Source: a virus
Length of the DNA: 28,236 nt
IMG/VR virus record: IMGVR_UViG_3300025886_002983
Location: 1-28,236 of that record
Strand: one strand, 5' to 3'
Shown here: in pieces, positions 1 to 28,236 of the stretch
Layout of the letters: each line of letters begins with the position of its first letter
Numbering within the stretch: the first letter of the stretch is position 1
The notes under the pieces: generated by a model
Databases searched by the model: none
What the model was told of the DNA's origin: nothing
The model's input: the letters and a program-made list of their open reading frames with translations, nothing else
Made by a program: the position numbers and the translations under genes

Positions 1-250
1 CGTTATATCTTCCTGCCCATAAATCATTTACATAAGCTTTAGCCACTCGACGTGGTGTTTCCATTGAATTGGGGTCATTTCTCCAATCACATTTTAAAGC
101 ATCTAAAAATTTACCAAAAGCTTCAGTAGCTTCTTCAACCATTTGAGATTTATCATCCTCACTCAAAGGGAATCCACTTGCAACTCCATTAGCAAAACCT
201 TCAGATACACATTCGATATCAGTGTACTGTTTTCTACGTTTATTTTCCAT
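1..250 (-). CDS. folE: GTP cyclohydrolase I, N-terminal part (cut by window edge)
   Basis: The ATG is at 250 and the frame stays open to base 1, giving 83 residues of an incomplete protein. GTP cyclohydrolase I converts GTP to 7,8-dihydroneopterin triphosphate, the first step of both the folate and the preQ0/queuosine routes. The visible part matches the family N-terminus: a helix ending FGKFLDALK, then ETPRRVAKAYVNDLWAGRYN (family pattern TP-x-R-x-A-K-x-Y, then a small acidic/aromatic segment and G-x-x-Y). The zinc and catalytic residues lie beyond the window, so activity cannot be judged. The start codon directly abuts the hpt stop codon (251-253), indicating co-transcription and probably translational coupling. 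With queD, queE and queC in this window it would complete the GTP-to-preQ0 pathway. Confidence 0.85.
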   Translation of the reverse strand, partial: MENKRRKQYTDIECVSEGFANGVASGFPLSEDDKSQMVEEATEAFGKFLDALKCDWRNDPNSMETPRRVAKAYVNDLWAGRYN

Positions 251-763
251 TTAAATTGTATAAATTGTTCCTAAATTTCTATTATGCCCGTTTTCATCAT
301 CCATTCCATATCCAATATACCAAGGGTCAGACATTGAATCTGTTGGTTGGTGTAAGATATGAAGGACTTTATCAAAATCCCCGCTTTCCTTATAAATTGC
401 TGCAACTGGGGTAATTGATTTTGGTTCTTTTACTTGTAAAAATTTAGATACAGCTTTCATAGTATTGCCTGAGTCTAAAATATCATCTACAAGATAAACA
501 TGTTTGTTTTTAATTTTGGTTTCTAAATCTTTAGTAACTACTAAATCACCTTGTTGCCTTCCTAAATAGGATTTACAACGGATGAAATCAATTTCAATGG
601 GTACTGTGATCTGTTTAACTAAATCGCTAAAAAACATGAATCCACCGTTTAAAATGCAAACAAGCACCACAGGTACGGGATCATTCCTATGTTCGTCATT
701 AATTTTTTTAGCTAGAATTTTAATTTGAATATCTAACTCTTTTTCAGTTATAGCTTTTTCCAT
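251..763 (-). CDS. hpt: Hypoxanthine-guanine phosphoribosyltransferase
   Basis: Purine salvage enzyme joining guanine or hypoxanthine to PRPP to give GMP or IMP in the cytoplasm. The PRPP-binding motif VYLVDDILDSGNTM is at about residues 89-102. The C-terminal WYIGYGMDD...RNLGTIY matches the family (F-V-V-G-Y-G-L-D then R-N-L-P-Y). The protein is 170 residues, close to the usual bacterial length. A longer frame starts at 799, but its first 12 codons run through the terminator stem at 786-815, so the ATG at 763 is preferred. It is preceded by TTATATT, the same context seen at two other starts. It sits directly upstream of folE with no spacing. Inference: it may salvage guanine released by the DpdA-like base exchange and feed it back to GTP. 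Confidence 0.88.
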   Translation of the reverse strand: MEKAITEKELDIQIKILAKKINDEHRNDPVPVVLVCILNGGFMFFSDLVKQITVPIEIDFIRCKSYLGRQQGDLVVTKDLETKIKNKHVYLVDDILDSGNTMKAVSKFLQVKEPKSITPVAAIYKESGDFDKVLHILHQPTDSMSDPWYIGYGMDDENGHNRNLGTIYTI

Positions 764-778
764 AATATAAAGATAATA

Positions 779-815
779 TAAAAAAATAGCTACTCCCAAT
801 TAAGGAAGTAGCTAT
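779..815 (-). terminator. Rho-independent terminator after the ThyX/OMP operon
   Basis: The arms ATAGCTACT (786-794) and AGTAGCTAT (807-815) pair perfectly over 9 bp, with two further C-G pairs after one mismatch and a loop of about 6 nt. On the minus strand the stem is followed at once by a run of seven T. It lies 36 bases past the stop of the outer-membrane protein gene (852) and before the hpt start (763), so it closes the 2618-852 unit. Confidence 0.88.
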
Positions 816-851
816 CTCTGTGTTTTTAATACAATTAACTTTTTAAGGTTT

Positions 852-1280
852 TTAGAATTTTAAGCCGAAGCCAATTCTTAAGTTTGTGGTTTTAGTTACT
901 GTATTAAATACCACTTGAGGGTCTAAATACAAATTTCTTTCAGTGGTAAATAGTTTACCTACACCTACGCTCAAACCAAAATCACTGGTTAAGTTCTGGG
1001 TAGAAGCATAACCATAAAAATTAGTAAAGAAATAACGAGCGTGGATGTCTATATTCATGTCTCCTGCTACAGAATCAACAGTAGTTCCTTGGTTTAACGA
1101 TAAACCCACCATAATGTCGTCACTAAAAGCGTATCCAACACTAGGGGTTAAAGTTAAATCAGTCCAAGATGTACCAGAGATATCACCGGTACCTAAGTAC
1201 CAATCTCCTTGAGCATTTTGAGCATTGGCTGTAATAGCCATACCCAAAGCTAATGTAAGGGTTAAAAATAAATTTTTCAT
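852..1280 (-). CDS. Small outer-membrane beta-barrel-like protein
   Basis: 142 residues. A clear signal peptide (MKNLFLTLTLALGMAITANA, then QNAQ) is followed by alternating polar/hydrophobic strands such as LTLTPSVGYAF, IMVGLSLNQ, FGLSVGVGKLF and NLRIGFGLKF. It ends in phenylalanine, as exported beta-barrel proteins of Gram-negative bacteria do. This is the general look of the OMP_b-brl/porin-like superfamily, but it is short for a pore (about 8 strands). It is last in the unit with thyX and is followed by a strong terminator. A phage-encoded outer-membrane protein could alter the host surface, for example by masking a receptor, but no function can be read from the sequence. Export is well supported; the barrel fold is inferred. 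Confidence 0.6.
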   Translation of the reverse strand: MKNLFLTLTLALGMAITANAQNAQGDWYLGTGDISGTSWTDLTLTPSVGYAFSDDIMVGLSLNQGTTVDSVAGDMNIDIHARYFFTNFYGYASTQNLTSDFGLSVGVGKLFTTERNLYLDPQVVFNTVTKTTNLRIGFGLKF

Positions 1281-1333
1281 ATAATTTGGTTTTTTGTGTG
1301 TATAACTTGGTTAATTGTATTAAAACACTTTAT

Positions 1334-1837
1334 TTAGTCTATACTATCAAAGTCAGTATAGGTGATTGTAACAAGTCCTCCATTTTCAATTACTTCAGCA
1401 ATTGGTGGATAAATTCTTTTATAATTATTGGCTGATGAACCCACAAATCCATCTTTTTTAGTTTGATTATTAGTTTGAGTATCTCCTACAAGTAAACATC
1501 CAGAAGTATGTTCATCAGTATTACCTGTGTGAATTAGGATATACTCAAACCCAGGAACATTACGTACCCAAAGCATACCTTTATGCATATCACCATATCT
1601 TTCAGCATACTTAGCAGTAAAACCTCCTACAGTACGGAGAGTGATATTATAAGTACCAGCTGGTATTCTAGTTTCATGCATTACTTTTTTTCCTCCTTCT
1701 ACATCTCGATATTCATCTTCTAAAGTATAGGATAAAAATTTACGTTGGCCATTTGTTATATCAAATAATAGACCATTTGTTGAATCTTCTTCACTAGAAA
1801 ATCTAACAACTTCTAACTGCATATCGGGTTTATTCAT
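1334..1837 (-). CDS. DUF5675-like protein, possible L,D-transpeptidase-type enzyme
   Basis: 167 residues, no signal peptide. The core has a small beta domain (LLFDITNGQRKFLSYTLED), the segment RIPAGTYNITLRT, then ILIHTGNTDEHTSGCLLVGD at about residues 100-119. The arrangement H103...T-x-G-C114-L resembles both the DUF5675 family and the H-G...S-x-G-C motif of YkuD L,D-transpeptidases. Family resemblance is from memory of motifs; a catalytic role on peptidoglycan is inference. The start (ATG at 1837) overlaps the end of thyX by 8 bases, so it is translated from the thyX message. In a phage it could be a cell-wall-active or virion-associated protein. No classical lysozyme was seen in the window. 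Confidence 0.55.
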   Translation of the reverse strand: MNKPDMQLEVVRFSSEEDSTNGLLFDITNGQRKFLSYTLEDEYRDVEGGKKVMHETRIPAGTYNITLRTVGGFTAKYAERYGDMHKGMLWVRNVPGFEYILIHTGNTDEHTSGCLLVGDTQTNNQTKKDGFVGSSANNYKRIYPPIAEVIENGGLVTITYTDFDSID

Positions 1838-2498
1838 AATTAAGAGCTTTTGAAATTATTGGAAATTTAGAAATAAATATACGCTTTATCTCCTTTGCAA
1901 TCGTTTGGATTTCTTTTTGTGCATGTTCATCATCTCGTAATTCTAAAAAATGAATCCAAGAACGAATAGAACCTGTCATATGAATTTTAGTAGTAGTAGC
2001 TAATGGAAGAACCATACGAGCTTGTTCACGTGCTACTCCTGCTTCTAAAAGATCATTATAAAGACTATGAGCATTACGTAAGTGATTATTAATTACTTGG
2101 GATGCTTTAACAGGCATTTCTTTGCCAGGTAATCCTACTTCTCGATATAAATTAGGGTCTATTATTTCTGTTGAACTTTGTCTGTTGTCTTCGCACTGCG
2201 CCCGTAATTCAATGGGTTCGAAGATATTTCCCAAACGATTAACATCTTGATATCGTTGACTAAATTCTTGAAAAGCGAAAGAACGGTGTCGGATGAGTTG
2301 AATACCGATTGCCTTGGAGGTTTCGATTTCGAACGTGGCATGCCCATGCTCCAACGGGCTCCAGTGTTTGTGTTGTACCAAGTAGCGAAGAAGGCCTTCT
2401 GGTTTATCTTTCTTATTCTTACGTGAACTAGATACACGTGCCACTTCCACAATATGGTCTTCAGCGTTTGGAGTAACATTTAATAAAGTAACTTTCAT
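1830..2498 (-). CDS. thyX: FAD-dependent thymidylate synthase ThyX
   Basis: Makes dTMP from dUMP using methylene-tetrahydrofolate, FAD and NADPH. 222 residues, the normal ThyX length. The signature RHRSFAFQEFSQRY is at residues 70-83 (family pattern R-H-R-x7-S-x-R-Y); A75 replaces a serine often found inside the motif. The N-terminal VEVARVSS and the later HMTGSIRSWIHFLELR with DDEHAQ are also typical. The start ATG follows directly on the stop of the 39-residue gene (2499-2501), so the two are coupled. With NrdA/NrdB it supplies dNTPs for phage DNA synthesis. Confidence 0.95.
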   Translation of the reverse strand: MKVTLLNVTPNAEDHIVEVARVSSSRKNKKDKPEGLLRYLVQHKHWSPLEHGHATFEIETSKAIGIQLIRHRSFAFQEFSQRYQDVNRLGNIFEPIELRAQCEDNRQSSTEIIDPNLYREVGLPGKEMPVKASQVINNHLRNAHSLYNDLLEAGVAREQARMVLPLATTTKIHMTGSIRSWIHFLELRDDEHAQKEIQTIAKEIKRIFISKFPIISKALNYE

Positions 2499-2618
2499 TT
2501 AACTTATAACTTCTTTTAAGATTTTTTTAATTTGATCTTTGGCATCATAATCATTAGTAGTTTTACTAATTGCCTCTATAATTTTAGTACTAATAACTTC
2601 TATTTCTTTTTTACTCAT
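2499..2618 (-). CDS. Small 39-residue protein ahead of ThyX
   Basis: ATG at 2618, stop TAA at 2499-2501 immediately before the thyX ATG. The product is MSKKEIEVISTKIIEAISKT followed by TNDYDAKDQIKKILKEVIS: Lys/Glu/Ile-rich and probably an amphipathic helix. No family recognised. Two things support a real gene: the start lies 5 nt after the -10 element of a promoter shared with four other sites, and the stop/start junction with thyX has zero spacing. It could be a leader peptide for thyX translation or a small regulator. Confidence 0.55.
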   Translation of the reverse strand: MSKKEIEVISTKIIEAISKTTNDYDAKDQIKKILKEVIS

Positions 2619-2623
2619 AGAAG

Positions 2624-2655
2624 TAAATATATGACTTATTTGTTAAATTGCCAAG
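2624..2655 (-). promoter_or_regulatory. Bacteroidetes-type promoter for the 39-aa/thyX unit
   Basis: Minus strand: CTTGG (2655-2651), exactly 19 nt, TATATTTA (2631-2624). The spacing and -10 sequence match four other sites in the window. The -10 ends 5 nt before the ATG at 2618, so the transcript would be leaderless or nearly so. This site differs only in the first base of the upstream element (C for T). Confidence 0.68.
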
Positions 2656-2656
2656 T

Positions 2657-4744
2657 TCATCTAAAAATTGTTATATATCCTGATTTTTGGAATGTATTAT
2701 TAGGATTGTAACCTGTCCCTTTAGCGGCGTAAATATATATCCCATCTGCTATATAGTGGTTTCCTTTAGAATAAGAACCAACCCATATTTCTCCTGGTAT
2801 GGTAGATTCCCATACTAATTGGCCCCATCTATTATATACTAAAATTTGCCAATCTAACCAACATGAAGGATCTGTTACTAAAGTCCATATATCATTTACA
2901 CCATCATTATTAGGAGTAAAGGTATTAGGAGCAAATACACCAGTGCAGTTATCTTCGTAAATACAACTTCCATCATCAATTGTAGCTTCAGGGTTGTAAT
3001 TTAATGCTTCGGGGTCTGTGCACCCATAAACATCATATTTACATGAACCATCATCTACATTAGCTTCTGAGTTGTAATTGGTTGCTTCAGGGTCTGTGCA
3101 TCCTTCGATAGGAAAAACACAACATTCGTCTATAGGAACACAAGTAGTGTTGGCATCAGGATTATAATTTAATGCTACAGGTATCATACATCCCACAATT
3201 ACAGGTATACAACTACCATCATCTACTGTGGCAAGGGGGTTATAATTGAATGCTGTTTCATCAGTGCATCCTAAAGTATCATACACACATGTATTAGGAC
3301 TATCAATAGTTGCTTCGGGATCGTAATTTGAAGCTTCTGGGTCCATACAACCAACACAAGATTCAAAATCGCAGCTACCATCATTTACTGTTGCTTCTGG
3401 GTTGTAATTACAGGCTTGTTCTATAGTGCAACCAGGGATTTCTTCGGGTTCACAGTTAGGTTCATTTGTTACAATTTGAACATACATGTTATCTCCAATA
3501 TCATCATCCAACCCAAAATCATTCCATGATTGCTCACTTTCACCATTTACATCAATAATTCTAACAGTTAGAACTCCCCATTCATACATGTTAGGCCATT
3601 CTAATTCATAAGTTTCTCCTGGGGGGATAGCAAGATTATCATAGCAAGTTGTATCATCACCAGCTAGAGTTCCTAATATATCTTCAGTTATACAAAATTC
3701 TGTTATAGGAACTTCACCTTCGTTTATAAAATAAAAAGTTGGGCTCCAATATGCATCTAACCCATCGCAGCCTACATCATATAAAATTGTATCTAAAGCT
3801 AAATCTACATAATCATCAACTACAGGACATAAATTAATTAATTCAGTAGTTTGGTTATCAGGTGCCTGCCATACTTGCCCACCTGTGTTGTTTATGTTAT
3901 AAAGAGTAAATACCAAATCACAAAATTCTCCCTCATTTATGTTTTCTATCATATTTTGATAAGCAAGATTATTTAAAAGGGTGCTTAAATTTAATATAAT
4001 AGTATCACTTGATTGGTAAATATTTTGATTTCCTACACTAACATCTATTTGATCACTACCCCAATTAAAATTTAATTGGAAACCAAAAACATATGGGTTA
4101 TCAAAAGGGTATTGATTTTCAAAAATAGGAGAGTTGTTATTAGGGCAGTAAGTAGAATAAGGAATTATAGTTAACTCTCCGGTTTCTAAATTAAAATCAA
4201 CTACTTCTATATTACACCCATCGTTACAGAAAATATCCCCATCAGGGTTGTCGCATCCTTGGCTTAAAGGATTATTGAAATACCCATTAGGTTGTGTAGG
4301 ATCCGTAACAGCATCCCAACAATATTCGTTTGATTGGGGTTGATTATCCCCATTTAAATCTACCCACTCTTGCCCATCTAAGTACAAATACCATGGGAAG
4401 TAGTTATCGGGATTGTCTGGTTCACCATAACAATACCAATCTTGTGCATTTTCTGGTAAAGGAATGTCAAAAACTGGGGTTCCAATATATTTACTGTTAC
4501 CAGGTAAAATTATACCAAACCCATTCAACTCAAAATTCCAAAGATCGTCATTACACAGGAGAAAATTTACACCTAAAGTACCGCCAGTGTATGATACATC
4601 ACTATCATTTTGAATTTCGAATCCAAAAGAAATACCAGGATTGTGGTCATATACAATAGAGGATCCAGGAACTATGTGAACTTCACATTGGGCCACTCCT
4701 ACTATACTTAAAAGTGTAAAGATTAAAAAGGAAAAATATTTCAT
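2657..4744 (-). CDS. Secreted protein with GCTDP repeats and T9SS type B (CHU_C) sorting domain
   Basis: 695 residues. An N-terminal signal peptide (MKYFSFLIFTLLSIVGVAQC) precedes an Asp/Asn-rich region to about 437 with no recognised enzyme motif. Residues 438-599 hold six Cys-bounded repeats of the type GCTDPEALNYNPEATIDDGS-C. Residues about 600-695 form a gliding-motility-associated type B C-terminal domain: APNTFTPNNDGVNDIW, then ILVYNRWGQLVWE, DGIYIYAAKG and a final ITIFR. In Bacteroidetes such domains direct proteins through the type IX secretion system to the surface or medium. Finding one in a phage gene is unusual. It lies between two phage units with no visible partner, downstream of the queE terminator. 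A weak promoter may sit at about 4762-4790 (CTGG, 18-19 nt, TATAAAGG). The biological role is unknown; adhesion, receptor masking or virion decoration are possible. Confidence 0.85.
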   Translation of the reverse strand: MKYFSFLIFTLLSIVGVAQCEVHIVPGSSIVYDHNPGISFGFEIQNDSDVSYTGGTLGVNFLLCNDDLWNFELNGFGIILPGNSKYIGTPVFDIPLPENAQDWYCYGEPDNPDNYFPWYLYLDGQEWVDLNGDNQPQSNEYCWDAVTDPTQPNGYFNNPLSQGCDNPDGDIFCNDGCNIEVVDFNLETGELTIIPYSTYCPNNNSPIFENQYPFDNPYVFGFQLNFNWGSDQIDVSVGNQNIYQSSDTIILNLSTLLNNLAYQNMIENINEGEFCDLVFTLYNINNTGGQVWQAPDNQTTELINLCPVVDDYVDLALDTILYDVGCDGLDAYWSPTFYFINEGEVPITEFCITEDILGTLAGDDTTCYDNLAIPPGETYELEWPNMYEWGVLTVRIIDVNGESEQSWNDFGLDDDIGDNMYVQIVTNEPNCEPEEIPGCTIEQACNYNPEATVNDGSCDFESCVGCMDPEASNYDPEATIDSPNTCVYDTLGCTDETAFNYNPLATVDDGSCIPVIVGCMIPVALNYNPDANTTCVPIDECCVFPIEGCTDPEATNYNSEANVDDGSCKYDVYGCTDPEALNYNPEATIDDGSCIYEDNCTGVFAPNTFTPNNDGVNDIWTLVTDPSCWLDWQILVYNRWGQLVWESTIPGEIWVGSYSKGNHYIADGIYIYAAKGTGYNPNNTFQKSGYITIFR
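2948..3433 (-). repeat. Six tandem GCTDPxAxNYNPxA coding repeats
   Basis: Six units of about 26-30 codons, each starting Gly-Cys-(Thr/Met) and most ending Asp-Gly-Ser-Cys, with conserved NYN(P/S)-x-A. The copies differ at many synonymous sites, so they are diverged protein repeats rather than a recent DNA duplication. The same repeat type occurs in the 893-residue gene (10288-10920). Confidence 0.85.
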
Positions 4745-4811
4745 TAAGTTTTTACTAAGGATTTACCTTTATAAAAACCTTTAGTGATAACCCAGTTGCG
4801 ATTATAAATAT

Positions 4812-4841
4812 AAAAAAGGGATGCAGTAATGCGTCCCTTTT
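4812..4841 (-). terminator. Rho-independent terminator after queE
   Basis: Minus strand: AAAAGGGA, C, GCA, loop, TGC, A, TCCCTTTT, followed by a T run. The outer stem is 8 bp with a C/A mismatch before three inner pairs. It starts 23 bases past the queE stop (4864) and ends the AT-hook/dpdA/que unit. The 119-base gap between 4744 and 4864 holds this terminator and the leader of the 695-residue gene. Confidence 0.85.
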
Positions 4842-4863
4842 AAATTTTAGTATGTTGTTTTAT

Positions 4864-5640
4864 TTACACCCCTCTTTCAGTATCATAGGCAATAATGTGA
4901 TCTCTACCTGTCATGTTATAACCATGTTCTGCTACCATTTCAAATACTTTAGGATACATTTCAATCAATGTTTCACGAGTATCGCCAGCAGGCATTACAT
5001 AAGTTTTATCTTTAGGGATATTCATCTTAACCCTAAAGTCTTCAATTTCAACTAAATTTTCATCAGTTCCATCCCACACTGGTTTATAGTGATAATCATC
5101 ATGGAATTGGAGGGTTTGTTCTATAGCTTCATAATTGAGCCTAAACTTCTCATGCTGAGCGACAAACCTTTCATCAACAACTTTATCACCGGGAGTAGTA
5201 ATACCCACACGAGGACGGGAATTAGAAAACTTAGGACTAAGAGATATGAGACCAATCGGATAATCAGTAGGAACAAAATGTGATCCTTCGGTTTCGATTG
5301 TAATAAGGATTCCTCTTTCGTTGGCAAAGTGTGTAAGTTCATTTACTAAAGCAGGATGCATTGTGGGAGAACCACCAGTTAACATCATTTCTTTTACATG
5401 TGAGTTCTTATCATAAATATCAATTATGTCATTAAATGTAAATGTGCCTTTTTCGGGATGGATCGAAGTATAAAAGGAGTCACACCAGCCTCCCTCACCA
5501 AACCAACACCTATGGGTACACCCCGTAGTGCGAATCGCAATAGTTGGTCTACCAAATCTACTACCTTCACTCTGGACACATCTATATACTTCTACAATGG
5601 GAAGTACTTTATTATAATCTTCTATTCGTTTATTTGGCAT
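4864..5640 (-). CDS. queE: 7-carboxy-7-deazaguanine synthase (radical SAM)
   Basis: Converts 6-carboxy-5,6,7,8-tetrahydropterin to 7-carboxy-7-deazaguanine. 258 residues. The iron-sulfur cysteines are C41, C45 and C53 in GCTHRCWFGEGGWCDS, a CX3CX7C spacing rather than the standard radical-SAM CX3CX2C; QueE proteins are known to carry insertions here. VEVYRCVQSEGSRFGRPTI near the start (QueE: F-x-S-x-Q-G-E-G) and MLTGGSPTMHP (radical SAM T-G-G-E-P position) support the call. The stop is followed by a strong terminator. The start overlaps the end of queD by 1 base. Third preQ0-specific enzyme of the cluster. Confidence 0.9.
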   Translation of the reverse strand: MPNKRIEDYNKVLPIVEVYRCVQSEGSRFGRPTIAIRTTGCTHRCWFGEGGWCDSFYTSIHPEKGTFTFNDIIDIYDKNSHVKEMMLTGGSPTMHPALVNELTHFANERGILITIETEGSHFVPTDYPIGLISLSPKFSNSRPRVGITTPGDKVVDERFVAQHEKFRLNYEAIEQTLQFHDDYHYKPVWDGTDENLVEIEDFRVKMNIPKDKTYVMPAGDTRETLIEMYPKVFEMVAEHGYNMTGRDHIIAYDTERGV

Positions 5641-6113
5641 TAGATATTAGTTTGTTCTCTAGTGAATATAGCACTATTTTTTCCGTGTTCTGAGAATTCG
5701 ACTTGTCTTACTTTAACTCGATCATTTGTTTCTTCTTTAACAAAAGCATCTATTTTTTCAAACACATATTGGGCAAATTTTTCTGCTCCAGTAGCTGGGA
5801 GGACTCGTACTTGAGCTACCCCTGCTTCATCCATCCTTTTAAATGATTCTAGGAAGGGATCATCTTCAGCTACAATAAAGGTATGATCAAATGTATAATC
5901 CATCCATGCTTTAGGATTCATACCATCAATTTGGGTTTTAGCACGTTTCATACCACCAAAATCCCAAACCCAATTCTTTTCATCAAGTTCACCCTGGAAC
6001 CAGATTTTAAAACTTACTCCATAGCCATGGAGGAATTTGCAGTGGGTATTATCTGCTTTCCATTGACGAAATACACAAGTAAATCCATCGAATATTTTTG
6101 TTGATTGATACAT
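5640..6113 (-). CDS. queD: 6-carboxytetrahydropterin synthase QueD (atypical metal site)
   Basis: Converts dihydroneopterin triphosphate to 6-carboxytetrahydropterin. 157 residues. The fold is recognisable from CKFLHGYGVSFKIWFQGEL (family: C-x3-H-G-H...), VWDFGGMKRAK (family: I-x-D-F), FDHTFIV with D76/H77, and VEFSEHGKNSA near the C-terminus. The second histidine of the C-x3-H-G-H zinc motif is tyrosine (Y31), and the family histidine near residue 15 (A-A-H) is not seen, although H24 and H29 are present. Either the metal site is rebuilt or this is a divergent phage subfamily. ATG at 6113 overlaps the queC stop by one base. Family call confident; exact reaction inferred from neighbours. Confidence 0.85.
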   Translation of the reverse strand: MYQSTKIFDGFTCVFRQWKADNTHCKFLHGYGVSFKIWFQGELDEKNWVWDFGGMKRAKTQIDGMNPKAWMDYTFDHTFIVAEDDPFLESFKRMDEAGVAQVRVLPATGAEKFAQYVFEKIDAFVKEETNDRVKVRQVEFSEHGKNSAIFTREQTNI

Positions 6114-6964
6114 TAGGCTGCGTTTAAAATTTGTTCAACATGCGTTCGTACAGCTTCCCAATTAACAACTCCTTGCTCATCTGCATAGGATACTGGGTCG
6201 GGTCTGCCCAATTTAATAAATGCTTCAACCCTTTCAACCGAAGACGCTGATTTATAATCGCTATACCAAGTATCATCAATGTTAATGGGCTTGTAGCTAG
6301 TGTTTGTATTAGCATAAACTGTGTCAAAGTCAAGTCCGAGCTCATCACAACATTTGACTCCATCTTTAAGTATATCAAACTTATCCCCATTGAGATAAGG
6401 GGTAATATAGCTAACGCGGTTAGCGTCCCAGTTACCTTCGGTGAAGGCAATATAATCTGCATCCCTGAATTCTTGTCTGCAATCAGGATAGATCGCGTGA
6501 TCACCTGCATGAATGCCCATTGCAATACGTACTTCTGTATTTTTTTCATTTGCGATTGATAATGCTACAGCTTGAATAATTGATGAAAAGATTTTATTAC
6601 GATTAGGAACAACTGTTTCCTTCATATTTTCCTGTTCGTAGTGACCTTCAGGTACTTCATCTCCACCCTCTACAAGGGCACTATTAAGCATAGGAGCTAA
6701 ACCATCAAGTTTAATTACTCCATATTTTACTTTAGGATACATTTGTTTTTCTTCTGTAGGAGAAGAACCATCTGTCATAGTACTAAAGTAAGTAGAATTA
6801 CTATTAATGTAATCTACTAGTGAATGGGCTCGTTCAAGTTCTACTCTGTGCTTTTGACCATAATCAAAAGAAAGACAAGTAACTTCATAGCCATTGGCAA
6901 GTAGATGAAGTAACACTGTGGAGCTGTCCATACCTCCACTTAGTGACAATACTGCTTGTTTCAT
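6113..6964 (-). CDS. queC: 7-cyano-7-deazaguanine (preQ0) synthase QueC, zinc cysteines absent
   Basis: ATP-dependent conversion of 7-carboxy-7-deazaguanine plus ammonia to preQ0. 283 residues, longer than most bacterial QueC. PP-loop SGGMDSS at residues 9-15, LSFDYGQKHRVEL after it, VPNRN (about residue 130) and HAGDHAIYPDCR all match QueC. The C-terminal zinc-binding segment, normally S-C-Y...C-G-x-C-x2-C, reads TNTSYKPINIDD and then YSDYKSASSVERVEAF: position and flanks are kept (S-Y-x-P and R-x-x-A-F-x-x-x-G-x-x-D-P), the cysteines are not. ATG at 6964 overlaps dpdA by four bases. A TATAAATA at 6972-6979 is not counted as a promoter because it lies in coding sequence with no room for a leader. 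Confidence 0.92.
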   Translation of the reverse strand: MKQAVLSLSGGMDSSTVLLHLLANGYEVTCLSFDYGQKHRVELERAHSLVDYINSNSTYFSTMTDGSSPTEEKQMYPKVKYGVIKLDGLAPMLNSALVEGGDEVPEGHYEQENMKETVVPNRNKIFSSIIQAVALSIANEKNTEVRIAMGIHAGDHAIYPDCRQEFRDADYIAFTEGNWDANRVSYITPYLNGDKFDILKDGVKCCDELGLDFDTVYANTNTSYKPINIDDTWYSDYKSASSVERVEAFIKLGRPDPVSYADEQGVVNWEAVRTHVEQILNAA

Positions 6965-7743
6965 GTAATGTTATTTATAAATTTAAAAAATGTTGTATTG
7001 TGTTTGATTGAGTTAAATACATCAGAGTTAAATTCTGTGTTTACAACTTCATCAATTTTAGTTTTAGGTTTTTTATCTAAGCCCCAATTTTTATAAGTAT
7101 CACCATCAAATGATGCCATAATAGGATTAGATGTATCAATAGATTCAATTTGTTTTATATCCTTATAATATAAGAACTCTTGTGGTAAAGAACAACCTAA
7201 AAGATGAATTCTATCAGAATTTCCTATAAGTCCCATATTAATCATTTTACTAATTACCAATTGACGGCCTAAAGCTTTGCCTATGTCTTTATTAGGATGT
7301 GGGAATACTTCGTTGTAATAACTAGCCCCATATGAAAATGCTATTTTGGTGTAACCTAAGTATTTATACGTTTGATAACACTTTATTACCTCATGTAACG
7401 ACTTACCTTGCACAACAGCAACTTTAGTTACAGATTCTGGTAGTTCAATAAAACTCCATTCTTTAGCATTTCGCATAGATTTAATATGGTCCTCCCAAGC
7501 GTCTGGTACTATAAATTCATTAGGTTTAATGTCTTCAATAATAGAAATCATTCTTCCCTTTGAGTAAGGTACACCTAACTCATGTAGAGAATTATCCATT
7601 ATAACATACCTGTCTTTGTTAGTATTAAAAAATTCCCTATACCCCTCATATTCATCATATAAATGAGGGAGAAGGTAATCGTAATCATTAAACTCAAGAC
7701 TAGCTTCTAAATATGCTACAGGTACTTCGTGTGATACTTTCAT
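6961..7743 (-). CDS. dpdA: DpdA-like DNA 7-deazaguanine transglycosylase (TGT family)
   Basis: Proposed to exchange guanine in DNA for preQ0 or a derivative, as shown for DpdA proteins of bacteria and phages. 260 residues, short for the tRNA-guanine transglycosylase superfamily. Supporting motifs: VIMDNSLHELG (D50-S52), FIVPDAWEDH (D81), VAVVQGKSL (V-Q-G, 111-113; TGT has G-x-V-Q-G), HLLGCSLPQE (180-189) and SIDTSNP (201-207, with D203 as candidate catalytic aspartate). The C-terminal zinc site of TGT (C-x-C-x2-C...H) is missing. It is in the same unit as queC, queD and queE with 1-4 base overlaps, the strongest argument for a preQ0-linked role. The alternative, tRNA modification, is less likely given the short divergent sequence. 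Substrate is inferred. Confidence 0.78.
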   Translation of the reverse strand: MKVSHEVPVAYLEASLEFNDYDYLLPHLYDEYEGYREFFNTNKDRYVIMDNSLHELGVPYSKGRMISIIEDIKPNEFIVPDAWEDHIKSMRNAKEWSFIELPESVTKVAVVQGKSLHEVIKCYQTYKYLGYTKIAFSYGASYYNEVFPHPNKDIGKALGRQLVISKMINMGLIGNSDRIHLLGCSLPQEFLYYKDIKQIESIDTSNPIMASFDGDTYKNWGLDKKPKTKIDEVVNTEFNSDVFNSIKHNTTFFKFINNIT

Positions 7744-8261
7744 TAAAATGGTGAGTCAACAGGATCAACTTGAATTTTGGGTGGACGACCCCGACGTGGT
7801 TTCGTCACATTATTAAACTTATGGTATTTTGATATACATTGAATATAAAACGCCTTTAGCGTACCATCAAATTCAAGTAAATCATTTTCATAATCTTCTC
7901 GAGTCATTTTAAACGTGTTGAGAAAATCACGTTGTAATTGAGCAAGATTTTCTTTTTCATACTTTTCATGATCCTCACGTAAACGACGTCTGCGGTTACG
8001 ATCAATTGTGGTGTCATGTGCCCATTCATTTATATCATCAGTTGAAAGACGTTTTTGTTCAATTTCCCAATCGCAATAATAAATTTGCCAACGATAAGGA
8101 CTATCATTATAATCACCATTTTCAATTTTATCGATTAATGGAGAATATTTATGAAGGGCTTTACCTAAACGGGTCCAACGTCGCCACCAAAAAAATTGAT
8201 TGTAATTAAGTTTTTGGAGCTTTGATAAATTCTTTTCAATAACCTCTATTGAATGCGTCAT
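7743..8261 (-). CDS. AT-hook protein leading the 7-deazaguanine operon
   Basis: 172 residues, no family recognised. The N-terminus has an aromatic/basic patch (NYNQFFWWRRWTRLG), the middle is highly charged and probably helical (RNRRRRLREDHEKYEKENLA), and residues 154-162 read KPRRGRPPK, a textbook AT-hook with R-G-R-P core that binds the minor groove of AT-rich DNA. It is the first gene after the promoter at 8266-8297 and shares one base with dpdA. Position and DNA-binding tail suggest that it presents DNA to DpdA, regulates the unit or compacts DNA. These are inferences; only the AT-hook is direct. Confidence 0.6.
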   Translation of the reverse strand: MTHSIEVIEKNLSKLQKLNYNQFFWWRRWTRLGKALHKYSPLIDKIENGDYNDSPYRWQIYYCDWEIEQKRLSTDDINEWAHDTTIDRNRRRRLREDHEKYEKENLAQLQRDFLNTFKMTREDYENDLLEFDGTLKAFYIQCISKYHKFNNVTKPRRGRPPKIQVDPVDSPF

Positions 8262-8265
8262 AATG

Positions 8266-8297
8266 TAAATATACGCACCAATATGTTAGAATCCAAA
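8266..8297 (-). promoter_or_regulatory. Bacteroidetes-type promoter for the AT-hook/dpdA/que unit
   Basis: Minus strand: TTTGG (8297-8293), 19 nt, TATATTTA (8273-8266), preceded by CG as at the gp32 and polymerase promoters. The -10 ends 4 nt before the ATG at 8261, so the message would be leaderless or nearly so. Confidence 0.75.
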
Positions 8298-8298
8298 T

Positions 8299-8679
8299 TT
8301 ATCTCTTACCTCCGTAATATTCTTTTGCATGTCCTTCAACAATGAGTTGTTGATTAACATTAATAAGAGTTAAAGAAGATTCACCAGGAGTAGGGGTTAG
8401 TGTTGCAACATGAACTGTAGCTAAAGCTCTGCCAAATTTGCCTAAACCTGATACTTTAAGAAGGCATTTATTATTATTTAGTTCTAGGATTTCTTTTAGT
8501 CTATCTTTTGCTGCTAAACCTAATTTTTTTTCTTCTAAATCTCGGGTTCTAGATTCGGGAGTGTTAATTCCCTCCATTCTTACTGTTATTTTTTTCCAGG
8601 TGCTAAAACCTAAGTCAACAGTACATTTAATAGTATCTCCATCAACTACTCTATCAACAATTGCGTTATATTCGTACAT
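8299..8679 (-). CDS. Staphylococcal-nuclease-like (SNase) nuclease
   Basis: 126 residues with the SNase OB-fold pattern: VVDGDTIKCTVDL (D13, D15), ITVRMEGINTPES (R34, E42), KFGRALATV (R84) and a C-terminal NQQLIVEGHAKEYYGG. The arginines and glutamate matching R35, E43 and R87 of staphylococcal nuclease are kept. The aspartate usually in I-D-x-P-E (D40, a calcium ligand) is asparagine (N39), which may lower activity or change metal use. There is no signal peptide, so it should act in the cytoplasm, for example in host DNA breakdown. ATG shares one base with the stop of the upstream membrane-protein gene; it is last in the 13284-8299 block. Confidence 0.85.
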   Translation of the reverse strand: MYEYNAIVDRVVDGDTIKCTVDLGFSTWKKITVRMEGINTPESRTRDLEEKKLGLAAKDRLKEILELNNNKCLLKVSGLGKFGRALATVHVATLTPTPGESSLTLINVNQQLIVEGHAKEYYGGKR

Positions 8680-8900
8680 TATTTCTTAGCAAATTTTTCT
8701 AAGCCTGCTATACTGAAGCTACCTAATGTTATAATAACAAATGAGTTATAAATGGCTTCATTAATAACAAGATCTTTTCCAAAGTAACCTGTTGCTAAGT
8801 CTACTAATGCAAAAATTGTCATAATTGCAAATGCTGAAAAACCTACTACTGATTTTTCGTTAATGTCGTTTTCGTCTTTAAAAATATCTGAGAATGCCAT
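8679..8900 (-). CDS. Small two-helix membrane protein, holin-like
   Basis: 73 residues. Charged N-terminus (MAFSDIFKDENDINEKS), a hydrophobic segment VVGFSAFAIMTIFALVDLAT, a short polar loop (GYFGKDLVINEAIYN), a second hydrophobic segment SFVIITLGSFSIAGL and a basic end (EKFAKK). Size, two membrane helices and charged ends fit class II holins, but holins have no diagnostic motif. It lies between an outer-membrane-like protein and a nuclease. Confidence 0.5.
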   Translation of the reverse strand: MAFSDIFKDENDINEKSVVGFSAFAIMTIFALVDLATGYFGKDLVINEAIYNSFVIITLGSFSIAGLEKFAKK

Positions 8901-8914
8901 GTTGTTATGTTGTT

Positions 8915-9955
8915 TTAAATTATTCTATAATTAAAACCGACTGAAAAATCATGCCAAACACGGTTCCAGTATTTATGGTATTTTCCTTCAGAAAATAATC
9001 CTAATCTTTTATTTACCTGCCATCCTAAAATTAACCCACCTGTGTAGTCAAACCAAGTATTACCATCAACAACGTTAGTATATGAGTATTCATTTTTAGC
9101 ACTTACATGAAGAGGTAACACACTTGCCCAAGAGTGAAGCCAAAATGATTTAGTATAGTGGTAATAATCATATCCTATTACTAATGAATGATTCCATTGG
9201 TAAGGTAATAATGCTCTTTCTTGATCAACATATTCACTTAAAGCCTTAGGGGCTTCTACTAATTTAAATTCTTCATCAGTAGAGGCTACAACATTACCAT
9301 TTGGATGAGTCCATTTTCCTTGAAAATTTGTAGTATATCCTACTTCGTTAATTAAAAGAGCAAGGGCCTCAGAGGATTGTAATCCATCTAAAGGATCAAA
9401 ACCATAAGGTTCTGAGAAACGTTGAACTAAGCCTAAATTTAAAGAAAATTCTTTGGCTACGTTATATCTATAACGTTGTGAGGCTTCAAAATATTTTAAA
9501 TCAGCAAATCCATCTTGAACATACTCTACTTTTAATATCCAATGATCATGAACATATCTTAAAAAATGTTGTTGATCTACAAATTTACTTCCTTGTTGCC
9601 TTTTATAATCAAATTCAAATAAATATTCTAAACCTTCTACATTACCTACTGTAGCAGCATCTGAAACTGAACTTTCAGTACCATTGTAAAATACGTTTTT
9701 TCTATTTTCGTAATCTAAACGGGCAATTTTTCTAACACCAAATGCTAAAGTATAATCAAAAGGAGTAGATATAGTTTCTTCTGTTAAAGAAGGTTGAGTT
9801 AATGAATAAACGCTAACATCTGCCAATGAATTATTTCCTGTTACAGCAGTATAAAAAGTAGCAAATTTAAGTTGTTGTTTACCCCAGTTTTTAAGTTGTT
9901 GGGCTTGTGCTAAAAGAGGTACACAACATAATAAAGTAATTAAAAGCTTTTTCAT
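8915..9955 (-). CDS. Exported outer-membrane-like protein
   Basis: 346 residues. Signal peptide MKKLLITLLCCVPLLAQAQQ, then a sequence rich in aromatic residues and alternating strands: YLFEFDYKRQQG, HFLRYVHDHWILKVEYVQDG, ASQRYRYNVAKEFSLNLGLV, HSLVIGYDYYHYTKSFWL, FDYTGGLILGWQVNKRLGLF and a final FSVGFNYRII. This is the pattern of an outer-membrane beta-barrel of perhaps 12-16 strands. No named family recognised. The start overlaps the end of the T9SS type A gene by 4 bases, so both are made from one message and may act together at the surface. Export is well supported, the barrel is inferred, function unknown. Confidence 0.6.
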   Translation of the reverse strand: MKKLLITLLCCVPLLAQAQQLKNWGKQQLKFATFYTAVTGNNSLADVSVYSLTQPSLTEETISTPFDYTLAFGVRKIARLDYENRKNVFYNGTESSVSDAATVGNVEGLEYLFEFDYKRQQGSKFVDQQHFLRYVHDHWILKVEYVQDGFADLKYFEASQRYRYNVAKEFSLNLGLVQRFSEPYGFDPLDGLQSSEALALLINEVGYTTNFQGKWTHPNGNVVASTDEEFKLVEAPKALSEYVDQERALLPYQWNHSLVIGYDYYHYTKSFWLHSWASVLPLHVSAKNEYSYTNVVDGNTWFDYTGGLILGWQVNKRLGLFSEGKYHKYWNRVWHDFSVGFNYRII

Positions 9956-12633
9956 TGTTTGATGATTTTTTTAACAAATTGTAATTCATTATGTGTAAGA
10001 ATTAAATTATAAATTCCACTTTCAAACCCACTCATATCAATTTGTTTAACATTAGGTACTTCTGCTACAGGTTGTCCAATAGCATTATAAAGTACTGCAT
10101 TTATCTGCAAGTTACTTGCGATATTAATGATGTCATTTGTTGGGTTGGGGAATACTATGATTTCATTTTCACCATATTCAATTATATTAGTTATTGTATT
10201 TTCATCACAGTAATTATACAATTCTTGACACCCATTAGCCCATTCACTATTACAGCAACTTGGGCTAACGTCTATAACCCAAGCAAAACATTCATTTTCT
10301 AAATCTAATAAATTATATGCTTCAACTACGGGGTTAGTACATCCTGCATATACGGTTTCACAAGTACCATTATCAGTATTTGCTTCTTCATCATAATTAG
10401 CAGCTTGTGGGTCAGTACAACCATAAATAAATGGTTCACAACTAAAATTTTCAGTATTGGCTTCAGAATTATAATTAAATGCTGTTGGGTCTGTACATCC
10501 TTCCACTACATCTTCACATGAATCATTATTTACATTAGCTAATTCATTATAATTAAATGCTTCAGGATCTGTGCAACCGTAAATAGCATTTACACAATCA
10601 AAATTATTTACATTAGCTAATGGATTAAAATTAAGTGCTAATGGATCCATGCATCCTTCTACAATTAGAACACAAGGATTAGTTGAATCAGTAGCTGAAT
10701 TCCATTGTACAGTAGCATCGGGGTTATAATTAAACTGAGTATTATCCATACACCCAAACTCAGCTAATACTTGACAATCACCATTATCATAATCAGCTAC
10801 AAATCCCTGAGTATGGTACTCCAAAAATGCTGGGCTAGTACATCCCGGATTGTAGTAACAGCTATTGTCTTCAGTATTGGCTCCTGCTATGTAATTAAAA
10901 GCTGTTTCATCAAGACAACCATAAACATAGGGTTCACAAGTGTTACCACAATAAGGGTTTATTTCGTACTTGTACCAACCACTTTCATTTATAAAAGGAA
11001 TAATGTTAAAGAAAGGGACATCAATAATAACTTCACCACCAGGATTAGTTAATGTAAACCCACATTGTTGTATTGTTCCTATAGATTGGGGTGTTACAAA
11101 GAAATAAACATAAGTGGGTTGGGTAGCATCTAAATTAATACTAAATGATAATTCAGTACCATCATCAGGACCCATTTGATATTGTGGGGAATTAAATCCA
11201 AATTGCCAAATACCTAACCAACTACCAAACCAACCATCTCCAACCCCATCTGTAATAGTTAAAGTGAATTCACAAGATTCTATAATATCTTCAGTATTAG
11301 CTTCAGGATTATAATTAAATTGGGTAGAATCAGTACATCCTACTACTACTGGTGTTATGCATGATCCTGCTAAAAAAGTGGTTGCTTCAGGATTATATTC
11401 AACATAATTAGGATCAGTACAACCCGCAATAACTTCAATTAAACCACATGATGTTGGAGGAGAAAAAGTAGCTGAAGTAGTAATATATCCAAAATTACCG
11501 TTGGGGTATTCATCTAAAAGACTCCATAATAGGTCTCCATTACAATCTAAAACTTCAATATTACCATTAATATCTGAATTAGAAAAACAGGAGCCACATA
11601 ATCCATCTCCATAAGTATCTTCTATTACTAAATCATACTCACCTCCTAAAGTAACACAAACTGTATTAGATATTGGGATCCCAGCGGGTGAACCTGCATA
11701 AGTACCTAAAGGAGCGGTGGCATAAGTTTGGTCATTAGGACCATATAATAGCCAACTAGTTTCTCCTCCGGCAAAAAGATCAGGAGTTACTATTATTTCA
11801 AGTAAAGATTCATCAGGGGCACACTCTGTGTTTTGGGTTATACAAGAACCATTATCGTAATTAGCCCAAGGATTCCAATTGGTAGCACCAAAATCTGTGC
11901 ATCCAGGTATTGCCCCACATGGTAAACATGACTCCCAGCAATAATTTGGTAGTAATTGGTTTTCTTCTTCAATTACATCCAAAGTTCTATTTACAAATCC
12001 ATTACCATCAAATAAAAAACAAGAATTACCATCAACCCCTACGGGTAATTCTTGTATACTAGGATCATTATAATCAGCAAACTTCCATAAATAATTACCT
12101 TCTTGTATAGGAATAGTTATAAACCATTCATCACCTTCATCGTATTCCATAGGAATAACTTGCCAACCATTCCAACTTCCTAATACACCAGGAGTTTCTA
12201 TTTCAGGGGGTGCATTAGCTAAATTAACTCTAAAAGTTATATCTGAAGTAGGAATTTCACAGGGTTCTAAATTAAAATTATAACTGACAATGTTTGAATC
12301 AAACTCATAGTCTTCAAATATTATGCCTTCACAATTATTAGCTGAAAGAAAAAATCCTTCTCCCCACCCACAACAAATTCCATCTCCAAAAGAATCAGTA
12401 ATAGTAAAAGTATAATCAGTATTGGAATTTAAGAATATTCTTTGTTCAACTAATGTGCTAGGTGGTGTACCAGCATAACTAGGACTGACAACAACTGTAT
12501 CAGCTCCTTGTGTTATTATCCAGGCCGTTTCTGGGGGATAATTATCAAGTTGAATTGTAAGATCTAAGTATGTTGGCTGAGCCAAACATGTAAGACCAAT
12601 AAGTAATAAAATGGAGGTTAATAAATGTTTCAT
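9952..12633 (-). CDS. Large secreted protein with GCTDP repeats, CBM-like domain and T9SS type A sorting domain
   Basis: 893 residues. Signal peptide 1-19. Two or three copies of a DSFGDGIC/DTYGDGLC/DGVGDGWFG module (about 79-90, 339-347, 462-470). Residues about 132-220 resemble a glycogen/starch-binding (CBM20/48-type) domain: PGVLGSWNGWQVIPM, then WFITIPIQEGNYLWKFAD. Eleven Cys-bounded GCTDP-type repeats occur at 244-264, 404-454 and in a run at 572-782. The C-terminal ~70 residues are a T9SS type A sorting domain: IIVFPNPTNDIINI, LYNAIGQPV, SGIYNLILT and a final basic FVKKIIKQ. In Bacteroidetes this domain is cleaved after export and the cargo is anchored or released. The gene overlaps both neighbours by 1-4 bases, so it is an integrated phage gene. 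Role unknown; carbohydrate binding at the surface is plausible. Confidence 0.88.
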   Translation of the reverse strand: MKHLLTSILLLIGLTCLAQPTYLDLTIQLDNYPPETAWIITQGADTVVVSPSYAGTPPSTLVEQRIFLNSNTDYTFTITDSFGDGICCGWGEGFFLSANNCEGIIFEDYEFDSNIVSYNFNLEPCEIPTSDITFRVNLANAPPEIETPGVLGSWNGWQVIPMEYDEGDEWFITIPIQEGNYLWKFADYNDPSIQELPVGVDGNSCFLFDGNGFVNRTLDVIEEENQLLPNYCWESCLPCGAIPGCTDFGATNWNPWANYDNGSCITQNTECAPDESLLEIIVTPDLFAGGETSWLLYGPNDQTYATAPLGTYAGSPAGIPISNTVCVTLGGEYDLVIEDTYGDGLCGSCFSNSDINGNIEVLDCNGDLLWSLLDEYPNGNFGYITTSATFSPPTSCGLIEVIAGCTDPNYVEYNPEATTFLAGSCITPVVVGCTDSTQFNYNPEANTEDIIESCEFTLTITDGVGDGWFGSWLGIWQFGFNSPQYQMGPDDGTELSFSINLDATQPTYVYFFVTPQSIGTIQQCGFTLTNPGGEVIIDVPFFNIIPFINESGWYKYEINPYCGNTCEPYVYGCLDETAFNYIAGANTEDNSCYYNPGCTSPAFLEYHTQGFVADYDNGDCQVLAEFGCMDNTQFNYNPDATVQWNSATDSTNPCVLIVEGCMDPLALNFNPLANVNNFDCVNAIYGCTDPEAFNYNELANVNNDSCEDVVEGCTDPTAFNYNSEANTENFSCEPFIYGCTDPQAANYDEEANTDNGTCETVYAGCTNPVVEAYNLLDLENECFAWVIDVSPSCCNSEWANGCQELYNYCDENTITNIIEYGENEIIVFPNPTNDIINIASNLQINAVLYNAIGQPVAEVPNVKQIDMSGFESGIYNLILTHNELQFVKKIIKQ
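10288..10920 (-). repeat. Run of seven GCTDP-type coding repeats
   Basis: Codons 572-782 of the 893-residue gene. Seven diverged units begin G-C-(T/L/M), most with F-N-Y-N-x-x-A-N, and end in cysteine; four more units lie upstream in the same gene. The units match those at 2948-3433, pointing to a shared module in the two secreted proteins. Confidence 0.82.
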
Positions 12634-12998
12634 TAAAATTTGCTCATTATGATTTCGTCTATGGATTCTTGCACCTCTTCACGAGTAGTTTCCATAGTCA
12701 TCATAATGTTGGCTTGAAACCTCGCTACTTCCTCTCCATCTTCTAATACTAGAATTGTAGGTACAACAACTATTTTATAATCTTGTGGTAAATTTGGATC
12801 AACCATAATATCTACCGTAGTAGTAGAACAGTCTGTTAATTCCTCTAACCAAGTTACTTCATTTGCTGAATTAAATGCTGCATTGAATTGTACAACACAT
12901 ATATTATCACCACATAGAGGTGGTTTTTCTTCTAAAATAGGTTTACTTGCATTAGTAGAAACAAGTAAAAAAAACAAAATTGAAACTAAATATTTCAT
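12633..12998 (-). CDS. Exported thioredoxin-fold protein without the CXXC pair
   Basis: 121 residues. The N-terminus (MKYLVSILFFLLVSTNASKP) is a signal peptide or membrane anchor. The rest follows the thioredoxin fold: CVVQFNAAFNSANEVTWLEEL (strand, active-site loop, helix), VDIMVDP, then VVVPTILVLEDGEEVARFQA with the conserved cis-proline at P80 and the strand-turn-strand of thioredoxins. At the place of W-C-x-x-C it has AAFNSAN, so no redox pair. C29, C34 and C57 are elsewhere. The stop shares one base with the 893-residue gene. A chaperone or binding role towards that disulfide-rich cargo is a guess. Confidence 0.6.
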   Translation of the reverse strand: MKYLVSILFFLLVSTNASKPILEEKPPLCGDNICVVQFNAAFNSANEVTWLEELTDCSTTTVDIMVDPNLPQDYKIVVVPTILVLEDGEEVARFQANIMMTMETTREEVQESIDEIIMSKF

Positions 12999-12999
12999 C

Positions 13000-13284
13000 T
13001 TAATTTAATTTATCAATTTTGGCTTCAATTCTGTCTAGATCTTCTTTAAGTTCTTGGACATCTTCCTGAGTTGTCATAATGGTTTGACGGACTAATTGGT
13101 CCTTCATGTCAAATTCCATTCTTGTTATTTCAGGGGCTGTTGGTGCGGGAAGTTCTTTAGCTTCTGCTATATCAGCTTGGAGGGCAAACCACATACTAAC
13201 AACGGTTGCTATACTTACTCCTATTCCTCCTAGGGTTTTAACACTGACGTGAAATCCAGTATCTTCATTTAACTCTTTTGCCAT
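13000..13284 (-). CDS. Membrane-anchored coiled-coil protein
   Basis: 94 residues. After a short polar start, one hydrophobic segment (VKTLGGIGVSIATVVSMWFAL, about 15-35) is followed by a Pro/Ala linker and a charged heptad-like helix (MTTQEDVQELKEDLDRIEAKIDKLN). One membrane helix plus C-terminal coiled coil is common in phage lysis or membrane-remodelling proteins, but no family is recognised. It opens the envelope-type cassette and has a TATAAATA element 18 nt upstream. Confidence 0.5.
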   Translation of the reverse strand: MAKELNEDTGFHVSVKTLGGIGVSIATVVSMWFALQADIAEAKELPAPTAPEITRMEFDMKDQLVRQTIMTTQEDVQELKEDLDRIEAKIDKLN

Positions 13285-13302
13285 TATTGTTTATTAACGT
13301 TT

Positions 13303-13310
13303 TATTTATA
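13303..13310 (-). promoter_or_regulatory. Possible T4-late-type promoter TATAAATA
   Basis: Minus strand TATAAATA, identical to the T4 late -10 box, 18 nt upstream of the ATG at 13284, with no TTTGG element 19 nt further up. It is just past a hairpin that ends the previous unit. A single copy in an AT-rich genome is weak evidence, but it is the only well-placed one found. Confidence 0.35.
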
Positions 13311-13318
13311 AAATACAG

Positions 13319-13362
13319 AAAGGTTCCATCCCGCCGGCATAAACCTTTAGAATGGAACCTTT
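13319..13362 (-). terminator. Long-stem hairpin, probable terminator
   Basis: AAAGGTTCCAT (13319-13329) pairs with ATGGAACCTTT (13352-13362) over 11 bp around a 22-nt loop containing GCCGGC. It lies in the 97-base gap between the 94-residue membrane protein (stop at 13382) and the next unit. The following T stretch on the minus strand is interrupted (TTTCTGTATTTT), so termination may be weak or the hairpin may have another role such as RNA processing. Confidence 0.55.
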
Positions 13363-13381
13363 GTTGATAAATATGTACGAA

Positions 13382-13666
13382 TTATAGCTCAGTCGGAGTA
13401 AATCCGAAACGATTTAAAAGTTTTAAAAGTGGTTCTGTTTTAAAGAAGGCACACACTACAAAATATGTAGGTAAAGCCCAATTAAACAAATTAAAATTAA
13501 ATACTAAGCCTAAACCTAATAAAAGAGCAAACAATAAATACAAAGCTCTTAAGCCGGTCCAAGACTTCCAGTTTTTGAAGTTTAACCACTTCAAGGTGAA
13601 AATTCCTTTTAAAGTAGCTAAGCCACTCGTAAAGAATTCTTTGATTAAATTAATTAAATTATCCAT
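13382..13666 (-). CDS. Small membrane protein
   Basis: 94 residues. An amphipathic N-terminus (MDNLINLIKEFFTSGLATLK) precedes a Lys/Trp-rich stretch, then hydrophobic segments ALYLLFALLLGLGLVFNF and LFNWALPTYFVVCAFF, and a basic/polar tail. No family recognised; size and two helices allow a holin-type role. The ATG is preceded by TTATATT, as at hpt and gp32. It is last in the unit downstream of nrdA. Confidence 0.45.
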   Translation of the reverse strand: MDNLINLIKEFFTSGLATLKGIFTLKWLNFKNWKSWTGLRALYLLFALLLGLGLVFNFNLFNWALPTYFVVCAFFKTEPLLKLLNRFGFTPTEL

Positions 13667-13699
13667 AATATAAGGGTTTTAAGTTATTAATACATATCG

Positions 13700-15403
13700 T
13701 TAACCGTCACAAGAGATACAATCAGCAGTTCTACTGCCTAAATCGCCTTTGATAACGCTATCTGTGCGGAGATAATAGAGTGTTTTAATTCCTAATTTCC
13801 ATCCTTCCATATGAACTTGATTAATCCATTTAGGAGAATCGGTAGGATCAAAACAAAGATTTAAAGATTGTGTTTGATCAATATATTTTTGCCTAATAGC
13901 TGCTTGTCTTACTAGTTCAAGTTGGTTTACTTCACTGAATGTTAAGAATACTTCTTTTTCTTCTTCAGTTAATCCCGAAATATTTTGGATTGAGCCATTT
14001 TCCGCTAAAATTTGATCCCAAATATTTTCAGTATTAAGTCCTTTGCTTTCTAATAAACATTCAAGTTCCTTATTTTTAACAATAAATGTTCCTTTAGCAC
14101 CATTAAAAGTATAAATGTTTGCTGGGATTGGTTCAATACCCGCTGAGCAGTTGTTTAAGCGGGAATTGGATACAGTAGGGGCAATAGCAAGTAAGTGAGT
14201 ATTTCTCATACCCGTACCCTTACACCATACAGGTTCGCCATATTCTTGGGCTAATTCTCTTGATGTTGCTTCTGCTTTTTGTCTAATATCACTAAATAAA
14301 GTATGAGTCCATGCTGTTGAAGCAATAGAGTTAAATGGTAATCCTTTCTTTTGAAGGAATGAATGCCAACCCATAACTCCTAAACCCAGTGCTCTACCTT
14401 TTTGAGCATGTCTATGGGTACGGATCATTGAATCCTTACCGTTTGATTTATCTATAAATTCCTGCATTACACCATCTAAAAAACGAATAGAAGTTTCTAC
14501 AACATCTGTATCTTTCCATTCATCATATTTAGCAAGATTAAGGGAAGATAAACAACAAATAAAGCTATGTTCTTCATCTGTATGAAGGGTAATCTCAGTA
14601 CAGATATTAGTCATAGTTACATCAAGATTATTCATAGCATATGCTAAAGGATTATTTTTATTAACATTATCTTTAAACATGATATAAGGTTCACCTGTTT
14701 CAACTCTAGTTTTTAGAATATCAAGCCATAATGACATAGCCTCACTGTCTCTATCCTGTAAACGACGCATAAAAGCATCATCTACTACTACACATTGGTG
14801 AAGATTAAGACACTGCCTATTAGGATCACCTTTTGGTCTTCGAATTTGCATAAATTCTTTAATATCAGGATGATTGATATCTAAATTTACTGAAGCAGCC
14901 CCCCTACGAACTGAACCTTGGTTAGTTGCTATAATTGATGAGTCATAAATTTTACACCAAGGAACTACACCTTCAGATTTACCATTTCCCGTAATAGTAG
15001 TTCCTCTAGGGCGAATTCTACTTACTGAAATCCCAACACCACCCCCAAGGGCAGTTAATTTCATAAGTTCCGCATTAGTAAGACCAATTCCACGAATTGA
15101 ATCAGGGGTATCAATCCCAAAACAACTAATAGGTAACCCACGATCTGTGCCTGTGTTAGATAATACAGGACTAGCAAGCCCAATCCAACCGTTCCAAATA
15201 TACTTAAAAAACTTGCTTTCAAGTTCTGGATGGTGTATTCTTTCTGCGATTGCTTTGGCAACCCTTCTATATGCTTTTTTAGGTGTTTCATCTGGTAGTA
15301 AATATCCTTTAGAAATTGTTGCTACACCTACTTCATCCATCCATTCCGGATAATCTTTACCCTTAACCCATTGGGTTGTATCTGCTGTTAAATTTCCATC
15401 CAT
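13700..15403 (-). CDS. nrdA: Class I ribonucleotide reductase, large (alpha) subunit
   Basis: Reduces ribonucleotide diphosphates to deoxy forms with NrdB. 567 residues, shorter than the ~760 of E. coli because the N-terminal ATP cone is absent. GLPISCFG has C94 (E. coli C225 position), TNICTE has N266, C268 and E270 (radical site N-x-C-x-E), FICCLSSLNL has C283/C284 (C462 position), and the C-terminus DCISCDG has the C-x-x-C re-reduction pair. LYYLRTDS carries the tyrosine pair for radical transfer. Without the ATP cone, overall activity control by dATP is probably lost, as in many phage enzymes. It is separated from nrdB by a methyltransferase gene. Confidence 0.95.
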   Translation of the reverse strand: MDGNLTADTTQWVKGKDYPEWMDEVGVATISKGYLLPDETPKKAYRRVAKAIAERIHHPELESKFFKYIWNGWIGLASPVLSNTGTDRGLPISCFGIDTPDSIRGIGLTNAELMKLTALGGGVGISVSRIRPRGTTITGNGKSEGVVPWCKIYDSSIIATNQGSVRRGAASVNLDINHPDIKEFMQIRRPKGDPNRQCLNLHQCVVVDDAFMRRLQDRDSEAMSLWLDILKTRVETGEPYIMFKDNVNKNNPLAYAMNNLDVTMTNICTEITLHTDEEHSFICCLSSLNLAKYDEWKDTDVVETSIRFLDGVMQEFIDKSNGKDSMIRTHRHAQKGRALGLGVMGWHSFLQKKGLPFNSIASTAWTHTLFSDIRQKAEATSRELAQEYGEPVWCKGTGMRNTHLLAIAPTVSNSRLNNCSAGIEPIPANIYTFNGAKGTFIVKNKELECLLESKGLNTENIWDQILAENGSIQNISGLTEEEKEVFLTFSEVNQLELVRQAAIRQKYIDQTQSLNLCFDPTDSPKWINQVHMEGWKLGIKTLYYLRTDSVIKGDLGSRTADCISCDG

Positions 15404-15408
15404 GATTG

Positions 15409-16032
15409 TTATTTTTTTATTGCTCCTATTTGGTATCCCTGCATTATTATATCATAAAATTCATCATAAAAATTAAAAAAAACTTGTATCCCTAACATAG
15501 GGGAACATACTACATGGGATTGTTTAGGATCTTTCCACCCATAATCATCAAATATTATCATACCTCCAGGACTCAATAATTGGTGAGAGTAATAAGCATC
15601 TACTAGGGTATCATCGGATCTATGGGAAGCATCTACGTAGATAAAATCATATTTTTTGTCTTGTTCTATTAATTTAGGAAGTTGAAGTTGGGATATGTTT
15701 TGATAAATAGTAAAATCAACTCCAGAATGAAAAGAAATATTATGTTTAAAATTATTAAAAATAAAATTATCTTGAGCTAATCTATCTTTGGTACCTTGCA
15801 TTCCACTTTCTTCCAAAGAACCTCCAAAGGTATCTATTACATCATAAGTTATATCTTTTTTTAAAAAATTATCTAATAAATACGTTGTAGCCCTTCCTTC
15901 ATAACAACCTATTTCTAGTACATTATTTATACTATGATCTTTTAAGTACTGGGGGAATAATTTTTCCCAAGTTGGTATAGCTATATCAAACCAAGTTTCT
16001 GTAAAAGTATATTTTTCAGGGTATTGGTACAT
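15409..16032 (-). CDS. Class I SAM methyltransferase (Methyltransf_24/CmcI-like) between nrdB and nrdA
   Basis: 207 residues. SAM-binding motif I is VLEIGCYEGRATTYLL (38-53), followed by YDVIDTFGGS, YDFIYVDASH (motif with D-A-S-H) and LLSPGGMIIFDDYGW. This set is typical of the Methyltransf_24 / cephalosporin-hydroxylase-like group that methylates sugars or small molecules. The substrate cannot be read from sequence. It splits the nrdB-nrdA pair with short gaps (13 and 5 bases) and is therefore co-transcribed with replication genes, an odd place for a cell-surface or sugar enzyme. A role in virion or base modification is possible but unsupported. Confidence 0.72.
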   Translation of the reverse strand: MYQYPEKYTFTETWFDIAIPTWEKLFPQYLKDHSINNVLEIGCYEGRATTYLLDNFLKKDITYDVIDTFGGSLEESGMQGTKDRLAQDNFIFNNFKHNISFHSGVDFTIYQNISQLQLPKLIEQDKKYDFIYVDASHRSDDTLVDAYYSHQLLSPGGMIIFDDYGWKDPKQSHVVCSPMLGIQVFFNFYDEFYDIIMQGYQIGAIKK

Positions 16033-16045
16033 TGTTTTTTATTTT

Positions 16046-17029
16046 TTAAAATATTGATTCGTCCCACTGTTTTGTACCTTTTGAATAATTTGTTACTCTT
16101 GAAGCAAAAAAGTCAGTGTGTTGTTTACCTGCTGATAGGCTGTCAAACCATTTCATTCTTTTAAGTGCATTTGGATCAATCCCATTAACTACACCTTCGT
16201 AACCGAGATCACCCATCTTAGTATTAACTCTATGTTTAATAAATGAGATTAAATCTTCTTTATTACATCCTTCTAAATCACCCATTTCATAAACTTTATT
16301 AATAAAATCTACTTCAAGTTGTAGTGAAAGTAAAGCAGCCTCAGTTATAGCTGTCTTAAGTTCGGGTGTTTTTAATTCAGGGTTTTCTTCGATTAAGGTT
16401 CTAAATAACCAACATCCTGCTTCGGAGTGCATTGATTCATCTCTAATGGACCATTCAACAATTTGTCCAACTCCTTTAAGTTTGTTTCGCATTTTAAACG
16501 ATAATAATATAGCGAAACTTGAAAATAGATTAACTCCTTCGGTAAAGGCCGAGAATATGGCCAAGCTCTTAGCAATTTCGTGCCAATCTTTTTCATCACC
16601 AAAACTATCCCTAACAGACATAAGGTTTTCAATTTTGGCCATCGTAGTTTCATCTTCAAGGAATTCCGAGAAGTCATCAAGTCCAAGTTCTTCATTTAAT
16701 AGTGAATATGCTTCGGCGTGTATTGTTTCCATAGCCCCAAAAGTGGTCGCCATTGCTATGATTTCTGGTTTTCTAAACCATTTAGTTACCAGTCCAGTCC
16801 AATAATCGTTTACTACTGTTTCTGTTTGAGCAAATCCTTTTAAAATTGAACCTATAATGTTTTTTTCAGTTTCGTTTAAATTTTGTTTCCAATCATTTAT
16901 ATCACTCATCATTGGAACTTCAGTATGAATCCAATGTGCTTGGTGTTGTTTAAGCCAATAGTCTGAAGCTTCGGGGTATTCGAAGGGCTTATAGACTATT
17001 CTTTCTTCTTTTAAGTTTTTTTTAGACAT
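16046..17029 (-). CDS. nrdB: Class I ribonucleotide reductase, small (beta) subunit
   Basis: Di-iron radical subunit partnering NrdA. 327 residues, normal for phage NrdB. Iron ligands can be placed at E70 (QTETVVNDYW), E101 and H104 (METIHAEAY), E164 (AFTEGVN), and E198 and H201 (IRDESMHSE). The tyrosyl-radical position is Y108 in AEAYSLL (E. coli Y122), so a class Ia/b type enzyme rather than a tyrosine-lacking one. It follows the helicase gene with a 16-base gap in the replication unit. Confidence 0.95.
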   Translation of the reverse strand: MSKKNLKEERIVYKPFEYPEASDYWLKQHQAHWIHTEVPMMSDINDWKQNLNETEKNIIGSILKGFAQTETVVNDYWTGLVTKWFRKPEIIAMATTFGAMETIHAEAYSLLNEELGLDDFSEFLEDETTMAKIENLMSVRDSFGDEKDWHEIAKSLAIFSAFTEGVNLFSSFAILLSFKMRNKLKGVGQIVEWSIRDESMHSEAGCWLFRTLIEENPELKTPELKTAITEAALLSLQLEVDFINKVYEMGDLEGCNKEDLISFIKHRVNTKMGDLGYEGVVNGIDPNALKRMKWFDSLSAGKQHTDFFASRVTNYSKGTKQWDESIF

Positions 17030-17045
17030 TCTTAGTTTATTGTTT

Positions 17046-18407
17046 TTAAGTATTTAATTGAAAAAATTGCTCAGCCAAAACATCTCGATCCAAAGTATTA
17101 AGATTAGTGCCAGGGAGGGGTTGAGCAGGAAGAGGACTTTCACTATCATCAAAGTGGTGGTCTGAGACTTCAAAATGTCCTGTAGAAGTATCTGCTACCA
17201 CTGAAAATGTCATTCCATCCATTCCGTATCTGTTTTTCATAATGTGAAATCTTCCTGTTCCATTTACTTTATCCTCCTTTTTACGTGAAAGAGATATAGC
17301 AATGTCGGTAACCATCATTTTGTCATAGCTACCAGCAGCTTTATCACCCTCAATTACATTATCCTTTGCCCCTGCTCGGTTTACTTGAGAAACAGACCAA
17401 ATAGGTAGTTGTAACTCTTTAGCAAGACCTTTAGTGCTTAGATAAATATCGTCTATTTCTCCTTTTCTATCACTAACTCGTTTCTTTGATGAAAGAAGAT
17501 CTACATAATCAACAATAATTAAATCCGGAGCAAAATCTAAATCTTGACATTTTTGAATATGTGATCGAAGAGTATTAACTGTAGCCATTCCAGGTGAAAA
17601 CTCTTTAATAATTAGCTGGCCTGGAAGTTGTTCTACTACTTCGTTAATTCTTTCTCTGTTTTTAAATAGTGTATCTACTGGCTTACCTGTGAAATAGGCA
17701 TCATATCGTCGCCCTACATAATCTTCGCCAAGTTCTAAAGTATAGTGCAGTACACTATACCCCATTTTTACGGCGTATCCACCAAGAGCAACCAAAGTCC
17801 ACGACTTACCTCCTCCAGGGTTACCAAATATAAGACCAAAATCTCCGTTGCCCAGACCCCCTTGCATAAGTTCATTAAATTTGTCCCAAGGTGTAGGAAC
17901 AACTGTTCTTGCGTCTTCTCTGTAGCGAGCTTCAGTGTCTTTAAGATATTCATGTCCTAGATTTTTATCATTACCTGCTTTTAGGGCATTATCAATAAGT
18001 CCTCTAATAGATTCAAAATCACCCGAGTTAAGTAAATCTACACTATTTAAAAGTGCTTTTTTTAATTGTTGGTTTTTACAAAATGCCGAAAATTCTTTTT
18101 CAACATATTCTAAATCGGATTTTGATGATTGATAAGCTTCACGTAGTTGTTCTTTAATTGAAAGTTGTAATACTTCATTTTCAACTTTTTTCATTTCTAC
18201 TTTTAGTACCTCCATTGTAGGAGTAGTATGGTACTGTTCGTAGTAATCTAAAATATTTTTGACAACCCATCTATGTGCTTGATTATCAAAATATTCTTCA
18301 CTTAATACATCATGCATTTGTTGAAGAAACTCCTTATGCGTAAGAAGTGAAGATAGAACCTTAATTTGAAAGGCAGTGCCATAAGTAGCAAGTGAATTAA
18401 GAGTCAT
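17046..18407 (-). CDS. Replicative DNA helicase, T4 gp41/DnaB type
   Basis: Hexameric 5'-3' helicase of the replication fork. 453 residues. The N-terminal helical domain begins LATYGTAFQIKVLSSLLTH, like gp41/DnaB N-domains. The RecA-type ATPase core has Walker A GNPGGGKS (195-202) after GGLGNGDFGLIF, and Walker B LIIVDYVDLL with D300. Further motifs are LPIWSVSQVNRAG (sensor glutamine) and DIAISLSRKKED with MKNRYG near the end. It is followed by nrdB and preceded by the exonuclease gene with one base between, in the gp32-led unit. No primase is seen in the window. Confidence 0.92.
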   Translation of the reverse strand: MTLNSLATYGTAFQIKVLSSLLTHKEFLQQMHDVLSEEYFDNQAHRWVVKNILDYYEQYHTTPTMEVLKVEMKKVENEVLQLSIKEQLREAYQSSKSDLEYVEKEFSAFCKNQQLKKALLNSVDLLNSGDFESIRGLIDNALKAGNDKNLGHEYLKDTEARYREDARTVVPTPWDKFNELMQGGLGNGDFGLIFGNPGGGKSWTLVALGGYAVKMGYSVLHYTLELGEDYVGRRYDAYFTGKPVDTLFKNRERINEVVEQLPGQLIIKEFSPGMATVNTLRSHIQKCQDLDFAPDLIIVDYVDLLSSKKRVSDRKGEIDDIYLSTKGLAKELQLPIWSVSQVNRAGAKDNVIEGDKAAGSYDKMMVTDIAISLSRKKEDKVNGTGRFHIMKNRYGMDGMTFSVVADTSTGHFEVSDHHFDDSESPLPAQPLPGTNLNTLDRDVLAEQFFQLNT

Positions 18408-18408
18408 T

Positions 18409-19440
18409 TTAATATACTAATCTTGTGAATGTGTCTTTTAACCAAAATTCTGTGTTTTTAATGTGATGGTTTAATCCATCTTCACTATATAAACTCATAA
18501 ATTCTAAGATACGAAGCTCATTAAGTGGATCCAATGGTAATTGAGAAAGATATTCCTTTTCTTCCTCTGAAACCATAGGAGTTTCTAGGTCCATAATTTT
18601 TTTAGTATTAATTAATCTTTCCCAATCTTGAACTACCCTAGCAAACACTACACTATCTTTTAAACGTTCTACACTTAAATCATATAATCTATCAAAAGGC
18701 ATAGCACCATCTGCTAACTCAGGAAATCTTTTAAGTACTCCTTTTTTACCCAGACCTTTAATTCCTGGTATTTTATCAGAGGCGTCTCCTAATAAAACTT
18801 TATAATGAATGAAGTTTTCGGGAACAATTCCAAATTTTTCTTTTACAGTAGCAACATCATAAAATTCTCTTTCTATGGGACGATAAACTGTAATGTTTTT
18901 ATCTACTAATTGAAGGAAATCTCTATCACTGGAAACGATATATGATTTTGAATTAAATCTTTTAGACATATCCTTAGCCATGTAAGCTATAATATCATCT
19001 GCTTCTAATTTATCAATGGATACTACATTAACTGGTAGGCATTTTAGGTATTGAATAAGTCTTATAATTTGATCTACTTTAGAATCATTTTCTTCGTCAA
19101 TATTATCAAATGCATCCCAATTAGTAATACGATTGGTATGTCTTCCAGATTTGTATTCGGGAAGTAGGTACCTCCTATTAGTGGAGGCACCTACCCCATC
19201 GAATACAACGTACATGGCAGTTGGTTGGATTTGATTTATAAGAGCACCTAAAGAACGGAGAAAGCCTGCTAAGCCTCCTATGTGGTTACCGCTCCCGTTT
19301 ATAAAATTTAGTACGGCAAAGTTTCTCAAAAATAAATTGAGACCATCTATAAAAATAACTCTATCGTGTTGCCCGGGTTTAACAGAACTTTCCCCTTGCT
19401 CAATGTTATTGAGCATCTTTAAGTAATCTTTTTTAATCAT
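18409..19440 (-). CDS. 5'-3' exonuclease / flap nuclease (T4 RNase H type)
   Basis: 343 residues, PIN/FEN fold with helix-hairpin-helix domain. IFIDGLNLFLRNF (D32), MYVVFDGVG, then YLLPEYKSGR (the Y-K-x-x-R motif), LEADDIIAYMAKD (acidic metal ligands), IVSSDRDFLQLVD (S-x-D-x-D) and LLGDASDKIPGIKGLGKKGV (G-D-x-S-D-x-I-P-G-I and HhH) are all in order. In T4 this activity removes RNA primers. The gene overlaps uvsX by one base. Confidence 0.93.
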   Translation of the reverse strand: MIKKDYLKMLNNIEQGESSVKPGQHDRVIFIDGLNLFLRNFAVLNFINGSGNHIGGLAGFLRSLGALINQIQPTAMYVVFDGVGASTNRRYLLPEYKSGRHTNRITNWDAFDNIDEENDSKVDQIIRLIQYLKCLPVNVVSIDKLEADDIIAYMAKDMSKRFNSKSYIVSSDRDFLQLVDKNITVYRPIEREFYDVATVKEKFGIVPENFIHYKVLLGDASDKIPGIKGLGKKGVLKRFPELADGAMPFDRLYDLSVERLKDSVVFARVVQDWERLINTKKIMDLETPMVSEEEKEYLSQLPLDPLNELRILEFMSLYSEDGLNHHIKNTEFWLKDTFTRLVY

Positions 19441-20519
19441 TATTCGGGTTCTTTTTCGAAGTGTGAAATTTCGTGTACTTCTTGATCTTCAGATATAATA
19501 TCAAAATCAGTACCTCCTAAAATCTGGGCCCATGCTTGGGCATGGTCAGATTTATATTGTTTGATTTCTTTATCATCATCATTAATAAACCCGTGGGGTG
19601 TCATAACAATTTTACCCCTTGTAGTAACTCCATTAATGTGGTTTTTATCAATTTGTAGATTAGTACGCTTAGCAAATTCTACCTGCTTGCCATCTTTAAT
19701 TGCTTTAATTTTAGATGTACCAGCATTCATAATATTACCAAATGTTACTACAAATGTTGAATCAAACCACATAGCATATCCACCCTTATTCATCAATTTG
19801 GGTTGACCCATAGGAGATTCTGCTTTTGCAGTCCAAACCTTATTAATACAAACTAGAGTGTTAGTATAAGGGCTACTTTCTTTACGTGAAAGAGTAATAC
19901 GTTGATTTACGTTATTACCAAATTGTGTAGACATCGCACCCGCATTCCACTCATTATTATTTTTATTAGACTTGATGGACATTTCGCAAGGCACTGAACC
20001 AATTGAATCCCATAAGAATAACAAATCATAAGGTAGGTCACCTTTCTTTTGTTCATCTAATAAATCTAAAATAAAGGCAGCTACGTCTTCAATTGAATTA
20101 ATAGTTTCTCTATCTACATAAATAAATTGCCCACTATAGTTTAGAATTTCACCAGTCTCTTCATCGACTTCGGTTTCAAGTTCTAATCCCATCTGTTGGG
20201 CATGTTCCCAACTCCATTTCATCTCAGTAATAATAAATACTGGAAGGATTTTACGCTTCTGGGCTGCAACTGCTGTTTCAATCAAAGCAGTTGTTTTGCC
20301 AGTGTCCGAGTGTCCTCTAAGTAAAACAATATGTCCTTGAGGAATCCCAGGAATTGAAGTTACATCTTGAAATGCTTTAGAAAGTGGGATCCATTGTTGA
20401 TCCTTAAACTTAACATTAGAGTTAAGCATTTTCTTTTCCTTAAACTTTGCAAGATCAAAGTTAGACTTCAATTCCTGGGAGACAGCAGCTGTTAATGATG
20501 CTTTCTTTCCTCTAGGCAT
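19440..20519 (-). CDS. uvsX: UvsX/RecA-type recombinase
   Basis: ATP-dependent strand-exchange protein for recombination-dependent replication and repair. 359 residues. Walker A is GHSDTGKTT (69-77), Walker B is YDLLFLWDSIGSVP with D171, and VFIITEMKWSWEH precedes. It contains no cysteine-based metal site. The C-terminus is acidic and disordered (ISEDQEVHEISHFEKEPE). Its position directly after the gp32-like gene and before the exonuclease and helicase, with one-base overlaps, is a compact replication/recombination module. Confidence 0.9.
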   Translation of the reverse strand: MPRGKKASLTAAVSQELKSNFDLAKFKEKKMLNSNVKFKDQQWIPLSKAFQDVTSIPGIPQGHIVLLRGHSDTGKTTALIETAVAAQKRKILPVFIITEMKWSWEHAQQMGLELETEVDEETGEILNYSGQFIYVDRETINSIEDVAAFILDLLDEQKKGDLPYDLLFLWDSIGSVPCEMSIKSNKNNNEWNAGAMSTQFGNNVNQRITLSRKESSPYTNTLVCINKVWTAKAESPMGQPKLMNKGGYAMWFDSTFVVTFGNIMNAGTSKIKAIKDGKQVEFAKRTNLQIDKNHINGVTTRGKIVMTPHGFINDDDKEIKQYKSDHAQAWAQILGGTDFDIISEDQEVHEISHFEKEPE

Positions 20520-21316
20520 TAGCTGAACAATTCATCAAATTTATCAACTTTGCTTTCTTTTTGGGGAGCCTTCACTGCATAATTATTTTGAGACCCCCCT
20601 TTATCAAAAGGGAGATCAGACTTATCTTCGTCAATAATGTCTCCTTCTTGAGCATCTTCAGGAGTCAAGAACTTCTGAAGGTTTTCTTTCATTTCCTCAA
20701 ATGAGTAACGCTTAAATACCTCAGTTGGGTTCTTTTGATCTTCCAACCACTTTTGAATTTGATCAGCATCACCAAGTGGGGTTTGCTTAGTCTTAACACG
20801 AACAGAAGACTTGTTGTAAGCAGTACCTGTAACGTCAGGACCTACTGTGTCTACAGTGATGTCACGACCTTGGTGGATGTCAGTGTAATCACCGATATCA
20901 TCATCATCAGCGAGTGAAAGGAATTCGAGGTAAGTATTCTTACCAAACTGCCAAAGCTTAACACCTTGTTCTTCTTCTCCACGTACAATCACTGGAACAA
21001 ACACACGCATTTTAGGATCAAGTTGTTTGGCTAAACGCCAGTTTTCTTTATCGCTAGTAGTACGAAGTTGTTTCGCAAACTCAGCGATTGGATCCTTTTC
21101 ACCATAATTAATAGGTGAAATCATTGTGCGTTCTCCAATTCCGTAGTGAAAATACACTTCCGTGAAAGGATTAGCTTTGTTAAACTTGTTGGGTACAATA
21201 CGAATTACCTGTTTACCAACACTCGGTTTCCAAAACAAACTAGTGCTGTTTTGATTGCCTCCCTTGTTTGTTTGCTGTAGGGAGTTCAGCTTACTGCGAA
21301 TTGCATTTAAATCCAT
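20519..21316 (-). CDS. T4 gp32-like single-stranded DNA-binding protein, zinc motif lost
   Basis: 265 residues. The N-terminal basic/polar region (AIRSKLNSLQQTNKG) would serve cooperative self-binding. The OB-type core includes FWKPSVGKQVIRIVP, FTEVYFHYGIG, MRVFVPVIVRGEE and VKLWQFGKNTYLEFLSL, and the tail is acidic (KVDKFDELFS), as in gp32. T4 gp32 holds zinc through three cysteines and one histidine; here the whole protein lacks cysteine and the matching stretch reads MISPINYGEKDPIAEF. It is the first gene of the replication unit, with the shared promoter 33 nt upstream, and its ATG has the TTATATT context. Confidence 0.88.
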   Translation of the reverse strand: MDLNAIRSKLNSLQQTNKGGNQNSTSLFWKPSVGKQVIRIVPNKFNKANPFTEVYFHYGIGERTMISPINYGEKDPIAEFAKQLRTTSDKENWRLAKQLDPKMRVFVPVIVRGEEEQGVKLWQFGKNTYLEFLSLADDDDIGDYTDIHQGRDITVDTVGPDVTGTAYNKSSVRVKTKQTPLGDADQIQKWLEDQKNPTEVFKRYSFEEMKENLQKFLTPEDAQEGDIIDEDKSDLPFDKGGSQNNYAVKAPQKESKVDKFDELFS

Positions 21317-21349
21317 AATATAACTAATTTTTAAAAATGTAACTTTTTC

Positions 21350-21381
21350 TAAATATACGAATGTAAATCTAGAAAACCAAA
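21350..21381 (-). promoter_or_regulatory. Bacteroidetes-type promoter for the gp32/replication unit
   Basis: Minus strand: TTTGG (21381-21377), 19 nt, TATATTTA (21357-21350), preceded by CG. Of the five sites it is the only one with a leader, about 25-30 nt before the gp32-like ATG at 21316. It lies in a 65-base gap without genes. A leader on an ssDNA-binding-protein message would allow translational self-control, as in T4 gp32. Confidence 0.75.
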
Positions 21382-21768
21382 TTAAAGTTCAAGAATCTGA
21401 TGGATTTTTGTTTTCAGCTGTTTTAACTCATTATGCTGGGTGAGTAGGATTGTATTACGATAATGTTGCCAATTAACTTTATATCGTATATCAACAACTC
21501 CCCCATTTAACAATTTTATTAGCTCATTTAGAGCATTTATAGTGTATAATGTGTTTGATTCTTTTTTTCTATGGACTAGTATAGTATTCGGTAAAATCTC
21601 CTCTACGCTTGACGGCTCTACATTATAAGTACAGACGTACTCATCATTACTTTTTATGTATAAAACAAAAATTTTCTTATATAGTATATCGTAGCTAGAT
21701 TTTACCTCTACCAGTGTTTTCTCCAATTCATCCTGGGTAGTAAAGGTGCAAAATAACTTATTTTTCAT
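21382..21768 (-). CDS. Protein of unknown function next to the DNA polymerase
   Basis: 128 residues, no signal peptide or membrane segment, no family recognised. It reads as a compact alpha/beta protein: LFCTFTTQDELEKTLVEVKS, KKIFVLYIKSNDEYVCTYNV, TILVHRKKESNTLYTINALN and a helical C-terminus (LTQHNELKQLKTKIHQILEL). It follows the polymerase gene by 22 bases and precedes the gp32 promoter, so it may be a polymerase-associated or regulatory factor. It does not look like T4 RegA. Real coding potential is supported by position and by an uninterrupted frame in a tightly packed region. Confidence 0.55.
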   Translation of the reverse strand: MKNKLFCTFTTQDELEKTLVEVKSSYDILYKKIFVLYIKSNDEYVCTYNVEPSSVEEILPNTILVHRKKESNTLYTINALNELIKLLNGGVVDIRYKVNWQHYRNTILLTQHNELKQLKTKIHQILEL

Positions 21769-21790
21769 TATTGTAGTTTACGTATAAATA

Positions 21791-23038
21791 TTACACCTTT
21801 TCTAAAGCATTATAATTATTACCCGCTTCTACTTTTACATTAAAATTATACTCCTTAAACACGTCTAAGATTAACTTAATTAAGTCTTTTTCTGATTTAT
21901 CTACATCTAAAAGAAATGAATCATAAGTATAGTGTACAATTCTAGTTTTACTATGTTTTAACAACTTAATAATTTTTTCTAAAATAAGTACATTATAATA
22001 CGTTTCCGTATTTTGAAGTATGTAATTAAACAGTTTCTGTTTTTTCATATCCGTTTTAAAGACATATCCAGACTTACAGACAACTTCTTCTTCCTTACTT
22101 ATATCATCTATATATTTCTCAACCCGTTTAAAGAATTCTAGTTCTTTATACTCTTTAAACACTCCTCCATATAGTTGTTTAAACGTTAGCTCTTTAGCTT
22201 TCTTATAATCTACTCCGTACATATCAGCAAACGCTTGGTGTATGTCTTCATCTTCGAATTTATAATCTACTAGTTGTGCTGCTAGTGTAGGGTGGTAAGC
22301 GCTAATATCAATCTCTAATAAAAAGTCATTATCGGGGATAAATGCTTCTCTACAACCCGATTTTTTATCTAAAGCAGCATAATTAATTCCCCCAAATGAG
22401 TTTGAAGGTCTTGTAGTTGTCGTTTTTAGATTAAACTGCGAGTAAGTCCAATCCCGTTCTACACCAAAATGCTCCTCAAATAACTTAGGATCTACCCTCA
22501 ATCCATTAGATTCAATCCAATAAAACACATTCGTAGCCTTATTATTATAGAACTCAAAGTGTTGTGGTTTCTCCATATTAAACACATGTTTAACTGCGTT
22601 ATATATCGTTTCACAACGTTCATAATGCTTTACTATGGGTATTATGCTACCTATATTGGCTATTTGGGGGTACTTGCGATAGAAAAAATCATGACATGGA
22701 AATTGGTCTGGGATATCTGTAGGAGATATGAAGTGTATGTCGCTAAGCTGTTTTAGAGGTACTATATGTAAAAATTCCTTCCTATCTTTTACAAATATTT
22801 CCTCAAATTCTCCTATTAAGTTTAATACTTCATCTAGCTCACAACTTGTAGCTTCACTATGGTTTATATTAATAATAAAACCTTTTCTATAGTTAATTTC
22901 TCTAATATAAAACCCTACTATGCCTCTTAAATAAGGGTGTATGTTATCATTAGAAAAAAGAGGTTCAATGAATACTTTCTTGAACTTCTTTTCCCTAAAC
23001 TCTTGTAACTGTTCTTTATTTTCTATAAGCCAAAACAC
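21791..23038 (-). CDS. Short family A (Pol I-type) DNA polymerase, proofreading site degenerate
   Basis: 415 residues. The polymerase domain follows Pol I motifs: TTTRPSNSFGGINYAAL (R210; Pol I T-G-R-L-S), motif A LLEIDISAYHPTLAAQL (D244), DIHQAF, motif B KELTFKQLYGG (K282, F286, Y290), FNYILQNTETYY (Q-x-T) and motif C RIVHYTYDSFLLD (D373; the usual H-D-E reads Y-D-S). The N-terminus (KVFIEPLFSNDNIHPYLRGI, later INHSE) lines up with the start of a 3'-5' exonuclease domain, but the D-x-E metal pair is missing. Length is well under typical phage Pol I. It has its own promoter inside the end of the glycosyltransferase gene. Whether it is the replicative enzyme is uncertain; no gp43-type polymerase is in the window. 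Confidence 0.78.
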   Translation of the reverse strand: MFWLIENKEQLQEFREKKFKKVFIEPLFSNDNIHPYLRGIVGFYIREINYRKGFIININHSEATSCELDEVLNLIGEFEEIFVKDRKEFLHIVPLKQLSDIHFISPTDIPDQFPCHDFFYRKYPQIANIGSIIPIVKHYERCETIYNAVKHVFNMEKPQHFEFYNNKATNVFYWIESNGLRVDPKLFEEHFGVERDWTYSQFNLKTTTTRPSNSFGGINYAALDKKSGCREAFIPDNDFLLEIDISAYHPTLAAQLVDYKFEDEDIHQAFADMYGVDYKKAKELTFKQLYGGVFKEYKELEFFKRVEKYIDDISKEEEVVCKSGYVFKTDMKKQKLFNYILQNTETYYNVLILEKIIKLLKHSKTRIVHYTYDSFLLDVDKSEKDLIKLILDVFKEYNFNVKVEAGNNYNALEKV

Positions 23039-23040
23039 TC

Positions 23041-25338
23041 TTATAATATACGATCAATTCCTTGGATTACCAAATCAGGAGTAATATTTTCTATTTCATA
23101 CCAGTCTTCCATTGATTTTATTTCCTTAAAAGGGTACCAATTCCAGTTTGAAGCATCAATTCTGTGAGAATTAAAATATCCTGAGGTGGGGGAATCTACA
23201 TAAATTCGAGTACAGTTAGTTTGAAATTCACACCAGGATCTAGAAAAAGAAGATATAAGCATTGTTGGGGTATTTAATGCCCACGCTACCCATGATAACC
23301 CAGAACCTATACCAATATGATATTCGGCTCCATTAATAACCGACATAACTTCTTCTAAAGACCTATTATGGAAGTGATAATCCGCTTGAGGGGAAGTATT
23401 CATAAACCCTTGGGTACCAAAAGTTCTATGTTGATCTACTACGGCTACCTTATATCCTTTATTTTGTAAATGTTTTACTACTTGTTCCCAACCTGTTGGA
23501 TGGTTCCAATATTTTGCTTGACACGTAGATTGAACTGAAATAGTTATGTATTTTTCTTTTATAGGGGAAGAAGGAACTGCTTTAAATTTAGGGTTTACTT
23601 CTTTAAATTCTAATCCTAAAATATCAGAAGCAGTTTTTTGGAGAGGTTGATGTTGGAAATTAGAGGGATGATTTGATTTTTTATATTCCCCTTTATCATA
23701 AAACCACCCTATACTATAAGAAGCATAAAGATTATTTACTACAGTACCAGGTTCTACAAATTGAATTTTAGGGTATTGAGATTTAAACCAATCATTATGA
23801 AATGTAGAACAAATTACTTCACAATTATGTTTTTTTCTAAATTCTTCTGCGTAAGGAAACCAAGCAATAGTATCACCTATTGATTTACTATCTAAATAAA
23901 TATAAACTCTTTTATCAATTAAATCTAAAACATGTTCGTGAATTTTATTATCACTTTCCCAAATTTCAATTCTCCATTTTATAAAGGATTTATAACTAGG
24001 GGCAGTCCACATATTATTTTTAATAATATCTTCCCAAACTAATTCATTAGTATCATCATTATAAAATTTAACTTGATATTCTTGACTTAAGGGACCTTTT
24101 ATTTCACATCTAGCTCCATCTATAAAACTAATGATAATTTCGTTTTTTAAACTTGTCATAAAATTTTGTAAAGTTTTGTTTCCAATTTCTGCCACTTTAT
24201 CCCAATTAAAATCTCTATGAATTAGCTTAGCTTCTTCTACAGCTCGTTTTTTATGGTCTGTATAGTTTTTAAAAGCATCTCTCATTACACGAGCTAAGTC
24301 TTTAAAATCAGGTTCATAGTAATTACCTACTGAAGAATTAAAGTGGTTATAATCAGCATCCATAACGGGTTTTTCATCTAGTATTTTTACAGGTAATCCT
24401 TTTCCCTTTGCAAATTCCATTTGACCACTACAAGCAGAATAAATTGAAGGAGTGCCACAAGCCATAGCTTCAATTAAAGGTAAATTCCATCCTTCACTTC
24501 TAGCACAGGATACGAATACATGACCATTCTTTAGGTAAGTAACATAATCTTCTCTAGAAGGAAAGTGTTTTATTTTGATGCGTTTATCAGTAAAACCATA
24601 ATGCTTTAAACGTTTTTCAGTTGTTTCATGTCCATCACCTGAAAAAGGATTGTCTATGGAAACTATTAAATCTACAGGATCTGAAGGGTCAAATTCTTTA
24701 AGGAAGGTTTCGATTATTTCTTTAGTAGATTTTCTATAGTCCCATCTTCCAAATAATACAAATTTAAATCTTCCATCTTTATAATCTAAAGTGGTTTGGG
24801 GATCTTCAGGATAAAAAGTATTAACATCTACTCCTTCAGGTACAATTTTTACTTTATTAGGATCAGCTCCCTGTTTAATAGTACAATCTGCTTGCCATTG
24901 TGAAGGGACCCATATTTGGTCATACTCTAGTAATTTATCAAAAAATTGGGGTGGTTGCAAAGTAGACTCCCAAACATTATATGCTATTTTAGGTTTATCA
25001 TATGAATCATAAAAAAAGTAATGATCAGTTTCATTTAAAACTAAATCAATATTATGTTCAAATTCATTCTTATGTTTAGTATAAATAGGAAAGTTATCTC
25101 TAGTAGTTTTACTAGTCCATAAAGTTTGTTCTACTAATAGCTTTTTATCAGTTTTATTAAGGTAGGATTCACCGTTATGAGGTTCATCATTGGGCCAATT
25201 CCAATTTTTGCCTATTGTAAAATTACGAATTTTTATATCAATTTTTTTAGATAATTTTCTAAAAAAATCTCGAGAGTGGTGATTATAACCTGTTGTTCCT
25301 ACATAAGAACAATGAACCTTTAATTTAGGTGTAGACAT
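23041..25338 (-). CDS. Two-domain glycosyltransferase: GT4-like plus O-heptosyltransferase-like
   Basis: 765 residues. Residues 1 to about 390 are a GT-B glycosyltransferase of the GT4 type: IAYNVWESTLQPP, DQIWVPSQWQAD, VKIVPEGVDVNTFYP, FVLFGRWDYRKSTKEIIE and the nucleotide-sugar motif SEGWNLPLIEAMACGTPSI. From about 400 on it resembles bacterial autotransporter O-heptosyltransferases: ISFIDGARCEIKG, ELVWEDIIKNNMW, then YLDSKSIGDTIAWFPYAEEF, CSTFHNDWF and IGIGSGLSWVAWALNTPTML. The iron-finger cysteines known in TibC-type enzymes appear replaced in the C-terminal stretch ending WNWYP. Such fusions build a protein-linked glycan. The next unit upstream encodes a Ser/Thr-rich repeat protein, a plausible acceptor. 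Acceptor and sugars are inferred. Confidence 0.8.
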   Translation of the reverse strand: MSTPKLKVHCSYVGTTGYNHHSRDFFRKLSKKIDIKIRNFTIGKNWNWPNDEPHNGESYLNKTDKKLLVEQTLWTSKTTRDNFPIYTKHKNEFEHNIDLVLNETDHYFFYDSYDKPKIAYNVWESTLQPPQFFDKLLEYDQIWVPSQWQADCTIKQGADPNKVKIVPEGVDVNTFYPEDPQTTLDYKDGRFKFVLFGRWDYRKSTKEIIETFLKEFDPSDPVDLIVSIDNPFSGDGHETTEKRLKHYGFTDKRIKIKHFPSREDYVTYLKNGHVFVSCARSEGWNLPLIEAMACGTPSIYSACSGQMEFAKGKGLPVKILDEKPVMDADYNHFNSSVGNYYEPDFKDLARVMRDAFKNYTDHKKRAVEEAKLIHRDFNWDKVAEIGNKTLQNFMTSLKNEIIISFIDGARCEIKGPLSQEYQVKFYNDDTNELVWEDIIKNNMWTAPSYKSFIKWRIEIWESDNKIHEHVLDLIDKRVYIYLDSKSIGDTIAWFPYAEEFRKKHNCEVICSTFHNDWFKSQYPKIQFVEPGTVVNNLYASYSIGWFYDKGEYKKSNHPSNFQHQPLQKTASDILGLEFKEVNPKFKAVPSSPIKEKYITISVQSTCQAKYWNHPTGWEQVVKHLQNKGYKVAVVDQHRTFGTQGFMNTSPQADYHFHNRSLEEVMSVINGAEYHIGIGSGLSWVAWALNTPTMLISSFSRSWCEFQTNCTRIYVDSPTSGYFNSHRIDASNWNWYPFKEIKSMEDWYEIENITPDLVIQGIDRIL
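23043..23074 (-). promoter_or_regulatory. Bacteroidetes-type promoter for the DNA polymerase gene
   Basis: Minus strand: TTTGG (23074-23070), 19 nt, TATATTAT (23050-23043), preceded by CG. The -10 ends 4 nt before the polymerase ATG at 23038. It lies within the last codons of the glycosyltransferase gene, giving the polymerase its own start. Confidence 0.68.
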
Positions 25339-25343
25339 AACAA

Positions 25344-25375
25344 TTAATATAACAAATTTAATTTAAAAAACCAAA
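25344..25375 (-). promoter_or_regulatory. Bacteroidetes-type promoter for the glycosyltransferase gene
   Basis: Minus strand: TTTGG (25375-25371), 19 nt, TATATTAA (25351-25344). The -10 ends 5 nt before the ATG at 25338. It fills the gap between the structural protein (stop at 25376) and the glycosyltransferase. No terminator is visible, so readthrough from the fibre unit is likely too. Confidence 0.72.
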
Positions 25376-26065
25376 TTAACTCACTCCATCTAAAGCAGTA
25401 ATATCACTCCAACTAGTTCCATCCCACTTACCTATATTAGCAGCTGTTACTCCATTTACAGCTCCTATATTAGTAGGACCTGCTGCTGTAGTAACTCTTA
25501 ATATTATAGTGGTTCCAAAAGCTATGCCATGGTTATTTGTAATATTGCCTGTTCCACTGCTATTATTGTAATCATAATCATGGTCTATTATAGCACAAAT
25601 AAAATAATCATTATTTTCAATATCAGTTAAAGCAGTTGAGTTTAAAGCAAGACTATTATTACCACTTGTACTCCATGAAGTAAATTCTGTTGAGTAAGGA
25701 GCGCTATAATTTAAGCTATCAAAATATTCACTTACAGCAAGAGTTGATCCTCCATCCCCTCCAAAAGCACTACTACTTACTACTATGTAATCGCCTGTAC
25801 CATTAGTTACACCTGTAACCTCTATACTTGCTGCAGAAGGGGGTGTTGTAATTGTAGAAGTATCAAAATAGATAAATGTGCGGTAAAATTTATAGTTAGT
25901 AGTTACCCTATCACTTGATCTAAGAAATGAAAATGCAATGTCCTCATTACCTGTAGGGTTAGTACTAATAGCAGATCCTGTTTCTCTTTGTTTAGTAAAG
26001 TCAGGATCACCCGCACTATTATATATAAATCCTTTTTTTCCTGCGTTTACGTTTATATCTGGCAT
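25376..26065 (-). CDS. Probable virion structural / fibre-associated protein
   Basis: 229 residues, no signal peptide, rich in Ser, Thr, Asn and Gly, with beta-strand character (DRVTTNYKFYRTFIYFDTST, AASIEVTGVTNGTGDYIVV, HGIAFGTTIILRVTTAAGP). The end TNIGAVNGVTAANIGKWDGT then WSDITALDGVS reads like the repetitive ends of phage tail-fibre or receptor-binding proteins. No named family. Its ATG overlaps the methyltransferase gene by 13 bases, placing it in the fibre unit. Confidence 0.6.
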   Translation of the reverse strand: MPDINVNAGKKGFIYNSAGDPDFTKQRETGSAISTNPTGNEDIAFSFLRSSDRVTTNYKFYRTFIYFDTSTITTPPSAASIEVTGVTNGTGDYIVVSSSAFGGDGGSTLAVSEYFDSLNYSAPYSTEFTSWSTSGNNSLALNSTALTDIENNDYFICAIIDHDYDYNNSSGTGNITNNHGIAFGTTIILRVTTAAGPTNIGAVNGVTAANIGKWDGTSWSDITALDGVS

Positions 26066-26619
26066 TGTGGTAGGTAATAAGTTGTGTGGTTAAAATAAGA
26101 ATTTTGGGGTGGATTAATTGAAAATTGTTGGTAAGTTACATTAGGAATGTTGAAATAATTTTTTTCTCCATTTAAACCGTTCCACCAAGTAATTAAACCA
26201 TCTTTTTTCACTAAAGGAAATAGTGAAGAACTAAAATGTTCTAAATTATCATCTCTATAAGTGTCAAAAAATAGCCCGTCATACATAGATAAAGTATCTT
26301 TTATTTTATACCAATCTCCTTCTACAATAGTAACATTAGGTTTATCTTTAACCCATTGTTTGGCTTTTGGAAGTATCTGAGGATGGTTTTCTATTATTGT
26401 ATGTGAGTTTATATTATGCGATTGGATGTATCTTGCAGATATTCCCATACCAAACCCTACTTCTAGTATATCTCCACCATTAGAACAAACATAAGCTGCG
26501 GATGCAGACATTAGTTTGTCTTCCCAATCCATCATTACTTCTTTTTCTTCCTGCCAATCCTCGTCGTAATAATAAATTTTGTTATTTTCAAATGTTAAAA
26601 CTTTTTCTATATAACTCAT
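26053..26619 (-). CDS. SAM methyltransferase resembling GAMT/RMT2 (N-methyltransferase)
   Basis: 188 residues. Motif I is ILEVGFGMGISARYIQ (51-66), followed by HTIIENHPQILPKAKQWV, VTIVEGDWYKI and YDGLFFDTYRDDN, then LVKKDGLITWWNG. The sequence L-E-V-G-F-G-M, the I-I-E strand end and the G-x-W...D-x-x-x-x-D-T-Y pattern match guanidinoacetate / arginine N-methyltransferase-2 proteins. The substrate is unknown; in this setting it may methylate a fibre or other phage protein. It is embedded between two structural genes with 1- and 13-base overlaps. Confidence 0.72.
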   Translation of the reverse strand: MSYIEKVLTFENNKIYYYDEDWQEEKEVMMDWEDKLMSASAAYVCSNGGDILEVGFGMGISARYIQSHNINSHTIIENHPQILPKAKQWVKDKPNVTIVEGDWYKIKDTLSMYDGLFFDTYRDDNLEHFSSSLFPLVKKDGLITWWNGLNGEKNYFNIPNVTYQQFSINPPQNSYFNHTTYYLPQCQI

Positions 26620-28236
26620 TAAGCTAATTCTATATAATCATTTGATGGGTTAAAATACACTGTACTATTTCCTACTATCCAACCTACTAATCTAACAAAA
26701 TCACCTGATGTTGTTGGGAGTGTAGTAGTTAAGGTTCCTCCATCAGCTATGTATACTTTTTGGCCTACAGTTCCTGTGGTGCCTGTTCTAATAATTCCAT
26801 TAAGTAACATACCATCTGCCGATGCGGTTGATGTAGCAACTGCTATAAGACCAGAAACTGCTGCTTCAGAACCTGAAGAAGCTAATGTCCAAGTATCTGC
26901 TGCACTAAGGTAGTATACTTTACCTGTAGTAAGTCCACTAAGTCCTGTTGAATAGTATATTTGACTACCAAATCCAAAATCTCCTGGAGCACCAAATGCC
27001 CCCCCTGAGTTTTCATCACTTACATTAATTTCGTCTATATTGGCTCTACCTGCAACTTCTAGAATATCAGATAATCCATTATAAGTAAAATTAGCTTCAA
27101 CTTGTAAATTATTAGTAGCGTCTACGTAAGTTAAAACACCATTAGAAGTTGTACCTGTAATACTTCCTACAAATGAAGTACCTGAAGAACCGCTAGTACC
27201 TGAAGTGCCACTAGAACCCGAGGTGCCGTTGGTGCCGTTTGTACCTGAAGTGCCTGAAGAACCTGAGGTGCCTGAGGTGCCACTAGAACCTGAAGTGCCT
27301 CCTCCCCCAGCATCTCCATAACCATCAATATTAACACATATAACATCGTTATTGTTAAAGGGATCTGTAGAAGTTGTAGTTAAAACTGCTAAATTTGTAT
27401 ATTCGGCAACTGATGCAGCAAATGATACTGCATCGTAACTAAATATAGTAAATATTGTAGGATCAGATTTAAGGCTAAATGATATACTGCCACTATTAGT
27501 ATTACCCAAATATTGGGTATTATCATTAGAATCTGCATCAGTTTTATGAATCTTAATGGTATCAATATCAGCAGGATTAGGATCATTCACTCCTCCATTT
27601 AACCATATTACTTCACTTGTAGTAGGAATAGTATCTGTTGATTGATCAATTCTATATCTTAGACAAATAGATGAAACACCCGAAGTACCGCTTGTACCAG
27701 ATGTACCTGAGGTGCCTGATGATCCTGAAGTGCCTGAGGTACCTGATGAGCCAGAGGTACCTGATGAACCTGAAGTACCTGATGAACCAGAGGTACCTGA
27801 TGAACCTGAGGTACCTGATGAGCCTGATGAACCTGATGTTCCTGAAGAACCACTTGTACCTGATGAACCACTTGAACCTGAAGTGCCTGTAGCACCATCT
27901 ACACCTGAGGTGCCACTTGAACCTGAAGTACCTGAAGATCCTGATGTACCTGAAGAGCCATCTATACCAGAAGTGCCAGAGCTACCAGATGTACCTGATG
28001 AACCACTAATGCCAGAACTACCTGAAGTACCTGAAGTACCACTTGAACCTGATGTGCCCGTAGCACCATCTATACCAGAAGTACCTGCTGAACCACTAGA
28101 ACCACTTGTACCTGAAGAACCATCTATGCCTGAAGTACCAGATGAACCTGAAGTACCTGAACTACCCGAAGTGCCAGAGCTACCTGATGTACCTGAAGAG
28201 CCATCTACACCTGAAGTACCTGATGAACCTGAAGTA
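26619..28236 (-). CDS. Gly-Ser-Thr repeat fibre-like protein, 5' end outside window
   Basis: The frame is open from the right edge to the stop at 26619 (about 538 codons seen). A GTG at 27590 can serve as a start for a shorter product, but the frame continues upstream through ICLRYRIDQSTDTIPTTSEV and a long Gly-x-x repeat, so that GTG is internal. Order: about 185 residues of GSSGTSG-type repeat with GVDG, GIDG and GATG variants, a folded segment, a second repeat (98-139 counted from the GTG), then a Gly/Thr-rich region (LSGLTTGKVYYLSAADTWTL, GLIAVATSTASADGMLL, VGQKVYIADGG) ending FNPSNDYIELA. This is a typical phage tail-fibre or appendage layout. Glycine at every third position recalls collagen-like phage proteins, but proline is absent from the repeats. 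Confidence 0.8.
   Translation of the reverse strand, partial: TSGSSGTSGVDGSSGTSGSSGTSGSSGTSGSSGTSGIDGSSGTSGSSGSAGTSGIDGATGTSGSSGTSGTSGSSGISGSSGTSGSSGTSGIDGSSGTSGSSGTSGSSGTSGVDGATGTSGSSGSSGTSGSSGTSGSSGSSGTSGSSGTSGSSGTSGSSGTSGSSGTSGTSGSSGTSGTSGTSGTSGVSSICLRYRIDQSTDTIPTTSEVIWLNGGVNDPNPADIDTIKIHKTDADSNDNTQYLGNTNSGSISFSLKSDPTIFTIFSYDAVSFAASVAEYTNLAVLTTTSTDPFNNNDVICVNIDGYGDAGGGGTSGSSGTSGTSGSSGTSGTNGTNGTSGSSGTSGTSGSSGTSFVGSITGTTSNGVLTYVDATNNLQVEANFTYNGLSDILEVAGRANIDEINVSDENSGGAFGAPGDFGFGSQIYYSTGLSGLTTGKVYYLSAADTWTLASSGSEAAVSGLIAVATSTASADGMLLNGIIRTGTTGTVGQKVYIADGGTLTTTLPTTSGDFVRLVGWIVGNSTVYFNPSNDYIELA
27174..27299 (-). repeat. Short Gly-Thr-Ser/Gly-Ser-Ser coding repeat
   Basis: 14 consecutive Gly-x-x triplets (9 bp period) with Thr-Ser, Ser-Ser and Thr-Asn in the x positions. 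Third codon positions vary between copies, so selection is on the protein. Confidence 0.85.
27678..28236 (-). repeat. Long Gly-x-x coding repeat running off the window
   Basis: About 62 Gly-x-x triplets with a 9-bp period, mostly GTS and GSS, broken by GVD, GID, GAT and GIS units. Without proline, stability would need glycosylated Thr/Ser or a polyglycine-II type packing. The true length is unknown because the gene continues past 28236. Confidence 0.85.

What the first reader, a model, noticed from the sequence alone, without database searches (positions are those of the whole stretch)
23041..28236. Protein glycosyltransferase beside a Ser/Thr-rich repeat fibre: possible self-glycosylated phage fibre
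The C-terminal half resembles autotransporter O-heptosyltransferases, which glycosylate serines in repeats. The adjacent fibre gene has some 75 Gly-(Thr/Ser)-Ser triplets and no proline. Glycosylated Thr is known to stabilise proline-poor collagen in a vent worm. A phage that glycosylates its own collagen-like fibre would explain both genes.
Basis: inference. Interest (0 to 1): 0.72.

Follow-up and report, generated by a model that had tools for sequence, protein, structure and literature searches.

The report
Phage enzyme likely sugar-coats own fibre
This virus of Bacteroidota carries an enzyme related to those that attach sugars to bacterial surface adhesins, beside a collagen-like fibre made almost only of glycine, serine and threonine; the same pairing recurs across many phages and in some bacterial chromosomes, which suggests that the enzyme sugar-coats the fibre, although no sugar has yet been measured on it.

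Summary
ORF 23041-25338(-) is a 765-aa fusion: an N-terminal GT4 glycosyltransferase and a C-terminal half that passes TIGR04414 (Aah/TibC O-heptosyltransferase; 263.6 bits, cut-off 200) and folds like TibC. The fibre, 26619-28235(-), is cut off by the window edge. It has 78 G-X-Y triplets, 64 of them G-(T/S)-S, with no proline in the repeats. Two genes lie between, so the pair is near rather than adjacent.

A TibC-type gene occurs in 33/100 viral contigs with G(T/S)S repeats, 0/100 random contigs and 0/50 GPX-pattern contigs. In phages sharing the window's UvsX lineage the two traits go together (Fisher p=6e-5). They lie close within genomes. Independently, in nine bacterial genome loci a TibC-type gene sits 20-1,500 bp from a small secreted GTS/GSS-repeat protein. 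Some phages carry HldE-like (ADP-heptose) genes overlapping the TibC-type gene.

Caveats: no glycan has been observed. The window enzyme lacks TibC's iron finger and Arg286, both essential in TibC, so donor and assembly may differ. I read this as a sister clade of the autotransporter heptosyltransferases, directed at G-(S/T)-S repeat proteins: a new variant of a known kind.

The parts
26619..28235 (-). Collagen-like virion fibre, C-terminal 538 aa (5' end beyond the window): 62 + 16 G-X-Y triplets (64 G(T/S)S, no Pro in repeats), a 118-aa middle domain and a 184-aa C-terminal domain
   Evidence: PF01391 E 1.6e-28; tail fibre PHROGs
27672..28229 (-). main repeat block, 62 G-X-Y triplets (28 GTS, 24 GSS), the presumed glycan acceptor
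   Evidence: X position mostly T/S, Y position mostly S
27174..27317 (-). second repeat block, 16 G-X-Y triplets (8 GTS, 4 GSS)
26622..27173 (-). C-terminal fibre domain; related domains end other virion proteins; weak structural resemblance to phage capsid decoration / head-fibre trimers
   Evidence: best E 0.014, low-confidence model
26053..26619 (-). 188-aa SAM methyltransferase, guanidinoacetate N-methyltransferase-like; follows the fibre gene directly in L520 and L235 and lies near it in other relatives
   Evidence: PDB 1p1b E 2e-15
25376..26065 (-). 229-aa Ser/Thr-rich protein, no family match; probably a virion protein
   Evidence: no match; relatives in L004, L235, L050 near their fibre genes
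23041..25338 (-). 765-aa two-domain glycosyltransferase, GT4 fused to a TibC-type domain
24154..25338 (-). N-terminal GT4 domain (aa 1-395), phrog_2170-like; possibly extends or supplies a second sugar (inference)
23044..24153 (-). C-terminal TibC-type domain (aa 396-765): D110, T226, K230, W305 equivalents kept; R286 replaced by Val; all four iron-finger Cys lost

Best explanation
The phage encodes a dedicated cytoplasmic protein O-glycosyltransferase whose TibC-type half adds a sugar to serine (and perhaps threonine) hydroxyls in the fibre's G-(T/S)-S repeats before virion assembly. The GT4 half may add a second sugar or extend the glycan. The result would be a hyperglycosylated collagen-like fibre that is stable or soluble without proline, protected, or adapted to binding. 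Shown: the enzyme family and fold, conserved catalytic residues, the repeat, and recurrent linkage of this enzyme clade with G(S/T)S-repeat proteins in phages and bacteria. Inferred: activity, acceptor residues, donor, timing and benefit. In some relatives HldE-like genes point to ADP-heptose as donor; for the window enzyme the donor is open.
For: TibC family and fold. TibC's Asp110 is its proposed catalytic base and Lys230 and Trp305 are sugar-site residues whose alanine mutants lose activity; all are kept here and in nearly all phage relatives. Enzyme in 33/100 G(T/S)S contigs against 0/100 random (p=1e-11) and 0/50 GPX-pattern contigs; for contigs of 80 kb or more 15/19 against 0/9. Conversely the strict repeat pattern is in 28/50 enzyme-bearing records against 2/80 random. 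Within one UvsX lineage: both 8, enzyme only 3 (all with the enzyme within about 4 kb of a contig end), repeat only 1, neither 23; p=5.7e-5. Nine of 12 scored large records have the two within 10 kb, 2.5 expected. Nine bacterial genome loci have a small secreted or lipoprotein gene of GTS/GSS repeats 20-1,500 bp from the TibC-type gene. The tree sets this clade apart from TibC and the AIDA-partnered type; of 73 informative 80%-identity clusters 52 have Ser/Thr collagen nearby. HldE-like kinase and adenylyltransferase genes overlap or abut the TibC-type gene in about a dozen phages; in L251 and L252 the GSS fibre gene follows as well.
Against: No glycan or activity has been measured. The window enzyme lacks the iron finger and Arg286, each essential in TibC; the Cys loss is shared by the window's whole clade. 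About 29% of informative clusters have no Ser/Thr collagen nearby, and a subclade around L233 with HldE-like neighbours mostly lacks it nearby. 67 of 100 repeat contigs show no TibC-type gene, although most are short fragments. No HldE-like gene was found in the near relatives' larger records (G278-G280, G030).
Confidence: 0.72

Rival explanations
1. The enzyme glycosylates a different virion protein (for example a beta-helical spike, closer to TibC's known substrates), and the collagen-like fibre is only a neighbour in a shared variable fibre module.
For: TibC's known substrates are autotransporter beta-helices. Large virion proteins lie between fibre and enzyme in L012 and L008. Some enzyme loci lack Ser/Thr collagen nearby.
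Against: The autotransporter target-repeat model TIGR04415 did not match the window fibre, the 229-aa protein or the intervening virion proteins tested in L012 and L008, while it did match an AIDA-like neighbour of a bacterial TibC-type gene. In bacteria without any phage fibre the neighbour is again a small GTS/GSS protein. Contigs with the GPX collagen pattern lack the enzyme (0/50).
Confidence: 0.14
2. The enzyme modifies a host surface glycan or host protein (superinfection exclusion or receptor change), unrelated to the fibre.
For: Phage glycosyltransferases are known to alter host serotype (PMC12619734); the N-terminal half is a generic GT4 domain.
Against: The C-terminal half belongs to a protein O-glycosyltransferase family, not to membrane-bound O-antigen enzymes. 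It does not explain the linkage with G(T/S)S repeats or the bacterial pairs.
Confidence: 0.06
3. The window enzyme is a degenerate or repurposed family member: without iron finger and Arg286 it is inactive as a protein glycosyltransferase, or acts on a small molecule.
For: Mutating any one of the four Cys, or Arg286, destroys or strongly reduces TibC activity; all are absent here.
Against: The frame is intact and conserved over relatives of 67-88% identity; Asp110, Lys230 and Trp305 equivalents stay invariant in that clade while the four Cys are replaced together. Arg286 is also lost in most phage members that keep the iron finger. The model still folds as TibC.
Confidence: 0.08

Closest known systems
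Bacterial autotransporter heptosyltransferases (BAHT; TibC, Aah; TIGR04414; PDB 4RAP/4RB4; Yao et al. 2014, PMC4358343)
   Same: Same fold; above the curated TIGR04414 cut-off; catalytic base and key sugar-site residues kept; gene located near a repeat-rich, Ser-rich surface protein.
   Different: Encoded by phages, fused to a GT4 domain, linked with G(T/S)S collagen-like repeats and not SLS autotransporter repeats; sister clade in the tree; window clade lacks the iron finger and Arg286.
Clostridioides difficile SgtA / BclA3 (PMC7157674)
   Same: Glycosyltransferase gene immediately upstream of a collagen-like surface protein gene; O-glycosylation of hydroxyl residues in the collagen repeats shown in vitro, serine accepted as well as threonine.
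   Different: Spore protein; unrelated transferase using UDP-GlcNAc; GPT repeats rich in proline.
Mimivirus L230 and viral collagens (PMC9614988)
   Same: A virus encoding its own collagen-like proteins and a collagen-glycosylating enzyme.
   Different: Lysyl hydroxylase/glucosyltransferase acting on hydroxylysine; eukaryotic giant virus; different enzyme family.
Virion glycosylation of mycobacteriophages (Freeman et al. 2023, as cited in PMC12619734)
   Same: A tailed phage whose virion proteins carry glycans.
   Different: Capsid and tail-tube C-termini are modified; the enzymes were not compared here.

Membership tests
BAHT / TIGR04414 (TibC, Aah) | Score above the curated family cut-off | tested here: met
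   263.6 bits, cut-off 200, aa 398-763
BAHT / TIGR04414 (TibC, Aah) | TibC fold: N-terminal beta-barrel plus GT-B catalytic domain | tested here: met
   Model pLDDT 84; Foldseek to 4rap TM 0.82 of target, E 8e-29
BAHT / TIGR04414 (TibC, Aah) | Catalytic base Asp110 and residues Thr226, Lys230, Trp305 | tested here: met
   All kept in the window and in nearly all phage relatives
BAHT / TIGR04414 (TibC, Aah) | Arg286, contact to the adenine of ADP-heptose | tested here: not met
   Val in the window; Arg only in some subclades
BAHT / TIGR04414 (TibC, Aah) | Iron finger of four Cys | tested here: not met
   Absent in the window clade, present in most relatives
BAHT / TIGR04414 (TibC, Aah) | Autotransporter SLS-repeat substrate (TIGR04415) encoded nearby | tested here: not met
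   Fibre and 229-aa protein do not match; positive control L542 does
BAHT / TIGR04414 (TibC, Aah) | ADP-heptose as donor | not testable with these tools
   HldE-like genes beside the enzyme in some relatives only, below curated cut-offs
BAHT / TIGR04414 (TibC, Aah) | Dodecameric ring | not testable with these tools
   Assembly not predicted
Collagen-like phage fibre (PF01391) | Continuous G-X-Y repeats above the Pfam cut-off | tested here: met
   98.7 bits, cut-off 27.2; 62 + 16 triplets
Collagen-like phage fibre (PF01391) | Forms a trimeric triple helix | not testable with these tools
   C-terminal domain only weakly resembles phage decoration and head-fibre proteins

The most novel reading that the evidence does not exclude
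A widespread clade of TibC-like enzymes, in phages and in bacteria, is dedicated to O-glycosylating proline-free G-(S/T)-S collagen-like repeats. In some phages the cassette carries its own ADP-heptose genes, so those viruses heptosylate their own fibres, and the sugar takes over the stabilising role that proline or hydroxyproline has in other collagens.
Probability: 0.35. Interest if true: 0.88.

Novelty: new variant of a known kind. Interest (0 to 1): 0.74.

Why it matters
G(T/S)S-repeat fibres are easy to find in metagenomic virus contigs, yet how such proline-free collagens are stabilised or used is not known. A dedicated enzyme clade linked with them in phages and in bacterial chromosomes makes the question directly testable. 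It would add post-translational glycosylation to the biology of phage host-recognition fibres, extend the autotransporter heptosyltransferase family to a second class of substrate, and give an enzyme for glycosylating collagen-like biomaterials.

Tried and rejected
Chance or low-complexity artefact: rejected by shuffles, variable synonymous codons and conservation. The plus-strand frame 27712-28236 (PDEPEVP...) is the antisense of the repeat, not a gene. A phage-lineage effect alone: weakened by the UvsX-matched test. A record-length effect: size-stratified tests keep the difference. Collagen fibres in general: 0/50 in contigs with the GPX pattern; that pattern is its own reverse complement, so some of those contigs are chance matches, and the sample probably differs in base composition and ecology, so this is the weakest control. 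Mel-JY01's CTP_transf_like protein as a heptose enzyme: not supported, and no TIGR02199 match anywhere in that record. Structure of the fibre's C-terminal domain: low confidence (pLDDT 66), not used as evidence. Papers on phage-encoded TibC-like enzymes or on glycosylated GTS-repeat proteins: none found in the held library; subscription journals and preprints are mostly not held. HldE-like matches lie below the curated cut-offs (about 100 of 181.5 bits and 120 of 345 bits), so 'ADP-heptose synthesis' is the best-matching name, not a firm assignment. The tree is a quick one without bootstrap.

Full report
The window. It is a 28,236-base IMG/VR virus record. The genes identified all run on the minus strand: single-strand DNA-binding protein, UvsX-like recombinase, helicase, exonuclease, ribonucleotide reductase, ThyX and a DNA-polymerase-like gene. 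Two proteins end in type IX secretion sorting domains, a system that, to my knowledge, is confined to Bacteroidota; I infer a Bacteroidota host.

The enzyme. The frame 23041-25338(-) encodes 765 aa. The first half is a GT4 glycosyltransferase (PF00534 E 1.2e-11; phrog_2170 E 2.7e-29). The second half is TibC-like by the curated family model, by sequence against solved structures and by predicted fold. In TibC, Asp110 (the proposed base), Lys230 and Trp305 are needed for activity, Thr226 contacts the donor, Arg286 contacts the adenine, and four Cys bind iron and hold the dodecamer together. The window enzyme keeps the first four but has Val for Arg286 and none of the four Cys. The Cys loss marks one clade (window, L002/L012, L003, L004, L007, L010, L011, L013, L057, L059, L203, L205, L518); nearly all other relatives keep the Cys.

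The fibre. The minus-strand frame 26619-28235 is open at the window edge. It matches the Collagen model (E 1.6e-28) and phage tail-fibre families. It has 78 G-X-Y triplets; X is mostly T (38) or S (29), Y is mostly S (66 of 78), and the repeats hold no P, K or R. Over all enzyme-linked repeat proteins X is 45% T and 35% S, and Y is 73% S. Between fibre and enzyme lie a guanidinoacetate-methyltransferase-like gene and a 229-aa protein.

Co-occurrence. A TibC-type profile (alignment A1) was searched in whole viral records. Repeat-first sample: 17/50 and 16/50. Random-word sample: 0/50 and 0/50. GPX-pattern sample: 0/50. The difference from random holds in every size class; for records of at least 80 kb it is 15/19 against 0/9. 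Reverse direction: the strict repeat pattern is in 28/50 enzyme-bearing records and in 2/80 random records, those two with identical hits. To control for phage lineage I took records by the window's UvsX, blind to both traits: both 8, enzyme only 3 (the enzyme within about 4 kb of a contig end), repeat only 1, neither 23; Fisher p=5.7e-5. Restricted to records of at least 37 kb, p=0.005, or 0.01 after removing a near-duplicate. In 12 large records with both, 9 have them within 10 kb against 2.5 expected; because the listing was cut, these 12 are records whose repeat positions were shown.

Bacterial chromosomes. A scan of GTDB species genomes gave 37 loci. In nine of them (L519, L526, L529, L530, L532, L535, L537, L541, L549) a small secreted protein or lipoprotein made of GTS/GSS repeats lies 20-1,500 bp from the TibC-type gene. 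The same ORF test found none in 2.16 Mb of control phage loci; no cellular control DNA was tested, but within these loci of up to 21 kb the repeats occur only beside the enzyme. Several other loci in that scan (for example L518, L520, L522, L524, L525) look like phage contigs binned into draft genomes. In a Selenomonadales locus (L542) the neighbour is an AIDA-like autotransporter with the known target repeat TIGR04415. The tree separates TibC and that type from the 113-row clade that holds the phage and gammaproteobacterial enzymes; among 73 informative clusters 52 have Ser/Thr collagen nearby, 7 proline collagen and 14 neither. The window itself enters this tree through the 85%-identical representative L002.

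Donor. In about a dozen phages a gene resembling heptose-1-phosphate adenylyltransferase overlaps or follows the TibC-type gene, followed by a heptose-7-phosphate-kinase-like gene. Heptose enzymes are the best-matching NCBIfam families, but scores are below the curated cut-offs, the kinase is short, and the adenylyltransferase's best solved relatives are cytidylyltransferases. In L251 and L252 the order is TibC fusion, cupin, adenylyltransferase, kinase, then a GSS fibre gene on the other strand. Control loci: 0 of 239 with the kinase, 1 with the adenylyltransferase. The near relatives of the window show no such gene (G278-G280, G030), so its donor could come from the host or be another sugar.

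Reading. The most economical account is a dedicated enzyme that glycosylates its partner repeat protein in the cytoplasm. Steps shown: family, fold, conserved catalytic residues, repeat, linkage. Steps inferred: activity, acceptor, donor, function. Known parallels are TibC-TibA (PMC4358343), SgtA-BclA3 (PMC7157674) and mimivirus L230 with viral collagens (PMC9614988). None combines a TibC-type enzyme with proline-free G(S/T)S repeats, and I found no paper on that pairing in the held library. Because defining features of TibC-type enzymes (iron finger, Arg286, autotransporter substrate) were tested and not met, I do not file the window enzyme as a BAHT member; it works, probably, like one.

Noticed in passing
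window 2657-4744 (-) and 9952-12633 (-): Two large phage proteins end in type IX secretion sorting domains (type B, TIGR04131; type A, TIGR04183). A phage may export its own proteins through the host's T9SS; it also points to a Bacteroidota host.
   Followed up: partly
window 4864-7743 (-): Radical SAM, PTPS/QueD-like and QueC genes, followed by a 260-aa protein with a weak DpdA match (below cut-off): possible 7-deazaguanine DNA modification.
   Followed up: no
window 26053-26619 (-): Guanidinoacetate-methyltransferase-like gene; relatives lie directly after or near fibre genes in several phages (L520, L235, L054, L029); substrate unknown.
   Followed up: partly
window 26622-27173 (-): The fibre's C-terminal domain recurs at the end of other virion proteins (for example L008 9633-9938) and weakly resembles phage capsid decoration or head-fibre proteins; the fibre might sit on the head and not the tail.
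   Followed up: partly
L529, L530, L532, L535, L537, L541, L549, L519, L526: Small bacterial lipoproteins or secreted proteins that consist largely of GTS/GSS repeats beside a TibC-type gene; function unknown.
   Followed up: partly
L251, L252, L260, L214, L233/L234, L256, L258, L263, L272, L273, L275, L276, L278: Phage genes resembling the two halves of HldE (ADP-heptose synthesis), as separate short genes, next to TibC-type genes.
   Followed up: partly
L233, L244, L256, L264, L272, L273, L275 (TibC-type subclade): A subclade of stand-alone TibC-type enzymes, several with HldE-like neighbours, mostly without Ser/Thr collagen within about 8-10 kb; substrate unclear.
   Followed up: no
L082 4750-8430 (PP395634): In the cultured Microcystis phage Mel-JY01 the 1,226-aa GT4-TibC fusion is annotated 'methyltransferase FkbM'; TIGR04414 scores 317 bits.
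   Followed up: partly
window 27712-28236 (+): Open frame of PDEPEVP repeats; it is the antisense of the GTS/GSS repeat and not a gene.
   Followed up: yes
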